Virus record (IMG/VR): IMGVR_UViG_3300025570_000015
Coordinates: 1-61,867 of that record
Direction: 5' to 3' (one strand)
Length of the DNA: 61,867 nucleotides
From: a virus
Shown here one piece after another: positions 1-61,867 of this stretch. The notes beneath the pieces were generated by a model. The model saw nothing but the letters and a program-made list of their open reading frames with translations, did no database searches and had not been told where the DNA came from. The position numbers and the translations under genes are program-made. Within the stretch, counting starts at the first letter, position 1. Every line of letters starts with the position of its first letter.

Positions 1-127
1 TCGAGTTTAATTTCGATCTGGTTCACTGCACGCAGTATTGCGTGAGCATCTTCACGTACATCAACGTCTGATGCACTACTGTCAGCGAATAACCTTAGTT
101 GGTCATCGCGTACCTGTTGCATAAAAT
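1..127. repeat. 127-bp exact repeat, copy at window start
   Basis: Bases 1-127 are identical to 37,458-37,584. The match ends at 127/128 (g here, t in the other copy) and cannot be followed leftward because the window begins here. It lies inside the 80-aa gene upstream of scaffold. The flanking coding sequence of the two units is clearly diverged, so exact identity of just this length at the edge looks like a shared assembly k-mer rather than a biological direct repeat. Confidence 0.9.
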
Positions 128-194
128 GCACGAATGCCGTGTCGTTTTTCAGACGTTTAGCCTCTTCTGCATTTATGCGTATTTCTGTTGTCAT
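1..194 (-). CDS. Small conserved virion-module protein, unit A (3' end cut by window)
   Basis: The gene starts with MTTEIRIN at 194 in an ATGA overlap with the portal stop codon. It encodes the same protein as the complete 80-aa gene at 37,409-37,651. About 64 residues are present and the C-terminus runs off the left edge. It is a charged, helix-rich protein between portal and scaffold. No catalytic motif is visible and I do not recognise its family. Its position suggests a head-assembly accessory role, which is inference. Confidence 0.75.
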   Translation of the reverse strand, partial: MTTEIRINAEEAKRLKNDTAFVHFMQQVRDDQLRLFADSSASDVDVREDAHAILRAVNQIEIKL

Positions 195-2275
195 TGCTGT
201 GGATTACCTTGTGCCATTTGACCAACCATGCGAACCTTATCTTGCTCCGCTTGTATGCGTGCCACATCAACTGATGTCCCATATTCACCATACACTTTAG
301 CTGCATCAACTAGCAAGTCTTGCGCCATCTGATCTCGCTTTAAATCGTTGTCTGCGGCGGCTTTCTGCGCGTCAAGCTGTAGCTTAGCCATGTCAGATTG
401 CATCTTAGCTTGAGCCTTCATTTGCTCTGCCTGCAAGAACGCTGCATTCGGGTCTTGCTCGCCGCCTTGCGCCTCTTGTGCTTGCTGTTGTTGCTGTAGC
501 ATTTGCTGTTCAATCTCTGGCGTAATTGGCGCAAAATACCTGTCAGCATTTCGTATGCCAGATACCGCCAATTGATCTGCAAGCGTGTTTCTAATGTTTG
601 TCATGCTTACTAAACCATTGTTAGGCCCATATGTCTGATACACAAGTTGTTGCATTTGCAATGCTTGATTTAGTGCTAAGGCTTTCTCTTCTTCTCTGCC
701 AGTGCCTAATCCAACGTTAATGCTAACGTCCATCGAGCCATCCCATACGCGGGGATCTACTGGGACAAATGAGCCGTTCATTCGCATCATTTGCTCTTCG
801 TCTACATTCTTGTGAGACAGGCGCAACATTATGCCAAACAAGTCTCTCATGCCGTCTGCTAGGTTACGCACCATAACCTCAACTTGCCCAGCCGCAGCTT
901 GCACAGTGGCTTGCACAGCCGCTTTAGTTGTAGACTGCATTGCATCTGGGTCTAACCCCATAGAAGCACGTGAGACGCCTGTTTTGCTCTCTACAAGGCC
1001 ATCTAGGTAAGTTAATGCACCTAACGTCTGCCCAGCGGTAAATGGCACTGACAAGTCTTGCACTGCACCAGCTTGGCGCATTCTCACAATTGCACCAATC
1101 TCGTTATTTAGCACGTCGTCAATGTTGGCTGCGCCCTCTATGACCGCCAGACGTGGATTGTTTGTCATTGCAACGTTATCTAAGATTGAGCGTAAAACTG
1201 ACGTTGCCGCGTCTTGGTCATCCATAACTATTTCAGCTAGTGAACGTCCATAGAATGTATGTGGCTCTGGGTCTATCTCAAACTTAGCAAAAGGTAACTC
1301 ATCACATGGCTCAAAGTCTAGCAATTCATATGATGTACCACCGCAAGTAATCTTGTGTAATATTGGTATGCCAGTGCCATCTGCGTCTATTCGCATGTAT
1401 GCTTCTGTTACACTCACGTTTTTCATTGCCGGATCTTGCTCATCCTCGTCAGATGTATCCAAGCTGTATCCACGTCTTTCATGTACTTCAGCTTCAGTCA
1501 TCTCTGACCCGCTATCGAAGCTATCTAAGTCTAATACAACGTCTGGGTCATATCCCATGCCGATTAAATCGCCTGCACGCATTTCAGTTCTGTGAGCCAC
1601 CAAGTAAGCATCTTTGAGATTGCGTGCGTCTCGGTTAATGAAAAATTCTTCTGGCGGAACACTCTCTATACACAGCTCGCCTTGCTCTTGCTTGCGACTA
1701 ATTTTTATGTCGTGCTTTGGTACTTCTACTTCCATGCCCATCTCATCCATTGAGATACTCATTTCTGTAGTTTGCTCGATTACTGTAACTTCATCGTCAT
1801 CTGTGAGATATGTCAGCTCGTCATCATTTAAGTCTGTGAACGTGTATATCTCTGCTTCTGGATATGTCATCCAGTATGCCTTTACGATACCTTGCTTCTT
1901 CACAAGTGCATCTTGGAATGCATCGTTTATCACCCGGTAGCCATTTAAACGTGTAAACTCGTGGTGCATAAATTCAGTGGCTTGCTCTGCCATTGCTACA
2001 TCTTCTGGGCCACGCGGGACAAACTCCACTGGCTTTGCTGTACTTAGGAATATACGCATTAGGCTTGGTTTTACAGCACGTACAGTATCACGTACTTTTG
2101 TGGCTACAACTTTGCTTCTGCCATCTTCATAACCAAGGTCAACTTCGCCGTCATAGTATCGCTGCGCCTTAATTCTATCTTGGCTTATCTCGCTTTCAAC
2201 GAAATCTACTGCGCTGGCAATGGCGTCTTGGACAATGCCTTCAATTTCCATACGTGACTTTGGTTTTAATTCCAT
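191..2275 (-). CDS. Portal (head-tail connector) protein, unit A
   Basis: A 694-aa protein of the large podoviral (P22/BPP-1-like) portal type. It would form the dodecameric ring at the capsid vertex through which DNA is packaged and ejected. Visible features are the early R-x-K-A-Q-R-Y-Y-D-G-E segment, the Asn-rich middle (NNPRLAVIEG) typical of the stem and wing region, and a Gln/Ala-rich helical C-terminus (about 600-690) like a portal barrel. An AAGGA ribosome site lies 7 nt before the ATG at 2275. It is nearly identical to the unit B portal; differences concentrate around residues 165-195 and the Gln-rich tail. Confidence 0.93.
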   Translation of the reverse strand: MELKPKSRMEIEGIVQDAIASAVDFVESEISQDRIKAQRYYDGEVDLGYEDGRSKVVATKVRDTVRAVKPSLMRIFLSTAKPVEFVPRGPEDVAMAEQATEFMHHEFTRLNGYRVINDAFQDALVKKQGIVKAYWMTYPEAEIYTFTDLNDDELTYLTDDDEVTVIEQTTEMSISMDEMGMEVEVPKHDIKISRKQEQGELCIESVPPEEFFINRDARNLKDAYLVAHRTEMRAGDLIGMGYDPDVVLDLDSFDSGSEMTEAEVHERRGYSLDTSDEDEQDPAMKNVSVTEAYMRIDADGTGIPILHKITCGGTSYELLDFEPCDELPFAKFEIDPEPHTFYGRSLAEIVMDDQDAATSVLRSILDNVAMTNNPRLAVIEGAANIDDVLNNEIGAIVRMRQAGAVQDLSVPFTAGQTLGALTYLDGLVESKTGVSRASMGLDPDAMQSTTKAAVQATVQAAAGQVEVMVRNLADGMRDLFGIMLRLSHKNVDEEQMMRMNGSFVPVDPRVWDGSMDVSINVGLGTGREEEKALALNQALQMQQLVYQTYGPNNGLVSMTNIRNTLADQLAVSGIRNADRYFAPITPEIEQQMLQQQQQAQEAQGGEQDPNAAFLQAEQMKAQAKMQSDMAKLQLDAQKAAADNDLKRDQMAQDLLVDAAKVYGEYGTSVDVARIQAEQDKVRMVGQMAQGNPQQ

Positions 2276-2285
2276 GATCTATTCC

Positions 2286-4523
2286 TTAATTCACAAGATT
2301 TGATGCGGCTTCAGATGCAGTTGGTGTAGCTCCGCCAAACAAAGTTACTGATATTTGTTGTGCTAAAAATCTGTTTTGAGCTTCCGTTAAGTCTTGCCCT
2401 TTTATAGCGCCAGATATTAACTTTAATGCTTCTTGTGCAGATCTGCCTTTGCGCTGCGTTAGTGCTGTAGCTATTTCCACAAAAACTTTTTGCTTTTGGC
2501 TTTCAGTAAATTCATCAGTCATTCCAGATATAGCTTGAATTAACCTCTGTGAAGTCTGCAAAGGCTCACCCCTAAGTGCAGTACCAACTACACCGGGTTT
2601 TGTTATTTCTTTGATTGTTTCGTTAATTGCAGTACGTTGTGCTGTTTTGGAATTAACCGCCATAGATGCCTTAACAACTGCTGATTGAGACGCTGCATCT
2701 ATTTGCTTTAGTAGCGCATCCGCTTCAGCTCCCAGTAAAGCTTTTATTTTATTTCTTGAGCTACCAGAACTTAAATCAGTTACAACTTTTATAACTTGTC
2801 TGGCGTCAATGGCTTCTGCCGTAGGGTCAGATGCAATAGCTTTTACGTCATTCATTGCCTTATCAATATAATTGCGCAAGCCTGTCTTTGCAGCTTCAAG
2901 CTGCGCCACTGGTGTGCTTGCATTAAATTGATCTAATACATCTTCAAGTTCTGTGTTTGGTTTAAGAAGGTCAGCACCTAATTTAAATGATCGCTCTTCA
3001 GCTATTTTATCGCCACCAAGTTTTACCGCATCACCATAAACAGGCACGGCGTCAGATACAGCATCACGTAAATCTGATGCTAGTTTATTATAGCTACTAC
3101 CTTTGCCAGTTAATCTGCCAAAATCATCAACATTCTCATATGCAATAGATTGCAAAGATTTCTTCAATTGGTCTAATTGCATAACATTTGGTAGTTCACT
3201 AAATATAATTTTTCCGTTGTCGCCAACTATAACTTTTATTTGTTGATTTGCGGGCATACCACTAATTTGTATAGCCTCATTAGCATCTGCGATTGCCTTT
3301 GATAAAACATTATCTGGGGTTCTATCTAAAACTTTAAATATTTGATCGCCTTTTTCTGAGCTATAATCAATTGCAGATTTCGGGCCTCTAAATGCTTCAT
3401 TATATAAATCGCTTCTTTGGGCTTGCGTTCTTTTTGCAATATTTTCTACAGCAGTTTTAGGGCCAATTTCAGCTTCTCCTAAAACTTCATTAAATGTAGC
3501 GTCCAAGTTTTGACCAGTTCTTGCCATGCGCTCATTTATGGCAGTGCGCGCCACCATTGAAGACTGACCGCCACTTGAGGCGGATGCATCTAACAATGCT
3601 TGCGCCGCAGATCCTGCATCAGCAAGCATTCCCTCATCACCAGCTCTTTGTATAGATGATAGTGCGCTATTAACATCTCCGCCTAGCTCAAATGTGTTCT
3701 TAATTACTCTAGCCGCATTCCCAGATATATTTAAAGCATTTGAGATTAACCCAACGTCAGTTTGTTTTACCCAATCTGCTAAGTTTTTAACACCCTTACC
3801 AACTATAGGTGCTGCTGTACCTAAAACTGCGCCAGCTCCTGCGCCAAACATTACGCCCTGTTTTGCGCTTTCAATTCGCTCTTGCGTTGTTGACCCGTCG
3901 CCATACCCAGATATAAGTCCCTCTGATGCTCCCAATCCAGAACCAGTTGCAACGCCACGCGCAATTGTTGCTGGTAAGGTTTGCGTCAATGGCCCAGCAA
4001 GGGCTGCTGTAGCTTTAGCTGGTAAAGCCGCCAACATAGCCGCAGAGTTAATCACGCCGCTACCCAGACCTATTGCAGCGTTTTCTATTGGACGTTCGCT
4101 TGCCATAGCCGATTGAGCTGCGCGTGTTGCTATTGCCGCTTGTTCTCCAAAAGTTTGACCCATAGCTTCATCAGTGTATTTGCCAGCAAATGGAGTTGCA
4201 CCAAGATATACCGCAGCTCTTGAAGCTAGTGGATATTTATCTAGTACATCTTGGTAAAAGCTAGACTTAGACGCTTGCCCTGCGTCTGTTTCTCCTGCCA
4301 TGATAGTGTTAATTCTATCTTGGTCAGATGTAGAGTATGACGGGCTTACCAAATATCTCTGCCCATCCTTACGCTCAAATATGCGTACATTACCATCCAT
4401 CTTTTTAATAATGCGTGGTAATTTTTTATAGTTAGATTTTGCTTTTTCTAATGCTTCTTCTTGGCTAGACGCAGATATTTCAACTTCATAGCCATCGGGT
4501 GTCATTATTTGAAATTTATCCAT
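2286..4523 (-). CDS. Putative internal virion / DNA-ejection protein, unit A
   Basis: A 745-aa protein directly downstream of the virion genes and upstream of portal. The N-terminus (1-60) is a small alpha/beta module that starts MDKFQIMTPDG. Residues about 110-260 are Ala/Gly-rich and hydrophobic with repeated amphipathic stretches, and the rest is helical and coiled-coil-like (300-700). This composition fits podoviral ejection proteins that enter the cell with the DNA, but no enzyme motif is visible. Unit B has an unrelated-looking 566-aa protein at the same place, so the slot is conserved and the gene is replaced. Role inferred from position and composition. Confidence 0.6.
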   Translation of the reverse strand: MDKFQIMTPDGYEVEISASSQEEALEKAKSNYKKLPRIIKKMDGNVRIFERKDGQRYLVSPSYSTSDQDRINTIMAGETDAGQASKSSFYQDVLDKYPLASRAAVYLGATPFAGKYTDEAMGQTFGEQAAIATRAAQSAMASERPIENAAIGLGSGVINSAAMLAALPAKATAALAGPLTQTLPATIARGVATGSGLGASEGLISGYGDGSTTQERIESAKQGVMFGAGAGAVLGTAAPIVGKGVKNLADWVKQTDVGLISNALNISGNAARVIKNTFELGGDVNSALSSIQRAGDEGMLADAGSAAQALLDASASSGGQSSMVARTAINERMARTGQNLDATFNEVLGEAEIGPKTAVENIAKRTQAQRSDLYNEAFRGPKSAIDYSSEKGDQIFKVLDRTPDNVLSKAIADANEAIQISGMPANQQIKVIVGDNGKIIFSELPNVMQLDQLKKSLQSIAYENVDDFGRLTGKGSSYNKLASDLRDAVSDAVPVYGDAVKLGGDKIAEERSFKLGADLLKPNTELEDVLDQFNASTPVAQLEAAKTGLRNYIDKAMNDVKAIASDPTAEAIDARQVIKVVTDLSSGSSRNKIKALLGAEADALLKQIDAASQSAVVKASMAVNSKTAQRTAINETIKEITKPGVVGTALRGEPLQTSQRLIQAISGMTDEFTESQKQKVFVEIATALTQRKGRSAQEALKLISGAIKGQDLTEAQNRFLAQQISVTLFGGATPTASEAASNLVN

Positions 4524-4527
4524 ATTA

Positions 4528-5409
4528 TTATCTTCCCGGTACTACACTTGTTACAGAAAATCCATTGCCGTTGCCGTTAGCTTGGTTGTTAACATTTTGC
4601 CCTGCGGTATATTTTAAACCGCTAATTTTAGCTTCTCTTGCTTGTCTTTTCTGCTTTATAACTTCTGGCCCATCATTTGGCTGTGGAAAGTATTGCAATT
4701 CAGCATTGTCAAATTCATCCTTACCAATAGCTGCGCCACTTTCTTGACGTAGTATAGCATTAATAAAATCACGCTTTGCTTGATCATATTTTTGGCCTTC
4801 TGGGGTTCTAAGGAAATTACCAAAAGGTATAGAGCCAGCTATATAATTTCGCATCATAGTGCCTTGATTTTCTAAATCATTTAAAATGTTTTGTGAAAAT
4901 TCTGCTCTTTCAACAAAGCCTTTGGATTGAGCTTGAGCCGCAGTCAAATCTTTACTCATCTCAACTTTTTGTGTTGAGTAAAATTTACCACTGCTATCAA
5001 ATTGACCAGCAAGAGCGCCATATGCTTTCGCCTCTTCTGGCGTGGCTATTCTAAATGTATCTTTAGGCTTCATTCTGTTTGATAAAATTGCACTTACCAC
5101 ATTTGATGCGGCAGACGGATTAGCCTCTATAACAGCAGCCGCGTCTGCGTATCCGTTGTTTTTCAACCACTCAACAGTCTTATTCACATTACCAGCAGCT
5201 ACACGTTGCATACCACGTTCGCGTATTGCTTCGCCTGCACGCATCTCTGGCATAATTAATGGGTCAAGAGCTGCGGCAAAGTTTTGAAATCTGCTCAAAC
5301 CAGTGTTGGGGTTTTGCTCTCTGGCATAGTCAAGTAAGCCGCCTAAACCGCCACGAGACTGACTTGGGTTCATCCTATCTTGAATGATTTCTGCTGGCTT
5401 TTTTATCAT
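4528..5409 (-). CDS. Virion-associated protein, unit A
   Basis: I place the start at MIKKPAEII (5409), where the unit B homologue begins. A start 21 nt further upstream (5430) would overlap the preceding gene. The product is 293 aa. Residues about 10-80 (RGGLGGLLDYAR, AAALDPLIMPEMRAGEA) match the 377-aa unit B protein closely, while the C-terminal two thirds diverge. The C-terminus carries an Asn/Gly run. It sits among virion genes and is probably structural or ejected. No enzymatic motif is seen. Confidence 0.6.
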   Translation of the reverse strand: MIKKPAEIIQDRMNPSQSRGGLGGLLDYAREQNPNTGLSRFQNFAAALDPLIMPEMRAGEAIRERGMQRVAAGNVNKTVEWLKNNGYADAAAVIEANPSAASNVVSAILSNRMKPKDTFRIATPEEAKAYGALAGQFDSSGKFYSTQKVEMSKDLTAAQAQSKGFVERAEFSQNILNDLENQGTMMRNYIAGSIPFGNFLRTPEGQKYDQAKRDFINAILRQESGAAIGKDEFDNAELQYFPQPNDGPEVIKQKRQAREAKISGLKYTAGQNVNNQANGNGNGFSVTSVVPGR

Positions 5410-5413
5410 ATGC

Positions 5414-6229
5414 TTATCCCATCCCGCCAAATGCTTGTAGATAACTTAACAAGCCCGGACTTTGGCTTTCTGTTGTTGTTTTTGCGCCGCCTTCTTGCGC
5501 AACACCAAGCGCAGCAAGTGGCGCTGATAATGCTTGCTGTGGCGCTCCAGTGTAACTATCATACTGCTGTTTAGCCGCATCAATGAGTGCTTGCTGTAAA
5601 CCTTGCTGTAGTAAACCTTGTCGCTCTTGCCTGTCTTGAATTGCCTGACCTGTGTTAAATGCTTGGTTTGCGAGTGCGCCAGTTTGTGCAGCTCCGCCCA
5701 TTTGTAATTGCTGTTGGTTTTGCGCCGCACCTAATGCAGTGTTAAACCCTTGCTGTTGCAGATTACCAAATGCTTGTGCGCCTTGCCTTGCAAATCCTTC
5801 ATTAGTTAAAGCTTCTGCAACGCCGTGGCGCGAACCCCCAAACGCTCCCGCGTTTGATGCTTGCGCTCCCATTGTGTTCATCTGCATCTGCCTTTGGCGC
5901 TCAAGATCAGCTAACGTGTTTTGCGTAACTTGCTGGGTGTATGGGTTCATAAATTGACCAATGTTTGGCCCTTGCATCGCCGCTTGAGTGCCTTGCATAG
6001 CCTGCTGTAAACCACCAGCCGCCGCTTGGTTTACGTTGAAGCTACCTTGTGGAGCTATTGTAGGGTTGCTATTTAATCCTTGTCCGCCCTTGCCACCGGG
6101 CATTATGCCGCCATTAATAGCGCTATAATTATTACCCATTGGGTTATACGTTCCGTTTGGTTGTGCGGAAGAATTTTGTGCCGCATTGGCAACTTGAGCC
6201 GCATTCCATCCTGTAGTGCCATACGACAT
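5414..6229 (-). CDS. Gln/Ala/Gly-rich virion protein, unit A
   Basis: A 271-aa protein with a disordered Asn/Gly N-terminus (1-65). A very Gln/Ala-rich helical core follows (about 68-220), including MNPYTQQVTQNTLADLERQRQMQ-type helices. The core is almost identical to the unit B protein and the N-terminus is not. The composition resembles helical internal-core or ejection proteins. The ribosome site AGAGG precedes the ATG. It is followed 4 nt later by the MIKKPAEII gene, so translation is probably coupled. Function inferred. Confidence 0.6.
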   Translation of the reverse strand: MSYGTTGWNAAQVANAAQNSSAQPNGTYNPMGNNYSAINGGIMPGGKGGQGLNSNPTIAPQGSFNVNQAAAGGLQQAMQGTQAAMQGPNIGQFMNPYTQQVTQNTLADLERQRQMQMNTMGAQASNAGAFGGSRHGVAEALTNEGFARQGAQAFGNLQQQGFNTALGAAQNQQQLQMGGAAQTGALANQAFNTGQAIQDRQERQGLLQQGLQQALIDAAKQQYDSYTGAPQQALSAPLAALGVAQEGGAKTTTESQSPGLLSYLQAFGGMG

Positions 6230-6274
6230 ATTAAGCCTCTTTTCTTTTAAAATTAGTCATCTTGTTCATAATGC

Positions 6275-7399
6275 TTACCTACCTTTGGTCTTCAGCCCAC
6301 CATATTTTTTTGCGGCACTAGCCTTGCGCTGATCTACAGATAATCCGCCGCCAGTTTTTTTATTAAGATTTTTTCTGCGCCTATCAGCAGAAGCAGATCG
6401 CCTTTCCCTAGCCGCTCTTTCAGAAGCCATTCTAGCCGCTTCTGCGTCTACTCTGCCCTGTATAACGTCAGGCGTATTGTAGCTAGTAAATCCAGTTGCG
6501 TCACCTATTGCCCCGCCTATATCGCCTAGTAATCCATACTCACCGCCTTTATTGCCAACGCCACTTGTTCTTCGTCCACGTCCGCTAAATAAATCATAAT
6601 TTCCGGGCTGTTTTTCAATAGGCAATCTGTAACCCGCAGCCATTGCAAGCCTCGGATCTACTTCGCCGACATCATATCCGCCGGCAACAATTGAAGTCGT
6701 GTTTGGATTTTGCAAGCCGTAATCTGATCCTGTAGCATCTGGTATTTTTGGGTCAAATATATTTTGAATTGCACCAAAGTATCCCGGAGCTGTAAAACCT
6801 TGCGATTTATCATAAACTGCGTAATTTGTGCCAGCAGTGCTTGAACCCGGCTGAAATGGAGAGGTAGCTTCCCTATTCATCATATCCAACATTCTTTGCT
6901 TGTTGCGATCGCTGCGATAATCACCCCGACTGTCTTGCATACTTTGTATAGCCGAAGCTTGCGTTCCATCATATGTTGGATACATCGCATTGGGAGATTG
7001 CACGTTAGCGCCCGGTGCGCCTGTGTATGGGTCAATAAAGAAACTATCCATGTACGCTTTTTGCGCTGGCCTGCGTGCGGCAAGCTCATTTAATGATTGC
7101 TCGTAAATTGGCGCAGATGAATAACCACGAACGCCGTTAGCATATTGTGTAGGCTCGCCCATGCCGCCCATTATATCAAAGCTACTGCTAGGCGCACCCA
7201 TACCAAATGCATCAGCAACATTTGCCGTATTTTGAAATGAAGCCTGTTGCATAGGTGTGAACGCAGCTACGTCTGGGCCATAGTATGGCGTGTAACCTAT
7301 TTGCGATATGCCTTCAGCTTTATTTAAATTACGTCGTGCCGCATCTTCTATATAATCTGGTACTGTAACACTTGATGATGTTGACCCGCCTTTAGACAT
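6275..7399 (-). CDS. Virion protein with conserved N-terminus and swapped C-terminus, unit A
   Basis: 374 aa. Residues 1-120 (SSSVTVPDYIEDAARRNLNK, then YTPYYGPDVAAFTPMQQASF) match the first part of the 581-aa unit B protein. After that the two diverge. Unit A ends in a basic Arg/Lys-rich tail (about 320-374), whereas unit B has a long Gly/Ser linker and a Trp-rich domain. The start codon overlaps the stop of the GNAT-like gene upstream (TAATG). A tail or internal virion role is likely from context; the family is not recognised. Confidence 0.55.
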   Translation of the reverse strand: MSKGGSTSSSVTVPDYIEDAARRNLNKAEGISQIGYTPYYGPDVAAFTPMQQASFQNTANVADAFGMGAPSSSFDIMGGMGEPTQYANGVRGYSSAPIYEQSLNELAARRPAQKAYMDSFFIDPYTGAPGANVQSPNAMYPTYDGTQASAIQSMQDSRGDYRSDRNKQRMLDMMNREATSPFQPGSSTAGTNYAVYDKSQGFTAPGYFGAIQNIFDPKIPDATGSDYGLQNPNTTSIVAGGYDVGEVDPRLAMAAGYRLPIEKQPGNYDLFSGRGRRTSGVGNKGGEYGLLGDIGGAIGDATGFTSYNTPDVIQGRVDAEAARMASERAARERRSASADRRRKNLNKKTGGGLSVDQRKASAAKKYGGLKTKGR

Positions 7400-7761
7400 T
7401 ATTCAAACTCCTTAACATAAGACGAGTGAAGCTGATGCCAGCCATGTTTCGCCAATGGTTTTTTCCAGCCGACACGCCCCGTCATGGTTAGTGCCGCGCA
7501 TCCTTGCGCTTTAGCCCACTCTACCACATCTTGGTGCATATCCAAAATTTGATCCAATTCGCCACCGCCTAAAAACACGTTTAACATTCTTTTTCTTGGG
7601 TATACCACAATTTCTGTGACTATGCACCCCTTTGGTGAAGGCCACAACTGCAATGTACCCTTATATATTCCTTCAGCAATATCAATGAAGTCATGCGTGC
7701 CGCCAGAGTATTCTAGAGCTGCTTCTATCCAAGGCTTACATCTTTCTAATTCTTCATTCAT
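7399..7761 (-). CDS. GNAT-fold-like virion-module protein, unit A
   Basis: A 120-aa compact alpha/beta protein. The strand pattern TEIVVYPRKRMLNVFLGGG followed by helix DMHQDVVEWAKAQGC and a last strand ALTMTGRVGWKK resembles the acetyltransferase-like proteins found in tail gene clusters of podoviruses. The usual acetyl-CoA P-loop (R/Q-x-x-G-x-A/G) is not clear, so catalysis is uncertain. ATGA overlap with the next gene upstream and TAATG overlap downstream show tight translational coupling. Confidence 0.6.
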   Translation of the reverse strand: MNEELERCKPWIEAALEYSGGTHDFIDIAEGIYKGTLQLWPSPKGCIVTEIVVYPRKRMLNVFLGGGELDQILDMHQDVVEWAKAQGCAALTMTGRVGWKKPLAKHGWHQLHSSYVKEFE

Positions 7762-8423
7762 GCGTGCGTTCTCGTAATTGATAATGTTGAGGATGGTATT
7801 GATGGAACGGGTGATGATGCAGCAGTGTAATTTAAAAATCCGTCAGTGTTATCCATCATGTAATTTACTTCTAAATAATCACCAGCCGCCACAGTAAATA
7901 TCTGTGTTCGTGACGTAACAACTGTAGCGTTATTCTGGTGTAATGCAGTTGTCATAGCGCTATTATCTACATTCGTACCATTTATGCTAGGCCAGAAGTA
8001 AAAATGTACTGTGCTTGCGCTTGTTGATGATATTTGCGCAGAAAATGATAATACATATTCCCCAGCCTCTTCAAATACAATTCTACTTGCTGGTGTGCCT
8101 TGTGTGATTTTTGAATTACCAGTTGGTACGTCATAGGTCAGCTTGTATGCTGTATTTGCTAGAGCCGGTGTAACGTCTGATGTTTTAATAAAGTTAGCGT
8201 GTCCACCTTCCATTACAATTTGACGCCACTCTCCACCTTCACTTACAACTGGATATTTGTATACTCGATTCCACATAAGAGTGCCATCTTCTGCTGCATT
8301 CTCATCTCCATTCTGTTGAACTAGCGTGGATCTCGTTTGGGCAATATATGCAACTAATCGGCGACCCCACGTTCGCCAATCATTACCAATTACATCTGGC
8401 GCTCGCTGTTGCTGCTCGCTCAT
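7758..8423 (-). CDS. Beta-rich tail protein, unit A
   Basis: 221 aa. A short N-terminal helix (WRTWGRRLVAYIAQTRS) attaches to a beta-sandwich-like domain (about 60-221; repeated FxxxG and Thr/Ser-rich strands such as YVLSFSAQISSTSAS). It looks like a C1q/TNF-type or carbohydrate-binding tail domain. It lies between the tail hub gene and the GNAT-like gene with 4-nt ATGA overlaps on both sides. The unit B version is close, differing mostly in the first 50 residues. A tail decoration or receptor-contact role is inferred. Confidence 0.6.
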   Translation of the reverse strand: MSEQQQRAPDVIGNDWRTWGRRLVAYIAQTRSTLVQQNGDENAAEDGTLMWNRVYKYPVVSEGGEWRQIVMEGGHANFIKTSDVTPALANTAYKLTYDVPTGNSKITQGTPASRIVFEEAGEYVLSFSAQISSTSASTVHFYFWPSINGTNVDNSAMTTALHQNNATVVTSRTQIFTVAAGDYLEVNYMMDNTDGFLNYTAASSPVPSIPSSTLSITRTHA

Positions 8424-9901
8424 CTTCTACCGCCCGGTGTGATGTTTATCCTATTAATACCAACACGCCAATCTCCTAAAGTATTGCCGTCTATCCTTAA
8501 TCTGATCTGTCGCCCTGTAAACCTTAATGAAGTTGGATTTGACATTACAAAAGATCCATATGATCTTTCTGTTCCGTTTGGATAAAACCTTGATTTAAAT
8601 GTTACAGTAACATCGCCCTGCGTCTTTTCATCTGGGATCATCTCAGTTACCGCCATAACATTATCGCCAGTTCCTAATGATATAGACCCGCTCTCTGCAA
8701 ATGGTGACATGCTGCCATAGTTAAACCCAATCTCATGCTCGTATAATTTATTGTCATCTGCTGAAACCCAGAACGGCTGCTTAAACGTACCCATATCAGC
8801 GCCTGCCGTTCTGCCAAGTTCGCCAATGTACCAAGTGCGTTCAACATAATTATAAACAACGTATCTATCATTTTCAGTAGACGAACCTGATGGGTAAAAC
8901 CAGAATATCTCGCCATATGTACTGTTCGGCACAGCAAAAGCCTTGCTAATTTGCGCTCGATTTATATCGCCAAATACATAGTCAGATACTTCACTTTCAA
9001 GCTGTTGAGCTACACCGCCTGCATAAACATAAAACGAGTGATTACCCATCCAGAATGCACCTTGATCAACTGATGCATATGCCTTACTAGCTACCAAACC
9101 ACAGCTAGAGCCAACACGCTCAATACCATAAACGTATGGTGCGCCAATGTAATTTGCAACGTGCGCATCTGTGCTTGTTAATATCAATGTCTGGCCTTGC
9201 ACTCGAACACCAGCCATAATTCTGCCACTTGTGTTTAATTCAATATCACCAGCCTCATTTGTAGCTGCGGGCGTCCATGTCGTGTTATCTTCTCGATCAC
9301 TAAATTGTATTTTACGTTGATTGCCGCCTGCACCAAGTGCAAACACAAATCTTTCTTCAGTGACAACAATTGCCTCATTATTAATTGGCGCGTTTGCCAC
9401 TACAGCAGCAGGGGTAGAATTACTTAATTGCCACTCGTATATCTTCCCATCATCTGGGCTACATGCTAAGAGATACTCGCCCCAATTTTCTAATGACCAA
9501 GTTGTGGCAGGCTGTGTTCTTGCCGTGTCTGGCCTTGCTACGCCGTATGCATAATTGCCATAGAAGCTACCGCCATACCCTGTAAATGCTTCTGCACTTT
9601 CTCTGCCTGATGCAAAACTTGTTGGGGTTATATCGTGGCGCACTCCAGCAGAAGTCCAACTATATAATTTATCATACGTGCCACCAACAATGTATCTGCT
9701 TTGGTCATTAGAAACCCACGTAAGTAAACCGCGCACCTTTGCGTCCGCCGCAGTATCAGATCGGGTGCGCCAGCCACCAATTGGACGCATAGTGCCATCT
9801 ACCCAACGTATTAAATTACTGTCTCGCCAACGATTTGACGATTGTAATTCAGTGCCATTTCGGTAAATGCCGGGTTGTATATCTAGCGGTATTAATGGCA
9901 T
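8420..9901 (-). CDS. Tail hub / DNA-stabilisation protein (P22 gp10-like), unit A
   Basis: 493 aa, a typical length for the P22 gp10 (phage stabilisation) family, which closes the portal channel and mounts the fibres. The N-terminus MPLIPLDIQPGIYRNGTE, then RWVDGTMRPIGGWRTR, is typical. The body has repeated beta-propeller-like strands (VTEERFVFALGAGGN, FSDREDNTTWTP, QTLILTSTDAHV). It starts exactly after the stop of the fibre gene (TAA then ATG) and is nearly the same in unit B. Assignment rests on motif memory and context. Confidence 0.75.
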   Translation of the reverse strand: MPLIPLDIQPGIYRNGTELQSSNRWRDSNLIRWVDGTMRPIGGWRTRSDTAADAKVRGLLTWVSNDQSRYIVGGTYDKLYSWTSAGVRHDITPTSFASGRESAEAFTGYGGSFYGNYAYGVARPDTARTQPATTWSLENWGEYLLACSPDDGKIYEWQLSNSTPAAVVANAPINNEAIVVTEERFVFALGAGGNQRKIQFSDREDNTTWTPAATNEAGDIELNTSGRIMAGVRVQGQTLILTSTDAHVANYIGAPYVYGIERVGSSCGLVASKAYASVDQGAFWMGNHSFYVYAGGVAQQLESEVSDYVFGDINRAQISKAFAVPNSTYGEIFWFYPSGSSTENDRYVVYNYVERTWYIGELGRTAGADMGTFKQPFWVSADDNKLYEHEIGFNYGSMSPFAESGSISLGTGDNVMAVTEMIPDEKTQGDVTVTFKSRFYPNGTERSYGSFVMSNPTSLRFTGRQIRLRIDGNTLGDWRVGINRINITPGGRR

Positions 9902-10657
9902 TTATCTTAGCTCCGCCCATGTTGTAATTGAAGCACCACTAGCAAACCTGTAATAATAATTATTAGGTATTACCGCGTTCATACATTGTCCACTGTTTGG
10001 GTGAAAGCGACCAACAGTAATCCACGATGAGTTATCTGTGCTGACTTCAAAATTTCTAAAAGATCCATTGCCGTAACCAGTAATAGCAACCGAAATAGAT
10101 TTACCTGTTGTGTTCTGATATGAAGTACCATCTGTACGGCTTGATTCAACATCCTGCCAAGTCTGGCCCACGCCAATTCCATTATCGGGGGCAAGAGCTT
10201 CGATCGCCGCTTTAACTTTAGCTGGCGAAACAATGCTTTCAGTTGTGCTAGTACCTGTCTCCCAAACTGCCTCGGCTTGAGTTGTAGATACATACTTTGT
10301 ATCAAGCTGCGTCTGTATATTGCTTGTAACGCCGTCAACGTAATTTAATTCAGCAGTTGTAGCTGTCACGCCATCTAGCAAGTTAATATCAGCAGTTGTA
10401 GCTGTCACGCCATCTAGCAAGTTAATATCAGCAGTTGTAGCTGTCACGCCATCTAACTTGTTTAACTCAGTGACGGATGCTGTGACTGTAGCCCCGCCAA
10501 TCTTTAACGCTGTTAAGTCCGGGCTTATTGCAGTTGTCCCATCCAGTAAATTATCAACGCTGTCCAAGTTGGTGTTTATTTTAGTACCCCAAGTATCCTC
10601 AGATGCACCGACTTCTGGCTTAACTAAGTTATATGTGGTTGTTGTAGTATCAGCCAT
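9902..10657 (-). CDS. Tail fibre with 13-residue tandem repeats, unit A
   Basis: 251 aa. Residues 1-41 ([20 protein letters not shown], then [20 protein letters not shown]) are a virion-attachment module shared with the 759-aa unit B fibre. A shaft of repeats built on [13 protein letters not shown] (13 residues) follows, then a 150-residue C-terminal receptor-type domain unlike unit B. The ribosome site AGGAG lies 8 nt before ATG. A short trimeric fibre is likely. It differs from unit B in lacking an S74 chaperone. Confidence 0.75.
10352..10455. repeat. 39-bp tandem repeat inside fibre gene
   Basis: Two complete 39-bp units begin at 10,352 and 10,391, and a partial third begins at 10,430 and matches for about 26 bp. 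The complete units are identical. They encode the 13-residue shaft repeat in frame, so slippage would change fibre length by 13 residues without breaking the frame. Confidence 0.9.
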
Positions 10658-10711
10658 TATTTAGTCTCCTATTTGGCAACACATTGCCATAAATTATGCA
10701 AATTTGCAACA

Positions 10712-11182
10712 TTAACAAAGCGTCCATGTTTCCGGTGTTGGTTGCACTTCTATCCAAGTTTCGCTTGCCTTAACGTAGTCAACCCACGTTTCAGGTGTAT
10801 CTGCATCTTCTTCCCATTTTTCTATAGCTGATACCAACATACTAGAAGCTACGTTTAATTGGCTGCTATTTGATAAAAGTCTTTCGTAATTTGTGGATAA
10901 TGCAGAATTTGGGTTTATACTTGATGACCCAGAGGAAACCACAACGGAACTCGTTGAAAATAAAAGATTTGGCGCAACATTACCATCAACATTTCTAAAC
11001 CTATTGTATGAAATTGTTAGCGAAGATGACGGCAATACGCTTAAAGAGCAATCCTTAACAGTTAATGCAGATGACGTAACATTAGATGAAACAGACACAC
11101 TAGCCTGTACTCCTGCTCCTATTGCTATATTTTCAAATGATGAAAATGCTGTACTTGAAAAAGGGGCTGTACTAAATGTCAT
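10712..11182 (-). CDS. Ser-rich tail-fibre accessory protein, unit A
   Basis: 156 aa. The Ser/Thr/Asn-rich beta N-terminus (FSTAPFSSTAFSSFENIAIG) is followed by a C-terminal segment with repeated P-E-T-W motifs (PETWVDYVKASETWIEVQP, PETWTLC). The 221-aa protein at the equivalent place in unit B ends in similar EIW/ETW repeats but has an otherwise different body. It probably belongs to the adsorption apparatus. Family not recognised. Confidence 0.6.
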   Translation of the reverse strand: MTFSTAPFSSTAFSSFENIAIGAGVQASVSVSSNVTSSALTVKDCSLSVLPSSSLTISYNRFRNVDGNVAPNLLFSTSSVVVSSGSSSINPNSALSTNYERLLSNSSQLNVASSMLVSAIEKWEEDADTPETWVDYVKASETWIEVQPTPETWTLC

Positions 11183-11183
11183 T

Positions 11184-11669
11184 CTACATTCCTATACCTT
11201 CAGGCCAATGCTCATCTAACCAGTAATCATGCGGTATAGGTGACATAGCTTCTAGTGTATTAGATGCATCACGTATCTCTTTTATCTTAGTCCAAATAGC
11301 TTGATTAGCATTATACTCAGCTAGTTCTTCTGCTGTCCAATTATCTGAACCTTTTTGAACTAACTCCATTGACCTGTTGGTTATGTTTCTTTGCTTCCAC
11401 TCAGGACAGTAACCAAGTATTAACTCTTGAGCATAATTTCTTACATCGTATTCGTTACCTGTCATGTCTTGCACATACCAATCAGTATTATTCCAGAATA
11501 CTTGTTGATCACTTGTATGTGAAGGTATGTCAGGTGCTACAGTATAACCAGCATCAGCTATCTCAACATCAGTAAATGTTGTGTTGTCAGTACGAGTTGT
11601 ACCGTCTGAGAGAACTATCCTGTGTGGTAAAGTTTTAGGATAGGTTTGATTAATTGTGTATAGTGTCAT
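11184..11669 (-). CDS. Fibre-cassette protein, possibly tail-fibre assembly type, unit A only
   Basis: 161 aa. The N-terminal half (PHRIVLSDGTTRTDNTTFTD) resembles small proteins next to fibres in marine phages. The C-terminal helix (WTAEELAEYNANQAIWTKIK) looks like a tail-fibre-assembly or DUF4376-type helix, followed by a conserved-looking HDYWLDEHWP end. No counterpart exists in the unit B part of the window. Function inferred from neighbours. Confidence 0.5.
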   Translation of the reverse strand: MTLYTINQTYPKTLPHRIVLSDGTTRTDNTTFTDVEIADAGYTVAPDIPSHTSDQQVFWNNTDWYVQDMTGNEYDVRNYAQELILGYCPEWKQRNITNRSMELVQKGSDNWTAEELAEYNANQAIWTKIKEIRDASNTLEAMSPIPHDYWLDEHWPEGIGM

Positions 11670-11681
11670 GATATCATTCCT

Positions 11682-12506
11682 TTACCTTGTTAAGCCAAGG
11701 CCATGCTTGCTGTTTAAATAATCTTCTACATTTTCAATTTCTGAAGAAGTTAAATGTCGGTCATATCCTATCATCTCTATAATTTTGCCATTAAAAATAC
11801 TTGCAGTTGCTGAATTTTCTCGTCTACCAATATATGTTCCAGTAGAACCACCACCATGATTGTAAGGGCTATTGGATGAGTACTGTGTAAAATCCATACG
11901 CACAAAGTTTACTAAATCAACCATAAGAAGATGAACTCCTGTAGTAGGAATACCAGTATATCCACTTACTGTCTGATAAGATCCGGCAGTGCCATTTAAA
12001 TTTGGGGAAGAATTGTAAACTGTACCACCAGTATCATAATGTGCATATTGATTATCTGCATTATCAAATCCAAAAAGAACATGACTTGTTGTAGCAGTGG
12101 AACTCACTACTGCATATAACTGCTTAACAACTTTATCTGTGGCATTATACGTCCAATTAGTACCATCAAAATCTACACATTCTTGTGTGTGTGATTGAGT
12201 ATCGTAGGTAGGCTCGTAAGTAGAAACTGTAGTCATATCATAACCGCCTCCACTCTTATCAGCCCATAATCTAACAGTGTCGCCATGCGATGTTACATTT
12301 GTGGTTTTAGATGTGTCTGTAAACAAAGTTGTAATATCAGTAGCATCATACCACATGGTTAATCCACTAGTAATTGAAAGCTGATGAAACTTAGGCCAAG
12401 CATTATTAGTCTCTGCTTCGTATTGCTCTTGTAAACTCCAGACACCACTAGCTGAACTTGTTGTAGGAGTGTTTATTGTTTTAGTTATTAGTCCACTATT
12501 TTTCAT
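11682..12506 (-). CDS. Concanavalin/LamG-type lectin fibre protein, unit A only
   Basis: 274 aa. The N-terminus contains SASGVWSLQEQYEAETNNAWP, a motif common in marine phage fibres. Residues about 50-274 read as a jelly-roll lectin, ending with IIEMIGYDRHLTSSEIENVE and YLNSKHGL, a hallmark of laminin-G/ConA-like phage and bacterial proteins. It probably binds surface glycan. It is AT-richer than the conserved genes and absent from unit B, which suggests exchange. Confidence 0.7.
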   Translation of the reverse strand: MKNSGLITKTINTPTTSSASGVWSLQEQYEAETNNAWPKFHQLSITSGLTMWYDATDITTLFTDTSKTTNVTSHGDTVRLWADKSGGGYDMTTVSTYEPTYDTQSHTQECVDFDGTNWTYNATDKVVKQLYAVVSSTATTSHVLFGFDNADNQYAHYDTGGTVYNSSPNLNGTAGSYQTVSGYTGIPTTGVHLLMVDLVNFVRMDFTQYSSNSPYNHGGGSTGTYIGRRENSATASIFNGKIIEMIGYDRHLTSSEIENVEDYLNSKHGLGLTR

Positions 12507-12518
12507 TTTGTAACCCTC

Positions 12519-13997
12519 CTAAAATGTACTTGTGTCAATGTAGGTTGTGATTTCTCGATACCTAGTTAGTGTACCTGTAAAAGCTGAGTTAGAATGACCA
12601 CCATGTACACTACTTCCTTGACTTCCTTGACCTACTCCTGCGGCATTATTACCAGCCCAATCGCCGTTACCATTAAAATCTACAGAAACTATTTGATTAA
12701 TTCCATTAGTGGTATCATTCCACCAACACTGAATATGGTTTTGATAATCAATAGTAACAATAAGTTGACCAGCTACACCAGCATAAGCAGACATATCTGT
12801 TGTTGTAGTAGATGTTTCGTTAGATACTCCTGATACTGCACCAGAAACAGACAACCTAAGATTGCCTCCTGACACCATACCTACATAAAGACCGTCTGTA
12901 GTTCCACCTTGGTCTAATATACATCCAGTATCTGTTGTACTGAAGGTCATATCAAATATAAAAGTCACATCAATTCGACCTGCACCTCCAGAGCCTGATG
13001 AAAACTCTTGTGGAAATGATGTTAATTCTCTTAGGTATGTAGTACCATAGACAGCATCTATATCTAAACCAGTATCTTGCAATTCTGCATTAAGGTAATC
13101 TGCATCCATACTCCAAACGCCAGTGTTCTTTTTGTTTTTATTAACTATGATACTAGATGCTGAGTATTGCCTTACCGTATCATTATTAAATTCTACTAAA
13201 TATAATTTTGAGTAATCAGATTTAAAGCTAATACCTCTAGTATTACCAGTTACAGAAAACCTACTATTAAATGTAGCAGTAGTAACATCATAAGCTGTAG
13301 ATAAATCCCAACTAGCAAAGTAATTACTTTCTCCAATAGCATACATTATAGTACCATCACTGTTAAAAGCTATATCTGTAGGCCAACCAACTTGTGAGTT
13401 TAAAGAAAGTTCATTTCCACTAAATGACTTTGTAGAAATATCCCATGCTGTAGTCATAGAATATTCATGCACATCACCAGTCATAAAACCAACTGTGTAA
13501 AACTTAGTGCCGTCAGGTTTAAAAGTTACATCCAAAACTCCTGACTCTTCAGATGTCACACCGCCAGCTGTAGTTATAGATGCTGTTGTAATATCCCAAG
13601 CTGTAGACAAAGAGTATTCACTAATGGAATTGGTAACTTCTCCAGCTATATAAAGTTTTGTACCATCTGGCTTAAAGTGTATACCACTAGGTACGATAGT
13701 TTGTGAAGCTACACTAAATGAATCTCCAGTATAACTAGCTGTAGATAAATCCCATGCTGTTGTAAGTCCATAAGAAAACACTTTATCTGTGTCTCTACCT
13801 ACCACAAATAAAAGAGTACCATCTGGCTTAAAAAATAAACCTGTAGGTCTAGTTAATTGAGAATTAATGCCAAAAGTAATATTATCAAAAGTAAAAGAAT
13901 ATGCCAAATACCCACTAATAGTTTGATAATAATCAGTAGCCGCATAGTCTGCTACACGTCCTATAAAACCACCATTATCATGCACACTGTTTTTCAT
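12519..13997 (-). CDS. Beta-propeller plus lectin tail-fibre protein, unit A only
   Basis: 492 aa. Residues about 40-280 hold five repeats of roughly 45-50 residues, each with FKPDGT(K/L)LY or a variant followed by an S-T-A-W-D-(I/L)-(S/T)-T signature. These are propeller-blade repeats. A GVWSMDADYLNAEL segment at about 293-306 links to a C-terminal LamG-like region (about 320-492). It likely forms a receptor-binding head. No hydrolase active site is evident. Start at MKNSVHDNGG. Confidence 0.65.
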   Translation of the reverse strand: MKNSVHDNGGFIGRVADYAATDYYQTISGYLAYSFTFDNITFGINSQLTRPTGLFFKPDGTLLFVVGRDTDKVFSYGLTTAWDLSTASYTGDSFSVASQTIVPSGIHFKPDGTKLYIAGEVTNSISEYSLSTAWDITTASITTAGGVTSEESGVLDVTFKPDGTKFYTVGFMTGDVHEYSMTTAWDISTKSFSGNELSLNSQVGWPTDIAFNSDGTIMYAIGESNYFASWDLSTAYDVTTATFNSRFSVTGNTRGISFKSDYSKLYLVEFNNDTVRQYSASSIIVNKNKKNTGVWSMDADYLNAELQDTGLDIDAVYGTTYLRELTSFPQEFSSGSGGAGRIDVTFIFDMTFSTTDTGCILDQGGTTDGLYVGMVSGGNLRLSVSGAVSGVSNETSTTTTDMSAYAGVAGQLIVTIDYQNHIQCWWNDTTNGINQIVSVDFNGNGDWAGNNAAGVGQGSQGSSVHGGHSNSAFTGTLTRYREITTYIDTSTF

Positions 13998-14000
13998 GGA

Positions 14001-14357
14001 TTACTCAGATATAATTTCGTAACTACAGATAACCTGTAAGTCTCCATCTACACTAGCTGTTGCCCTTAGTGCATCACCTTCTTCTAAATATATTGCACTG
14101 TCTTTGCTTATAGCTACGAGAGTAGCATCTGCTGGTACTGTAACTGTACTTACTATCTTGTAAGCTGTACTCGACCTAAACAAATCAAGAGTGATATCAG
14201 CATCGTTTGTGCCATCAATGTTAGCTATGATAACTGAGTTTATCTTTAGTAATTTACCTGTTGCCGCAGTTGTTATTGCTGTGGCTGTTGTTGTTGCCGC
14301 AAGCACATCTGTCTTGCCTGTTATAGTTGCAACACTAACTACGTTTGGTGCAGTCAT
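14001..14357 (-). CDS. Small beta-sandwich virion protein, unit A only
   Basis: 118 aa, Thr/Ala-rich and beta-predicted, with the pattern INSVIIANIDGTNDADITLD and a late YLEEGDALRATASVDGD turn. Similar small beta proteins sit next to fibres or decorate heads in cyanophage-like genomes. It lies between two fibre genes with short gaps. Decoration or fibre-adaptor role inferred. Confidence 0.55.
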   Translation of the reverse strand: MTAPNVVSVATITGKTDVLAATTTATAITTAATGKLLKINSVIIANIDGTNDADITLDLFRSSTAYKIVSTVTVPADATLVAISKDSAIYLEEGDALRATASVDGDLQVICSYEIISE

Positions 14358-14372
14358 TTTATTCTCCTGTTA

Positions 14373-15734
14373 TTATCCAAATACCATTGCCATAGCAATT
14401 GCTTTGCCTGTTGTTATTCCGCCGCCACCGCCAGAAGCATCAGCCCATTCAGTTGCTGTAGCCCCAGAGTTAACTGTAAGAACTTGACCTGATGTTCCCA
14501 AAGAGGATGGAATGTTTGTAGCTATATCTCGACCATCTACTGTACCTGTTACAAATACATTTCCAGCCACTGAAATTCCAGTTGAACTAGTTTGAAATCT
14601 TAAAGTATTATCGTGATAAAGGTTTACACTACCATCTAAATTAAATGTTGCATAAGTTTCACTAGCACTTGAGTTAGTTATACGAACTGCATTTGAGCCA
14701 GCTATAAATAAATCACCAGCACCAGCATCTTGTACAAAAGAATTACCAGCAGAATGAAACACTTGTAAGTCATCACTGTCACCAAACTTAGCTTTAATAT
14801 CATCACCAAAGTCTAAATCACCTGTCAGTGTACCACCAGCTTTTGGCAAAGCGGCATTAGCTGTTGTAGTTGTGCTTGTGAGTATGCCGTCTCTTGATGC
14901 TATGTCTACGCCATCTACTGTGCCAGATACTGCAACGTTGCCTGTTACGTTTACACCTGTTGAGTTAACTGTAAGACGTTCAGTATTACCATCAACTCTC
15001 ATTCGAATGTTACCAGTAGAATCATTATCTATATAAAGATGTGAACCTGATTGTGTTATATTAGCTAAATGATTTCCATCCGTATCAGTAAACTTTAGAT
15101 TAGGTGTTGTATCTGTAATGTTTACATCATTGGAAGTCACTGTGCCTGTTACGTCAATGCCTGTTGATGTTGTAGTTAGTTTTTCTGCGCCGTTGTGAAA
15201 CAGTCGTACAGAGCCTGTCGCTGTGGCTCTTAGTACAGCAGTTGAGCTACCCAAAATCTGAAATTCATCACCATCAGTGATGTTAACTAATAGATCACCA
15301 GATGTTACTAATCTATTGTTACCATCGTGATAAATCTGCAAGTCACTGCCAGCACCGAATATGGCTTTGTCGTTGTCACCCCAAGTTACGTTGCCTGTAA
15401 TTGCACCGCCAGATAAAGGTAAATTAGAAACAGACTGAGATGCAGGGTAGGTCATAAATACATCTTTAGAACCAGATGTAAAACTTACTGCTGCGTTACT
15501 GTTAGAGCTAGATAGTACAGTTGTCCGCGTTAATGTATTTCCAGTGTTCCAAGTGCCTAAACCAACTTCCCATTCATCAGCCGTGCTGTGTACTATCGCA
15601 TAATGCGTTGTATCCGCATTAGACATATGATCGCTAAATGCTTCAAAAGATGTGGATGTACCACCTAGCGATATTGCAGATGTGCCTGTCGTGGTTGTTG
15701 TTTCACGTACACGATCTTTAATTACAAATGCCAT
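14373..15734 (-). CDS. Long tail-fibre protein, unit A only
   Basis: 453 aa. The N-terminal attachment region is MAFVIKDRVRETTTTTGTS followed by a T-x-x-F-E-A-F-S-D segment shared with many marine phage fibres. The shaft is made of imperfect long repeats containing (A/K)(I/K)FG-(A/D)-x-(S/D)-D-L-Q-(I/V)-(Y/F)-H and LTTTSTG-I-x-V-T-G-x-V. The C-terminus is Gly-rich (SGGGGGITTGKAIAMAMVFG). There is no S74 chaperone, unlike the unit B fibre. Confidence 0.7.
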   Translation of the reverse strand: MAFVIKDRVRETTTTTGTSAISLGGTSTSFEAFSDHMSNADTTHYAIVHSTADEWEVGLGTWNTGNTLTRTTVLSSSNSNAAVSFTSGSKDVFMTYPASQSVSNLPLSGGAITGNVTWGDNDKAIFGAGSDLQIYHDGNNRLVTSGDLLVNITDGDEFQILGSSTAVLRATATGSVRLFHNGAEKLTTTSTGIDVTGTVTSNDVNITDTTPNLKFTDTDGNHLANITQSGSHLYIDNDSTGNIRMRVDGNTERLTVNSTGVNVTGNVAVSGTVDGVDIASRDGILTSTTTTANAALPKAGGTLTGDLDFGDDIKAKFGDSDDLQVFHSAGNSFVQDAGAGDLFIAGSNAVRITNSSASETYATFNLDGSVNLYHDNTLRFQTSSTGISVAGNVFVTGTVDGRDIATNIPSSLGTSGQVLTVNSGATATEWADASGGGGGITTGKAIAMAMVFG

Positions 15735-15743
15735 TGTCTAACC

Positions 15744-16124
15744 TTATGATAAAGTAACATCCAAATCCCCGGCGGGGATACGCAATACATCTCCAGTAGA
15801 AATAGTTTTTGACACTGATAGAGCTGCATACGCTATTAAGTTACCGCCAGATGATGCGTCAAAAATACCAACGTGGCTAACTGTGCCATAATTTCCCGTT
15901 GCAGTTGGGTATTCAATTGCACCAGAGTTGCTTGCAGTATCCCCAGAAACTGTGAATGTTGCTGCTTTTCTCACATATCCGCCGCCACTAACTTCAGTGC
16001 CACCGCCCGTATCATTTGGAGCTGCAGTGTATAATGCTATAAACCACGCTGTCGGGCGTGTTGCTGAACTTGCAGTAAATACCCAAGTCAATACTCGTGT
16101 TTCAAATGTATCTGTAAAACTCAT
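15744..16124 (-). CDS. Conserved beta-sandwich virion protein, unit A
   Basis: 126 aa. It begins MSFTDTFETRVLTWVFTASS and contains TAWFIALYTAAPNDTGGGTE, a motif of a widespread small phage family encoded beside tail or neck genes. It is highly similar to unit B (51,264-51,644). It is the right-hand conserved border of the swapped fibre cassette. A tail or capsid decoration role is likely. Confidence 0.7.
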   Translation of the reverse strand: MSFTDTFETRVLTWVFTASSATRPTAWFIALYTAAPNDTGGGTEVSGGGYVRKAATFTVSGDTASNSGAIEYPTATGNYGTVSHVGIFDASSGGNLIAYAALSVSKTISTGDVLRIPAGDLDVTLS

Positions 16125-16125
16125 T

Positions 16126-16746
16126 TTAATATGCCCTTATTTTCATACGACGGCCTGAACCGCCAAATTTAGCTTTTTCGCTTTCAGCGTTAATTGCGTC
16201 AATTGCGCTTTGGTATAACGCTGCCCACACTTGTATTCTAGCGTCATCCTTTAAGTATGGCGCAGAATGTATTAGTGAGCCATATAAATATGCGCTAGAA
16301 TAATAATCCAATACCCAATTTGATGTATTACTATCACTTAGCGCGGGTATTCGGCTGTAATAATACAATTCTGAAGTATATGTACCATCTGGCACTGGGT
16401 AAACTTCAATCTCGCCTGCTGTAAGTGCGTAATATGCTGGCTGACCGCTTGTGTTTAAATTTCTAAACTTGCGATCAAGCATTTCTGCTTGCGAAATTAG
16501 CTCAAGTGGGCGTGTATCTCCGCTTGTTATATAAAATCGTATTATTTCTAGCATATCTGCGGGAATTGCGCTGTATTGCGTGTCAATCTCGGCTGTGCTG
16601 CGCTTTTCTTGCCTCCAATGACGCAATCTAAGGTTTAGATCATCTTCAGCGAGCGATATAAACGTAGACGAAATTGATGCTAGATCATCTCGATTAAGAA
16701 AATCTGCAATATTTGTCTTTAATTCTGCATATGTTGTAATTGGCAT
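16126..16746 (-). CDS. Head-tail adaptor (tail accessory factor-like), unit A
   Basis: 206 aa, mostly helical. The N-terminus MPITTYAELKTNIADFLNRDD and the AEIDTQYSAIPADMLEI and PLELISQAEMLDRKF segments match the podoviral adaptor family (P22 gp4-like layout) that joins portal to tail. The C-terminus ends with KFGGSGRRMKIRAY. It is almost the same in unit B. An extended -10-like sequence on the minus strand lies at 16,769-16,777, and the 33 bp around it are the same in both units. Confidence 0.7.
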   Translation of the reverse strand: MPITTYAELKTNIADFLNRDDLASISSTFISLAEDDLNLRLRHWRQEKRSTAEIDTQYSAIPADMLEIIRFYITSGDTRPLELISQAEMLDRKFRNLNTSGQPAYYALTAGEIEVYPVPDGTYTSELYYYSRIPALSDSNTSNWVLDYYSSAYLYGSLIHSAPYLKDDARIQVWAALYQSAIDAINAESEKAKFGGSGRRMKIRAY

Positions 16747-16789
16747 TAGTCAACTCTCAGTTTATTTCTGTATAACATATTTATGTAGA

Positions 16790-16817
16790 TTGTACTAGGT
16801 ATTGCGTTTTGTAATAT
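16790..16817 (+). promoter_or_regulatory. Candidate sigma70 promoter for the 58-aa plus-strand gene
   Basis: TTGTAC (16,790-16,795) and TAATAT (16,812-16,817) are separated by 16 bp. A start about 7 bp later would give a short leader with the AGGAGGG ribosome site at 16,841-16,847. This sequence is absent from unit B, as is the gene it would serve. Confidence 0.45.
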
Positions 16818-16853
16818 AAAAAGTTAAGATAATAATCCGTAGGAGGGATAATT

Positions 16854-17030
16854 ATGACAGACGCATATTTAGAAAAAATTCGTGAAGATATTGTTTTAAG
16901 GGCAATGTTTTTTGACCAAAAAGACCCAGTTGCTATTGAGCAATTTGATAGATTTGTTTGTTTACTGTTAAAAGTAGACGCAGACGAAGTACCACCACTA
17001 TTCATCGAAGAAGCCCTTGCGCATTCATAA
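16854..17030 (+). CDS. 58-aa orphan plus-strand protein (moron-like), unit A only
   Basis: It reads MTDAYLEKIREDIVLRAMFF and onward, 58 aa, acidic and helical, ending in EEALAHS. A near-perfect Shine-Dalgarno AGGAGG lies 7-8 nt before the ATG. It is the only plus-strand gene inside the late operon. Its last 29 bp overlap the 3' end of the opposing virion gene. In unit B the flanking 33 bp run straight into the next gene, so this is a clean presence/absence difference. Function unknown. Placement with its own promoter resembles a moron (prophage-type cargo gene). Confidence 0.7.
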   Translation: MTDAYLEKIREDIVLRAMFFDQKDPVAIEQFDRFVCLLLKVDADEVPPLFIEEALAHS

Positions 17031-18396
17031 TATTTTGTAAAATTTCTTCAGTTAAAAGTTGGCCTGACATTTTAGTTTTTAATGCATGCGTTTTGTGCGC
17101 ATTGTTTAATGGCTTTCCTGCTTTTGTTGTTTTTCCAGACATAGAGTCCCAAAGATCCTTAAATACTTCACCTTGATAAACTGGAGTTTCCACGCCTCCT
17201 AAATATTCACCTTTTATTTGTGTATCATATGTGCTGTGGGGAACTTGAGCTAGTCCTTGAATATTAGAACCTTTTTTAAAATCTTTAGCATTATTATATA
17301 ATAAACCACTTTTTGGGTTAATTTTACCAACAGAAAGCCCAGCCATTCCACTTCCCATATTTACCTGATTAGGATCTGTTACCGATTTTCTTATCATAGC
17401 AGGACTTGGAAAGCCTGCATCTTGCATTGCCCTATTGTCCATACCTCTAATAAATGCTTTTCTAATGTCTGGTTTTACCATTTTTAAATAAGGTCTTAAA
17501 TCTGGACTTTCTAAACCTACCCAATTAGGGTCATACGCTTTCATATATTGGTCATATTGAATTACGTCAGATTTTTTAATTGGCGCAAACTTTACCATTT
17601 CTGCCATAACTTCAGACGTAAAATCAGCAAAATCAACTGCATCTGGAGACATTCCTAATGAAATACCAACTATATCCGCTCCATTATTAGCTTCTTGTAA
17701 TTTAGCAGCATTATTATCAATTCTTGATATAATTCCTTTTTTAGATGCCCAAATAGCATCATCTAATTGATTTGCTCCAGACCTCATAAAGTCTATACCG
17801 CCGCCAACATCTACAGGATTTTCAAATGTGTTTCCTAGTAGGCCTTTAACAGTGCCAACGCTTGACCTATCACCCATGAGAGGTACAGCCACTTTCCCTT
17901 CTAAGCTTTCTAAGTCTAATTTTTTCTTTGGTGAAAGATTGGGGTCTAGAGTAAAATCTACATCAACGTCTGAAAGAGGTATATCCATTTTTGTTTTTTG
18001 AAACCCGTATGGGTCTAGTTCTTCTTTAGTTGGCGGCTTTAACCTAATATTACCACCAGACATGCCCAGCGCGTTAGGATCAACTTCAATGCGGTTAACT
18101 ACGTCAAGTAATCCACGTCCACCTTTTTTAAGCGCATCACCAACGCCCGGTATAATGCCAACTAAAGCTAAAGCGCCTAATCCTGCTGCATATTTATAAT
18201 TAGGATTATCTTTTTGCAGCTCATCATATATTTCTTTAGCCGCCATAGCGTCGCCAATAATAGGCGTGGCCTCAGCTATAAATTTTGCGGCGTCCATTGC
18301 GGTAAAGCTCATTGGCGTTACCTTTAAGCTGTCTACATAGTCAGCCCATTGAGCGTTTGTCCCACCTTGGTATGTATTTTGATCTAACAAGCCCAT
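17002..18396 (-). CDS. Modular (polyvalent-type) virion protein with exchanged C-terminus, unit A
   Basis: 464 aa. Residues about 28-120 (MDAAKFIAEATPIIGDAMAA, then a hydrophobic glycine-rich helix GALALVGIIPGVGDAL, then EVDPNALGMS) match residues 27-115 of the 533-aa unit B protein. The remainder (about 170-464) is unrelated to unit B: no ParB-like or ART motif, but a domain with PVDVGGGIDFMRSGANQ and DDAIWASKKG. From memory this resembles domains of large polyvalent proteins, but I cannot name it. The likely role is a carrier that delivers an effector with the DNA (inference). Confidence 0.6.
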   Translation of the reverse strand: MGLLDQNTYQGGTNAQWADYVDSLKVTPMSFTAMDAAKFIAEATPIIGDAMAAKEIYDELQKDNPNYKYAAGLGALALVGIIPGVGDALKKGGRGLLDVVNRIEVDPNALGMSGGNIRLKPPTKEELDPYGFQKTKMDIPLSDVDVDFTLDPNLSPKKKLDLESLEGKVAVPLMGDRSSVGTVKGLLGNTFENPVDVGGGIDFMRSGANQLDDAIWASKKGIISRIDNNAAKLQEANNGADIVGISLGMSPDAVDFADFTSEVMAEMVKFAPIKKSDVIQYDQYMKAYDPNWVGLESPDLRPYLKMVKPDIRKAFIRGMDNRAMQDAGFPSPAMIRKSVTDPNQVNMGSGMAGLSVGKINPKSGLLYNNAKDFKKGSNIQGLAQVPHSTYDTQIKGEYLGGVETPVYQGEVFKDLWDSMSGKTTKAGKPLNNAHKTHALKTKMSGQLLTEEILQNIMNAQGLLR

Positions 18397-18914
18397 TACA
18401 AGTCTAAATTCTGCTGCTTCATTAAGTCAAATACTTTGCGCATCATCTCCAAGTTACCTTTGTAGACACCAAACGCTGGGTCATCTTTAAACTCTTCTAC
18501 AAAGTTAAAGAACTCTTGCTCGTCAGTTATGTCAGGCAAAACTGTTTCTTTTATAGGGCCAAGTGGCTTTACGCCGTATAATAAACTGTAATAGTCACTG
18601 TCTGGCACTTGCACGTCTTTATTTAGCAAACCAAACTTACGCGCTGCTTTATCGGGTGCTTCAGTCATTTTTGATAGCAAACCCTGCTTTACTGGGTCAT
18701 TGCCCGCAAAATTAGCTTGGCCTAGCGTGCCGTAATACGTTTTATCACCAATATTTTCAACAGGTTTGCCGCCAGTAGTCATAAGTTGACCATTAACGTA
18801 TTCCATCTCGTCACCGGGCGTCAAAACGTTAGCCAGAAACTCGGTAATGCTGTTCCTGTCACTCGCGCCTTTGTCTAACGAGTTTAAAAAGCTCATAAAT
18901 TGATTTTGTGGCAT
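18396..18914 (-). CDS. Virion-module protein with conserved N-terminus, unit A
   Basis: 172 aa. Residues 1-95 (FMSFLNSLDKGASDRNSITE, LTPGDEMEYVNGQLMTTGGK, YYGTLGQANFAGNDPVKQG) match the unit B 183-aa protein almost exactly. The C-terminal half is unrelated, here acidic and helical. Its stop overlaps the start of the modular protein downstream. Having the same swap pattern as that neighbour suggests the two work as a pair. Function unknown. Confidence 0.6.
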   Translation of the reverse strand: MPQNQFMSFLNSLDKGASDRNSITEFLANVLTPGDEMEYVNGQLMTTGGKPVENIGDKTYYGTLGQANFAGNDPVKQGLLSKMTEAPDKAARKFGLLNKDVQVPDSDYYSLLYGVKPLGPIKETVLPDITDEQEFFNFVEEFKDDPAFGVYKGNLEMMRKVFDLMKQQNLDL

Positions 18915-18948
18915 AATTATAGCCTATACGTTGTTTTTTTACAAACTA

Positions 18949-19137
18949 TCACAATTTTTCCATATTAGCTAGTACAACGCGCATTCTATCTGATAACTTC
19001 CACGTCCCAGCGCGCCACCTAGCGGCATGTTGGGCATCTTCCAACGTCAAACCACGGCTCATATAGCTTTTTATCCATTTATTCATCATTAAATTTTTCA
19101 TCTTGGGTGACAAATTTGAAAATTTTTTTTGGTTCAT
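18949..19137 (-). CDS. 62-aa basic conserved protein next to TerL, unit A
   Basis: Basic helical protein with LSPKMKNLMMNKWIKSYMSR and DAQHAARWRAGTWKLSDR segments. It is ATGA-coupled to the TerL stop and is nearly invariant between units (54,491-54,679), so it is a real gene. A packaging or neck accessory role is possible from position. Family not recognised. Confidence 0.65.
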   Translation of the reverse strand: MNQKKFSNLSPKMKNLMMNKWIKSYMSRGLTLEDAQHAARWRAGTWKLSDRMRVVLANMEKL

Positions 19138-20531
19138 GCAATTCCCTTTAAATTGCGTTTAATTGACTTTTTCCAGCTTATATTTGCTCCAGATAGGGCT
19201 GTAGCTGCGTCGGAAGCCATAGTTAAGCATAATGCGTCGGCTAAATCGGGCGATTTTAGGCCACGCCTTCGCATTTCGTCTTTACTTTCGGCTTTCATCT
19301 TGCCTGCGCTGGTAAATGAGTACCTTATGCCAGTTAGCTCGGCTAAGAGTTGGTCATTCTTTGGTAATTTGCAGGATCTATCTTCGAGCCATCCCTTTGT
19401 CTTAAACCACAACTCGCTGCGTAAGTTTGTGTAGGTCTTGCCCATCGCGGGCGCTTCGCCAACATTAATTCCACGCACTGGCGCGCCTAACTCACGTAAT
19501 CTATCAACTACACCGCCGCCAACGCCAATACTATCCACGAGGATCTCGTTTGGGCGCAGGCTGGGCGATAGGCTTTCATATTCAGCCATTACTCTGCCCA
19601 CAGTCTGCATTAAGTCTAATCCCTGCCACGCGGTAATATCTGTCACGACATTGCCATACCTTTTGCATAATGCAGTCTTATCCGTGCCAAACCTTGCCAC
19701 GTCCAAGCCCCATATCGGCCTAATGTCGGGCGTAACCTCAATGTCTCGATGTATGGCGCTCTCGGCGACGTGAAACGGAATAATCGTATCATCGTCAGCC
19801 ATTGGAAACTCGCCAAGCACACGTATGCGAAACGCATTGCTATCCTCGCCGTAACGCTCACGCATTTCATCGACAAATTCTGTGGATACGAGAGGGCTAT
19901 CCACGCACGACCATCTGCGCGTCCACCAGCTCTTAGCCATTCTCGTTTGGCTCTCAAAGAATGTGCCAGAAGATCGCGTGGGGTTAGATAGGAGTAGCGT
20001 GGTTGCGCTGTGGCCTGACATCGAGCCAGCCGCAGCTTCGAAGACTTTCTCAGGCACACCTGACGCCTCATCTACCACCAATAAGACATTCTCGGAATGC
20101 ACACCAGCTAGTGCTTCTGGCGTTTCTGCGCGTGACGTTCTAGCTGATATGAAAGCCTCGGACGCTGCCGACGTTAGCTCGACGCGGTCTGATTTGGTGG
20201 TAATCAATTGCTGTAGGTGGGGTGGCAACTCGTTAATCCATCGTTTTAGCTCGGCAAACAATGCGTCAAACAATTGGGATGACGTGGGGGCTGTGACGAC
20301 TACTTTGTTGGGGAAGCGCAGTAGGAGAAACCAGAGCATAGCCCAAGACGCGGACGTTGACTTGCCCGTGCCGTGGCCTGATCTGACGGACATTTTACGC
20401 TCGCCGGATGCAATGGCGTTCAGAAACTCTTCCTGATAATCGTATGGCGTAGCGCCCAGCACCTCTTTGACGAATAGCACTGGCTCGTCCCGGTAACGTA
20501 GGACAAACTCTTGTAATGGGTTGTCACTCAT
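19134..20531 (-). CDS. terL: Terminase large subunit (packaging ATPase-nuclease), unit A
   Basis: 465 aa from MSDNPLQEF. Walker A SGHGTGKS (51-58), Walker B VVDE (152-155), coupling motif SNPT (182-185). The RNase H-like nuclease has D277 (GLDVARFG), D333 (ILVDSIG) and D429/D432 (SPDLADAL). It pumps DNA into the prohead and cuts the concatemer. I prefer the start at 20,531: GAGG lies upstream and the overlap with TerS is only 8 nt. The longer frame to 20,579 merely reads through the TerS tail and differs between units. Confidence 0.95.
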   Translation of the reverse strand: MSDNPLQEFVLRYRDEPVLFVKEVLGATPYDYQEEFLNAIASGERKMSVRSGHGTGKSTSASWAMLWFLLLRFPNKVVVTAPTSSQLFDALFAELKRWINELPPHLQQLITTKSDRVELTSAASEAFISARTSRAETPEALAGVHSENVLLVVDEASGVPEKVFEAAAGSMSGHSATTLLLSNPTRSSGTFFESQTRMAKSWWTRRWSCVDSPLVSTEFVDEMRERYGEDSNAFRIRVLGEFPMADDDTIIPFHVAESAIHRDIEVTPDIRPIWGLDVARFGTDKTALCKRYGNVVTDITAWQGLDLMQTVGRVMAEYESLSPSLRPNEILVDSIGVGGGVVDRLRELGAPVRGINVGEAPAMGKTYTNLRSELWFKTKGWLEDRSCKLPKNDQLLAELTGIRYSFTSAGKMKAESKDEMRRRGLKSPDLADALCLTMASDAATALSGANISWKKSIKRNLKGIA

Positions 20532-21024
20532 CGGATACATCCTCGTAATCTGCGTCAATCGTCTTTGCTTCACGCTCACGATCTTCGCGGTCTATTGCCG
20601 CCAAATCTGAATTAACTTTGCGTAGGGCGTCTAAATGCATGTCGCCCACGGATATTGTCACGTTTGTCTGGGGTCTGTTGCCGTATCGCTCTTGGTTGTA
20701 CGAGCCTGCCATGAATTTACGCCACTGCACCTTCTCTCGTGTGGCGGCTATTTCACTGCTGGTTGAGCCGCCATCCAAGTCATCTACCATTGTTAAGCCT
20801 TGCTCTACGAGTGCATCCGCTGCCTCTTGGCGGGCTTTGGCTAGGGCGTTGCCATACTCAGGGATAGTCTTGAGGGATGTGCTAAGATATTGCCTCGAGC
20901 AGTCATATTCTTTCGCAAGGGCTGTGAGGGTATTGCCAGAAGCTATCTGCTCAAACAAGTATTCAGCGCCGCCTTTGCTCAGTACATCAGCGAGTATTCT
21001 CCTGCGTAACGCTTTGCCTGCCAT
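20524..21024 (-). CDS. terS: Terminase small subunit, unit A
   Basis: 166 aa. The N-terminal helix-turn-helix region (ALAKEYDCSRQYLSTSLKT, about 34-52) is the DNA-recognition part. A helical middle with QEAADALVEQGLTMVDDL and the KVQWRKFMAGSYNQERYGNR segment are typical of phage small terminases. The C-terminus is acidic. It recognises the packaging site and loads TerL, which overlaps it by 8 nt. A TAGGAGAG ribosome site precedes the ATG. The conserved non-coding block directly upstream is the likely place for the packaging site. Confidence 0.85.
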   Translation of the reverse strand: MAGKALRRRILADVLSKGGAEYLFEQIASGNTLTALAKEYDCSRQYLSTSLKTIPEYGNALAKARQEAADALVEQGLTMVDDLDGGSTSSEIAATREKVQWRKFMAGSYNQERYGNRPQTNVTISVGDMHLDALRKVNSDLAAIDREDREREAKTIDADYEDVSDE

Positions 21025-21104
21025 TGATGCTCTCCTATTTTTTTTAAATTTTACAGTAGTTGTGCGTTATATTGCAAGGGGTGTGGGGGGGCTAATTTTT
21101 GGCT

Positions 21105-21448
21105 CTCGTGTGCGTGAGATTATACACACACACTACCCCCGTACAATCCGTTGACGGGGGGGCTTCCTCGCTGCGCCAGATGTGTAGTTTCGCCTAAATG
21201 GAACAACGCATAGCTCATATTGGCTGTATATTGACCGATATTGGGCTAACCTATTGATATCATTAGATATACTGTGGATTTACCTGTGTATGTCCGATAA
21301 TGTATATTATGTTAACTTTCAGTTTATCCGAAAGTATTGACTATAGATTTGCTTATTGCTACGCGGATGCGCGCCTGTAACAGTGCGCCAATGTGCTTTA
21401 TCGCACGCAATCTACACGCATTACCCACGCTGTTATGCCGCCAGTAAG
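21105..21448. other. Conserved non-coding block before terS: promoter and possible packaging site, unit A
   Basis: About 340 bp without a gene, nearly unchanged from 57,243-57,587, and best conserved at 21,105-21,335. It contains a 7-bp inverted repeat CCCCCGT / ACGGGGG around 21,134-21,158 overlapping the late promoter, an ATAAT-GTAT-ATTAT inverted repeat near 21,300, and a CTTTC/GAAAG hairpin near 21,320-21,335. Small terminases usually bind just upstream of or within their own gene, so a cos/pac role is plausible. Between 21,025 and 21,105 is only the leader and ribosome site. Confidence 0.55.
21119..21146 (-). promoter_or_regulatory. Candidate late promoter upstream of terS, unit A
   Basis: On the minus strand TTGTAC (21,146-21,141) and a consensus TATAAT (21,124-21,119) are spaced by 16 bp. 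The start would fall about 90 nt before terS. Unit B keeps TATAAT with TTCTAC at the same spacing. The -35 and spacer lie inside a hairpin-forming CCCCCGT/ACGGGGG inverted repeat, which could act as an operator. Confidence 0.65.
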
Positions 21449-21652
21449 TCAATGTACTGTCTGCTCTGCTTGCTCTAGCACTTGCTCGTGCAGCTCTATG
21501 AGCGCCTCTGCTAACGATTGTAGCACAGTCTGAGCTGGCACAATGGTAAGCCTATCAGTTAAATAGTCGCACAGCTCGTTAAGCTCGTTGTCCGCATCAT
21601 CACTGTCATCACAATGTAAATCTAATGTTAAGTTGATGATAAATTCAGACAA
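21449..21652 (-). CDS. 67-aa acidic conserved protein, TTG start, unit A
   Basis: A small acidic helical protein (LDLHCDDSDDADNELNEL, then AEALIELHEQVLEQAEQTVH). The start is TTG in both units, preceded by AAGGAG 7 nt upstream here and CGGAG in unit B. The protein is conserved while the 18 bp in front of it vary. It is the last gene of the replication operon, directly downstream of the structured RNA candidate. Function unknown; the acidity would suit a small inhibitor or DNA mimic, which is speculation. Confidence 0.65.
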   Translation of the reverse strand: MSEFIINLTLDLHCDDSDDADNELNELCDYLTDRLTIVPAQTVLQSLAEALIELHEQVLEQAEQTVH

Positions 21653-21672
21653 TGTCTTGCTCCTTGAAATGT

Positions 21673-21790
21673 GGGCGTGCAGTGAGGAAAGATAACCGCA
21701 CGCCCTAGTTAAGCGGGCATCGCATTGAAATGCAAAACAATGCGTCGGGAGGAGGAGAACCCGCTAACTATACTATGCCCCATGAAGGGC
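21673..21790. ncRNA. Structured RNA candidate with covariation, unit A
   Basis: Four helices can be drawn. P1 GGGCGTGC/GCACGCCC (21,673-21,680 with 21,698-21,705). P2 AGTTA-a-GCGGG/CCCGCTAACT (21,707-21,717 with 21,760-21,769). P3 inside P2, CGCATTG/CAATGCG (21,721-21,727 with 21,738-21,744). P4 GCCC/GGGC (21,777-21,780 with 21,787-21,790). In unit B P4 becomes GCCT/AGGC, a compensatory change, and all other changes fall in loops or linkers. Purine-rich loops (GAGGAAAG, GGAGGAGGAGAA) favour a plus-strand RNA. On the minus strand it would be the leader of the 67-aa gene. Family not recognised. Confidence 0.6.
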
Positions 21791-21802
21791 TGTTGTTCAA
21801 GC

Positions 21803-22096
21803 CTATCCAACCTCATTTGATAGCTCGTGAGCCAGCGCAAGGTAGCCGCACCCATCAATGCTACTATCCTCGTGCGACCCATTGCGTAACCTCGCAATCT
21901 TCAGCAGCGCCATCATGTTTGCCACGTCAGCCGCATTGATCCGCGTGCCAGTGTAAGCCGACCACATACTCGCAATACATCCAAAGTTATCCTGCGCGCT
22001 TCCGTACTGCCTCGCCCTATCCCCGTTGATCAATTGCTTTGCCGTGTCCAATACCTCAGACCTCATCATACCATCACTACTCATCTGCTTAACCAT
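21803..22096 (-). CDS. DUF6378-type phage protein, unit A
   Basis: 97 aa. Core motif LINGDRARQYGSAQDNFG (about 23-40), then ADVANMMALLKIARLRNG and the final DGCGYLALAHE, all hallmarks of the small DUF6378 family found near replication genes of phages. Biochemical role unknown. The first 13 residues differ from the unit B protein, which carries a longer N-terminus starting at a site equivalent to the 30-aa ORF at 22,181. Confidence 0.75.
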   Translation of the reverse strand: MVKQMSSDGMMRSEVLDTAKQLINGDRARQYGSAQDNFGCIASMWSAYTGTRINAADVANMMALLKIARLRNGSHEDSSIDGCGYLALAHELSNEVG

Positions 22097-22181
22097 TGTT
22101 AATACCCCGTTTCCCTAGCTCGTCCCTCGCTTGCCACCAAGCCAGACATTTGTTGTTCTTTTCTTTCATCTTATGTTCCAT
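22089..22181 (-). CDS. Possible 30-aa leader ORF, unit A
   Basis: Reads MEHKMKEKNNKCLAWWQARD and onward to INNG. It has the same GGGG-type ribosome site context as the unit B DUF6378 start (MEQEMKKK), and its stop overlaps the start region of the unit A DUF6378 gene by 8 nt. It may be a genuine small protein or the relic of the longer N-terminus kept in unit B. Confidence 0.4.
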   Translation of the reverse strand: MEHKMKEKNNKCLAWWQARDELGKRGINNG

Positions 22182-22195
22182 AATTCTTTACCCCG

Positions 22196-22359
22196 ATTTT
22201 ACCCTACTATTATTTACCTACTATTATATTACACCTATAGGTGTAATAATATAATAATAGGTTTGGTACGAGCTATTATTAATGATTAATAGGTTATGCT
22301 CTAAGTCATTGATATTGTTATTATTAATGCCAATTAATAGGTAATTAATAGGTATCATT
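22196..22359. other. AT-rich palindrome plus iterons: origin candidate, unit A
   Basis: Directly after the primase-helicase stop. A perfect 22-bp palindrome lies at 22,227-22,248 (centre CCTATAGG) inside longer imperfect arms (about 22,216-22,262). Three ATTAATAGGT iterons are at 22,285-22,294, 22,333-22,342 and 22,344-22,353, with a related AATAATAGGT at 22,253-22,262. An 18-bp core TAAGTCATTGATATTGTT (22,302-22,319) is identical in unit B. The iteron changes coherently to ATTAGTAGGT in B. It could instead be a terminator or operator array. Confidence 0.55.
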
Positions 22360-24237
22360 TTACTTCACTTTACCAAAACTATCGGTAAACCATATAAATC
22401 CCTCATTTTGGACAATATGACCGCCGCCAATTAGGCCATTGTAAGCTTGTTTGTACGTGCTAGTTGGATTGCTCGCGGATACTTTGCCCATGAAGTGCGA
22501 CTTGATTTCTTCCTCATTTATGCACCAATACGTGTTGGGTTCAGGCCAACCAACGCCAGCAGGGTTAGATTTGCCAACACCCTCGCCTCGCAATTGCTGG
22601 AAGCACGTCTTAAATAAGATCTGCTGCTTGCCCTTAATAGCTTTCTTATTGGCGGTTTCAATATCATCACTGCTTGCCGGCACAATCACGCACGTTGTCA
22701 CTGGATCGCCGTCAGCGTCATGCCCTAGCTCGATGACATTCAACTTAAAGTGAAACTTACGCCCACCCTCGAGATCTCTCTGCTTGGTGGACAACGCAGT
22801 GCGCAAGCCTGTCGCCTCGTCGTAACTCAGCTCTATCTCAGTCTCAACAGCAGCTCTCAGTGAACTATGACCACGAGCCTTTGCGTCCAAGTTCTTGCCA
22901 GAGTGATGCACGAGCAATAGATGAGCGCCCGTCTCGCCGCGTATCCTGTCACACGCAGCTATCACAGCCGTTGATGATGCAGGCGAGTTCTCATCACCGC
23001 CCGGCATTGATCTGGATAGCGTATCAACGATAATCATTGCGATGTCGCCATGCGCTCTCTTCACCTCGTCGCATAAGTCTATGATAAGCTGCACGTCAGC
23101 GTTTTCCTCAAGTAAATTCACTGGCAATGCACGCATAGCTAATTTAGCCTCATGCTCTGGATATTGCTGGCGTAAGGCCACGATCCTATTATGCGTTGTC
23201 ATACCGCCCTCAAGAGCCAGAAACAGCACCACACCGCCCTTTACCTTATTGCCATGCCAATCCTGCCCAGCAGATACATGCCAAGCCACATCCTGCACAA
23301 AGAATGACTTACCAACATTGCTTGGCCCATACACCATTGATAGCTGCCCAGCGCCAAACCAACCCTTGACAAGATAACTCCTGTCTAGCTGTGGTACTGC
23401 GTCGCCCGGAAAGAATACCTGATCTAACAAGCTTTTCACTTCCAATGCCTTGGCAGTCGCCTCTTTGCCCTGATTAATCCACATATCAGAGAAGTCCCAG
23501 CCGCCAATCTCTGGCACAATAGATTGCACCCCATGATCAGCAACGCATTTCTCAATCGCTTTTAAGCCTGCCTCGTCATTATCACCCGCAATTACCAAAC
23601 GCAAATTAGGACGTGCCTCTAACAGCTCACCTATCACAGCCGTCATATTGCCCGCAGATAATGCAAATACTGCCGGCCTACCCGTCGCCATATTCACTGA
23701 CATTGCAGTTGCCCATCCCTCGCATATGTAAACCAGATCATCTAATTTGCCGCCAATTACGCTAAAATTACCCACAACAGGCATTCCCGCAGAAAATTTC
23801 TTTGCGCCTGTCGGATTAATGTTCTGCGTGCCTACACGCTTACCCTTGGCATTAATGACCGGGATAACCAATATGTCACCCTTTATATCGGCATTGCCAA
23901 GCCCGATCTTTTTCTTAACCAAATATGGATGCGTAGCCTCTGCCTCTGGTTCAGGCCAACTTATGTTATATTCTTTTGTCATAGGCTTCTCATTCTCGTC
24001 AGGCCATAGCCTCTGCCTTCGCAGCGCATCTTTTATGCCAGCAAAGTCTGAGCATTTACGGCAGCTCACCATCACGCAGTTCTGAGCATCTTCCCTAATC
24101 CAGAACCTATCTTCACCCTGACATACCGGGCAAGCGCCATGATATTCGCCAATAGCCGTCTTTTTCAATGATAGTGCGCTTATAATTTTATCTGAGTATC
24201 TATCCCAGCTTGCATTTGGAAATTTCGTATTTTGCAT
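22360..24237 (-). CDS. Bifunctional primase-helicase, unit A
   Basis: 625 aa. An N-terminal zinc ribbon (H33, C36, C39, C59, C62) is followed by a TOPRIM primase fold with E173 (ICEGWATAMS) and GDND (218-221). The AAA/RecA-type helicase has Walker A GPSNVGKS (304-311), Walker B IIVDTLSRS (D405) and the sensor-like HLLLVHHSGK. It would prime and unwind at the phage fork, and without a phage polymerase it must hand over to the host replisome. The ribosome site AAGGA precedes the ATG. It is nearly identical to unit B except for the last 60 residues. Confidence 0.9.
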   Translation of the reverse strand: MQNTKFPNASWDRYSDKIISALSLKKTAIGEYHGACPVCQGEDRFWIREDAQNCVMVSCRKCSDFAGIKDALRRQRLWPDENEKPMTKEYNISWPEPEAEATHPYLVKKKIGLGNADIKGDILVIPVINAKGKRVGTQNINPTGAKKFSAGMPVVGNFSVIGGKLDDLVYICEGWATAMSVNMATGRPAVFALSAGNMTAVIGELLEARPNLRLVIAGDNDEAGLKAIEKCVADHGVQSIVPEIGGWDFSDMWINQGKEATAKALEVKSLLDQVFFPGDAVPQLDRSYLVKGWFGAGQLSMVYGPSNVGKSFFVQDVAWHVSAGQDWHGNKVKGGVVLFLALEGGMTTHNRIVALRQQYPEHEAKLAMRALPVNLLEENADVQLIIDLCDEVKRAHGDIAMIIVDTLSRSMPGGDENSPASSTAVIAACDRIRGETGAHLLLVHHSGKNLDAKARGHSSLRAAVETEIELSYDEATGLRTALSTKQRDLEGGRKFHFKLNVIELGHDADGDPVTTCVIVPASSDDIETANKKAIKGKQQILFKTCFQQLRGEGVGKSNPAGVGWPEPNTYWCINEEEIKSHFMGKVSASNPTSTYKQAYNGLIGGGHIVQNEGFIWFTDSFGKVK

Positions 24238-24258
24238 TTTATTCCTTCCTCAGTTTAT

Positions 24259-24333
24259 CGGACATGGTGGACATGTCTCGCAAATGTCCTGTCGTGTCCG
24301 TATGACAAAACCTCGTAAAGTTCTGTCATACGG
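24259..24333. promoter_or_regulatory. Paired hairpin element between SSB and primase genes, unit A
   Basis: A nested hairpin, CGGACA (24,259) with TGTCCG (24,295) enclosing GGACAT (24,269) with ATGTCC (24,284), runs into a second 10-bp stem CCGTATGACA (24,298) with TGTCATACGG (24,324). In unit B the second stem is CGTTAGACA/TGTCTAACG: both arms changed together. There is no T-run, so a regulatory RNA or protein-binding site is more likely than a terminator. Confidence 0.55.
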
Positions 24334-24342
24334 AATGTTTAA

Positions 24343-24987
24343 TTAAAATGGGATGTCATCTTCCAGATCATTAGATGGTGTTGGCGTAGCTGGTGGCAAT
24401 CCAAATGGATCATGCTCCACACCATTTATTGGTGTTGCCCCACCAGAAAATCCGCCTGCAACTTCAGTGAATGGATCATCTGCTTCCTGCTTTTCAGCTA
24501 GTTCCAACACTTGCACTGCACGTAGTCTCAACGACACGCCATTAATTGTGCCTGTGTTGTATGGCACGACTGTCACTGCAATATTTACAGTTGACCCTGA
24601 TGTTAGCTCAAATCCGTCAGGCAATTTCTTGCGTGATGCATCGACCTGACGTGGTGGGTTTGTAGCTTCGCCAGAGTATGCGCCTTTTAGTTTGGCTTTA
24701 CCAATCCAGTGACCCTGCTTGTTGTCATCAATCTTATATGGCAAACTTAAAGGCTTCTCAGGCCATTTGCGTTTGCTAGTCTCTAAAGCCGCCGCGTTTT
24801 TATATGACTGCATACAAATAGCGTTCAGCTCCTTGCACTGCTCACCTGTCAGATTGAACGACATTTCGTAAGCCGCCCCTTCCGCAGTGGGGTCACATTT
24901 CTGGCTCTTGTACTCATCCTGATCAAATCGGTAAGTAGCATTTAGTCTTGGGTATAGCGCTTTCACGCCGCTTATTATGTGTTGCAT
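24343..24987 (-). CDS. Single-stranded DNA-binding protein, unit A
   Basis: 214 aa. The OB-fold-like body has KIDDNKQGHWIGKAKLKGAY and SGSTVNIAVTVVPYNTGTIN strands. A disordered Gly/Pro linker (about 175-205) ends in the acidic-aromatic tip DLEDDIPF, the classic SSB tail that recruits partners. The layout resembles T7 gp2.5 and DUF2815-type SSBs. It lies between primase-helicase and recombination nuclease, fitting a replication/recombination operon. Almost identical in unit B. Confidence 0.85.
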   Translation of the reverse strand: MQHIISGVKALYPRLNATYRFDQDEYKSQKCDPTAEGAAYEMSFNLTGEQCKELNAICMQSYKNAAALETSKRKWPEKPLSLPYKIDDNKQGHWIGKAKLKGAYSGEATNPPRQVDASRKKLPDGFELTSGSTVNIAVTVVPYNTGTINGVSLRLRAVQVLELAEKQEADDPFTEVAGGFSGGATPINGVEHDPFGLPPATPTPSNDLEDDIPF

Positions 24988-25033
24988 TTTACAACTCCTT
25001 TAAATGTGTGCAGCACCCCTGCACTGGGATTTC

Positions 25034-25828
25034 TTATAAGCCGTGGTTCTCATCTAACCAAGCAGGCAAATGTAATGTTTCAAGTTCAGGCCACCCGGTA
25101 TCAAACGTGTTTGTATCTTGTGCCACTTTAATTTTACGCAATGTCTTAAACATCTCATCTTCCGCATACTTATTGTATTTATCTGATAATTCATAGCAAG
25201 CTGTGGCATAGCTGTTCTTCTCAGTTGCAATAAAAATAAAATTTGTAGTTTCATAACCGCATAACTTTAATACATATCGATAGAAACACGCCTGCAAATC
25301 ATATCTATAATTACGCACCGACTTATCAAAGCCACGCTGCGATGCATCCAAACAAGACTTTAAGTCAACCACAATGCCTGCCTCTTTTAGCAATCCATCA
25401 GGCCTGCACTTTAACTCAAGTCCCGTCTCTGGGCATTCAGCTATGAAGCTGTATTCAGCAAGCATGTCTTTGTTGGTCAGTAAGTTGCGCGCCATTTTAT
25501 TTTGCAGGCAACCATCAACCATTTTCTGACACTGCTCAAACTCGCCCTCTGGCAATAGGATCTCATCGTCACCTAGAAAATTTTCCTGATCTTTCCAAGC
25601 CTTACTGCCACGACGTTGCAACCCAGAGTTAGTTACCAAGTTTTTCTCTGGCTCTAACACCATAGCATGAAATGCTGATCCTAAAACCATAGCTGGCGTG
25701 GAGTTAAACGTGGTGTTCTTCCAGTGGTATAGCGATGACGTTGCAACTGTCTTTACCGCGCTTGATGATATTGCAGGCATTTCGTGGTATGCCTTATTTG
25801 ATAGTTCTTCACTTGGTATTATCTGCAT
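25034..25828 (-). CDS. RecE/YqaJ-type PD-(D/E)XK recombination exonuclease, unit A
   Basis: 264 aa. The catalytic core reads LKCRPDGLL (D144), VVDLKSC (D155, K157) and RYDLQACFYRYV (Q179, Y183), preceded by the GSAFHAMVLEPE motif (H54) typical of the RecE C-terminal/DUF3799 family. It degrades one strand of double-stranded DNA ends for single-strand annealing with the SSB next door. No annealase (Bet/RecT/Erf) is visible in the window. Confidence 0.82.
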   Translation of the reverse strand: MQIIPSEELSNKAYHEMPAISSSAVKTVATSSLYHWKNTTFNSTPAMVLGSAFHAMVLEPEKNLVTNSGLQRRGSKAWKDQENFLGDDEILLPEGEFEQCQKMVDGCLQNKMARNLLTNKDMLAEYSFIAECPETGLELKCRPDGLLKEAGIVVDLKSCLDASQRGFDKSVRNYRYDLQACFYRYVLKLCGYETTNFIFIATEKNSYATACYELSDKYNKYAEDEMFKTLRKIKVAQDTNTFDTGWPELETLHLPAWLDENHGL

Positions 25829-25843
25829 TTGTATTCTCCTAAT

Positions 25844-26314
25844 TTATTTATTTAAAACTTCTGCTCCATACAGAGCAATTAAACTAGCTTCCGCACGCCC
25901 ATCATCTTTTTTGCGTGCGAACCTCTCATAATGGTCTGGAAATCTTTGAATTGCAAGTTGGCGGCTAGTGTCTTTATCAGATGATAAATTAAAGTGTTTC
26001 TTCCACTTGCTAGGCGTAACTAAGTGCATAGGCGTCTTATTAGCTGCCACACACGCAATCAACGCGCCGTATCCCATACCAAACCTAAATGTAGCGACTG
26101 AAGATTGACCGGGACGTGACGCAACTTGCTCAAGCACAGCCATACGATCCTTCGCTTCTGGCTCAAGCATGTGCAGTAACGAGTGTATGTCTATCTCAAT
26201 TTTACCGCGATTATTTAAAATGGTGGGCATGTCTTGCACGTCTAAATCTTTAGTGCGCGTGCAATAATGTGCAATTGCCCCAGAGAAACCCGGATCAACG
26301 CCAACAATAATCAT
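25844..26314 (-). CDS. RuvC-like Holliday junction resolvase, unit A
   Basis: 156 aa, RNase H fold. Catalytic acids D7 (IIVGVDPGFSGAIA), E62 (AVLEQVASRPGQ), D137/D138 and E142 (KKDDGRAEASLIALYG). The length and order match phage RuvC-type resolvases, which cut branched DNA before packaging. ATGA overlap with the RHH gene upstream, and 15 bp to the nuclease gene downstream. Confidence 0.88.
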   Translation of the reverse strand: MIIVGVDPGFSGAIAHYCTRTKDLDVQDMPTILNNRGKIEIDIHSLLHMLEPEAKDRMAVLEQVASRPGQSSVATFRFGMGYGALIACVAANKTPMHLVTPSKWKKHFNLSSDKDTSRQLAIQRFPDHYERFARKKDDGRAEASLIALYGAEVLNK

Positions 26315-26511
26315 TCTACAACATCCGACGCAATTATTTCAGCTTCAGCCTCATTGTCTGGCTTTGCAACTTCCACGCCCGCTTTGGTTGCTTCCATATA
26401 TGAAGCCATGCGAACAAACGAGCTGAAAGGCAATGCAGATTTATGCGCAGCCTTTGCCACAGCATCATATTGCTGCTCGCTAAAATTAATTAATACTCTT
26501 TTATCAACCAT
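26311..26511 (-). CDS. Ribbon-helix-helix-like regulator
   Basis: 66 aa from MVDKRVLINFSEQQYDAV. The start at 26,511 is chosen because AAGGAG lies 7 nt upstream. An earlier in-frame start (26,544) adds 11 residues that overlap the ribosome site. The pattern strand (RVLINFS), helix (EQQYDAVAKAAHKSA), helix (FSSFVRMASYMEATKA) is that of Arc/CopG-type dimeric DNA-binding proteins. As first gene of the minus-strand replication operon and next to the divergent early promoter, it probably controls that intergenic region. Confidence 0.65.
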   Translation of the reverse strand: MVDKRVLINFSEQQYDAVAKAAHKSALPFSSFVRMASYMEATKAGVEVAKPDNEAEAEIIASDVVE

Positions 26512-26603
26512 TTTAAATCTCCTTGGGTCTGATAAATTTAGCAATAAAGCAATGTAAATAGATGCACAAGTACATTATGATATAAAAATGATATATAAAG
26601 TGT

Positions 26604-26631
26604 TTGACCCCCACGCAAAAATACTTATAAT
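26604..26631 (+). promoter_or_regulatory. Strong early sigma70 promoter, plus strand
   Basis: TTGACC (26,604-26,609) and a perfect TATAAT (26,626-26,631) with a 16-bp spacer; the start would be about 26,638. It drives the only plus-strand block. It sits in the AT-rich divergent interval in front of the RHH gene, which makes it the natural target of that regulator. No clear minus-strand promoter of equal quality was found here. Confidence 0.8.
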
Positions 26632-26665
26632 GGCTGTATAAATGCAAAATATGAGGAAATATAAA

Positions 26666-26998
26666 ATGACAAAATATGTAGTAATAGCAAACCTAACCAT
26701 TGCTGATCAAACAAAATTGGGCTTTGAGGTTAAGTCAAAATTTGTTTCTAATTATTTGGATACATCAACCAAAGATAATCCTAACAAACCTTTAATCGCA
26801 CTTTATGGTGAAAAGCCAAAATTGTTTGACAATATTGCTTTTGCGGACGCATTTGCAGAAAGGTTGCGTAGGTATAGATATGATGGTCAACAAATCACAG
26901 TGGCTTGGTTTGAAACGATTGAGTACAATGCAAAATTAGCAGAGGCTTCATTTGCTGATCAAGTTGAAAACTTTCTATTTGGTGGGGTGCAGGCATGA
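26666..26998 (+). CDS. Early protein of unknown function (110 aa)
   Basis: The start MTKYVVIANLTIADQTKLGF at 26,666 has GAGGA 8-9 nt upstream; the earlier ATG at 26,642 would place it almost on the transcription start. First gene behind the early promoter, a typical slot for host-takeover proteins. Alpha/beta, soluble, with a RLRRYRYDGQQITVAWF segment. ATGA overlap with the next gene. Family not recognised. Confidence 0.6.
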   Translation: MTKYVVIANLTIADQTKLGFEVKSKFVSNYLDTSTKDNPNKPLIALYGEKPKLFDNIAFADAFAERLRRYRYDGQQITVAWFETIEYNAKLAEASFADQVENFLFGGVQA

Positions 26999-27582
26999 GC
27001 TGGCACGAAAATGATTATCACGATAAATGGGATAACCCAAGATATGTAGCCGCAGTTGAGGCAAGCATAAAAGCCAATGCTAGAAAAAGCAGGGCTAAAA
27101 AGTTTTACGCTAATGATGAGCGAGCGCAGGAAATTACAGAATTTTTAGCTGGCTCTAGTTATGATAATGCAGATAGCTTTCTTGGCAAAATGGAAACAGC
27201 ATTAAATGACTATGGATCTTTAACTGAAAGCCAACGCAATGCGGTTGTAAAAATTATTGACAAACGTGCGGCTCTGGTTGCCGAGCGCCAAGCGGCTGAC
27301 GCTGACTGTAAGTGGGTGGGCGTTGTTGGTGAACGTCAGGCGTTCAGCCTAACAGTACAGCACGTTGTGGCTCTGGAAGGATATTACGGCACGACATACA
27401 TTAACATATGCCGCGATGAGAATAATGACATCGTTATCTATAAAGGATCTAATGGTTGGTCAAAAAAAGGCACTGATGTAACTTGCATGGCAAAAATTAA
27501 AGAGCATGGCGAGCGCGATGGTGTTAAGCAAACTATTATCCAGCGCCCTACAAAAGTAAAAATCAATGGTGAGGATTGGTAA
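26995..27582 (+). CDS. Early protein with OB-like C-terminal segment (195 aa)
   Basis: The N-terminal half is helical and charged (about 20-95, KARKSRAKKFYAND-like). The C-terminal half contains KWVGVVGERQAFSLTVQHVV and ends with MAKIKEHGERDGVKQTIIQR, a signature I associate with small OB-fold modules in phage DNA-metabolism proteins. It could bind nucleic acid; no catalytic residues are apparent. Start ATGA-coupled to the previous gene; the stop overlaps the next ATG (TAATG). Confidence 0.55.
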   Translation: MSWHENDYHDKWDNPRYVAAVEASIKANARKSRAKKFYANDERAQEITEFLAGSSYDNADSFLGKMETALNDYGSLTESQRNAVVKIIDKRAALVAERQAADADCKWVGVVGERQAFSLTVQHVVALEGYYGTTYINICRDENNDIVIYKGSNGWSKKGTDVTCMAKIKEHGERDGVKQTIIQRPTKVKINGEDW

Positions 27583-27698
27583 TGAACATCACAATGATCA
27601 AAGACGGATTGGCTATGGCATTATTTGCTGTAGCCGCCGTACACTTGCCAGAGATTATAGTTTTTCTGGATCAATTTATTAATGTTTGGGGGAGATAA
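27582..27698 (+). CDS. 38-aa single-span membrane peptide
   Basis: Sequence MNITMIKDGLAMALFAVAAV and onward to VWGR. One hydrophobic stretch (about 9-30) predicts a membrane helix. It is linked to both neighbours by TAATG stop-start overlaps, which supports it as real. An early small membrane protein could act in superinfection exclusion or membrane targeting; that is inference. Confidence 0.6.
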   Translation: MNITMIKDGLAMALFAVAAVHLPEIIVFLDQFINVWGR

Positions 27699-28375
27699 TG
27701 GCTACACTAAAAAAATTAAAATCTGACTATGAGTTTTGGAGTGGCGCTTATGCTGATGTTGCTTGTAGTGCTGATTTAAAAGGTATTGATAGGCTTAATG
27801 ATCAAGCTGAAGCCTCACGTTCGCTTGCTGTAGATGCATTTAATGCTTACTTGGATGAACTAAAAAACCAAGAAAAAGTCAAAAAAACCAGAGAAGCATT
27901 AGATCAAGTCATGGATACAATTGCGCCAACAGAAACACCTTTTTTTGCAAAACCAAAACTACTGACAAGTAATGACCAAAAAATGACAATATCTTTAATT
28001 GAAAAAATGGATGAATTGAAGTTAAAGATATTCTTATTCCATAATCTTAAAAATATTGACCCACATTTATATAAATTATTGTTTACAGAAATAGATAAAA
28101 ATAAATTTCCAGTCAGAGTTAAAAATTGTTTTTTCCATACATTTAAATTTGAAGTCTTTCATTATGATTTAATATTAAGAAACGATAAGTTTTTTAAATA
28201 TATACCAAATTTTGGCAAAAAATCATTAAAACTCGTAAAAGAATATTTAGATGAATACGGCTTGAAGTTAAATACAGATTTAAAAGATATTAAATATGAA
28301 GCGTTAAAATCTTTAAACCTTATTAATTTAAAGCATGATTATTTGTTTGTTGAAAAAAGAGGTTTTGTTCAATGA
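27698..28375 (+). CDS. Early protein with RNA polymerase alpha-CTD-like domain (225 aa)
   Basis: Start MATLKKLKSD at 27,698 behind GGGGGAG. Residues 1-90 are helical and unlike the alpha N-terminal domain. Residues about 135-193 match the bacterial alpha C-terminal domain: PVRVKNC (R140, N143, C144; E. coli R265, N268, C269) and IPNFGKKSL (G173, K175, S176; E. coli G296, K298, S299). E. coli E302 is replaced by L179. These are the UP-element contact residues. The domain-coding half is very AT-rich (9 G/C in the 60 bp 28,141-28,200) against 24/60 at 27,721-27,780, so it looks like a fusion of different origin. Likely a transcription modulator. Confidence 0.78.
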   Translation: MATLKKLKSDYEFWSGAYADVACSADLKGIDRLNDQAEASRSLAVDAFNAYLDELKNQEKVKKTREALDQVMDTIAPTETPFFAKPKLLTSNDQKMTISLIEKMDELKLKIFLFHNLKNIDPHLYKLLFTEIDKNKFPVRVKNCFFHTFKFEVFHYDLILRNDKFFKYIPNFGKKSLKLVKEYLDEYGLKLNTDLKDIKYEALKSLNLINLKHDYLFVEKRGFVQ

Positions 28376-28602
28376 CATTCTACACAACACTCATTATCAC
28401 ATACGTCATTGGTGGCGTGGAGTTGAGTAATGACACATTGTATCGCAGCGCAATGGAGTGCGGCGATGCATTGCCGGCAGCGTATCAGCCATATGAACAT
28501 TTGGATAGCATGGCGCAATGCATTGAGACAAACTATGTCAGCTCTGCATCAATATCAATTGAGCCAACGCTCAGACCGAAAGGATTAAACAATGGCGGGT
28601 AA
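28372..28602 (+). CDS. Small early protein, hydrophobic N-terminus (76 aa)
   Basis: MTFYTTLIITYVIGGVELSN begins with a short hydrophobic segment, then a polar part with two cysteines (AMECGDA, AQCIETNY). ATGA overlap with the alpha-CTD-like gene and 11-nt overlap with the next gene show operon coupling. It might be periplasm-directed, but the segment is short for a signal peptide. Function unknown. Confidence 0.5.
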   Translation: MTFYTTLIITYVIGGVELSNDTLYRSAMECGDALPAAYQPYEHLDSMAQCIETNYVSSASISIEPTLRPKGLNNGG

Positions 28603-28816
28603 AGAAATATACATCCCATGCCCGGAATGCGCGGGCAATGGTACTACATTGTATGAAAAGGATTTCGATATTTTTCATCAAAGTTATATGTATGAAAAAA
28701 GTGAATGCAAAAATTGCGCTGGTACTGGCTTAATTACTCCAGAAGAAATCAGTAAACGCACAAAAATCCCAGCGCTTGATAAGGCTGGCAAATTTGAAGA
28801 TTGGAATAAAAAATGA
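28592..28816 (+). CDS. DnaJ-type zinc-finger protein (74 aa)
   Basis: Two CxxCxGxG modules, CPECAGNG (C10, C13) and CKNCAGTG (C39, C42), form one DnaJ-like zinc centre separated by about 25 residues. No J-domain is present. Such isolated zinc modules in early phage proteins often mediate binding to nucleic acid or protein. Role here unknown. Confidence 0.65.
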   Translation: MAGKEIYIPCPECAGNGTTLYEKDFDIFHQSYMYEKSECKNCAGTGLITPEEISKRTKIPALDKAGKFEDWNKK

Positions 28817-28831
28817 TTGAGGAGAATACAA

Positions 28832-29038
28832 ATGGCAATGGGTTCGAAAGAAGTACACCAATATGTGAGGCGTCTGCAAAAGATGAACCGCGAAATAATC
28901 AAAGACATGAAGACGCCAGACCCCACACGAAATCGTGGTTACTACCTTTGGTTCATGAAAGAGCAGCAGGCGATACTGGACAACCTAGAGCAACGCCTTA
29001 CGCTTATGCGACGTTCGAAAAAACCAGAGAAGCCATGA
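28832..29038 (+). CDS. Small helical early protein (68 aa)
   Basis: Start MAMGSKEVHQYVRRLQKMNR at 28,832 with GAGGAG 7 nt upstream. Basic helical protein (RNRGYYLWFMKEQQAILDNL). I prefer this frame to the alternative frame over the same DNA (from 28,813), whose translation is low-complexity shadow sequence. Its TGA overlaps the next ATG (ATGA). Confidence 0.55.
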   Translation: MAMGSKEVHQYVRRLQKMNREIIKDMKTPDPTRNRGYYLWFMKEQQAILDNLEQRLTLMRRSKKPEKP

Positions 29039-29454
29039 AAGGCCAATCAAAGAGCGTTCGCTATGAGATGATGTATGGTCACTTGCTCTACACGTTTGAG
29101 AAAAAGCAAATTAAGCTTGGCCTCAGAAATAATTTAAACAGGAGTGACAGGCCACGTCAGGTCATCGCTAATAAATCATCGCATAAAAATTTTGTGACCG
29201 CCAATGATGTGAGAAACATCAAACCAATACCGCAAAAAAAATATGATCAGATATTGAAGTATGTCAATCGTGGCGGCGAATACACGACAACTATGGTTTC
29301 GAATGGCACTGGTCTATCTGTATCAGATTTGGCGTGGACGCTGAATGTCATGTATAAGGGCAAGCTTGTGGATCGTGTAAGTAAGAGAACCACGCCAATC
29401 ATCGGCAACCCCGGGCCTAAGTCGTGGCGGTACGTTTACTTTAAGAAGAAATAA
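29035..29454 (+). CDS. Winged-helix-like DNA-binding early protein (139 aa)
   Basis: Start MKGQSKSVRYEMMYGHLLYT at 29,035, ATGA-coupled to the preceding gene. The C-terminal half has KYDQILKYVNRGGEYTTTMV and GLSVSDLAWTLNVMYKGKLV, a helix-turn-helix with a following wing (VDRVSKRTT), similar in layout to MarR/replication-control wHTH domains. Last gene of the early block. It may act on phage or host promoters. Confidence 0.6.
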   Translation: MKGQSKSVRYEMMYGHLLYTFEKKQIKLGLRNNLNRSDRPRQVIANKSSHKNFVTANDVRNIKPIPQKKYDQILKYVNRGGEYTTTMVSNGTGLSVSDLAWTLNVMYKGKLVDRVSKRTTPIIGNPGPKSWRYVYFKKK

Positions 29455-29460
29455 TATATC

Positions 29461-29494
29461 GTGTGGGTAGCTTCATGCCCGACGCTACCCACAC
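29461..29494 (+). terminator. Hairpin terminator between convergent operons
   Basis: Perfect 11-bp stem GTGTGGGTAGC (29,461-29,471) with GCTACCCACAC (29,484-29,494) and a 12-nt loop, placed between the end of the plus early block and the end of the minus lysis operon. The T-run is weak, so it may work as a bidirectional barrier. Confidence 0.7.
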
Positions 29495-29535
29495 ATCTAA
29501 TTATGTCCTGCACATAATATATTCAAGCAGTTTAT

Positions 29536-29928
29536 TTAAACTTCAAAGCTGTTTATGACTTGCTTTAATAATTCGTTTTCATTGCCAAATGCTTCTGGGT
29601 GTAAACGAGTTGACGTTCTCTTAATTATCTTATCATCGCCACGCACCCAGTAAACTTTGTTTATCTCGTAAGCCACCAGAGCATATATGTCTGATTTTTT
29701 CTTACCTTCGACAGAACTCGTATGCCATCTATATTGATTACGATTTCCTGATTTTGTATTTGCTGTTTTGATTTGCAGGGTCAGCAGCTTGCCGCTTGGC
29801 GTTTTAATATATGCATCATCTATATCATGTTGAACTAGAGTGCATGAAATGCCAACGAAAGCTAACTTAGATAGAGCCAGAAATTCACCAGCTCTACCAA
29901 TGTTATTATTATGATGTGAGCCATTCAT
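29536..29928 (-). CDS. Small PD-(D/E)XK-type nuclease (130 aa)
   Basis: From MNGSHHNNNIGRAGEFLALS. The series GRAGEFLALSKLAFVG (Glu), DIDDAYIKTPSG (Asp) and LTLQIKTANT (Q-x-K) matches the core of small restriction-like/resolvase nucleases. The start is uncertain: none of the in-frame ATGs has a clear ribosome site, and 29,979 would overlap the endolysin more. Last gene of the lysis operon. A host-DNA degradation or branch-cleavage role is plausible. Confidence 0.6.
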   Translation of the reverse strand: MNGSHHNNNIGRAGEFLALSKLAFVGISCTLVQHDIDDAYIKTPSGKLLTLQIKTANTKSGNRNQYRWHTSSVEGKKKSDIYALVAYEINKVYWVRGDDKIIKRTSTRLHPEAFGNENELLKQVINSFEV

Positions 29929-30523
29929 AGATTTTGTTTGTTTCGCCTGTCCGGTCAACAATGCCATGTGTCCCGCCATTGACGCGGCGAGTTATCTTTA
30001 AGATTGTCTCGTCATTCACACCATCATCAGCAATGTCAAACAACTTGTTTTTCTGGAAGAACCATAGCGCAGTATCAAATGCATAATCTGTGGATACCAA
30101 GTCTGGATCTGTCATTATATCTGGCAAGCCCATGTCAGAGCTAAATGCCCTGTAGTTGTTCTTCCCGGTCAATTGCAAAAATCCGCGACCAATATAGACA
30201 GAACCTTCATCAGCTCCATTACCCATGCGCCCACCATAGACCTTGTTTGCTAATGCAGATGGGTTGCGCGAATAACCTTCGCAAGACGCTAAATCAGGGA
30301 AGCGGCTAGGCCATACACGCATCATGCTTTCAGCACTATAATTTAGGTTTTCCCTTGTATGACGCCAGTGACCGCTCTCGTGGCTTGCCTGACCCATCAA
30401 ATGCGCAGCTCTTTCATTAGATAGCTCGTAATGCTCTACGATGGCTTTTGCCGTGTTCTTTCCAAAATGTCCATCAGCACCAACGCCAACTTTCTCTTGG
30501 AGCTTTTTCATTGCTTCACTCAT
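29909..30523 (-). CDS. GH19/chitinase-class-I-type endolysin (204 aa)
   Basis: Start at MSEAMKKLQE (30,523), just after the stop of the 50-aa gene. Residues about 13-30 (VGADGHFGKNTAKAIVE) resemble a peptidoglycan-binding repeat. The lysozyme/chitinase core has the acid E49 (ASHESGHW), the second acid E58 (TRENLNYS) and YIGRGFLQLTGKNNY (about 112-126). It cleaves peptidoglycan at the end of infection. There is no signal peptide, so a holin is needed. Confidence 0.85.
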   Translation of the reverse strand: MSEAMKKLQEKVGVGADGHFGKNTAKAIVEHYELSNERAAHLMGQASHESGHWRHTRENLNYSAESMMRVWPSRFPDLASCEGYSRNPSALANKVYGGRMGNGADEGSVYIGRGFLQLTGKNNYRAFSSDMGLPDIMTDPDLVSTDYAFDTALWFFQKNKLFDIADDGVNDETILKITRRVNGGTHGIVDRTGETNKIYEWLTS

Positions 30524-30527
30524 AATA

Positions 30528-30680
30528 CTACTTCTTTTTCTTGGCAGTTTTAGCTGCTTGTTTAAATGCATTTGCAGTTGGCGCGCCTTTTGTACCGGGC
30601 TTGCGCATTTTCTCGCCGCTACCAGCTTTTATGCGCTTACGTTTCTTTGCAATATTTCCATATAATGAATTTTCTGGCAT
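30528..30680 (-). CDS. 50-aa lysine-rich basic protein
   Basis: Sequence MPENSLYGNIAKKRKRIKAG, then SGEKMRKPGTKGAPTANAF, ending AAKTAKKKK. AGGAG lies 7 nt upstream of ATG. It is below the size of most gene calls but has a strong ribosome site and a composition familiar from marine phage genomes. It probably binds nucleic acid or anionic surfaces. The stop is 4 nt before the endolysin start, whose ribosome site lies in its last codons. Confidence 0.7.
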   Translation of the reverse strand: MPENSLYGNIAKKRKRIKAGSGEKMRKPGTKGAPTANAFKQAAKTAKKKK

Positions 30681-30690
30681 TATCTATCTC

Positions 30691-31095
30691 CTATTTTTCA
30701 ATTTTCTTTAGCTTTTCTATTGATCTCATGCCGCCTAATCCGAGCATACCCATCATAACAGTCATCAAGCTACCCATATCAAACTCTGGTAGCTCTGGTA
30801 TATCAACGCCAGCAGCGCTTACACCAAACACGATCAATGGCTGCAATACAAAGTGATAAGCAAATGCCACACCACATACCCAACCGATAAATGGACGCCA
30901 TCCACCTTTGAATAACGAGCCAGACGCAGCTTCAGCTTTGTTTATTTCCAATTGACCCATTAATGCTTGCTGGGCGTGGTTATCAGACATCGTTGCTATT
31001 TCGTGAGCCAACTGTGCCTTCTGGTCTTTGTCTTCAATTACTTTGTCTAACAGGCCAGTTACCGGGCCAATTAAATTACCTACTAGATTCATCAT
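30691..31095 (-). CDS. Holin of the three-TM type (134 aa)
   Basis: An N-terminal amphipathic region (NLIGPVTGLLDKVIEDKDQK), then GWRPFIGWVCGVAFAYHFVL and MGSLMTVMMGMLGLGGMRSI membrane helices, and the charged end EKLKKIEK. WRPF-I-G-W is the mark of the Holin_3TMs family. It makes inner-membrane holes that release the endolysin encoded downstream. The start at MMNLVG overlaps the EF-hand gene by 20 nt. Confidence 0.8.
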   Translation of the reverse strand: MMNLVGNLIGPVTGLLDKVIEDKDQKAQLAHEIATMSDNHAQQALMGQLEINKAEAASGSLFKGGWRPFIGWVCGVAFAYHFVLQPLIVFGVSAAGVDIPELPEFDMGSLMTVMMGMLGLGGMRSIEKLKKIEK

Positions 31096-31408
31096 TTTGC
31101 TTACCTTTCGCTAATGCGTTTGCACCAAAGAATACTGACACTATGCCAGCAACAGACACAAAATATATACTCGCCATTGAACCTAATATTTTGGCGGCTT
31201 CTACTAACCCAAATACATCTGCTAGAATGACCGCAAAGGGGTATAGGAGCATCCCTGACAGGGCGTACCACGTCATTCTGCGTTGTGCATCACGCTGGGC
31301 GTCTTCGTCCTGCATTCGCAAGCGCCTGTCTTCCAGAGCCATGCGATCCCACTCAGATTGATCAATCGTGCCATTGCCATCTACATCAAATTTTTTAAAT
31401 TCATCCAT
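31076..31408 (-). CDS. EF-hand membrane protein (110 aa)
   Basis: A canonical EF-hand loop D8-V-D10-G-N12-G-T14-I-D16-Q-S-E19 at the N-terminus is followed by a charged helix and two membrane helices (about 47-66, ALSGMLLYPFAVILADVFG; and 78-98, SIYFVSVAGIVSVFFGANAL). It sits directly in front of the holin. A Ca2+-responsive membrane protein is implied, possibly an antiholin or envelope regulator; similar proteins occur in marine phages but the role is not established. Confidence 0.7.
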   Translation of the reverse strand: MDEFKKFDVDGNGTIDQSEWDRMALEDRRLRMQDEDAQRDAQRRMTWYALSGMLLYPFAVILADVFGLVEAAKILGSMASIYFVSVAGIVSVFFGANALAKGKQNDESSR

Positions 31409-31416
31409 ATTTTCAC

Positions 31417-31905
31417 CTAATCTGCTAACGGGTTATCAAGCGCTCTCTGCAACTTACCCATCAATTTATCTTCCAGCTCTTTCATTTCGCCACTTTGGGA
31501 AACCCTAACACGTTCACGCTGATTTTCAAAGCGTACCTCGGCAGCGTCTATCATGTCCCTGACTTTGTCTTCAGATTTGCGCACCATGTCCTCAATTCTG
31601 TCGGCCTGACGCTCAATACTCAAAATATCATCACGCAATCCAGTTTTGATCTCTCGCGTGTAATCCATAGTTTGCTGTATATTAGCATCCATTAAATCCA
31701 TCTGAGTTTGATATTCGTTTAAGTCTAGCCCAGCGACCTCTTCTATCTTTTGGTACATAACAAAGCCGCCATACAGGCCACCAACAATAGTAGACACAAA
31801 CGCAAATATAGCCATGATAGAACCAGCCGTAAGCTTCATGCCACCAGCTTTAATTTGGCGGTCTGCCAAGCCATCAATCCCATCTGCTATCTTTGTTGTA
31901 TCCAT
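31417..31905 (-). CDS. Membrane-anchored coiled-coil protein (162 aa)
   Basis: One membrane helix (about 27-50, TAGSIMAIFAFVSTIVGGLY) is followed by a long coiled coil (about 70-155; SIERQADRIEDMVRKSEDKV). N-in topology with a rigid periplasmic rod resembles an inner-membrane spanin subunit, but no partner lipoprotein (lipobox) was found nearby. Its stop overlaps the start of the signal-peptide protein upstream. Confidence 0.55.
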   Translation of the reverse strand: MDTTKIADGIDGLADRQIKAGGMKLTAGSIMAIFAFVSTIVGGLYGGFVMYQKIEEVAGLDLNEYQTQMDLMDANIQQTMDYTREIKTGLRDDILSIERQADRIEDMVRKSEDKVRDMIDAAEVRFENQRERVRVSQSGEMKELEDKLMGKLQRALDNPLAD

Positions 31906-32303
31906 TATTCTACAAAGTCCATTTCATTGCCCTTTGCTTGCAGGCTTTTAAGTTGCTCTAGCTCATCACGTAGCATTTGTATCTCAAGCCTACGCTGTGC
32001 CAGCTCTACTTGGTATAGGTCATCGCAGTTAATACGAGACTTGGGCTTGTCTAATGGTATGACTATGCGGGCATATACGCCAATATCTTTTGCCCTGTCG
32101 ATTGTGTCAAAATTAGATAAGACGCCAGTTACGCCATACTCAAGGTTTACTCCGCCACCGACTGCGTTACTGCAATCAAGATTGCCTGCGCGAAACCTGT
32201 CACTCTGGTAGTTCATTGGTGGATTTGGCAGTGATAAACTAAGGTTGCTACTCTCAGCTAATGCAGCGCCGCCGATTATGGATAAAACAAACGCTAATTT
32301 CAT
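31905..32303 (-). CDS. Secreted protein with signal peptide and C-terminal coiled coil (132 aa)
   Basis: Signal peptide MKLAFVLSIIGGAALAES with a clear A-L-A cleavage site. The mature part carries two cysteines (LDCSNAV, INCDDLY), VNLEYGVTGVLSN and ARIVIPLDKPK strands, and a final helix (LEIQMLRDELEQLKSLQAK). It is exported to the periplasm or outer membrane, perhaps as an envelope-disruption partner of the coiled-coil membrane protein next to it. Function inferred. Confidence 0.6.
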   Translation of the reverse strand: MKLAFVLSIIGGAALAESSNLSLSLPNPPMNYQSDRFRAGNLDCSNAVGGGVNLEYGVTGVLSNFDTIDRAKDIGVYARIVIPLDKPKSRINCDDLYQVELAQRRLEIQMLRDELEQLKSLQAKGNEMDFVE

Positions 32304-32686
32304 TTAGTTTCCTCCATAACTTTAGAGCATATCCTAGATGATATTAGTGGGCTTGAGCTGCGTGGCTTAACCACCTTTGATATTGTGCATAAGTATAATG
32401 GATTATCTAAGTCTGATTTTCGGATATACACCTCAAAATCTTTACGCTCTTTGTAATCAACTTTCATAATTCTATATGTAGTTGAAAATGGCATACTGTT
32501 AAAGTCCAAGTCAAACAGCTCTACCTGATAATATTTAACGTCTTCTCGCTGATTAAACAAAGACATTTGTACCTTCATTACGCCAGATACGTGTGATGGT
32601 TTTAGCTTTGGATAGGCTGGCGTCATCTCATGTGCATGAACTATAGACGCCAAGCCTATGAATAATATGGATAATTTATTTAGCAA
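32300..32686 (-). CDS. Secreted protein, pilus-chaperone-like layout (128 aa)
   Basis: Signal peptide MLNKLSILFIGLASIVHAHE, followed by a beta-rich domain with KYYQVELFDLDFNSMPFSTT and CTISKVVKPRSSS and two cysteines near the end (YLCTIS, RICSKV). The alternating strands resemble the N-terminal half of periplasmic immunoglobulin-like chaperones but it is only half the usual length. It lies next to a fimbrial-subunit-like protein, which makes the comparison interesting though unproven. Confidence 0.5.
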   Translation of the reverse strand: MLNKLSILFIGLASIVHAHEMTPAYPKLKPSHVSGVMKVQMSLFNQREDVKYYQVELFDLDFNSMPFSTTYRIMKVDYKERKDFEVYIRKSDLDNPLYLCTISKVVKPRSSSPLISSRICSKVMEETK

Positions 32687-33167
32687 TGCATTCTGCTTGC
32701 ACTACAGCCGTATATGTACCGCCAGTAAATGGCTTGGAAGCTGCGTAGGCTGCAGTGCTTGACGTGCTAAACCACGTCGATCCCGCAACGCTTAAATCAA
32801 ACACTGTAGTATTGTCATACACAACTTTTGCACTGTCATACCCAGACATGCCTGCGTCTGATGTTTTTGACACGCTTGTTGAGCCTGTCCAAGCTACGCT
32901 ATCTGTTAAGGCGGGTGATGAACTAAACGAGCTAGGGTGCGTGATGTTTGCCGTATAGTAATCAGCTATTGCTACATCAAATCTAACTACAGGTAAAACG
33001 CCGCCATCACTTGGAGATGTACTTAGTGTACTTGCAGTTGGGTTGCCATAAACCCCAGATTTGTCCGTTTGTATAACGCACTTTGCTTCCACGTTACCTA
33101 CTATGTCCACACTTCCGGCAAGAGCTGGTGAAGCTAGTGCGATAAGTGGTATTGCTAAATATTTCAT
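32676..33167 (-). CDS. Secreted fimbrial/SCPU-like protein (163 aa)
   Basis: Signal peptide MKYLAIPLIALASPALAGS, then a Ser/Thr-rich all-beta domain with one cysteine near each end (EAKCVIQT and VQAECIAK), which could pair as in major pilins and spore-coat-U-like proteins. The C-terminal strand GGTYTAVVQAECIAK resembles the last strand of such subunits. The start overlaps the next gene by 11 nt. A phage-encoded secreted beta-protein may coat or alter the host envelope. Confidence 0.55.
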   Translation of the reverse strand: MKYLAIPLIALASPALAGSVDIVGNVEAKCVIQTDKSGVYGNPTASTLSTSPSDGGVLPVVRFDVAIADYYTANITHPSSFSSSPALTDSVAWTGSTSVSKTSDAGMSGYDSAKVVYDNTTVFDLSVAGSTWFSTSSTAAYAASKPFTGGTYTAVVQAECIAK

Positions 33168-33174
33168 ATTAACC

Positions 33175-34047
33175 TCACTTGTTGTATTGCATGTCTACCA
33201 TTTGCTCATGCAGGATTTGTTGCGCTAAATTATTTCGTAAGCCTTTTTTGTTATCCGATATATTGCCACCATCTAATGATGCTACGTCATCATATATACC
33301 ACCATTTATTGCAGAATTATAGTACATAGCTATATTCGTTTGCTGGTTCATCTGATTTATAATATTTGATTGCCCTTGCGTTTTAAATAACGTCAATGCA
33401 TTCTCGGATGCTATCAAGCCAAGCTCAATGCGCGTTTCCTTCTCTTCATTATCATCCTCAGATATAATATTACCATCCTCATCGTATTCGTAGTCTTGCT
33501 CAGTGTCTATTGCGTCTAGCACGGCGTCATCTTCCAGAGCTGCGTATACTTCAATTTCTGGTAAATCTGGTACAGGCTTGATGTACCCGGGGCATGATGG
33601 GTTTAACTGCGGGTCAAAACATTCATCTATTCTAAAATTATATATTACCACGGCGTCTTCTACAGTGCCTTCACCCTCAACAGTGATTGAACCATCACCC
33701 CAGTTTTCGATAGGTATATTTGGTATGGGAAAAGTTTTAACGATTGTATTGCTAGGCATTCCAGACCAATCATCAACTTCTTTAAACGTGTAGCCATCGC
33801 CGGCAGAATTAAGATTACCAACGCTAACTTTCATGTCTGCGTCAGTCTCTTTTACAGTTCTATATTTATATGTGAGGCCATTTATATCTAACCCCGGCAC
33901 ATCTGGGAACATGGGCGTCATACTCCAGTTTAATGAGTAGTAAGCCGCATTGCCAGAGAAGCCGTATAAGTATGGCTCAGAGTGCGAGTAAGAGGGATAG
34001 AGTGCTAATAATAACGCCCAACCCAATCTTTGTTTCACTGTTATCAT
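33175..34047 (-). CDS. Large secreted protein with acidic linker (290 aa)
   Basis: Signal peptide MITVKQRLGWALLLALYPSY (cleavage near SHSEP). A beta-rich N-terminal domain (about 27-150) ends in the disulfide-type motif YNFRIDECFDPQLNPSCPGY, known to me from secreted proteins of marine phages and their hosts. Then comes a very acidic linker (about 175-205, DEDGNIISEDDNEEKE) and a C-terminal helical part. AAAAGGAT precedes the ATG, which lies 71 nt inside the upstream gene. Confidence 0.55.
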   Translation of the reverse strand: MITVKQRLGWALLLALYPSYSHSEPYLYGFSGNAAYYSLNWSMTPMFPDVPGLDINGLTYKYRTVKETDADMKVSVGNLNSAGDGYTFKEVDDWSGMPSNTIVKTFPIPNIPIENWGDGSITVEGEGTVEDAVVIYNFRIDECFDPQLNPSCPGYIKPVPDLPEIEVYAALEDDAVLDAIDTEQDYEYDEDGNIISEDDNEEKETRIELGLIASENALTLFKTQGQSNIINQMNQQTNIAMYYNSAINGGIYDDVASLDGGNISDNKKGLRNNLAQQILHEQMVDMQYNK

Positions 34048-34525
34048 TAAACATCCTTTTAACTACGTTTTGCTGATCTCTTTCAATTTCTTCTTTCACA
34101 GCTTCCATTTCCCACGCTAATCTAGCTTTATCTCCAACTAAACCATCTTTGGGGCAAGGCGTGCCAGCATTTAACATAGCGTCGAATACACGTTCATCTT
34201 GGCACATTACAGATACAGCAGCTACCTTCATTCCCATATCATACATGGTTTTAGCATTTTTGAGCTTTTCGCAATTCATATCACGCACTGTTCTGCCGGC
34301 AGATATACCAAGTATTTGCGTTTGCACTGCTCCAGCTACACCTACAGTACATAGGTCAGAGTTGCTTGTGTTTATGTTAGGAGATATTGCAGAAGGTGGC
34401 GGGCTAACTATTGTAGTTTCCATCGAGCCATTTGAAGTTACAGTGCTTTCTGATCGTATTACGTCATCATCTTCTGCGTATGCAGCGCCACCAATGAGTA
34501 ATACGATTAAAGCTATGCGTATCAT
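33977..34525 (-). CDS. Secreted/membrane protein with four cysteines and C-terminal TM (182 aa)
   Basis: Signal peptide MIRIALIVLLIGGAAYAEDD. The mature domain contains LCTVGVAGAVQTQILGISAG, a Cys-rich middle (MNCEKLKN, VMCQDERV, PCPKDG), a helix (LAWEMEAVKEEIERD) and the hydrophobic tail LGVIISTLSLLLAL. The last 71 nt also encode the signal peptide of the next gene in another frame. An envelope role in lysis is likely; the family recurs in marine phages but has no named function that I know. Confidence 0.6.
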   Translation of the reverse strand: MIRIALIVLLIGGAAYAEDDDVIRSESTVTSNGSMETTIVSPPPSAISPNINTSNSDLCTVGVAGAVQTQILGISAGRTVRDMNCEKLKNAKTMYDMGMKVAAVSVMCQDERVFDAMLNAGTPCPKDGLVGDKARLAWEMEAVKEEIERDQQNVVKRMFNDNSETKIGLGVIISTLSLLLAL

Positions 34526-34746
34526 TTTCGCTCCACTAACCTGTCTAGCTTTTCCTCAATGCGATCAAACTTACCCATTATTTGGCTAAGCACTTGCGAG
34601 CTATCTGCCTTAGTTACATACTCTTCCCTAGTACGATTTAATAAGATTTGCAATCTTTGCACTTCAAGCACGTAACCACGTAGGACAAAGCCTATAAAAC
34701 CAACGCCTAGCGTTAGTACGCTGCTCCATAGGTCTGTCATTTCCAT
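34522..34746 (-). CDS. Small TM plus coiled-coil protein (74 aa)
   Basis: A single membrane helix (about 9-27, SVLTLGVGFIGFVLRGYVLE) and a C-terminal coiled coil (QIMGKFDRIEEKLDRLVERK). This is the compact layout of many phage membrane accessory or holin-like proteins. ATGA overlap with the gene downstream and TAATG overlap with the gene upstream. Confidence 0.6.
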   Translation of the reverse strand: MEMTDLWSSVLTLGVGFIGFVLRGYVLEVQRLQILLNRTREEYVTKADSSQVLSQIMGKFDRIEEKLDRLVERK

Positions 34747-35048
34747 TAGTAGCTACCTTCCCAGACACGCAGTCCGCTAAATTCGTTACTCATTAGCTTC
34801 CTCTTTAACACATCTTTGACTGCTTGTGTATCCGTCCATTCAACACCAGCTTCTTTTAACCATATACCAAGCATAGCCATATCAACATTGCCTACATGCT
34901 TATAGTCTGATCCAAATGAGTTATCAGTGACTTCACGCGCATAAGACGCATCTCTTAACGCTTGCCCGCCATCATGTGTTTTCTTAATAAGTATCTGATC
35001 GCCTTCAAAGTACATTTTTTCTGATATTTTGTTTGATAAATTTGCCAT
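34746..35048 (-). CDS. Conserved 100-aa phage protein of unknown function
   Basis: Soluble helical protein with MYFEGDQILIKKTHDGGQAL and a late SNEFSGLRVWEGSY. Similar proteins are found beside capsid genes in podoviruses. No catalytic residues stand out. Seven bases separate it from the next gene upstream, so both probably belong to one transcript beginning after the capsid terminator. Confidence 0.5.
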   Translation of the reverse strand: MANLSNKISEKMYFEGDQILIKKTHDGGQALRDASYAREVTDNSFGSDYKHVGNVDMAMLGIWLKEAGVEWTDTQAVKDVLKRKLMSNEFSGLRVWEGSY

Positions 35049-35055
35049 CTATCAT

Positions 35056-35313
35056 TCATTCCCATGCTTCATTTACATCAGGTGTAGATGGATCATCAGA
35101 CTTGAGTGTGCCATTTTCATTTCTAGCACGCTTACGTTTAGCGGGTGCTTTCTTTGCAGGCTTCTCTACAACGTCTTCAATAACTGTAATTACGTGAGGG
35201 CGTAGTTTATTTATCTTTGCCACTTCCTCATCTGGCAGTATAGCAGTCTCGCCTTTTTCAATTCGGCCTACGCTGCAATGTAGTTTAATTGCATTAACTA
35301 ATACTTTTTTCAT
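35056..35313 (-). CDS. Small Lys/Arg-tailed protein next to capsid (85 aa)
   Basis: Start MKKVLVNAIKLHCSVGRIEK at 35,313, with GGAG 8 nt upstream; a longer frame to 35,343 would begin inside the terminator hairpin region. The N-terminus is a small beta barrel-like module (GETAILPDEEVAKINKL), and the C-terminus is basic then acidic (KKAPAKRKRARN, DDPSTPDVNEAWE). A head-associated or decoration role is inferred from position. Confidence 0.55.
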   Translation of the reverse strand: MKKVLVNAIKLHCSVGRIEKGETAILPDEEVAKINKLRPHVITVIEDVVEKPAKKAPAKRKRARNENGTLKSDDPSTPDVNEAWE

Positions 35314-35332
35314 TATGTTCTCCAATGATGTT

Positions 35333-35357
35333 AAAAGGGGCAACCGAAGCTGCCCCT
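35333..35357 (-). terminator. Rho-independent terminator after the capsid gene
   Basis: On the minus strand AGGGGCA-GC-TTCG-GT-TGCCCCT is followed by TTT: 7-bp GC-rich stem extended by a C-G pair around a cUUCGg tetraloop, then a short U-run. It lies 13 bp after the capsid stop. It would set high capsid and lower downstream lysis-gene expression. Confidence 0.85.
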
Positions 35358-35370
35358 AGATTTACACTAC

Positions 35371-36327
35371 TTATGAAGTTGTGTTGTCAGCAATGATACC
35401 ATTTGCTTTTTCATTTTTAGCGCACAGTGTTAGCTCTGTGGTGACTTGTCTTGTGGAATTATCTCCAGTTTTTGCGAGTGCAACATTCTTTGTTGGACGT
35501 AAAACTGCAACTTCCCACATATTGTCCTGCATGATGAAAACATCGCGTGATCTGTTCTCCCGGCTGGGCATAAATTCAACAGATCCCCAAGGTGTTACAT
35601 ATACAGCAAGTGATTTGATTACTTTCTCATCACCAGCTTGTACTGCTGAACGCTGGTTGTTGTTACCAGTGAAGCCTAAAGCTAGGTTCATTTGGAATGC
35701 AGACAAGTAAACTGTGTCTGGCTTTCCGCCCTCTTCCCAAATTGACTGCATAACGCCATCAAATTTAGTTTGTGAAAATGCTGTTGGCGTACCATCATCA
35801 GTACGCGCATCAGAACCATCACCAGTTGGGTTTGCGCCAGAGTTTCCAGATTGGAAGTCTACGTTTGTAATCATCCATGCTGGAGCGCCTGCAAGTTCGC
35901 GTGCTGTTGATGAATTACCAGCAACTCTTGCGTTGTTTGCGAATAGAGCTTTTTCTATATCGAGCTTCTGCTCTTTCGCCACTTTTAAGGTGTGATAAGC
36001 TAACTCACGACCCCGGCCTGCTTTATTTAGACCTTCATCTGTGTCAGGAACTACAACTGCGTTTTTAAAGATTTGCGTGTAATTGCCTAAACGAGATGTT
36101 GCTGTACGTGCTTCAGCAGTAGTTGCATCGCCTTCAATGTGAGCGTTTGCGCCAGATGCACGTAGTGAATCTGTCTGCCACTCGGTAAAAGTGTTGCGTG
36201 CAGTAGTTTTCTTACACTTAGAATATAGTGGAGTTTCCTCCGGGCTTACGTTGTAAATCACGTCAGATAAATCTTCACGTATCCCCACAGCATCATAGCT
36301 GTCAAATGTGTTGGATGGTTGTGCCAT
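35371..36327 (-). CDS. Major capsid protein (SU10/BPP-1-like HK97 fold)
   Basis: 318 aa. MAQPSNTFDSYDAVGIREDL, then YNVSPEETPLYSKCKKTTA are typical of the SU10-like major head family. The body contains the KFDGVMQSIWEEGGKPDTVY and FMPSRENRSRDVFIMQDNMW segments of the HK97-fold A and P domains. No N-terminal delta region is present, which fits a separate scaffold (next gene). It is followed by a strong terminator, as expected for the most expressed gene. Confidence 0.85.
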   Translation of the reverse strand: MAQPSNTFDSYDAVGIREDLSDVIYNVSPEETPLYSKCKKTTARNTFTEWQTDSLRASGANAHIEGDATTAEARTATSRLGNYTQIFKNAVVVPDTDEGLNKAGRGRELAYHTLKVAKEQKLDIEKALFANNARVAGNSSTARELAGAPAWMITNVDFQSGNSGANPTGDGSDARTDDGTPTAFSQTKFDGVMQSIWEEGGKPDTVYLSAFQMNLALGFTGNNNQRSAVQAGDEKVIKSLAVYVTPWGSVEFMPSRENRSRDVFIMQDNMWEVAVLRPTKNVALAKTGDNSTRQVTTELTLCAKNEKANGIIADNTTS

Positions 36328-36368
36328 GTTTTTTCCCTTTCAAGGATTAAGAAGCAATACTTAATGTA

Positions 36369-37403
36369 TTAGCTATCACCAATTATCAAGTTCAATGCAT
36401 CATCGATTGAACCTGTCTTCTGCAAGCGCTGTTGCGCTTTTTTACGAGTTGCGGAATTTCCTTCTTGACGCTTTTTAGCACCAGCCTTCACTACAGGGCT
36501 TGGCTTCTTACCACTAGCCTTTGCAGATTTCTTCTTGGCTACCAACTCCTGCCACTTGCGAGCATCGTTTGTAAGTCTTACAGCTCTTGCATCTTTGACG
36601 CTTTGCATCTCTTCAACAGTGTAGCCGTAAGATACACCGACATTTACGAGTGCATCCTTAATTTGCTGGCCTTTAACTGGGTCAGCTATTTCTGGAATAT
36701 ATTGTTGCAAAAGTCTAACCTGTTCAAGATCGTATTCTTGTTCGGCGGCAAGAGATGCCTGCTGCTTTTGCATTGCAATATTCTGGAGTTGTGTTTGATT
36801 TTGGTTGTATTCCTGCACCTTCTTATCATACAAAGCTTTCTCAGTCATATATCCAATTGGATCATCATTGAGTAATTGTTCGGATGGTTCGATTGGGCGC
36901 TGTAATCCACCAGCTTCAAACGATTGGTGCAACCGCATAAATTGGTCTTCCCGCTGTTGCAACGCGGCTTCCTTTTGATCAAAATGTGCTTTGATCCTAA
37001 CTTGAGCCTGTTCGACTTGCTTTCGCTCCTCGGCAGCCTCTTGAAACCGCTTATTAATTGCCGCTTGTCCCGCATATGATTGCTTTAACTGCTCCAGTGT
37101 AGCCTGCTCTATCTTGCCGTCAGCTTTGACGGAATAAAGGACATCTTCTTCAGTAGCCTCTTGAGGGTCTTCATCGTCAATTTCCACATCATCAAGATCA
37201 TATTCTTCATCATCTTGTTCGCTGGATGCTTCTAGTTCAGCGTCATCTTCGCTCTCGGCTGTTGCCTCAATCGCTTCACTTTGATCGTCATCTTCAGTCT
37301 CAGTGATTTGATCAACGGCTTCGCTCAGATTATCGCCACCAGTGTCTTCTGGGGCGGGTGATAATAAGCTGTTTACAGCTTGGTCTAGGCTAGTCGATTC
37401 CAT
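36369..37403 (-). CDS. Scaffolding protein
   Basis: 344 aa. The very acidic N-terminal third (about 15-85, runs of Asp/Glu) is followed by long coiled-coil helices with many Gln (about 110-240) and a basic C-terminus (KKKSAKASGKKPSP, ARKKAQQ) that would bind the capsid. Order, charge pattern and position directly upstream of capsid are those of podoviral scaffolds. It was read in full only once in this window. The A-to-B junction lies about 50 bp upstream of its start. Confidence 0.8.
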   Translation of the reverse strand: MESTSLDQAVNSLLSPAPEDTGGDNLSEAVDQITETEDDDQSEAIEATAESEDDAELEASSEQDDEEYDLDDVEIDDEDPQEATEEDVLYSVKADGKIEQATLEQLKQSYAGQAAINKRFQEAAEERKQVEQAQVRIKAHFDQKEAALQQREDQFMRLHQSFEAGGLQRPIEPSEQLLNDDPIGYMTEKALYDKKVQEYNQNQTQLQNIAMQKQQASLAAEQEYDLEQVRLLQQYIPEIADPVKGQQIKDALVNVGVSYGYTVEEMQSVKDARAVRLTNDARKWQELVAKKKSAKASGKKPSPVVKAGAKKRQEGNSATRKKAQQRLQKTGSIDDALNLIIGDS

Positions 37404-37408
37404 CGGTG

Positions 37409-37651
37409 CTAGTTCCTTTGTTTGCGATCTAAAATTAACTCTGCCGCCAAAGCAGCGTCGAGTTTAATTTCGATCTGGTTCACTGCACGCAGTATTGCGT
37501 GAGCATCTTCACGTACATCAACGTCTGATGCACTACTGTCAGCGAATAACCTTAGTTGGTCATCGCGTACCTGTTGCATAAAATTTATAAAAGCTGTGTC
37601 GTTTTTTAGACGCTTAGCTTCATCTGCGTTTATGCGTATTTCTGTTGTCAT
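37409..37651 (-). CDS. Small conserved virion-module protein (80 aa), at the A/B junction
   Basis: Complete version of the gene cut at the window start. MTTEIRINADEAKRLKNDTA, then RDDQLRLFADSSASDVDVRE. ATGA overlap with the unit B portal and 5 bp before the scaffold start. The 127-bp exact repeat lies inside it, so its N-terminal part is unit B sequence, its middle is common, and its C-terminus comes with unit A scaffold. Function unknown. Confidence 0.7.
   Translation of the reverse strand: MTTEIRINADEAKRLKNDTAFINFMQQVRDDQLRLFADSSASDVDVREDAHAILRAVNQIEIKLDAALAAELILDRKQRN
37458..37584. repeat. 127-bp exact repeat, internal copy (probable assembly join)
   Basis: Identical to bases 1-127. Left of it sequence continues as unit A scaffold; right of it unit B begins with differences from unit A (for example TTTATAAAAGC in place of GCACGAATGCC). 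See the first finding for the interpretation. Confidence 0.9.
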
Positions 37652-39732
37652 TGCTGTGGAGTACCTTGTGCCATCTCACCAATCATTCTCACTTTATCTT
37701 GCTCCGCTTGTATGCGTGCAACATCAACTGATGTTCCATACTCACCATATACTTTAGCTGCATCAACGAGCAAGTCTTGCGCCATCTGATCTCGCTTTAA
37801 ATCATTGTCTGCGGCGGCTTTCTGCGCATCTAATTGCATCTTGGCGGCGTCTGATTGCATCTTAACTTGTGCTTTCATTTGTTCTGCCTGCAAGAATGCA
37901 GCATTCGGGTCTTGGCCTTCGCCTTGTTGTGCTTGTGCTGCTTGTTGCTGCTGTAGCATTTGAGCTTCAATTTCTTCAGTAATTGGCGCAAAATATCTGT
38001 CAGCGTTTCGTATTCCAGATACAGCTAATTGATCCGCCAGAGTATTGCGGATGTTAGTCATGCTAACTAAACCATTCATAGGCCCGTATGTCTGGTAAAC
38101 CATAGTCTGCATTTGTAATGCTTGGCTAAGTGCCATAGCTTTCTCTTCTTCACGTCCAGTACCTAATCCAACATTAATGCTAACGTCCATTGAGCTATCC
38201 CATACTCTAGGATCAACTGGCACAAATGTGCCATTCATACGCATCATTTGTTCTTCATCTACATTCTTGTTTGATAAACGTAGCATTATGCCAAACAAGT
38301 CTCTCATGCCATCTGCTAGGTTACGCACCATAACTTCAACTTGGCCTGCTGCGGCTTGCACAGTAGCTTGCACAGCTGCTTTAGTTGTAGATTGCATTGC
38401 ATCTGGGTCTAACCCCATAGAAGCCCGTGAGACGCCTGTTTTAGTCTCTACAAGGCCATCTAGGTAAGTTAATGCACCTAACGTCTGCCCAGCAGTAAAT
38501 GGCACTGACAAGTCTTGTACTGCACCAGCTTGGCGCATTCTTACAATTGCACCAATCTCGTTGTTTAACACGTCATCAATGTTAGCTGCGCCTTCTATGA
38601 CCGCCAAACGTGGATTATTCGTCATTGCTACGTTGTCTAAGATTGAGCGTAATATTGATGTAGCTGCGTCTTGGTCATCCATAACTATTTCAGCTAGTGA
38701 ACGTCCATAGAATGTGTGTGGTTCTGGGTCTATTTCAAACTTAGCAAAAGGCAATTCATCGCATGGCTCAAAGTCTAGCATCTCATATGATGTACCACCG
38801 CATGTAATCTTGTGTAATACGGGTATGCCAGTGCCATCAGCATCTATTCTCATATATGCTTCTGTCACAGTTACATTCTTCATTGACGGGTCTTGCTCAT
38901 CTTCATCAGATGTATCTAAGCTGTAGCCACGTCTTTCATGCACTTCAGCTTCAGTCATCTCTGACCCATTATCAAAGCTGTTTAAATCCAGTACAACTTC
39001 AGGGTCATACCCCATTGCTATTAAATCGCCTGCACGCATTTCCGTTCTGTGAGCCACCAAGTAAGCATCTTTGAGGTTACGTGCATCTCGGTTAATGAAG
39101 AATTCTTCAGGCGGCACGCTTTCAATGCATAGTTCGCCTTTTTCTTGCTGGCGGCTAATCTTTATACTGTGTGAGGGTGTTTCTATTTCCATGCCCATCT
39201 CGTCCATTGAGATGCTCATTTCTGTAGTTTGCTCCAATATGCTTACTTCATCATCATCTGTAAGATATGCAAGTTCATCATCGTTAAGGTCTGTGAACGT
39301 GTATATTTCTGCTTCCGGGTAAGTCATCCAGTATGCTTTTACGATACCTTGTTTCTTCACAAGTGCATCTTGAAATGCATCATTAATTACCCGGTAGCCA
39401 TTTAAGCGTGTAAACTCATGGTGCATAAATTCAGTGGCTTGTTCTGCCATTGCTACATCTTCTGCACCATGTGGAACAAACTCCACTGGCTTTGCTGTAC
39501 TTAGGAATATACGCATTAAGCTTGGCTTCACAGCACGTACGGTATCACGTACTTTTGTAGCTACAACTTTGCTTCTGCCATCTTCATAACCAAGGTCAAC
39601 TTCACCATCATAATATCGCTGTGCTTTAATTCTGTCTTGGCTTATTTCGCTTTCAACAAAATCCACTGCACTTGCAATAGCATCTTGAACTATGCCTTCG
39701 ACTTCTCTACGTGACTTTGGTTTTAATTCCAT
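37648..39732 (-). CDS. Portal (head-tail connector) protein, unit B
   Basis: 694 aa, the same length as the unit A portal and almost the same protein. Changes include R10-E11 (SRREVEG for SRMEIEG), H/A for R/P near residue 88, and an exchanged stretch around 165-195. Most DNA differences are at third codon positions, so both copies are under purifying selection and neither is a decaying duplicate. Confidence 0.93.
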   Translation of the reverse strand: MELKPKSRREVEGIVQDAIASAVDFVESEISQDRIKAQRYYDGEVDLGYEDGRSKVVATKVRDTVRAVKPSLMRIFLSTAKPVEFVPHGAEDVAMAEQATEFMHHEFTRLNGYRVINDAFQDALVKKQGIVKAYWMTYPEAEIYTFTDLNDDELAYLTDDDEVSILEQTTEMSISMDEMGMEIETPSHSIKISRQQEKGELCIESVPPEEFFINRDARNLKDAYLVAHRTEMRAGDLIAMGYDPEVVLDLNSFDNGSEMTEAEVHERRGYSLDTSDEDEQDPSMKNVTVTEAYMRIDADGTGIPVLHKITCGGTSYEMLDFEPCDELPFAKFEIDPEPHTFYGRSLAEIVMDDQDAATSILRSILDNVAMTNNPRLAVIEGAANIDDVLNNEIGAIVRMRQAGAVQDLSVPFTAGQTLGALTYLDGLVETKTGVSRASMGLDPDAMQSTTKAAVQATVQAAAGQVEVMVRNLADGMRDLFGIMLRLSNKNVDEEQMMRMNGTFVPVDPRVWDSSMDVSINVGLGTGREEEKAMALSQALQMQTMVYQTYGPMNGLVSMTNIRNTLADQLAVSGIRNADRYFAPITEEIEAQMLQQQQAAQAQQGEGQDPNAAFLQAEQMKAQVKMQSDAAKMQLDAQKAAADNDLKRDQMAQDLLVDAAKVYGEYGTSVDVARIQAEQDKVRMIGEMAQGTPQQ

Positions 39733-39742
39733 GTTCTATTCC

Positions 39743-41443
39743 TTAATTCACCATTTTATCTACAGCGTATTGCGTTTGGTCTGCGCCAGCAGCAATAGTG
39801 CCTTTTGTTGCGCCAGATGTAAACGAGCGCGTGGCAGCTTCTAATGCTCTAAAGGCAGAAGGATTTGCGGTCTTAACTTGCTCGGCTAAACCGTTCGACA
39901 CAATTGCCTGAAACAGCTCAACTCGATTCTTCATGGACATTTCCCTAACATATCTTAATCCAGTTGTGGCTGCTCCAGTTATTAATGGAGCAACTAAAGC
40001 TCCAACAGGGCCACCAACCAATGCACCGGCTGCGGATGATACGCCCATTGCACCAGTAGCAACACCACCACTAAGTGGGTTTCTACCACCTGTCATAGAG
40101 AAACCTGCTTGGCTTATATTTGCTATTAAATTACCTAATGGTGTGCCTTGTTGTATTTGAGCTAATAATGTCAGTTCTTCTTTGTTAAATTGCTTTCTTT
40201 TTTTAGGATTGTTTAACAATGTTCGTATTTGATTTTTTAATCCACTTTCTAATCCGCCAGCATAATTTGGGGCTGCTTCGAGTAAATCATTTATTACTCT
40301 AGTCTTACTCATTACAGACCAAGTTTTTTGCGCTTCCTTTAATGTTCTCATAGCATTTGCAGGATCTCCAGATATTAATTGGTCTGGTGTTAGTTTAGCT
40401 ACATAGTTATCAATTGCATCACTAATAATTCCACCAACTCGACGTTCAGCATTGTTAGTAAAATCAGATTTAGGCGCTTGTGTTAATTTGCTAAGAAAAT
40501 CAATATCCTTCATGCCAGCACTTTTTGTAATATCGCTAGCAAAATCTTTGGCTGCGGCTTCAATCTCCTGAAGAACACCTTTACTTTTAGGAAATAATGT
40601 TTTGCTTAATGGCCTTCCGCTCGTACCTACCTCTTCTAAAACATCATCAATTATTTTATTTAAACCTACTGGGTCAATTTGCACGCCAGAGTTTTCTGCT
40701 AATTTATATAAATTATTTGCAGACTGCTTTAGCTCTTCAACTGACTTTGCGCCTTGAGCCGCCGCTTGTTGTGCTTTTTTAGTTAGGAAATCCTTAAAAA
40801 CATCTGACACAGTTCTGCCGGCTACTTGAAATGTGCCGCCAAGTATTGAGCCTAAAGCAACGCCTGTCGGCATAGCCATTAAGCGATCCATCATGTCACC
40901 TTCTGATGTCCCTGCTGCATAAAGCCCGCCTGTTACACCACCAAGTGTAGCCGCTTGTTTTAAGTTTTTTGCAGCCCCAAAAGGGACAGCAGCGCCGCCA
41001 ATAAATTCAGAGCCATATGCCTTTATAGGGTCTGTTTCTTTAAATTCACCAATTCTTTCACGCTCTCTTTGTAGCTCTTGCTGGTATATATCACCTAAAG
41101 GCCTATCATCGCCGCTTACAATTTTTTTAAGGCCAGCAGTACCACCCGCTATAATTTCATCTCCAGTGCCAATAGTTCCGCCTTGGAATAATCCGCGAAC
41201 TGTGCCTAAGAAACCACCGCCAACTTCAGGCTTATCTTTATTAGTAAAGCCAAACGGCTTGCCAGCCTTGTTAGCTTCAACAAGTAAATCGCCAGCTTGC
41301 GTCTTATCTAAACCAAGCTTTTTAGCAAAACCCACTACAGGCATTTCAGAATAAAACTTGTTATAAACGCCATACAATAATTCGGCGTCTGTTTTATCTT
41401 GATATTGCGGAAACTTTTTTCGTAATGTTTCTATATCACTCAT
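39743..41443 (-). CDS. Putative internal virion / DNA-ejection protein, unit B
   Basis: 566 aa at the place of the 745-aa unit A protein but with no similarity that I can see. The N-terminus MSDIETLRKKFPQYQDKTDA is a short helical module like those at the start of some podoviral ejection proteins. Two hydrophobic Gly/Ala stretches (about 145-200 and 455-500, SSAAGALVGGPVGALVAPLI) could insert in membranes. The C-terminus is helical. Same inferred role as the unit A gene, by position. Confidence 0.6.
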   Translation of the reverse strand: MSDIETLRKKFPQYQDKTDAELLYGVYNKFYSEMPVVGFAKKLGLDKTQAGDLLVEANKAGKPFGFTNKDKPEVGGGFLGTVRGLFQGGTIGTGDEIIAGGTAGLKKIVSGDDRPLGDIYQQELQRERERIGEFKETDPIKAYGSEFIGGAAVPFGAAKNLKQAATLGGVTGGLYAAGTSEGDMMDRLMAMPTGVALGSILGGTFQVAGRTVSDVFKDFLTKKAQQAAAQGAKSVEELKQSANNLYKLAENSGVQIDPVGLNKIIDDVLEEVGTSGRPLSKTLFPKSKGVLQEIEAAAKDFASDITKSAGMKDIDFLSKLTQAPKSDFTNNAERRVGGIISDAIDNYVAKLTPDQLISGDPANAMRTLKEAQKTWSVMSKTRVINDLLEAAPNYAGGLESGLKNQIRTLLNNPKKRKQFNKEELTLLAQIQQGTPLGNLIANISQAGFSMTGGRNPLSGGVATGAMGVSSAAGALVGGPVGALVAPLITGAATTGLRYVREMSMKNRVELFQAIVSNGLAEQVKTANPSAFRALEAATRSFTSGATKGTIAAGADQTQYAVDKMVN

Positions 41444-41448
41444 TGTAA

Positions 41449-42582
41449 TTACCTTATTCCAAGAGGGTCATCATCGTCACTCTGCGCTGTGCTTTGTCCA
41501 TTATCTATACCCACAATATCTGTATAGTAATCTTTAATTGAACCCTGATTTGTAAAATGTCTTAGCGTATCATTTACAGCAGAAAGGGCTTTGCGCTGTG
41601 CGTCGATTCTATCTGTAATCCATTTTCTTAACTCGACAGGACTTAAGTTATCATCTGGAAGGCCTGTATCCATAGCAAGCTTTAACTCACCTTCGCTCAG
41701 TGCGCCGAATGTAACAGAGCCAATAATGTCTAAACCTAATTTTGACTTAGCAGTTCTTAAAGATTGTGCCGCCGCAGTAATATCAGGTATAAATTGGCTT
41801 ATTCTACCAGATATTGCAATTCCACCTTCGCCAGCATCCAATGCATCAAGAGCTATTTGGTAATTTGCTAAATTTTGCTTTATTTTTGACATACTTTCAC
41901 CAGACAGTTTAATCATATCTGATCTTAATATCGCATTTTTCTTTTGGAACTCAACGTCACCTATTAAATCAGCTTGAGCTGTTAACGTACCAGTTTCCCT
42001 ACTTTGATATATGCCCTTTTGCAACTCAGCGTAGTTTGATTGTGATTTCCGCACAAATTCCATTGCGGCTTCTCCTGTTAACTCTTGCCCACCAGAAGTT
42101 TTAACAACAACGCTGCCATCTTTCATTTTTACCAATACACCTGATTGGTCTGGTAAGTCTGATACAGATTGCACGTTTACATTACCCGTAAGAGAATTTT
42201 TAAATAATTCTAATTGTTGCTGCCTTCCAAACTGCTTATCCGCACTTGTTTCTTGCATCATATAATTTATAGCTTGACCAGCGTCTATTGCGCCTGACTC
42301 TACAGCCCCGGCTAATTTCTCCTGATTATTTGCCCGCAAGTAAGCTACAGTTTTATTTAAATTCCCAGCAGCTACACGTTGCATACCACGCTCACGAATG
42401 CCTTCACCTGCACGCATCTCTGGCATAATTAATGGATCAAGTGCGGCGGCAAAGTTTTGCGCTCTACTTAGCCCGGTGTTTTCGTTACGCTTTCTAGCAT
42501 AATCTAGTAAGCCACCAAAGCCACCTCGAGATTGCGATGGGTTTACTTGCTCTTGAATAATTTCTGCTGGCTTTTTTATCAT
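41449..42582 (-). CDS. Virion-associated protein, unit B
   Basis: 377 aa, starting MIKKPAEIIQEQVNPSQSRG. The first 80 residues match unit A and the rest is longer and different (a middle with a GVLVKMKDGSVVVKTSGGQE beta hairpin and a helical C-terminus). TAATG overlap with the upstream gene. The conserved N-terminus probably binds the particle and the tail varies. Confidence 0.6.
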   Translation of the reverse strand: MIKKPAEIIQEQVNPSQSRGGFGGLLDYARKRNENTGLSRAQNFAAALDPLIMPEMRAGEGIRERGMQRVAAGNLNKTVAYLRANNQEKLAGAVESGAIDAGQAINYMMQETSADKQFGRQQQLELFKNSLTGNVNVQSVSDLPDQSGVLVKMKDGSVVVKTSGGQELTGEAAMEFVRKSQSNYAELQKGIYQSRETGTLTAQADLIGDVEFQKKNAILRSDMIKLSGESMSKIKQNLANYQIALDALDAGEGGIAISGRISQFIPDITAAAQSLRTAKSKLGLDIIGSVTFGALSEGELKLAMDTGLPDDNLSPVELRKWITDRIDAQRKALSAVNDTLRHFTNQGSIKDYYTDIVGIDNGQSTAQSDDDDPLGIR

Positions 42583-43412
42583 TACATTAACCCCGCACCA
42601 AGTTGTAGATAACTAAATAAACCGGGGTTCATTGTCTTGGTTTCTGATTGTGGAACTGGCGTAACACCAAGAGCAGCAAGTGGTGCATTAAGTGCAGCCG
42701 TTGGAGCGCCAGTGTAACCAGCATATTGTTGTTTAGCTGCATCAATGAGTGATTGCTGTAAACCTTGCTGTAGCAGACCTTGTTGGGCTTGCTGTTGCTG
42801 TATCGCTTGGCCTGTACCAAATGCTTGCTGACCAAGTTGACCAAGTTGAGCCGCGCCAGCCATTTGTCTGCCCTGCTGTGCTTGTGCTGCTTGCAGTGCT
42901 GTGTTGAACCCTTGCTGTTGCAGATTGCCAAATGCTTGTGCGCCTTGCCTTGCAAATCCTTCGTTTGTCAAAGCTTCTGCTACGCCATGCCTTGAGCCGC
43001 CAAATGCCCTAGCACCTGAAGCTTGCGCTCCTAAAGTGTTCATCTGCATTTGCCGTTGTCTTTCAAGATCAGCTAACGTGTTTTGCGTAACTTGCCTTGT
43101 ATATGGGTTCATAAACTGACCAATGTTTGGGGCTTGCATTGCAGCTCTCGTACCCTGAAATGCTTGCTGTAATCCGCCAGCCGCAGCTTGGTTTACGTTA
43201 AACCCTTGTGGCTGGGCAGGCGCAGCAGTTGGAGCTGCCATTGGTGAATATTGTGTAGATGGAGATGGAGCTGGCATAGCTCTTGGCATTTCACCATTCC
43301 CACCACCTTTGCCGCCAGACATTGGTGGTGATGGTAATGGAGTGAAATCACTTACGCCTGTTGCAGGCATTCCATCTTTTCCCATTGGTCTTACTTGTCC
43401 GCCGCCAGCCAT
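42582..43412 (-). CDS. Gln/Ala/Gly-rich virion protein, unit B
   Basis: 276 aa. The Pro/Ala/Met-rich N-terminus (about 1-70; PSPPMSGGKGGGNGEMPRA) differs from unit A. The Gln-rich core from FNVNQAAAGGLQQA onward is nearly identical, including GGSRHGVAEALTNEGFARQG. The pattern suggests a helical core assembled inside the particle with a variable, flexible arm. Confidence 0.6.
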   Translation of the reverse strand: MAGGGQVRPMGKDGMPATGVSDFTPLPSPPMSGGKGGGNGEMPRAMPAPSPSTQYSPMAAPTAAPAQPQGFNVNQAAAGGLQQAFQGTRAAMQAPNIGQFMNPYTRQVTQNTLADLERQRQMQMNTLGAQASGARAFGGSRHGVAEALTNEGFARQGAQAFGNLQQQGFNTALQAAQAQQGRQMAGAAQLGQLGQQAFGTGQAIQQQQAQQGLLQQGLQQSLIDAAKQQYAGYTGAPTAALNAPLAALGVTPVPQSETKTMNPGLFSYLQLGAGLM

Positions 43413-43413
43413 C

Positions 43414-45159
43414 TTATGCTTCCTTCTTATTGTTTTTTGGTAGCAATACTGCGCCTACTGCATATGAGAATGCTTCGCCAACTGTAGCTATCACTTTACC
43501 AACTTTATTAGACTTATGTTTTTCTGGACTCATTGTGTGAGCCATTTCTTCTGCCCATGCTTTAACAATAGGCCACATAACTTTACGTGCAACTTTACCG
43601 CCAACTGTGTCTCTCTTAACAAAGTCTGCTAGAGGCGCAGCCCATGCATGGTATCCGTTCATTAGTTTTCTATTGTTTCTATGCAACCAGACGCCGTATC
43701 TTTGGTCTAACCGCCATATCTCGCGCGGCAAATAACCTAGCTCATAATATGCACAACATAGGATTTTTGATGATCCGCCGCCGCTTGAGCTTGAGCCACC
43801 GCCGCTACTTACATTGGGGCCGGGCGCTCTAACTGCATTGCCGCTTCCATCTTTCACAGCGTTACCTTTAGAGTCTCTAACAACTCCGCCAGTATATGTT
43901 GGTGTAGGGTTTGAATTATCACGTCTACGTGCAGCCTCTTGAGCAACTAATGCTGCTTCATTTCTTATTGCCAGCTCTTGAGCTTCTCTTTCAGCTACAA
44001 CTTGAGCATTGTATGCCGCTTGCTCTGCCGCAGATTTATTAGCGTATGCATCCTGTTGTGATTGCGTTGGAGTATTTACATCAAACATTGCATAATTATT
44101 TGGGTCAAACCCACCAGCCGCAGCTTTTGCCGCAAGGTCTTTGCTTTGAGCATCAACTGCGCCCTCAAAATTAATTGCTGGATAAATATTATCAGCAACA
44201 CCTCCAGCAAAACCAGCCAAGCCTACTTCTGGTAAGCCTGTTAAATTGCCGCTTAGACCTCCAGTGACAAGTGAGCCACCATACGATCCGCCAGTGCTAT
44301 CATAGCCTCTTCGAGTAGGGTTTCCATCTGCGTCTGGGAAGGTGTTATAGTATGCCATTCCGCCTGATGGATTTTGTTTAGATGGTTCTTGGTTTTGCAG
44401 CATCTTTAAGTTATCATAAAAACCCATTTGGTTTGAGCCTACAGCACCCATTGCTATATCTTCTTGGGCTAACCTAGCCGCAGCGCCTTCTGGACTTTCG
44501 ACATATCTTCTCTGGGCTTCGTTCAATACTTGTGTCTTAGGATCGTAGCCGCTTCCGGGTGCTATAGTTTCTGCATACCTAGCCATTTCTTTTTGCGTAA
44601 GAGAAGAGCCACTAACTTGCTGACCCATTAAATCATCTAACCTTTGACGATTTTCATCACTGCGAGATTTTCTGCGCATATCTTCCATTGTTAAAGCGTC
44701 TTGTGCTGCGCGCTGTGTCTCTGCGTATGTTGGATACATATTATAATCTATTGGAGCGAATGAGTTTTGCCCGCCAGAATATGGATTGATAAAGAAGCTA
44801 TCCATATATGCTTTCTGCGCTGGCCTTTCCATTGCAAGCGCATTTAAAGATTGCTCATATATTGGAGCTGATGAATAACCACTTACGCCGCCAGCATATT
44901 GTGTAGGATCACCCATACCGCCCATTATGTCTTGCTGGCTTGTCGGTGCGCCCATTCCAAATGCGCCAGCAACGTCAGCAGTGTTTTGAAACGCGGCTTG
45001 TTGCATAGGCGTGAATGCAGCTACGTCTGGGCCATAGTATGGAACATAACCAAGCTGTGAAATACGTTCAGCTTTGTTTAGGTTACGCTGCGCCGCTTTC
45101 TCAATGTATTCTGGGATTTCAACACTTGATGATGTTGATCCGCCTTTGCCACCTGACAT
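43414..45159 (-). CDS. Virion protein with Trp-rich C-terminal domain, unit B
   Basis: 581 aa. The N-terminal 120 residues match the 374-aa unit A protein. A long variable region and a Gly/Ser linker (SSGGGSSSSGGGSS, about 450-465) lead to a compact C-terminal domain: CCAYYELGYLPREIWRLD, NGYHAWAAPLADFVKRDT and VMWPIVKAWAEEMAHTM. This domain is known to me as a recurring end of marine podovirus virion proteins, with unknown activity. Unit A lacks it entirely. Confidence 0.6.
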   Translation of the reverse strand: MSGGKGGSTSSSVEIPEYIEKAAQRNLNKAERISQLGYVPYYGPDVAAFTPMQQAAFQNTADVAGAFGMGAPTSQQDIMGGMGDPTQYAGGVSGYSSAPIYEQSLNALAMERPAQKAYMDSFFINPYSGGQNSFAPIDYNMYPTYAETQRAAQDALTMEDMRRKSRSDENRQRLDDLMGQQVSGSSLTQKEMARYAETIAPGSGYDPKTQVLNEAQRRYVESPEGAAARLAQEDIAMGAVGSNQMGFYDNLKMLQNQEPSKQNPSGGMAYYNTFPDADGNPTRRGYDSTGGSYGGSLVTGGLSGNLTGLPEVGLAGFAGGVADNIYPAINFEGAVDAQSKDLAAKAAAGGFDPNNYAMFDVNTPTQSQQDAYANKSAAEQAAYNAQVVAEREAQELAIRNEAALVAQEAARRRDNSNPTPTYTGGVVRDSKGNAVKDGSGNAVRAPGPNVSSGGGSSSSGGGSSKILCCAYYELGYLPREIWRLDQRYGVWLHRNNRKLMNGYHAWAAPLADFVKRDTVGGKVARKVMWPIVKAWAEEMAHTMSPEKHKSNKVGKVIATVGEAFSYAVGAVLLPKNNKKEA

Positions 45160-45521
45160 TAATCAAACTCCTTAATATACGACGAGTGTAGCTGATTCCA
45201 GCCATGCTTCGCCAATGGTTTTTTCCAGCCTACACGCCCCGTCATGGTTAGTGCTGTGCATCCTTGCGCTTTAGCCCACTGTATCACATCTTGATGCATA
45301 TCCAAAATCTGATCCAATTCACCACCGCCAAGGAACACGTTTAACATTCGTTTACGTGGATATACCACAATTTCTGTTACTATGCACCCCTTTGGCGTAG
45401 GCCACAACTGCATTGTCCCTTTATATATTCCCTCGGCCACATCAATAAAATCATGCGTGCCGCCAGAATACTCCAAAGCGGCTTCAATCCAAGTTCTGCA
45501 ACGCTCTAATTCTTCATTCAT
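45159..45521 (-). CDS. GNAT-fold-like virion-module protein, unit B
   Basis: 120 aa, nearly identical to the unit A protein, with the same overlaps on both sides. Substitutions are few and conservative (for example WIEAALEYSGG unchanged, VVEWAK to VIQWAK). The conservation of a tiny gene amid swapped neighbours implies an essential assembly step. Confidence 0.6.
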   Translation of the reverse strand: MNEELERCRTWIEAALEYSGGTHDFIDVAEGIYKGTMQLWPTPKGCIVTEIVVYPRKRMLNVFLGGGELDQILDMHQDVIQWAKAQGCTALTMTGRVGWKKPLAKHGWNQLHSSYIKEFD

Positions 45522-46180
45522 GCGTGCGTCCTCGTAATCGCTAGTGTTGAGGACGGTATTGCTGGCACTGGAGATGATGCTGCTGTGTAATTTAAAAATC
45601 CAGATGTATTATCCATCATGTAATTTATTTCAAGATAATCATTAGCCGCCACAGTAAATATCTGCGTTCTGGATGTAACGAGTGTAGCATTATTCTGATG
45701 TAATGCAGTTGTCATAGCGCCATTTGCTGTATCAACACCATTTATACTAGGCCAAAAATAAAAGTGTATTGTGCTTGCACTTGTCGATGATATTTGTGCT
45801 GAAAATGATAATACATATTCACCAGCCTCTTCAAATACAATTCTACTTGTTGGCGTACCTTGTGTAATCTTTGAATGGCCAGACGGTGCATCATAGGTCA
45901 GCTTGTATGCCGTATTTGCTAGGGCTGGTGTAACATCTGATGTTTTAATAAAGTTAGCGTGTCCGCCCTCTACTACGATTTGACGCCACTCTCCGCCTTT
46001 GCTTACGACTGGATATTCATATGATCTATCCCACATAAGCGTACCATCATCAGCTGCGGTTTCCCCACCAGTTTGCTGAACAAGAGGTGATCTTGTCTGG
46101 GACATAAACTGCATGAGGCGTCTGCCCCATGTTTTCCAATCATCTCCATATGGTTCTGGTGGCCTTTGCTGTTGCGTCAT
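45518..46180 (-). CDS. Beta-rich tail protein, unit B
   Basis: 220 aa counterpart of the unit A protein at 7,758. The beta domain (about 60-220) is highly conserved, while the N-terminal 50 residues vary (MTQQQRPPEPYGDDWKTWGR). ATGA overlaps with the neighbours are kept. Likely part of the tail tip. Confidence 0.6.
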   Translation of the reverse strand: MTQQQRPPEPYGDDWKTWGRRLMQFMSQTRSPLVQQTGGETAADDGTLMWDRSYEYPVVSKGGEWRQIVVEGGHANFIKTSDVTPALANTAYKLTYDAPSGHSKITQGTPTSRIVFEEAGEYVLSFSAQISSTSASTIHFYFWPSINGVDTANGAMTTALHQNNATLVTSRTQIFTVAANDYLEINYMMDNTSGFLNYTAASSPVPAIPSSTLAITRTHA

Positions 46181-47658
46181 CTTCTACCGCCTGCAACGAC
46201 ATCAATTCTATTTACGCCAACACGCCAATCGCCAAGTGTAACTGCGCTAACACGCATTCTCATTTGACGCCCTGTAAATCTTAGTGAGGTTGGTGTGGAC
46301 ATTGTGTATGGCCCGTAATCACGTTCAGTTCCATTTGGATAGAAGCGTGTCTTAAATGTAACATTCACATCACCTTGCGTTTTCTCGTCGGGCAACATTT
46401 CAGTTACAGATGCCACTGTATCGCCAGAGCCAAGCATAATAGGGCCAGTTTCAGCAAATGGCACAAGTGTTCCATAATCAAAGCCAATTTCATGCTCATA
46501 TATTTTGTAGTTATCTGCGTCTACCCAAAGAGGTTTTCTAAATGCGCCTGCGTCTACTCCAGCAGTTCTTGCCAATTCACCAATATACCATGTGTTTTCA
46601 ATATAGTTAAATACAACGTAGCGATTGTTTTCGGTAGATGAAGCAGATGGGTAAAACCAGAATATCTCACCAAAGTTACTATTTGTTACGCAGAACGCTT
46701 TACTTATTTGGCCTCGGTTCATGTCGTTAAACACGTAATCTGCAACTTCGCTTTGTATCTCTTGAACCGCACCGCCTGTATAAGCATAAAATGCGTGTGC
46801 GCCCATCCAGAATGCACCGCTATCAACTACTGATACTGCTTTATTTGCAGCTAATCCACATGACGAACCAACACGCTCAATACCATAAACATATGGTGGG
46901 CCTACATAATTTGCTACGTGTGCGTCTGTGCTGGTTAAGATAAGCGTTTGGCCTCGCACTTTAATGCCTGCCATAATTTGACCGCTTGTGTTTAACTCTA
47001 AATCACCAGCTTCATTTGTGGCGGCTGGCGTCCATAGTGTATTATCTTCTCGATCAGACCATTGCACTTTGCGCGGGTTTCCACCCGCTCCAAGAGCAAA
47101 TAAGAAACGCTCTTCTGTCACCACCAATGATCTATTATTTATTGGAGCGTTTGCTATAGCTGCGGCTGGTGTGCCTGTAGCCAATGCCCACTCGTATATT
47201 TTACCATCATCTTCCGTACATCCCACAAGGTTTTCGCCCCACGTGTCTAATGCCCAAGATGTTGCTGGCTGTATTCTTACTGTGTCTGGACGTTCTACAC
47301 CAAATGCGTAGCTGCCGTATAAACTACCGCCATACCCCGTAAATGATATTGCGTCATCTCTGCCCGCAGTAAATGAAGTTGGAGTTATATCAAACCTAGA
47401 GCCAGTTTGATTCCAGATATATAATTTATTATATGATCCGCCAGCTATCCACCGGGCATTGCTATTATCTATCCAAGATAACATGCCACGCACTGGAGCT
47501 GCGGCTGCGTTATCCGAACGTGTACGCCAGCCACCCATTGGGCGCATAGTATTATCTATCCATCGAATTAAATTTGCATCACGCCAGCGACCATTGGATT
47601 GCAGGTCAGTTCCGTTACGGTAAACTCCAGAAGGAATATCTAGTGGAATAAGTGGCAT
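46177..47658 (-). CDS. Tail hub / DNA-stabilisation protein (P22 gp10-like), unit B
   Basis: 493 aa, same length as unit A. N-terminus MPLIPLDIPSGVYRNGTDLQ. The most diverged parts are about 45-100 and the last 40 residues, while the central propeller strands (STDAHVANYVGPPYVYGIER) are fixed. It is the left conserved border of the exchanged fibre cassette. In unit B it is separated from that cassette by a terminator. Confidence 0.75.
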   Translation of the reverse strand: MPLIPLDIPSGVYRNGTDLQSNGRWRDANLIRWIDNTMRPMGGWRTRSDNAAAAPVRGMLSWIDNSNARWIAGGSYNKLYIWNQTGSRFDITPTSFTAGRDDAISFTGYGGSLYGSYAFGVERPDTVRIQPATSWALDTWGENLVGCTEDDGKIYEWALATGTPAAAIANAPINNRSLVVTEERFLFALGAGGNPRKVQWSDREDNTLWTPAATNEAGDLELNTSGQIMAGIKVRGQTLILTSTDAHVANYVGPPYVYGIERVGSSCGLAANKAVSVVDSGAFWMGAHAFYAYTGGAVQEIQSEVADYVFNDMNRGQISKAFCVTNSNFGEIFWFYPSASSTENNRYVVFNYIENTWYIGELARTAGVDAGAFRKPLWVDADNYKIYEHEIGFDYGTLVPFAETGPIMLGSGDTVASVTEMLPDEKTQGDVNVTFKTRFYPNGTERDYGPYTMSTPTSLRFTGRQMRMRVSAVTLGDWRVGVNRIDVVAGGRR

Positions 47659-47712
47659 ATAGACCTCATGGCGTTAAACTTATGGGACTATAACACATTT
47701 TGTAGTAAAATA

Positions 47713-47744
47713 ACAACAGGGGCAATGCATGTCGCCCCTGTTGT
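47713..47744 (-). terminator. Rho-independent terminator after the unit B fibre cassette
   Basis: 11-bp stem ACAACAGGGGC (47,713-47,723) with GCCCCTGTTGT (47,734-47,744), 10-nt loop. On the minus strand it is followed by T-A-T-T-T-T. It lies directly after the last small cassette gene and before the conserved tail hub gene. Unit A has no equivalent here. Confidence 0.85.
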
Positions 47745-47753
47745 GTATATTTA

Positions 47754-47981
47754 TTATTCTGCAGCTTCAACTTCAGCTTCAGGTTCTTCTAGTGATACAG
47801 CTAAATGCTTCACAAATGCTTCACGACCAATGTTTAGCTGGTCTAGGTTAAATCGAGCATTGTCTAATTTACGGCCCAGATCATTTATGTGGTTTAGCAT
47901 TATCTTTTGCTCGTCAGTGAAGTCATCAACATTATATTCTATGTCGTTGACTGTAATGAGGTTCTTTTCTTTTTTACTCAT
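47754..47981 (-). CDS. DUF6447-like small protein (75 aa), unit B only
   Basis: NLITVNDIEYNVDDFTDEQK, then INDLGRKLDNARFNLDQLNI, ending in an acidic EEPEAEVEAAE tail. This small coiled-coil family recurs beside fibre genes in cyanophages and other marine phages. Last gene before the terminator. Function unknown, possibly a fibre-assembly helper. Confidence 0.7.
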   Translation of the reverse strand: MSKKEKNLITVNDIEYNVDDFTDEQKIMLNHINDLGRKLDNARFNLDQLNIGREAFVKHLAVSLEEPEAEVEAAE

Positions 47982-48006
47982 TGTAGTCTCCTTTGGTTAG
48001 GTTAAT

Positions 48007-48252
48007 TTAGGAAGCGGTGTATCCGTTCCCTGCTGTGATAGCCGCATTAGCCGCTGTCATATCTTCTGATGTCCAGTAATCTTTAGCAACCATTAGTTCT
48101 AGGTGCTGAGTATTACGATCCACACAGTCTTGTCGATCTTCTGCATCATCATCTGCCATAACATTACCAGCAATAACATCATTGATAAGTGCAACTGAGT
48201 CACCCATTGCTGAGTAGTTCTGTGCGATTTGTTCTGCTGTTAAGTCATCCAT
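48007..48252 (-). CDS. Small acidic fibre-cassette protein (81 aa), unit B only
   Basis: MDDLTAEQIAQNYSAMGDSV, then QHLELMVAKDYWTSEDMTAA. Acidic and helical; of a type often found between S74 fibres and small coiled-coil proteins in marine phages. It starts three bases before the fibre stop. Family name not known to me. Confidence 0.55.
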   Translation of the reverse strand: MDDLTAEQIAQNYSAMGDSVALINDVIAGNVMADDDAEDRQDCVDRNTQHLELMVAKDYWTSEDMTAANAAITAGNGYTAS

Positions 48253-48255
48253 GGG

Positions 48256-50535
48256 TTATGCTCCTTCTAAAGCTGTAATACGAGCCTCTAGCTCTTGGAT
48301 TGTTTTTACTAATAGTGGTACAAGTTTAGACTGATCTATACCTTGGTACTCTGGGTTGCCGTCTGCATCGACTGCATCCTTTGTGCCTGTGATAGCCTCT
48401 GGCACGACTGCCTGAACCTCGTGTGCAAGGAAGCCATCAACCGTCTTTTCTGGCGTGCTAATAAAGTTAAACTGATGGACAGGAATTTGCTTGAGGCGGT
48501 CTGTTGCACCTGTCAGTTCAACTACGTTTTCTTTTAGGCGGTAGTCGGACGATGTGTTGTATGCGGTACTTGATGTGCCAACATTGATGTTCCCCACTCC
48601 AATTCCCGAACTATTTAAGAAAAACCCTGCATAATAATTATGATTTGCTGAAGGTCTGGTTCCAAGTCCAACCTCAGCTGCGCCAATGCCACTAGCGCCA
48701 ATAGCAGAACCGCCTGATTTTTCTACAGTTAAATTAGGGTTTATGCCTGAACCCACGAAAACACTAGTAGTCCCGATCATAGCACGACCACTGCTGTCAA
48801 CACGAACCCTAGGATTACCATCCCCATCAGACAGCACGATGTTGTTGCTTGAGGTGCGGATGTCTAGGCCGTGTTGGTTGCCGTTGTATAGGCCAACAAT
48901 AGTGTTCTTAGCTCCAGAAGTTACTCCAGACCCAGAACTATAGCCTACGAAAGTGTTATTACCACCTGTAGTATCAAATCCAGAGCCTCTCCCAAGAAAG
49001 GTACAGTTGCCATTACCATTTAATGTGTAGCCAGCATTTCTACCTATAACTACGTTATCTCCACCTGTTTGGTATGCTCTTAGGGCATTATCTCCAATAG
49101 CTACGTTGCCTGATGCGGTGGTGTTGTTTTCTAGAGCCTGTGCACCAACAGATACGTTGCTTGAGCCTGTAGTGTTACTAAATAAAGCACTTCTACCATG
49201 AGCCGTGTTACTAGCGCCTGTCGTGTTAGTGTATAAAGAATACATACCACTAGCAGTGTTGTCATCTGCGGTAGTGTTGGCTTGTAAAGAGTTTCTACCA
49301 ATAGCAGTGTTAGCTGTACCAGTAGTATTCGCAGAAAGAGATTGATACCCAACTGCGGTGTTGTTGGATGCGGTGGTGATCGCATCACCAGCTAATGCAC
49401 CGATGAGGGTGTTCTGTACACCTGTTGTGATTTGCTCACCAGCATTAGCTCCTACAGCCGTATTAAAACTATTTGTAGCTGAAGCATAGTTTTGATTTGC
49501 TAATGTACCTCTTCCTATTGCTGTACTAAAACTGCCTAAATCATCTGCACCTAAAGAACCGCTACCTAATGCTGTATTGTAATTAGATGTTGTGATAGCA
49601 TCACCTGCAAGACTACCAATGAAAGTGTTTTCTGTACCCGTAGTATTACTAAGCCCAGCCTGATAACCAACAGCAGTGTTGTTATTTGCGGTGGTGTTTG
49701 AGTATAAAGAGCTATGCCCTAAAGCTACATTATTACTTCCTGTAGTATTAGTATAAAAAGCATTACGCCCTAATACTGAGTTAAGATTGCCAGTAGTAGT
49801 ATTATATAAAGCATTCATACCAACCACAGTGTTGTTTGAACCTGTAGTATTACTGTACCCTGCACCTTTACCTATAAAAACAACTTCACCCGTAGTATTA
49901 CTAAACCCAGCTTGATAACCTACTGCCGTGTTGTAGCTTGCGGTGGTGTTGTTGGTTAGTGCTTCTGCGCCCAAAGCTGTGTTATATTGACCAGAAGTAT
50001 TGTCATATAAAGCGAGAGAACCAAAGCCGCTGTTTTGAGAACCTGTGGTTGAGTTTAAAACCGCACGACCCATTGCGGTGTTTGCGTTACCACTAGCGTT
50101 AGAAGTTAATGCCTCTGTTCCTACCGCAGTGTTGTTTCCACCAGAAGTTAAGCTATCCAACGCAGTATCACCTAACGCCACATTGCCTGTACCCGTAGGA
50201 TAGTTCCCGTCCAGCTTGATTGTGCCGCCGTCTACTGAAACATTACCTGCAACTGTAAGGGATGTAAGGCTTCCAAGTGACGTAATGTTAGTTTGTGCAG
50301 CAGTTGTTAGCGTACCCGCAATATTTGTAAATGTACCAGCCGCAGCTGATGCTCCGCCAATGACTGTGCCATCAATCGTACCAGAGTTAATATCAATACC
50401 CGTGACAGGTGTTGTCCCGTCTAGCAGATTATCAACGCTATCTAAATTGGTGTTTATCTTTGTACCCCAAGTATCTTCAGACGCGCCAACTTCTGGCTTC
50501 ACTAAGCTATATGTCGTTGTTGTAGTATCAGCCAT
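48256..50535 (-). CDS. Tail fibre with trimeric repeats and S74 intramolecular chaperone, unit B
   Basis: 759 aa. Residues 1-45 are the attachment module shared with the unit A 251-aa fibre. About 125-580 is a long shaft of N-T-A-(V/I/L)-G repeats with NNTTAS-, SNTTG- and YQAG-type segments, similar to the stalk/head repeats of trimeric adhesins. The C-terminal 97 residues are an S74 chaperone: the SDYRLK self-cleavage signature (663-668), then [16 protein letters not shown] and a final coiled coil [16 protein letters not shown]. The chaperone trimerises the fibre and is then removed. Confidence 0.9.
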
Positions 50536-50598
50536 GTTAATCTCCTATGCGGCGTTAGCCAAAGTTATACTTCTTGCCTATGAAGCTGTCCATTCCAT

Positions 50599-51264
50599 CT
50601 ATGTAGGGGAAGTGGCAGACCAATCATTGACTGCGTTAGGCACATATTGCCACGTTTCGGGTGTCTTTTCAAGGGGTGTCCATATTTCAGGCGTATTTTG
50701 TTCAACTTCCCACTTCTCAATTGCTCGGCATGTCGTAGACAATGCTGTTGCAATTGCTGACGCGGAGAACTGCACCCGGTTAACTGTAGCAGTTGTGCTT
50801 AGTGCTGTATTGATTTGCGATGCACCGCTAAATACAACAACTGCGTTTGATGATGTGCTAGATGATGGTGTTATATTTGATATTGCATGTCTCACACGCA
50901 CCATATCTGAGCTGGTTGTAGATGTTGTTGCTATTGCGCTGCTTGAGTTACGTGTTCTTGCGCCTACAGCAGATGTAGATGAGCTAGCAGGTATTGCTGA
51001 TGCAACTTCACGCACACGCTGGGCAGAACCAGACGTTGTTGATGATGTTGTGCTACTTGCGGATGCTTCACGCACTCTTTGCGCTTGCGTTGCAGTAGTG
51101 GATACTGTGATTATGTCAGATGCACTTAACCTAACACGCACTGAAGCTGACGCTGTAGACGCAACTGTGATAATTGTGCCAGCGCCATCCGTGACAAAGC
51201 CATCTAGCCCAAAATTATATGAGCCATATGTACTGCGTCCATATCCACTGCGGTATTCAGCCAT
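50599..51264 (-). CDS. Ser/Thr/Ala repeat tail protein, unit B
   Basis: 221 aa. The N-terminus MAEYRSGYGRSTYGSYNFGL is followed by about six repeats of the type A-S-A-x-x-R-V-R-x-S/A-S-x-I-x-x-x-S-T-T (about 30-180) and a C-terminus with EIWTPL and ETWQYV motifs as in the unit A 156-aa protein. Likely a rod of repeated beta strands in the adsorption apparatus. Confidence 0.6.
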   Translation of the reverse strand: MAEYRSGYGRSTYGSYNFGLDGFVTDGAGTIITVASTASASVRVRLSASDIITVSTTATQAQRVREASASSTTSSTTSGSAQRVREVASAIPASSSTSAVGARTRNSSSAIATTSTTSSDMVRVRHAISNITPSSSTSSNAVVVFSGASQINTALSTTATVNRVQFSASAIATALSTTCRAIEKWEVEQNTPEIWTPLEKTPETWQYVPNAVNDWSATSPT

Positions 51265-51644
51265 TAGTCTAGGGTAATATCAAGATCGCCTGATGGTAAG
51301 CGGAAAACATCACCTGTATCAATTGTTTTGCTTGTGGTTAATGCAGCATACGCAATTAAATTGCCGCCAGATGCAGCATCAAACACGCCTACGTGTGTTA
51401 CTGTGCCATATCCTGATGTAGCTGTATCCCACTCAATAGCTGCGTTATTTGACGCTGTATTTCCTGATATTGTGAATGTTACAGCTTGACGACCATATCC
51501 ACCGCCAGACACTTCTGTGCCACCGCCTGTATCATCTGGTGCGCCAGTGTATAATGCTATGTGCCACGCTGTGGGGCGTGTTGCGCTACCTGTTGTAAAC
51601 ACCCACGTTAGAACTGTTGTCTCGAATGTATTAGAAAAACTCAT
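51264..51644 (-). CDS. Conserved beta-sandwich virion protein, unit B
   Basis: 126 aa, close to the unit A protein (TAWHIALYTGAPDDTGGGTE). In unit B its stop overlaps the start of the repeat protein, and the adaptor gene ends 1 base upstream of it. It marks the right boundary of the exchanged region. Confidence 0.7.
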   Translation of the reverse strand: MSFSNTFETTVLTWVFTTGSATRPTAWHIALYTGAPDDTGGGTEVSGGGYGRQAVTFTISGNTASNNAAIEWDTATSGYGTVTHVGVFDAASGGNLIAYAALTTSKTIDTGDVFRLPSGDLDITLD

Positions 51645-51645
51645 T

Positions 51646-52266
51646 TTAATATGCCCTTATTTTCATACGACGACCAGAGCCGCCAAATTTAGCTTTTTCA
51701 CTTGCTTGGTTTATTGAATCAATTGCGCTTTGGTATAATGCCGCCCATACTTGTATTCTAGCGTCATCTTTTAGATATGGCGCAGAATGTATTAGTGAAC
51801 CATACAAATATGCGTCAGGGTAATGCTCCAATATCCAATTTGACGTATTACTATCAGATAATGCGTCTGTTTTACCAAAATAATACAATTCTGACGTGTA
51901 TGTGCCATCTGGAACTGGATAAACCTCTAATTCACCTGCTGTAACTGCATAATATGCTGGTTGCCCGCTCGTGTTTAGGTTTCTAAACTTACGATCAAGC
52001 ATTTCTGCTTGTGATATTAGCTCAAGTGGGCGTGTATCTCCGCTTGTAATATAAAACCGTATAACTTCGAGCATATCTGCGGGTATTGCACTATATTGCG
52101 TGTCAATCTCGGCTGTGCTGCGCTTTTCTTGCCGCCAATGACGGATTTGCCTGTTTAAATCTGCTTCTGCGAGTGAGACAAACGTAGATGACACAGATGT
52201 TAAGTCATCTCTATTCAGAAAATCTGCAATATTTGTCTTTAATTCTGCATATGTTGTAATTGGCAT
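51646..52266 (-). CDS. Head-tail adaptor (tail accessory factor-like), unit B
   Basis: 206 aa, the same length and nearly the same sequence as unit A. The sequence before its start is conserved for 33 bp and then joins directly to the end of the modular protein gene, without the plus-strand gene found in unit A. Confidence 0.7.
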   Translation of the reverse strand: MPITTYAELKTNIADFLNRDDLTSVSSTFVSLAEADLNRQIRHWRQEKRSTAEIDTQYSAIPADMLEVIRFYITSGDTRPLELISQAEMLDRKFRNLNTSGQPAYYAVTAGELEVYPVPDGTYTSELYYFGKTDALSDSNTSNWILEHYPDAYLYGSLIHSAPYLKDDARIQVWAALYQSAIDSINQASEKAKFGGSGRRMKIRAY

Positions 52267-52303
52267 TATTCAACTCTCAGTTTATTTCTGTATAACATAT
52301 TTA

Positions 52304-53905
52304 TTAATAAGATAGTAGCCCACGTTCTAACTCTTGTTGTTTTTTATATTCTTGCATAGCGGTCAATACACCCGGTGCTAATAATCCAGCAGCAGTTAAA
52401 TTTTTTAAATGTTTAAATTCTGGATCAAATCTTGCAAATTTTGACCTTAATGTTGTTGGGTCAAATGTAACTGCTGTTGTCGCCATCTCTGGGCTTAGTC
52501 CAATATGATCTGGGTGAGGAAACTGACTTCCAATATCAACGACATCTTTAATAAGTAATCCGCTACTATCTGTAGTTCTTGCCGCCCTAGCCGCCTCTGG
52601 AGATGATGCCCAAGATGCCCAATCTTGTGTCATATCTGATATTTTTTTACGAGTAGGTATTCCATCTTGTTTGAAATTCATTCTAGCGTACTTTGGGGCG
52701 TCACCCCAATTTGCACCTTCAAAATTTGTTTTTGCGTAATTATCTGTTTTACCTAACAATGGGTAAACTGCACCTCTATCATCGTATAGATTGAAAGCAT
52801 CTGTTGAAAAATCTCGACCAGCAGTAGGATTTTCAGTTGGGCTTCCAGCATACCTATTCGCATTATACCTATCTGTTGTACTCCAAATGCCAGTGTCGTA
52901 ATCTTGACCGCCAGCTATGTCAGCATCCATAGCTTTTATTCCACCTTGTCCGCCATGAAATAATTCTTTGTTATAGCCAAGCTGGTCAGCTCGTAACTTT
53001 CTAGCGCCCTCACTCATATTTAACGGCGTGTTATTAAACATATATTGTGGGTCTGCCATAGACATCATTTCGTCAGTAACATACTTTGCCTCACCCTTTG
53101 CGCGTAGCTCTAGAATTTCTTTTGCAGTTTTTTCTGCTTTATTTTTAGGCTTGGGTAGTGATGGGCTAGAAAGAGCATCAAGTATACCTTTAACCTCTGA
53201 ATTAAAATTTGGATCGTAATCAAGCAGTGGCGTCGATGTGTCAGCGCCATCTAAATCAATAAAACGCACTTTTGCATTTTGCACGCCCTCTTCCGCCACT
53301 TTAGTCAACCTATGATGTCCATCTTGAACAAACATTTTTCCGTTTTTTCTAACGACAAAGGGCAACTCACCAGCGCTAGAAGATGTAGTAGAGAAATCTG
53401 GGTTTACTGTAGGTTGCGTAGCATAAATCTGATTAATCGGCACTTCCTCAACACGAGAAGTAAGTGCTGATACACGTCGATTTTCTTCTTTATTTAATGT
53501 GGGTTTTTCTACATCTCTAAACGTCCAGCCTGTTTGTGTTGGGTCAGCTTTAGGATTTAACTTTATATTACCAAAAGACATGCCCAGCGCGTTTGGATCA
53601 ACTTCAATCCGTTTAGCTTTATCAAGTAATCCCCTTGCGCCCTTCTTAATGCCGGCAGCCATAGCGTCGCCAAGGCCGGGGACTAATCCAACGAGAGCTG
53701 CGCCGCCTAGAGCTGCCACCATTGCATAATTAGGGTCTGGCTTTTGTAATTCGTCGTAAACTTCTTTGGCTGCCATAGCGTCGCCAATGATAGGCGTGGC
53801 TTCAGCTACAAATCTTGCGGCGTCCATTGCTGTAATACCTTGGTATGGCGTCGCCGTTCTCTTTCCAGAGAAACTCATTGGCCTTTGTTGATCTAGTAAG
53901 CCCAT
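52304..53905 (-). CDS. Polyvalent-type virion protein: carrier N-terminus, ParB-like and ADP-ribosyltransferase-like domains, unit B
   Basis: 533 aa. The carrier region (about 25-115) is shared with unit A. The next part, VEEVPINQIYATQP to DGHHRL (195-200), has the ParB/Srx nuclease-like motif. Then LFHGG (315-319), GIWSTTDRYNANRYAG (339-354) and the end motif VTFDPTTLRSKFARFDPEF (479-497) match ART domains of phage and plasmid polyvalent proteins. It would be injected with DNA and modify a host target, or protect phage DNA. Catalytic residues cannot be fixed by eye. Confidence 0.68.
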   Translation of the reverse strand: MGLLDQQRPMSFSGKRTATPYQGITAMDAARFVAEATPIIGDAMAAKEVYDELQKPDPNYAMVAALGGAALVGLVPGLGDAMAAGIKKGARGLLDKAKRIEVDPNALGMSFGNIKLNPKADPTQTGWTFRDVEKPTLNKEENRRVSALTSRVEEVPINQIYATQPTVNPDFSTTSSSAGELPFVVRKNGKMFVQDGHHRLTKVAEEGVQNAKVRFIDLDGADTSTPLLDYDPNFNSEVKGILDALSSPSLPKPKNKAEKTAKEILELRAKGEAKYVTDEMMSMADPQYMFNNTPLNMSEGARKLRADQLGYNKELFHGGQGGIKAMDADIAGGQDYDTGIWSTTDRYNANRYAGSPTENPTAGRDFSTDAFNLYDDRGAVYPLLGKTDNYAKTNFEGANWGDAPKYARMNFKQDGIPTRKKISDMTQDWASWASSPEAARAARTTDSSGLLIKDVVDIGSQFPHPDHIGLSPEMATTAVTFDPTTLRSKFARFDPEFKHLKNLTAAGLLAPGVLTAMQEYKKQQELERGLLSY

Positions 53906-54456
53906 TAGTCAAGAAAACTTTCTGCCATACTTATTGTATTAAAAGCTCTAGCCAATGCAGCTAATCCGTCAGGCTGTGACATGCTATAAGAATAATTTTG
54001 TGGGTCTCTATTATACATATCTGTCAGGTATTTAACAAAACCTTGCTTGTTTGGTATCGCCATATCTTGCAATTGAAGCATGTCTTCATATGGAAGCAGA
54101 CTGGTAAAAGGAGAAATATCTGAGCTAGGCGCTTGGCTTGACCTTAGTGGCGGCGGGCTAGTCTCAAGTAAACCAAGTTTTCTTTTAGTATTTGCAGGCG
54201 CTTCAGTCATCTTTGACAGCAAACCTTCTTTGACAGGATCATTGCCAGCAAAGTTAGCTTGGCCTAGCGTGCCGTAATATGTTTTTTCACCAATATTTTC
54301 TACAGGTTTGCCGCCAGTAGTCATAAGCGATCCATTAACATATTCCATCTCGTCGCCGGGTGTTAAGACATTAGCCAAAAACTCAGTAATGCTGTTTCTA
54401 TCGCTTGCACCTTTATCTAGCGAGTTAAGAAAACTTAAAAATTTATTTTGTGCCAT
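53905..54456 (-). CDS. Virion-module protein with conserved N-terminus, unit B
   Basis: 183 aa. Residues 1-95 as in unit A. The C-terminus (about 96-183) is unrelated: a Pro/Ser-rich linker (PPPLRSSQAPSSD) then a helical end. It starts just after the 62-aa gene and its stop overlaps the ART protein start. The shared swap pattern suggests it handles or tethers the neighbouring effector. Confidence 0.6.
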   Translation of the reverse strand: MAQNKFLSFLNSLDKGASDRNSITEFLANVLTPGDEMEYVNGSLMTTGGKPVENIGEKTYYGTLGQANFAGNDPVKEGLLSKMTEAPANTKRKLGLLETSPPPLRSSQAPSSDISPFTSLLPYEDMLQLQDMAIPNKQGFVKYLTDMYNRDPQNYSYSMSQPDGLAALARAFNTISMAESFLD

Positions 54457-54490
54457 AATCCTAGCCTATTTAATATATTAACTGAACTTA

Positions 54491-54679
54491 TCACAATTTT
54501 TCCATATTAGCTAGTACCACACGCATTCTATCTGATAGCTTCCACGTTCCAGCTCTCCAGCGGGCGGCGTGTTGTGCATCTTCCAAAGATAGGCCTCGGC
54601 TCATATAATTTCTAATCCACTTATTCATCATTAAATTTTTCATCTTAGGTGACAAATTGTCGAATTTTTTTTTATTCAT
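54491..54679 (-). CDS. 62-aa basic conserved protein next to TerL, unit B
   Basis: Differs from unit A at only a few residues (KKFDNLSPKMKNLMMNKWIR). ATGA overlap with the TerL stop is conserved. Same unknown function. Confidence 0.65.
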   Translation of the reverse strand: MNKKKFDNLSPKMKNLMMNKWIRNYMSRGLSLEDAQHAARWRAGTWKLSDRMRVVLANMEKL

Positions 54680-56073
54680 GCAATGCCTTTAAGGTTTCGC
54701 TTGATAGACCTATTCCAGCTCACACTTGCGCCAGACAGGGCTGTGGCTGCGTCTGATGCCATAGTTAAACATAATGCATCCGCCAAGTCAGGCGATTTTA
54801 GCCCACGCTTGCGCATCGCGTCCTTACTCTCAGCCTTCATCTTGCCTGCGCTGGTAAATGCGTACCTTATGCCAGTTAGCTCGGCTAGGAGCTGATCATT
54901 TTTTGGCAGCTTGCATGACCTGTCTTCCAGCCACGCTTTAGTCTTAAACCATAACTCGCTGCGCAGATTCATGTAAGTCTTGCCCATAGCAGGCGCTTCG
55001 CCAACATTAATTCCACGCACTGGAGCGCCTAACTCACGTAATCTATCAACTACTCCGCCGCCAACGCCGATACTGTCCACAAGTATTTCGTTTGGGCGTA
55101 GGCTTGGCGATAAATTATCATATTCAGCCATTACTCTGCCCACAGTCTGCATTAAGTCTAAGCCTTGCCACGCTTCAATATCAGTTACAACATTGCCATA
55201 CCTTTTGCACAATGCAGTCTTATCTGTGCCAAACCTAGCAACATCCAAGCCCCATATAGGTCTAATGTCAGGCGTAATCTCAATATCACGGTGTATTGCG
55301 CTCTCTGCGAGATGAAACGGTATAATCGTATCATCATCAGCCATAGGGAACTCACCTAGCACACGTATGCGGAATGCATTTGAATCCTCGCCGTAACGCT
55401 CACGCATTTCATCGACAAACTCTGTTGATACAAGCGGGCTATCGACGCACGACCATCTGCGCGTCCACCAGCTCTTAGCTAATCTAGTTTGGCTCTCAAA
55501 AAATGTGCCTGACGAACGTGTGGGGTTAGACAAGAGTAACGTGGTAGCATTATGCCCTGACATTGACCCAGCGGCTGCCTCAAAGACTTTCTCAGGTACA
55601 CCTGATGCCTCATCTACCACCAATAAAACATTCTCAGAGTGAACGCCTGCTAACGCTTCTGGCGTTTCTGCGCGTGACGTTCTAGCGGATATGAAAGCCT
55701 CTGACGCTGCCGACGTTAGCTCGACGCGGTCTGATTTGGTGGTTAGCAATTGCTGTAGATGGGGTGGCAACTCGTTAATCCATCGTTTTAGCTCGGCAAA
55801 CAATGCGTCAAACAATTGGCTAGACGTGGGCGCTGTGACGACGACTTTATTGGGAAAGCGTAGCAGGAGAAACCAGAGCATAGCCCAAGAGGCTGACGTG
55901 GACTTGCCTGTACCGTGGCCTGACCTTACGGACATTTTACGCTCGCCATTCGCTATGGCCTCCAGAAACTCTGCTTGGTAATCGTATGGCTCTGCGCCTA
56001 GCACCTCTTTGACGAACAGCACTGGGTCATCCCGGTAACGTAGGACAAACTCTTGTAACGGATTGTCACTCAT
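54676..56073 (-). CDS. terL: Terminase large subunit, unit B
   Basis: 465 aa from MSDNPLQEF. All motifs are as in unit A (SGHGTGKS, VVDEASG, SNPT, GLDVARFG, ILVDSIG, SPDLADAL). Only scattered substitutions, mostly conservative. The longer frame to 56,115 reads the TerS tail and starts with different residues from unit A, which supports the shorter start. Confidence 0.95.
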   Translation of the reverse strand: MSDNPLQEFVLRYRDDPVLFVKEVLGAEPYDYQAEFLEAIANGERKMSVRSGHGTGKSTSASWAMLWFLLLRFPNKVVVTAPTSSQLFDALFAELKRWINELPPHLQQLLTTKSDRVELTSAASEAFISARTSRAETPEALAGVHSENVLLVVDEASGVPEKVFEAAAGSMSGHNATTLLLSNPTRSSGTFFESQTRLAKSWWTRRWSCVDSPLVSTEFVDEMRERYGEDSNAFRIRVLGEFPMADDDTIIPFHLAESAIHRDIEITPDIRPIWGLDVARFGTDKTALCKRYGNVVTDIEAWQGLDLMQTVGRVMAEYDNLSPSLRPNEILVDSIGVGGGVVDRLRELGAPVRGINVGEAPAMGKTYMNLRSELWFKTKAWLEDRSCKLPKNDQLLAELTGIRYAFTSAGKMKAESKDAMRKRGLKSPDLADALCLTMASDAATALSGASVSWNRSIKRNLKGIA

Positions 56074-56566
56074 CTGATACATCCTCATAATCTGCGTCAA
56101 TCGTCTTGGCTTCACGCTCTTGGTCTTCTTTATGGATAGCTGCCAGATCGGAATTGACTTTGCGTAATGCGTCTAAATGCATGTCACCCACAGATATAGT
56201 CACGTTTGTCTGGGGTCTATTGCCGTATCGCTCCTGATTATACGAGCCTGCCATAAATTTGCGCCACTGCACCTTTTCTCGGGTGGCGGCTATTTCGCTT
56301 GATGTGCTGCCGCCATCCAGATCATCTACCATTGTTAAGCCTTGCTCTACGAGTGCATCAGCTGCCTCTTGCCTAGCTTTGCGTAGGGCTTGCTCGTACT
56401 CAGGTATGGTCTTGAGAGATGTGCTGAGATACTGCCGGGAGCAATCATATTCTTTTGCAAGGGCTGTGAGTGTCGTGCCTGAAGCTATCTGCTCAAACAA
56501 GTATTCAGCACCGCCTTTGCTTAGTACATCGGCAAGTATTCTTCTGCGTAATGCTTTGCCAGCCAT
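56066..56566 (-). CDS. terS: Terminase small subunit, unit B
   Basis: 166 aa from MAGKALRRR at 56,566, as in unit A. The frame is open further upstream (to 56,665), but that part overlaps the HNH gene and has no match in unit A. AGGAGAAC precedes the chosen ATG. The HTH segment is the same in both units, so both probably recognise the same packaging site. Confidence 0.85.
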   Translation of the reverse strand: MAGKALRRRILADVLSKGGAEYLFEQIASGTTLTALAKEYDCSRQYLSTSLKTIPEYEQALRKARQEAADALVEQGLTMVDDLDGGSTSSEIAATREKVQWRKFMAGSYNQERYGNRPQTNVTISVGDMHLDALRKVNSDLAAIHKEDQEREAKTIDADYEDVSDE

Positions 56567-56576
56567 TGTTGTTCTC

Positions 56577-57134
56577 CTATCTACCGTGGTTAGGGTGAAA
56601 ATTATATTTTTTTTCGGCGGCACTTCTAGCGGATGCTGCTTCTGTAATATTATCATAATATCCAAGGTTAATTGTTTTTCGATTAACGCCTATTTGTGCT
56701 GACCACTTTGATAATTTTTTATTCCAAGATACACCAATAATCCCGCTAGTATTAGTGCTAGGGCGTTTTTTATTTTTACCATTTTCACGAACACTAACAA
56801 CTCTCATATTTTTTATGCGGTTGTCTAATGGGTTTCCATTGATATGATCGATTTGTTTATTAGGCCATTTGCCGTGATATAATGCCCAAGCAACTCTGTG
56901 AGCGCCGTAAGCTATCTTGTTAACCTTGCATTTAAGATATCCTCTGCCATCCTTGTAGGTTGCAGTTTCTTTGCCGGCATAGTTACTATTCCAATATTTA
57001 ACTGATCTTTCGATGTTTGCTGTTTTAGGCGGGTAATGCTCTTTGGTTCTCTTGAGCCAATACATTCTGCCCGTCTTTGGGTTATAACGTATTGTCTTGC
57101 GTAAATACTCTACAGTTGGTAATTCTTTTTTCAT
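56577..57134 (-). CDS. HNH homing endonuclease with AP2-type DNA-binding end, unit B only
   Basis: 185 aa from MKKELPTVEYLRKTIRYNPK at 57,134 (AAAGGA 8 nt upstream; a 13-residue longer frame exists). The HNH core AHRVAWALYHGKWPNKQIDH and NPLDNRIKNMRVVS are followed by GIIGVSWNKKLSKWSAQIGV, an AP2-like DNA-binding fold. Freestanding HNH-AP2 genes invade phage genomes next to essential genes. It is inserted between the late promoter and terS and is absent in unit A. Confidence 0.88.
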   Translation of the reverse strand: MKKELPTVEYLRKTIRYNPKTGRMYWLKRTKEHYPPKTANIERSVKYWNSNYAGKETATYKDGRGYLKCKVNKIAYGAHRVAWALYHGKWPNKQIDHINGNPLDNRIKNMRVVSVRENGKNKKRPSTNTSGIIGVSWNKKLSKWSAQIGVNRKTINLGYYDNITEAASARSAAEKKYNFHPNHGR

Positions 57135-57166
57135 CGCGGCTATCCTTTCATAGCTATTGCCGTGTA

Positions 57167-57200
57167 GGTGCATTACTTTTTGCAGTTTAAGTAATGCACC
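57167..57200 (-). promoter_or_regulatory. 12-bp hairpin in the HNH leader
   Basis: Perfect stem GGTGCATTACTT (57,167-57,178) with AAGTAATGCACC (57,189-57,200), 10-nt loop. Directly upstream on the minus strand is TATAAT (57,206-57,201), a possible -10 without a good -35. The hairpin would lie at the 5' end of that transcript, or in the late mRNA. It may limit HNH expression. Confidence 0.5.
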
Positions 57201-57242
57201 ATTATACTTTAAATTATTTTTTTTCGAGAAGCAACATAGGCA

Positions 57243-57587
57243 ATTGTGTGCGTGAGATTATACACACACACTACCCCCGTAGAATCCGTTGACGGGGGGG
57301 CTTCCTCGCTGCGCCAGATGTACTAGTTTCGCCTAAATGGAACAACGCATAGCTCATATTGGCTGTATATTGGCCTATATTTGGCTAACCTATTGATATC
57401 ATTAGATATACTGTAGATTTACCTGTATATGTCCGATAATGTATATTATGTTAACTTTCAGTTTATCCGAAACTGTTGACTATAGTTTTGCTTTCTATTA
57501 CGCGGATGCGCCCGTGCAACGGCGTGCCAATGTGTTGTATCGCACGTAATCTACATGTAATGCAGAGCATGTTATGCCGCCAGTAAG
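57243..57587. other. Conserved non-coding block before the packaging genes, unit B
   Basis: Counterpart of 21,105-21,448 with the same inverted repeats; the right-hand third (57,470-57,587) is less conserved. It is separated from terS by the HNH insertion. If it contains the packaging site, the insertion moved that site about 0.7 kb away from terS. Confidence 0.55.
57257..57284 (-). promoter_or_regulatory. Candidate late promoter, unit B
   Basis: TTCTAC (57,284-57,279) and TATAAT (57,262-57,257) with the same 16-bp spacer as unit A; the -35 carries one change (C for G). It now reads through the HNH gene before terS. Confidence 0.6.
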
Positions 57588-57791
57588 TCAATGCACTGTC
57601 TTCTCTGCTTCCTCAAGCACTTGCTCATGCAGCTCTATGAGCGCCTCTGCCAATGATTGCAGTACAGTCTGAGCCGGCACAATAGTAAGCCTATCAGTTA
57701 TATAATCGCATAGCTCGTTTAGCTCATGGTCAGCATCGTCACTGTCAGCACAATGTAAATCTAAGGTTAAGTTTATGACAAACTCAGACAA
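57588..57791 (-). CDS. 67-aa acidic conserved protein, TTG start, unit B
   Basis: Same length and start codon as in unit A (TTG-TCT-GAG). Substitutions such as DYITDRLT for DYLTDRLT are conservative. It lies between the structured RNA candidate and the conserved non-coding block. Confidence 0.65.
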   Translation of the reverse strand: MSEFVINLTLDLHCADSDDADHELNELCDYITDRLTIVPAQTVLQSLAEALIELHEQVLEEAEKTVH

Positions 57792-57811
57792 TGCTTTGCT
57801 CCGTGTTATGT

Positions 57812-57929
57812 GGGCGTGCAGTGAGGAAAGACAACCGCACGCCCCAGTTAAGCGGGCGTCGCATTGAAATGCAAAACAATGCGTCGGGAGGAGGAGAACC
57901 CGCTAACTATACTATGCCTTATGAAAGGC
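57812..57929. ncRNA. Structured RNA candidate, unit B
   Basis: Same four helices as in unit A: P1 57,812-57,819 with 57,837-57,844, the P2/P3 region through 57,908, and P4 GCCT (57,916-57,919) with AGGC (57,926-57,929). P4 has changed on both sides compared with unit A. Loops GAGGAAAG and GGAGGAGGAGAA are unchanged. Strand not settled. Confidence 0.6.
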
Positions 57930-57941
57930 TGTTGATCAAGC

Positions 57942-58307
57942 CTATCCGACCTCATTTGCCAGCTCATGTGCCAATGCTAAATAACCGCAGCCATCAATGC
58001 TGCTATCCTCATGCACGCCACCGCGTAGCCTCGCAATCTTCAGCAAGGCCATCATGTTCGCCACGTCAGATGCAGCTACATCCCTGCCAAGATACGCGCT
58101 CCACATGCGAGCAATTGTCGTGAAGTTTTCCGCAGCACTTCCATACTGCCTCGCCCTATCCCCGTTAATCAAAAGATCAGCCGTGTCCAATACCTCAGAC
58201 CTCGACTTACCCCGGCCAACCTTCGCTTGATCTACTTCGCCCTCGCTTGCCTCGGTCTTGCCGCCAGCCGTTCTAATGTTTATCTTTTTCTTCATCTCTT
58301 GTTCCAT
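57942..58307 (-). CDS. DUF6378-type phage protein, unit B
   Basis: 121 aa. Lys-rich N-terminal extension (MEQEMKKKINIRTAGGKTEA) in place of the separate 30-aa ORF in unit A. From SEVLDTADLLINGDRARQYG on it matches unit A. GGGGTTAAATAAT precedes the ATG. Confidence 0.75.
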   Translation of the reverse strand: MEQEMKKKINIRTAGGKTEASEGEVDQAKVGRGKSRSEVLDTADLLINGDRARQYGSAAENFTTIARMWSAYLGRDVAASDVANMMALLKIARLRGGVHEDSSIDGCGYLALAHELANEVG

Positions 58308-58320
58308 ATTATTTAACCCC

Positions 58321-58496
58321 GATTTTCCTTATCTCATACTATTCGCTTAACTACATACTAATATACTATACCTTAAGGTATATAGTATTAGTAGTAGATT
58401 GGTTACGATATACTAATTGCAATTAGTAGTTTGTCGTGTAAGTCATTGATATTGTTGCTACTAATGCTAATTAGTAGGTAATTAGTAGGTTGCATT
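58321..58496. other. AT-rich palindrome plus iterons: origin candidate, unit B
   Basis: Counterpart of 22,196-22,359. The 14-bp palindrome at 58,368-58,381 (centre CCTTAAGG) replaces the CCTATAGG palindrome. Iterons ATTAGTAGGT at 58,470-58,479 and 58,481-58,490, and a variant ATTAGTAGTT at 58,422-58,431. The identical core TAAGTCATTGATATTGTT is at 58,439-58,456. Confidence 0.55.
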
Positions 58497-60377
58497 TTAG
58501 CTCATTTTCCCGAAATCATCGCAAAACCATATATAGCCTTCATTTTGCACAATATGACCAGCACTTGTGAGGCCTGCAATTGACTGCTTGTAGGTTTGTG
58601 ATGGGTTCGCTACGCCAGATACTTTACCCATGAAATGCTTCTTAATATCCTCCTCTTTAATAACCCAGAACGTGCTAGGTTCAGGCCAACCAACGCCGGC
58701 AGGATTGGACATGCCAATGCCCTCGCCTCGCAGCTGTTGGAAGCACGTCTTAAATAATATCTGATTCTTGCCCTTTATGGCTTTCTTATTGGCAGCTTCA
58801 ACGTCATCACTGCTTGCCGGCACGATCACACATGTCGTCACAGCATCGCCGTCCATATCATGCCCTAGCTCAATTACATTCAACTTAAAGTGAAACTTAC
58901 GCCCACCCTCCAAGTCTCTCTGCTTGGTGGCTAATGCAGTACGCAAGCCCGTCGCCTCGTCGTATGATAGCTCTATCTCAGTTTCCACAGCAGCTCTCAG
59001 TGAGCTATGCCCACGCGCCTTTGCGTCTAAGTTCTTGCCAGAGTGATGCACAAGCAATAGGTGGGCATCAGTCTCACCGCGTATCTTATCACACGCAGCT
59101 ATCACAGCCGTTGATGATGCAGGCGAGTTCTCATCGCCGCCGGGCATTGATCTCGATAGCGTATCCACGATAATCATAGCAATATCGCCATGCGCTTGTT
59201 TAACCTCGTCACACAAATCAATGATCAGCTGCACGTCAGCGTTTTCCTCAAGCAAATTCACTGGCAATGCACGCATAGCTAATTTAGCCTCATGCTCTGG
59301 ATATTGCTGGCGTAAGGCTACGATCCTATTATGCGTCGTCATACCGCCCTCAAGAGCTAAAAACAGCACGACGCCTCCCTTAACCTTATTGCCATGCCAA
59401 TCTTGCCCCGCAGATACATGCCACGCCACATCTTGCACAAAGAATGACTTACCAACATTGCTTGGCCCATACACCATCGAGAGCTGCCCAGCGCCAAACC
59501 ATCCTTTGACAAGATAACTCCTGTCTAGCTGTGGCATTGCATCGCCCGGAAAGAACACCTGATCAAGTAAGCTCTTCACTTCCAATGCCTTAGCAGTCGC
59601 TTCTTTACCTCGATTAACCCACATATCATTGAAGTCCCATCCGCCAACATCAGGCACAATAGACTTCACACCATGATCTGCCACGCATTTTTCAATGGCT
59701 TTAATGCCTGCCTCGTCGTTATCACCAGCCACCACTATGCGTAAATTAGGTCTAGCTTCAAGCAGCTCACCTATCACGGCAGTCATATTGCCCGCAGATA
59801 ATGCGAATACTGTTGGCCTATCTGTCGCCATATGCACTGACATTGCAGTTGCCCAACCTTCGCAAACGTAAATCAAATCGTTTAATTTACCACCAATTAC
59901 ACTAAAATTACCAACAACTGGCATACCTGACGAAAATTTCTTTGCGCCTGTCGGATTAATGCTCTGCGTGCCTACACGCTTACCTTTGGCATTTATTACA
60001 GGTATATCTAATATGTCACCCTTTATAGACGCATTGCCTAATCCAATCTTTTTCTTAATCAGGTATGGATGCGTTGCTTCTAGCTCTGCTTCAGGCCAAC
60101 TTATTGTATATTCTCTCGTCATTGGCTTCTCATTCTCATCAGGCCATAAACTCTGCCTTCGCAGCGCATCCTTTATGCCTGCATAATCTGAGCATTTACG
60201 GCACGTAACCATCACTTCATTATCAGACGTTTCCTTAATCCAGAACCGATCTTCACCCTGACATACCGGGCAAGCACCATGATATTCGCCTATGGCAGTC
60301 TTTTTCAATGATAATGCACTAATAATTTTATCTGAATATCTATCCCAGCTTGCATTTGGAAATTTCGTGTTTTGCAT
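58497..60377 (-). CDS. Bifunctional primase-helicase, unit B
   Basis: 626 aa. Zinc ribbon, TOPRIM and helicase motifs as in unit A. The last 60 residues are more diverged (KHFMGKVSGVANPSQTYKQS), as are the zinc-ribbon surroundings (KETSDNEVMVTCRKCSDYAG). The variable C-terminus lies next to the changed iteron region and could be the part that reads it; that is inference. Confidence 0.9.
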   Translation of the reverse strand: MQNTKFPNASWDRYSDKIISALSLKKTAIGEYHGACPVCQGEDRFWIKETSDNEVMVTCRKCSDYAGIKDALRRQSLWPDENEKPMTREYTISWPEAELEATHPYLIKKKIGLGNASIKGDILDIPVINAKGKRVGTQSINPTGAKKFSSGMPVVGNFSVIGGKLNDLIYVCEGWATAMSVHMATDRPTVFALSAGNMTAVIGELLEARPNLRIVVAGDNDEAGIKAIEKCVADHGVKSIVPDVGGWDFNDMWVNRGKEATAKALEVKSLLDQVFFPGDAMPQLDRSYLVKGWFGAGQLSMVYGPSNVGKSFFVQDVAWHVSAGQDWHGNKVKGGVVLFLALEGGMTTHNRIVALRQQYPEHEAKLAMRALPVNLLEENADVQLIIDLCDEVKQAHGDIAMIIVDTLSRSMPGGDENSPASSTAVIAACDKIRGETDAHLLLVHHSGKNLDAKARGHSSLRAAVETEIELSYDEATGLRTALATKQRDLEGGRKFHFKLNVIELGHDMDGDAVTTCVIVPASSDDVEAANKKAIKGKNQILFKTCFQQLRGEGIGMSNPAGVGWPEPSTFWVIKEEDIKKHFMGKVSGVANPSQTYKQSIAGLTSAGHIVQNEGYIWFCDDFGKMS

Positions 60378-60398
60378 TTTATCCCTTCCTCAATTTAT

Positions 60399-60513
60399 CG
60401 GACACGTTGGACATGTCCCGCTTTTGTCTTGTCCTGTCTCGGACATAGTGGACATGTCTCGCAAATGTCCTGTCGTGTCCGTTAGACAAAACCTCGATCA
60501 GTTCTGTCTAACG
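60399..60513. promoter_or_regulatory. Paired hairpin element with duplicated first unit, unit B
   Basis: Unit B has two copies of the roughly 41-bp CGGACA-N4-GGACATGTC unit (from 60,399 and 60,440) where unit A has one, then the stem CGTTAGACA (60,480) with TGTCTAACG (60,505). See the unit A element at 24,259. Confidence 0.55.
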
Positions 60514-60524
60514 CTGTGATTAAT

Positions 60525-61169
60525 TTAAAATGGAATGTCATCTTCCAAATCATTTGATGGTGTAGGCGTAGCTGGTGGCAATCCAAATGGGTCTTGCTCC
60601 ACACCATTTATTGGTGTTGCTCCACCAGAAAATCCGCCTGCAACTTCAGTAAATGGATCATCTGCTTCCTGCTTTTCAGCCAACTCCAACACCTGCACTG
60701 CACGTAATCTTAACGACACGCCATTAATTGTGCCAGTGTTGTATGGCACGACTGTCACTGCGATATTTACAGTTGACCCTGATGTCAGCTCAAATCCATC
60801 AGGCAATTTCTTGCGTGATGCATCTACTTGGCGTGGTGGGTTTGTAGCTTCGCCAGAATATGCGCCTTTTAGTTTAGCTTTACCGATCCAGTGACCCTGC
60901 TTGTTGTCATCGATTTTATACGGCAAACTTAATGGCTGTTCAGGCCACTTGCGTTTGCTAGTCTCCAACGCCGCCGCATTTTTGTATGACTGCATACAAA
61001 TAGTGTTCAGCTCTTTGCACTGCTCACCTGTCAGATTGAACGACATTTCGTATGCCGCGCCCTCTGCTGTAGGATCGCACTTTTGTGATTTGTACTCATC
61101 TTGATCAAATCTATATGTAGCATTTAATCTTGGGTATAGCGCTTTCACGCCGCTTATTATGTGTTGCAT
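60525..61169 (-). CDS. Single-stranded DNA-binding protein, unit B
   Basis: 214 aa; differs from unit A at only a few residues (for example VEQDPFG for VEHDPFG). Same acidic DLEDDIPF tip. The same 45-bp spacing lies upstream to the nuclease gene, including the CAGTGCAGGGGTGCTGCACA-type leader. Confidence 0.85.
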   Translation of the reverse strand: MQHIISGVKALYPRLNATYRFDQDEYKSQKCDPTAEGAAYEMSFNLTGEQCKELNTICMQSYKNAAALETSKRKWPEQPLSLPYKIDDNKQGHWIGKAKLKGAYSGEATNPPRQVDASRKKLPDGFELTSGSTVNIAVTVVPYNTGTINGVSLRLRAVQVLELAEKQEADDPFTEVAGGFSGGATPINGVEQDPFGLPPATPTPSNDLEDDIPF

Positions 61170-61216
61170 TTTACAACTCCTTTAAATGTGTGCAGCACCC
61201 CTGCACTGGGATTAGT

Positions 61217-61867
61217 TTATAAGCCGTGGTTTTCGTCTAACCATGCTGGCAAATGTAATGTCTCAAGTTCAGGCCATCCAGTGTCGTAAACATTTGTCTC
61301 TTGAGCCACTTTAATTTTGCGCAATGTTTTAAACATTTCATCTTCAGCATACTTATTGTATTTATCTGATAATTCATAGCAGGCCGTGGCATAGCTGTTC
61401 TTCTCAGTTGCAACAAATATAAAGTTTGTAGTTTCAATTCCGCATAGCTTTAATACATAACGATAGAAACATGCCTGCAAATCATATCGGAAGTTTCTTA
61501 CTGACTTATCAAAGCCGCGCTGTGATGCATCCAAGCAAGACTTTAAGTCTATCACTATGCCTGCCTCTTTTAACAATCCATCCGGGCGGCATTTAAGCTC
61601 AAGCCCTGTTTTTGGGCATTCAGCTATAAAGCTGTATTCAGCAAGCATGTCCTTATTAGTCAGTAAGTTACGCGCCATTTTATTTTGCAGGCAACCATCT
61701 ACCATTTTCTGACACTGTTCATATTCACCACTTGGCAACAGTATTTCATCTTGAGTTAAGAACTCTTCCTGATCCTTCCAAGCCTTGCTGCCACGACGTG
61801 ATAAACCAGAGTCATGTACTAAATTTTTCTCTGGCTCTAACACCATAGCATGGAATGCAGAGCCTAA
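61217..61867 (-). CDS. RecE/YqaJ-type PD-(D/E)XK exonuclease, unit B (5' end beyond window)
   Basis: The reading frame is open to the right edge and the start lies outside. The unit A protein shows that about 49 N-terminal residues are missing. Catalytic motifs CRPDGLL, IVIDLKSC and RYDLQACFYRYV are intact. The apparent ATG at 61,846 is the internal Met of the FHAMVLEPE motif, not the start. Confidence 0.82.
   Translation of the reverse strand, partial: LGSAFHAMVLEPEKNLVHDSGLSRRGSKAWKDQEEFLTQDEILLPSGEYEQCQKMVDGCLQNKMARNLLTNKDMLAEYSFIAECPKTGLELKCRPDGLLKEAGIVIDLKSCLDASQRGFDKSVRNFRYDLQACFYRYVLKLCGIETTNFIFVATEKNSYATACYELSDKYNKYAEDEMFKTLRKIKVAQETNVYDTGWPELETLHLPAWLDENHGL

Follow-up and report, generated by a model that had tools for sequence, protein, structure and literature searches.

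A marine phage fusion protein bearing a detached, reshaped RNA polymerase alpha-CTD

The gene and its setting

Bacterial RNA polymerase responds to UP elements and to many activators through the C-terminal domain of its alpha subunit (alpha-CTD). A phage gene that seems to encode this domain raises a twofold question: is the domain genuine, and what might it do when detached from the polymerase? The gene lies in a 61,867-nucleotide stretch of viral DNA (IMG/VR record IMGVR_UViG_3300025570_000015), called the window below, where it forms a 225-aa ORF with its ATG at 27698 and its stop at 28375 (+ strand). A first-pass annotation, made from the sequence alone, had proposed an alpha-CTD-like domain in this ORF; Pfam, phmmer, a family profile and Foldseek bear that proposal out. 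The product is a marine phage fusion protein in which a detached, reshaped alpha-CTD is joined to an N-terminal part. Its features are the following.

27698–28375 (+): gene for the 225-aa fusion protein; identical in contigs L001 and L002, 87–88% identical in L003–L005
27698–27889 (+): N-terminal helical part, residues 1–64; no known family, model confidence mostly <50
27890–27970 (+): linker, residues 65–91 (REALDQVMDTIAPTETPFFAKPKLLTS); likeness to the N-arm of the same phage's major capsid protein
27962–28372 (+): alpha-CTD-derived module, residues 89–225; standalone at 137–153 aa in L006–L022
28088–28282 (+): alpha-CTD core, residues 131–195, from PF03118, the PDB profile search and Foldseek
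28115–28126 (+): R140–N143, equivalents of R265–N268 by alignment
28205–28228 (+): PNFGKKSL, residues 170–177, equivalent of 293–300 by alignment
28283–28372 (+): basic C-terminal tail, residues 196–225; near-invariant in family alignments A1 and A2

The gene sits in a short + strand operon (about 26642–29454) flanked on one side by a − strand replication/structural block and on the other by a − strand lysis/structural block. Around it in the operon lie a small membrane-like ORF, a 213-aa protein, a small CxxCxGxG zinc protein and a 195-aa phage protein that has no known function (phrog_27218); recombination genes (RuvC-like resolvase, exonuclease VIII-like, ssDNA-binding/annealing) adjoin. 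The zinc protein (28592–28816) bears a weak likeness to the zinc domains of DnaJ and, at E = 1.8e-4, to Q-like antitermination proteins. Host contamination as the source of the gene was rejected, because the gene is located inside a phage operon, recurs in 40-odd viral contigs and had no relative that we found in bacterial genome contigs. The idea that the C-terminal part alone is foreign, judged by its AT-richness, was also dropped: GC content differs along the protein (21% vs. 36%) but matches at third codon positions (19% and 18%), so that the difference is accounted for by amino-acid content.

The window does not represent a single genome and is probably a chimeric assembly of two related phages, A and B. 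A 37,566-bp IMG/VR contig matches phage A (about 37.46 kb), and the two phages are joined through a stretch in which 116 bp or more are identical (1–116 and 37458–37573). The phage B half (37574–61867) holds structural and replication genes and is 74–88% identical to phage A in the aligned parts. The presumed host belongs to the Rhodobacteraceae; this assignment is a hint only, because the terminase that is 91% identical to the phage's lies in a metagenome bin.

A true, divergent alpha-CTD

Residues 89–225 are a true, divergent alpha-CTD. Pfam matched PF03118 to residues 125–186 (E = 5.5e-5, 23.2 bits), which is borderline with respect to the curated cut-off of 23.8 bits; another run gave 24.0 bits. 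The standalone relatives score above the cut-off (27.7 and 28.9 bits). When phmmer was run against the PDB, RpoA filled the first 29 rows (best E = 4.8e-5), and a 15-sequence family profile (A2) again returned RpoA as its best PDB match (1.1e-7), with no other molecule at E <0.05. AlphaFold2, run on the family alignment, gave pLDDT values of 73–90 by blocks over residues 91–205 and low values in the N-terminal part. The model of residues 91–205 has the helix-hairpin-helix alpha-CTD fold (Foldseek probability 1.00). Foldseek ranks 1–46 against the PDB were all RNA polymerase alpha-type chains, with a best E of 4.3e-3 and none <0.001; isolated alpha-CTDs superposed on the model at about 2 Å over 69 residues, and the matches include 9zum, the Caulobacter alpha-CTD on AT-rich DNA. 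In a search against viral models, the named top matches were phage proteins automatically named "RNA polymerase, alpha subunit, C-terminal". A PHROGs match of the window protein to phrog_20372 (E = 0.029) was discarded as too weak.

Could this similarity be due to chance or convergence? The single-sequence Pfam score just below the cut-off is the point in favor of that explanation, but the relatives above the cut-off, the family profile and the uniformly alpha-type fold ranks leave it close to refuted, and we rejected it. Two of the checks proposed in the first-pass annotation, a profile search and a structure prediction, led to RpoA. The domain limits given there (residues 135–193) do fall on the alpha-CTD, but the module is wider. 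There was also agreement on the N-terminal part, which had been said not to be an alpha-NTD: Pfam found no alpha-NTD in the 225-aa protein, its sole near-threshold match being the CTD, and the NCBIfam RpoA models matched by their C-terminal end only (18–33 bits vs. cut-offs of 228–434). Without an alpha-NTD, the protein should not assemble as a normal alpha subunit.

The module is under purifying selection (dN/dS 0.08–0.25, and about 0.04–0.11 over residues 157–225). Its fastest-evolving part is the first-helix region surrounding R265–N268 (0.2–0.8). The model of the 225-aa protein has a helix at residues 195–205; no counterpart of the 196–225 tail was recognized in RpoA.

Contact residues

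R140, N143, N171, G173, K174, K175 and S176 of the window protein are the equivalents of R265, N268, N294, G296, K297, K298 and S299, and they lie in the motifs VRVKNC (139–144) and PNFGKKSL (170–177). All five UP-element contacts that had been noted earlier (R140, N143, G173, K175 and S176) are thus present, but one of them, N268, is not family-wide, being G, A or Q in the long-hairpin members. R265, N294, G296, K297, K298 and S299 are invariant in the family; residue 295 varies. In the window protein, E302 is replaced by L179. The window-family alpha-CTD may have weak DNA affinity, since the window type lacks E302 and the long-hairpin members lack N268.

Of the acidic sigma and activator determinants at 258/259/261 and 287, D133 is kept, but lysines (K134, K136 and K164) stand at 259, 261 and 287; position 288 is F165. 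The core has a net charge of +5 and a pI of 9.4, compared with a net charge of 0 in the presumed host and a median of 0 in other phage orphans. Judged by residue pattern, DNA contacts appear better kept than sigma and activator contacts. The mimicry of alpha-CTD toward activators and sigma, which had been suggested for this protein, is consequently less likely than DNA occupancy, given the lysines at 259 and 261 and the phenylalanine at 288.

A mobile module

Relatives of the window protein in IMG/VR number 49, and among them the alpha-CTD module is mobile: it has been exchanged among N-terminal partners and is absent from some relatives. It stands alone as a 137–153-aa gene in L006–L012 and, with a hairpin longer by 15–16 residues, in L014–L022. 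It is fused to the window-type N-terminal part in L001–L005 and to an OB-like one in L023–L040. Conversely, the window-type N-terminal part occurs alone as a 94–95-aa gene in L042–L046 and L049; PF03118 had no match in the three such contigs tested, all of which are contig fragments. The OB-like domain (about 70 residues, cold-shock-like by eye, with a weak match to OB_RNB) is found alone in L044 (1617–1859). In the L011 and L016 types, neighboring genes include methyltransferase-like (by eye) and DUF5843 genes.

Promoter and probable early expression

Two features stand at the head of the operon.

26574–26603 (+): UP-element-like AT-rich block (87% A+T by composition), the 30 nt just upstream of the -35 hexamer
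26604–26631 (+): sigma70-like promoter TTGACC-N16-TATAAT, 11/12 consensus, heading the + strand operon

This promoter is the only TTG[AC]NN-N15-18-TATAAT site on either strand of the 61.9 kb, and both features are kept in the relative L003 (83% AT at the equivalent place). The first-pass annotation had put the gene in the first operon expressed. The promoter and its AT-rich upstream DNA do head the operon; from the operon's start at the sole such promoter, we infer that the gene is early. The annotation had also stated that the phage has no RNA polymerase, and a PHROGs scan of 30 window proteins indeed contained none; the same library recognized an N4-like RNA polymerase in another phage.

The linker and the capsid N-arm

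The linker resembles a segment of the major capsid protein.

36199–36279 (−): N-arm of the major capsid protein, residues 17–43; likeness to the linker by BLASTP and hhalign

Residues 65–91 (REALDQVMDTIAPTETPFFAKPK) align with capsid residues 17–43 (REDLSDVIYNVSPEETPLYSKCKK) at a BLASTP E of 0.001. With hhalign, the capsid protein is the best match to the linker among the other window proteins (P = 3.2e-5); as a single sequence it scores 32, and the next best window protein scores 17. The linker and the capsid arm are the sole matches to P-x-[EDTK]-T-P-[FLM] in the checked contigs that hold both genes, and the linker is common to both N-terminal types. One reading of this likeness is that the protein may be packaged into the head. 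At its fullest, that reading would have the linker copy the capsid N-arm and send the alpha-CTD protein into the procapsid, so that it would be injected and act as a decoy on host promoters from the first moments of infection, which we consider very improbable.

Orphan alpha-CTDs in other phages

Viral contigs were queried with two alpha-CTDs, one from E. coli and one from the presumed host (Rhodobacteraceae). These queries retrieved 53 distinct orphan alpha-CTD proteins (90% clustering; L109–L212) in open frames of 69–374 aa, a Ruegeria phage and one gut-phage record included. R265 is present in 53/53 and N268 in 44/53, and both positions lay outside the retrieval pattern; positions 293–302 were inside it, so their retention is no independent evidence. 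Pfam found no alpha-NTD among the eight orphans scanned. Most orphans are 40–77% identical to the host or E. coli alpha-CTD and keep the acidic residues at 259/261. Some are alpha- and some gamma-proteobacterial-like, and their architectures vary, with coiled coils, HTH domains and sigma70 region 4. One orphan (L110), folded from its single sequence, gave an uninformative pLDDT of 44. The neighbors of ten orphans were examined, and eight had phage families nearby (terminase, N4-like RNA polymerase, DNA polymerase, primase, DnaB, helicase and large phage proteins). The orphan gene of L112/L116 (near 7704–8240) belongs to a phage that also encodes an N4-like RNA polymerase.

In L190 (5479–6180) and L124 (2350–3360), both phage or phage-like, sigma70 region 4 is fused to an alpha-CTD. 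These two domains touch one another in normal polymerase, and the fusions place orphan alpha-CTDs in transcription initiation. A cultured representative is gp23 of Ruegeria phage vB_RpoS-V16 (AWY09459.1; L122, 4932–5798), whose alpha-CTD (41 bits) is N-terminal; in the RefSeq copy of the record the gene is annotated as pyrophosphatase. A second PF03118 match is infrequent in bacteria (3/61 genomes of the presumed host's order). One bacterial frame from that order (L108, reverse strand; 830 aa) is not RpoA; its alpha-CTD (52.6 bits) precedes an HTH that is sigma-like by eye.

Repeated capture of the alpha-CTD by phages is suggested: the tree needs 5–6 changes, of which the starred branches force only one, and its 67 columns are too few for independent captures to be counted. 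UniProt automatically names a few phage entries "RNA polymerase, alpha subunit, C-terminal [uncultured Caudovirales phage]" (A0A6J5SA90, A0A6J5MNY7). Our literature search, whose coverage excluded subscription journals and bioRxiv, returned T4 Alt, Rac and BREX PglW and no description of phage orphan alpha-CTDs. Detached alpha-CTDs in dozens of phage contigs suggest a common, unstudied way to act on host promoters. If active there, they would constitute a widespread class of host-takeover factors so far known from automatic database names only. The shuffled module, the fast-varying first helix, the orphans in many phages and the capsid-arm-like linker all go beyond the first-pass annotation.

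Candidate roles

We tentatively favor, at slightly less than even confidence, an early DNA-binding decoy that would act on UP-type DNA and shift the use of host RNA polymerase. Made early and borne on N-terminal parts that can be exchanged, an orphan alpha-CTD would bind AT-rich DNA in its minor groove, the way alpha-CTD does. Having no tether to polymerase, it would occupy UP-type DNA upstream of promoters and compete with the host alpha-CTDs; UP-element-dependent or alpha-CTD-dependent host transcription would fall, rRNA first, and polymerase would shift to phage promoters. The homology and fold and the invariance of R265, N294, G296, K297, K298 and S299, together with R265 in all 53 other orphans and N268 in 44 of them, support the decoy, as do the basic core, the sigma70 region 4 fusions of other phages, the promoter with its AT-rich upstream DNA and the lack of an RNA polymerase among the scanned proteins. 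Against it, the R265–N268 region evolves fastest, a single alpha-CTD binds UP DNA weakly, no oligomerization part was identified in the window protein, and three relatives (contig fragments) showed no such domain. T4 sets a precedent that this residue repays modification by a phage: its enzymes Alt and ModA attach ADP-ribose to Arg265 of alpha, on which UP-element contact crucially depends (PMC2988021).

What other roles might such a domain serve? Reuse of an alpha-CTD-derived helix-hairpin-helix DNA binder outside transcription (in replication, recombination, packaging or phage DNA protection) is unlikely. The adjoining recombination genes, the methyltransferase-like and DUF5843 genes near the L011/L016 types and the generic DNA binding of HhH folds speak for it, but the best matches are to RpoA rather than to generic HhH families, and an uncommitted HhH would not need R265. 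We consider it quite unlikely that the protein is instead a protein–protein decoy, titrating host activators, sigma region 4 or an RNA polymerase-binding defense factor. Many activators make their contact at alpha-CTD, and the surface around the hairpin diversifies fastest, which would be expected if it were a contact face tracking the host; BREX PglW, moreover, carries an alpha-CTD-like domain (PMC12839542). Yet the window protein has K, K and F in place of the acidic sigma and activator determinants at 259, 261 and 288, which most other phage orphans retain.

A further candidate is a positive factor for phage promoters, which would bind 26574–26603 and similar sites and bridge to host polymerase via its N-terminal part or C-terminal tail. 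The AT-rich block preceding the sole strong sigma70-like promoter, the near-invariant tail and the sigma70 region 4 fusions of other phages would suit such a factor. A near-consensus promoter should need no help, however, and the window has no further phage promoters of the type searched for; we judge this role decidedly unlikely. With its acidic contact residues lost and its core basic, the window protein looks more like a decoy that occupies DNA than a bridge that recruits polymerase.

Comparison with known systems

The alpha-CTD-like domain of BREX PglW is likewise reused in a phage–host conflict protein (PMC12839542), but PglW is a large kinase with winged-helix domains, unlike the window protein, and no sequence match between the two was seen. 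T4 Alt/ModA and the phiKMV-like Rac are also phage devices directed at host alpha or its CTD (PMC2988021; PMC7552054). They are enzymes acting on the host subunit, whereas in the window protein the phage carries its own copy of the domain; an injected decoy would be akin to T4 Alt, which acts by chemistry.

With bacterial RpoA CTDs (PF03118; PDB 9zum, 1lb2, 3n97), the window protein shares the fold, the helix order, R265 and the PN-G-K-K-S loop. It differs from RpoA in having no alpha-NTD, in being only about 35% identical to the presumed host domain, in its substitutions at 259/261 (K), 288 (F) and 302 (L), and in a changed or lengthened hairpin; it also adds helices before the domain and a 30-residue tail after it. 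The automatically named UniProt phage entries and the 53 orphans are likewise small proteins with an alpha-CTD, no alpha-NTD and freely exchanged partners. Most of those orphans are closer to the host or E. coli alpha-CTD, whereas the window family forms a separate long branch (support 98 in the tree with other phage orphans), the most derived seen here, and its shuffled module allows clean tests.

Follow-up and report, generated by a model that had tools for sequence, protein, structure and literature searches.

Chaperone-usher pili, such as those of FimC/FimA, Caf1M/Caf1 and CsuC/CsuAB, have an usher and a two-domain chaperone of ~200 residues, and their subunits carry an incomplete Ig fold that a donor strand completes. 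Curli (type VIII secretion; CsgC, CsgG) are usher-less, with a small Ig-like periplasmic chaperone and a separate outer-membrane component. In phages, the two-component spanins (Rz/Rz1) comprise an inner-membrane protein and an outer-membrane lipoprotein partner. By what means the outer membrane is opened in phages that have no recognisable spanin is a question raised previously (PMC6139136). Here, we describe a cassette of exported phage proteins that shares features with each of these systems.

The window, i.e., the whole stretch of DNA analyzed, is an IMG/VR virus record of 61,867 bases from a marine phage. The cassette (31905-34525) consists of co-oriented, tightly packed and mostly overlapping genes located between the capsid and the holin/endolysin genes. 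In the order of transcription, portal, scaffold-like protein, SU10-type capsid protein, p95, p100 and p74 are followed by g5-g4-g3-g2-g1, and these by p162, an EF-hand membrane protein, a GTA-type holin and a GH19 endolysin. Judged by this position, the cassette would be composed of late genes. The features are as follows:

35371-36327, minus strand: major capsid protein, the upstream landmark (Pfam SU10_MCP, 1.1e-80)
34522-34746, minus strand: p74, hydrophobic N-terminal segment and coiled coil, directly upstream of g5 (PHROG 462/12220)
33977-34525, minus strand: g5, 182 aa, signal peptide and Cys-rich domain C..DxNCE..MCQDxRVF..AGTPCPxDG (ORF and alignment A4)
33175-34047, minus strand: g4, 290 aa, signal peptide, overlapping g5 (ORF and alignment A5)
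32676-33167, minus strand: g3, 163 aa, exported pilin-like subunit candidate (ORF and alignment A15 with rhizobial relatives)
32300-32686, minus strand: g2, 128 aa, TTG start, exported single-domain chaperone-like protein (AlphaFold, Foldseek and alignment A14)
31905-32303, minus strand: g1, 132 aa, exported, probable outer-membrane/peptidoglycan anchor (hhalign and OmpA fusion in relatives)
31417-31905, minus strand: p162, sixth gene of the block, N-terminal membrane segment, long coiled coil and C-terminal NPL (alignment A6)
31076-31408, minus strand: small membrane protein adjoining the holin, EF-hand and hydrophobic segments (Pfam EF-hand_5, 5.8e-6)
30691-31095, minus strand: holin, GTA_holin_3TM (Pfam 1.3e-24; PHROG holin 1.8e-34)
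29909-30571, minus strand: endolysin, GH19-type (Pfam Glyco_hydro_19, 4.5e-9)

An earlier note on this DNA had proposed five consecutive exported genes at this place, and all five ORFs are indeed there on the minus strand, each beginning with a signal peptide. As read from the sequence, every N-terminus has a charged n-region, a hydrophobic stretch and an A/S-x-A-type site. Signal peptides were called with a simple scorer and by eye; the scorer picked g2-g5, while g1, displaced in the ORF list by a spurious antisense ORF, has a signal peptide that is plain by eye (MKLAFVLSIIGGAALA^E). The only other minus-strand calls were p162, apparently a membrane anchor, and a single internal start, so that recognisable signal peptides of this strand were limited to g1-g5. 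Even with embedded frames of ≥30 aa taken into account, the minus strand of the window, which is the coding strand, contained no ORF with a lipobox, and for this reason no canonical outer-membrane spanin was found in the window.

The earlier note had pointed to other marine phages as the place to look for the same gene block, and there it was recovered abundantly. The order g5-g4-g3-g2-g1-p162 was conserved in 100/100 IMG/VR loci holding all six genes, with median gaps of -71, 7, -11, -4 and -1 bases along the series; this uniform order indicates that the cassette is more than chance. Relatives of g5 numbered at least 592 among marine viral contigs. The 80 nearest loci retain the block, including those whose capsid gene and other surroundings have lost their match to the window. 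It is also present in a further group of contigs that seem to come from larger phages and have other flanking genes (lipase class 3, CHAP lipoprotein). The six-gene block is ancient. Its five exported genes fall into two separable units, the trio g3-g2-g1 (unit 1), and g5 and g4 together with p162 (unit 2). Both this division and the presence of the trio in bacteria were missed by the earlier reading. Envelope remodelling, which the earlier note had put forward, stands as the best reading of the cassette, with its function inferred: we consider it a late two-unit envelope module that may rebuild the outer envelope of the infected cell around lysis, with a probability of about 0.45.

The g2 protein, described in the earlier note as a half-length chaperone-like beta domain, bears out that description at the level of the fold. 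The AlphaFold model built from a 59-sequence alignment (A14) is a single beta domain (pLDDT 84.9, pTM 0.71), and its best PDB matches in Foldseek were the first domains of SfaE (5.8e-4), FimC, Caf1M, DraB and FaeE; fimbrial chaperones made up 36/50 among the PDB matches listed, with TM-scores near 0.5. Based on the model, g2 is predicted with confidence to have the fold of a pilus-chaperone first domain. Ig-like folds are common, and VIA-align, which gave a Z of 9.5 to Caf1M, placed GH2 and MSP domains close behind; since chaperones tie here with other Ig-like domains, the fold by itself does not prove a chaperone job. When compared with profiles of E. coli chaperones by hhalign, g2 gave no significant match, the mature sequences scoring no better than column-shuffled controls. 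Residues P23, Y25, N45, C100 and C120 are invariant in alignment A14, and in all relatives seen the mature protein has ~110 residues and no second domain.

The neighbouring g3 is an exported beta-rich protein, for which the earlier note had claimed cysteines at both ends and a resemblance to pilus subunits. The cysteine layout was upheld: one Cys lies near either end of the mature chain (C30 and C160), and neither varies among 38 sequences, which include relatives from Vibrio phages and rhizobia. The likeness to fimbrial profiles faded once signal peptides were removed. A match to E. coli fimbrial subunits (hhalign E 8e-6) was rejected, as it consisted mostly of signal peptide; without the signal peptide E was 0.09, and 0.014 for the rhizobial set. 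No Pfam fimbrial or SCPU family matched g3 above the curated cut-off; one bacterial relative reached SCPU at E 0.079, below the cut-off. The AlphaFold model of g3 from 25 close sequences had a pLDDT of 43. By its layout and its company, g3 is plausibly pilin-like.

The third member, g1, contains amphipathic strands, which would suit an oligomeric barrel, a conserved GVYxRIxIPL..RI(D/N)C..LYxxEL and a C-terminal helix. In three Vibrio-family genomes the end of g1 runs on into a peptidoglycan-binding domain of the OmpA type; Pfam scans of two of them gave E values of 3.5e-21 and 1.1e-20. This C-terminal domain, present in these bacterial homologues, is lacking in phage g1. Because of these fusions, g1 is probably located at the outer membrane or cell wall as an outer-membrane/peptidoglycan anchor. 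Profile searches of the PDB with the g1-g5 sequences returned nothing credible, and there was no usher among the large window proteins scanned.

A total of 179 Vibrio phages carry the trio alone, without g5 and g4. Their genomes come in four or more sizes, ranging from 57-60 kb up to the 111-128 kb of T5-like Demerecviridae. Comparison of the window with the Vibrio-phage proteins by hhalign linked g3 over its full length (E 1.8e-9) and g1 (E 2e-12); for g2 the match was weak (E 1e-3, probability 21%), and the link therefore leans also on its position, the overlap with g3 and the shared Pro, Asn, Cys and Cys. In the records read, i.e., Ceto, pVp-1, 1.205.O, PS14A.1 and D71, the trio comes directly after long fibre-like genes. 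In Ceto and pVp-1 it is closely followed by genes for a holin and an M15 endolysin, and in 1.205.O by one for an M15 endolysin. The large genes beside the trio were considered as ushers and rejected, being fibre-like and without signal peptides; the one scanned had no Pfam match. Receptor-blocking genes are often found near receptor-binding genes, and the placement after fibre-like genes, like the display at the surface suggested by chaperone and anchor-like parts, would be expected if infected cells and debris bore a short fibre presented by the trio, blocking adsorption of progeny or competitors. We regard such surface exclusion or receptor masking as improbable: the trio of the window sits with capsid and lysis genes and not with tail-fibre genes, late expression would postdate the main risk of superinfection, and there is no homology to known exclusion lipoproteins.

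Searches with g1 led to plasmids of Vibrio and Mesorhizobium. In rhizobia and Vibrio the trio is encoded on chromosomes as well as on plasmids, usually accompanied by additional pilin-like genes. Nine of 398 sampled Pseudomonadota genomes contained it, besides a phage-bearing bin that served as the search centre, and g1 was carried by 17/150 sampled genomes of one Vibrio-type family and by 5/199 of the rhizobial order. The rhizobial operon comprises a subunit, g2, g1 and a second subunit, flanked by unrelated housekeeping genes, while Vibrio-type operons combine g2 and g1 with one to three genes for pilin-like or two-domain adhesin-sized proteins. The usher family PF00577 had no match in six of the nine trio genomes, all four rhizobial ones included, and no more than two genomes gave a match above the cut-off. 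The family was detected in E. coli, which served as the control. Three bacterial loci lie near c-di-GMP genes (EAL or GGDEF), and as adhesion systems are often near such genes, these neighbours hint at adhesion. Rhizobial and Vibrio-phage g3 are clearly related (hhalign E 3e-10), and rhizobial g2 strongly matched that of podo/myophages (hhalign E 1.9e-7). Phages most likely took the trio from their hosts.

The bacterial loci are away from lysis genes. They also have no phage nearby, which bears on the idea that g3 and further exported proteins serve for decoration or adhesion, either as additions to the virion or set free together with it. To this idea we give a very small chance; placement of the cassette among structural genes speaks for it, but Sec signals lead to the periplasm whereas virions assemble in the cytoplasm, and bacterial copies exist without a phage. 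A bolder proposal, possible and in our view doubtful, is that g3-g2-g1 represents a new minimal surface route in Proteobacteria, in which a half-size chaperone would deliver beta subunits to g1 in place of an usher, and that unrelated phages repeatedly acquired the trio, building a structure on dying cells.

Unit 2 has a distribution of its own. The earlier note had recognised in two further proteins Cys motifs of marine phages, and relatives and alignments identify these as g4 and g5. Relatives of g5, which has a C-terminal hydrophobic tail in the clade of the window (alignment A4), occur in pelagiphages and roseophages (tblastn to 5e-28), and the protein matches PHROG 20531, whose function is not annotated. 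The g4 protein has a conserved N-terminal part, a D-x-C..CPGY motif, an acidic linker and a helical C-terminus (alignment A5). Neither had a Pfam family or a PDB match in Pfam scans and PDB profile searches. By its sequence, p162 looks like an inner-membrane protein with a periplasmic coiled coil and has an i-spanin-like shape, a likeness in shape and not homology (alignment A6), and its family ends in NPL in 106/106 members versus 1/3351 other ORFs. A pair of g5 and a membrane coiled-coil protein ending in NPL, without the trio, was found close to genes for a holin, a lysozyme or a terminase in seven phages (Pelagibacter phages HTVC202P, HTVC033P, Baldr and Mosig, a Votkovvirus, and Roseobacter phages CRP-207 and CRP-810). 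An EF-hand membrane protein resembling that of the window is encoded by CRP-207 as well. Two proposed homologies were discarded: the large exported "carbohydrate-binding" pelagiphage protein beside g5 shares its position with g4 and was unsupported as a homologue by hhalign, and the pelagiphage NPL proteins have shape and tail in common with p162 and no profile homology.

These properties could also describe a spanin substitute, in which p162 would act as the inner-membrane spanin, g5, g4 and g1 would replace the outer-membrane lipoprotein, and the cassette would mainly rupture the outer membrane at lysis. Neither a lipoprotein o-spanin nor a u-spanin was found in the window, the cassette directly precedes holin and endolysin, the strictly conserved NPL would be a natural docking tail, g5 is repeatedly found with an NPL protein next to genes for lysozyme and holin, and a Lipase_3 gene adjoins the block in another phage. 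Nevertheless, the trio occurs in bacteria without lysis genes, and the trio-bearing pVp-1 is listed among phages with two-component spanins (PMC6139136). The trio is therefore not simply a spanin replacement, and for the cassette as a whole we find this explanation rather unlikely.

In the preferred reading, that of a late two-unit envelope module, g2 as a single PapD-like domain would bind g3, the exported beta subunit, in the periplasm, maintain it in soluble form and pass it on, without an usher, to g1 or to a g1-anchored assembly at the outer membrane. There g1, in or at the outer membrane/peptidoglycan, would anchor or release subunits. Unit 2 would span the periplasm beside holin and endolysin, where p162 in the inner membrane, together with g5 and g4 in the periplasm, may form a bridge between the two. 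Both units would be made late with capsid and lysis proteins, and the result could be a rebuilt or weakened outer envelope near lysis. The analysis itself shows the signals for export, the order of the genes, the homology among trio members, the g2 fold, the joining of g1 to OmpA, and the lack of an usher and of a lipoprotein recognisable as a spanin. We infer the pairing of chaperone and subunit, the role of g1 as anchor, the connection with lysis and, from where the genes lie, their late expression. Several points count against this reading: the spanin listed for the trio-bearing pVp-1, the bacterial loci far from lysis genes with their hint at adhesion, the low-confidence model of g3, and the missing sequence match of g2 to E. 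coli chaperones in a class of folds as common as the Ig-like one.

What is new is a phage-borne and bacterial set of putative chaperone, subunit and OmpA-linked protein, apparently usher-less and without a Pfam or NCBIfam model of its own; apart from the OmpA fusion, no model of either database matched the trio or its bacterial relatives, and the literature searched contained no account of such a system. Also new is the fixed way in which the set is joined, in marine phages, to a second unit of exported proteins. One would not expect lytic phages to carry a chaperone and subunit set of the pilus type, and a version with half a chaperone, an OmpA-linked partner and no usher would probe how little is needed for building extracellular protein fibres. 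The block is abundant in marine contigs. Since the trio recurs in cultured Vibrio phages, its role is directly testable. The cassette may also help to understand how spanin-less phages open the outer membrane (PMC6139136).

When compared to known systems, the trio resembles chaperone-usher pili in that the gene for an Ig-like chaperone adjoins those for Cys-bearing exported beta subunits, and some bacterial trio operons likewise have two-domain adhesin-sized subunits. The PapD-type fold is matched by g2 for the first domain only, so that one domain stands in contrast to two, and in place of an usher the outer-membrane partner appears to be g1, which is not known from these pili. The trio shares with curli the usher-less plan, the small Ig-like chaperone and the separate outer-membrane component; however, Pfam scans of the window genes and bacterial homologues revealed neither curlin repeats in g3 nor CsgG similarity in g1. 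p162 is similar to two-component spanins in its i-spanin shape and its place in a lysis cassette, but the window has no outer-membrane lipoprotein partner, and five exported proteins lie alongside. Finally, the OmpA family (PF00691) contributes the peptidoglycan-binding domain to g1 of some Vibrio-family genomes, whereas phage g1 stops before this domain and keeps the N-terminal domain and helix.

Based on the Vibrio-type locus L134 (6.0–6.9 kb of the reverse complement), in which no cysteine is left in either g1, the probable outer-membrane/peptidoglycan anchor, or the adjoining subunit, it appears as if the disulfides of the gene set are gained and lost jointly.

As judged from 1–25684 and 37458–61867, the window record contains two related phages in tandem, with ~75–89% nucleotide identity where stretches match, and only one of them has its own cassette within the window. 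On another IMG/VR contig, 80,374 bases long, the cassette is also present twice (L046, L076). Such doubled arrangements could represent tandem prophages, mixed concatemers or assembly chimeras. Two further genes of the window were annotated as follows:

27686–28375, + strand, gene resembling the C-terminal domain of the bacterial RNA polymerase alpha subunit (its E of 5.7e-5 to PF03118 falls slightly short of the cut-off), possibly a phage transcription factor
52304–53905, 533-aa protein with weak matches to ParB-like nuclease and ADP-ribosyltransferase (polyvalent protein), perhaps an ejected protein

In a larger phage (L113), the block is followed by two genes:

L113:10198–10905, class 3 lipase
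L113:13623–14300, CHAP-domain lipoprotein, farther on past the lipase

A relative of g3, the pilin-like subunit candidate, is present on a viral contig of 328,292 bases (L182), suggesting that the module may also occur in phages of very large size.

Two genes next to the cassette share features with pelagiphage or roseophage genes:

31417–31905, − strand, p162, membrane coiled-coil protein with a C-terminal NPL
31076–31408, small EF-hand membrane protein, between p162 and the holin

The NPL C-terminus is common to membrane coiled-coil proteins adjoining g5-like genes, namely p162 and those of the pelagiphage/roseophage loci (L082, L083, L085, L086, L087, L192 and L193). Profile homology among these NPL-ending proteins was not detectable, and NPL is possibly a docking tail that they have in common. 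Given the EF-hand protein, lysis may be tuned by calcium; a similar small EF-hand membrane protein is encoded by Roseobacter phage CRP-207.
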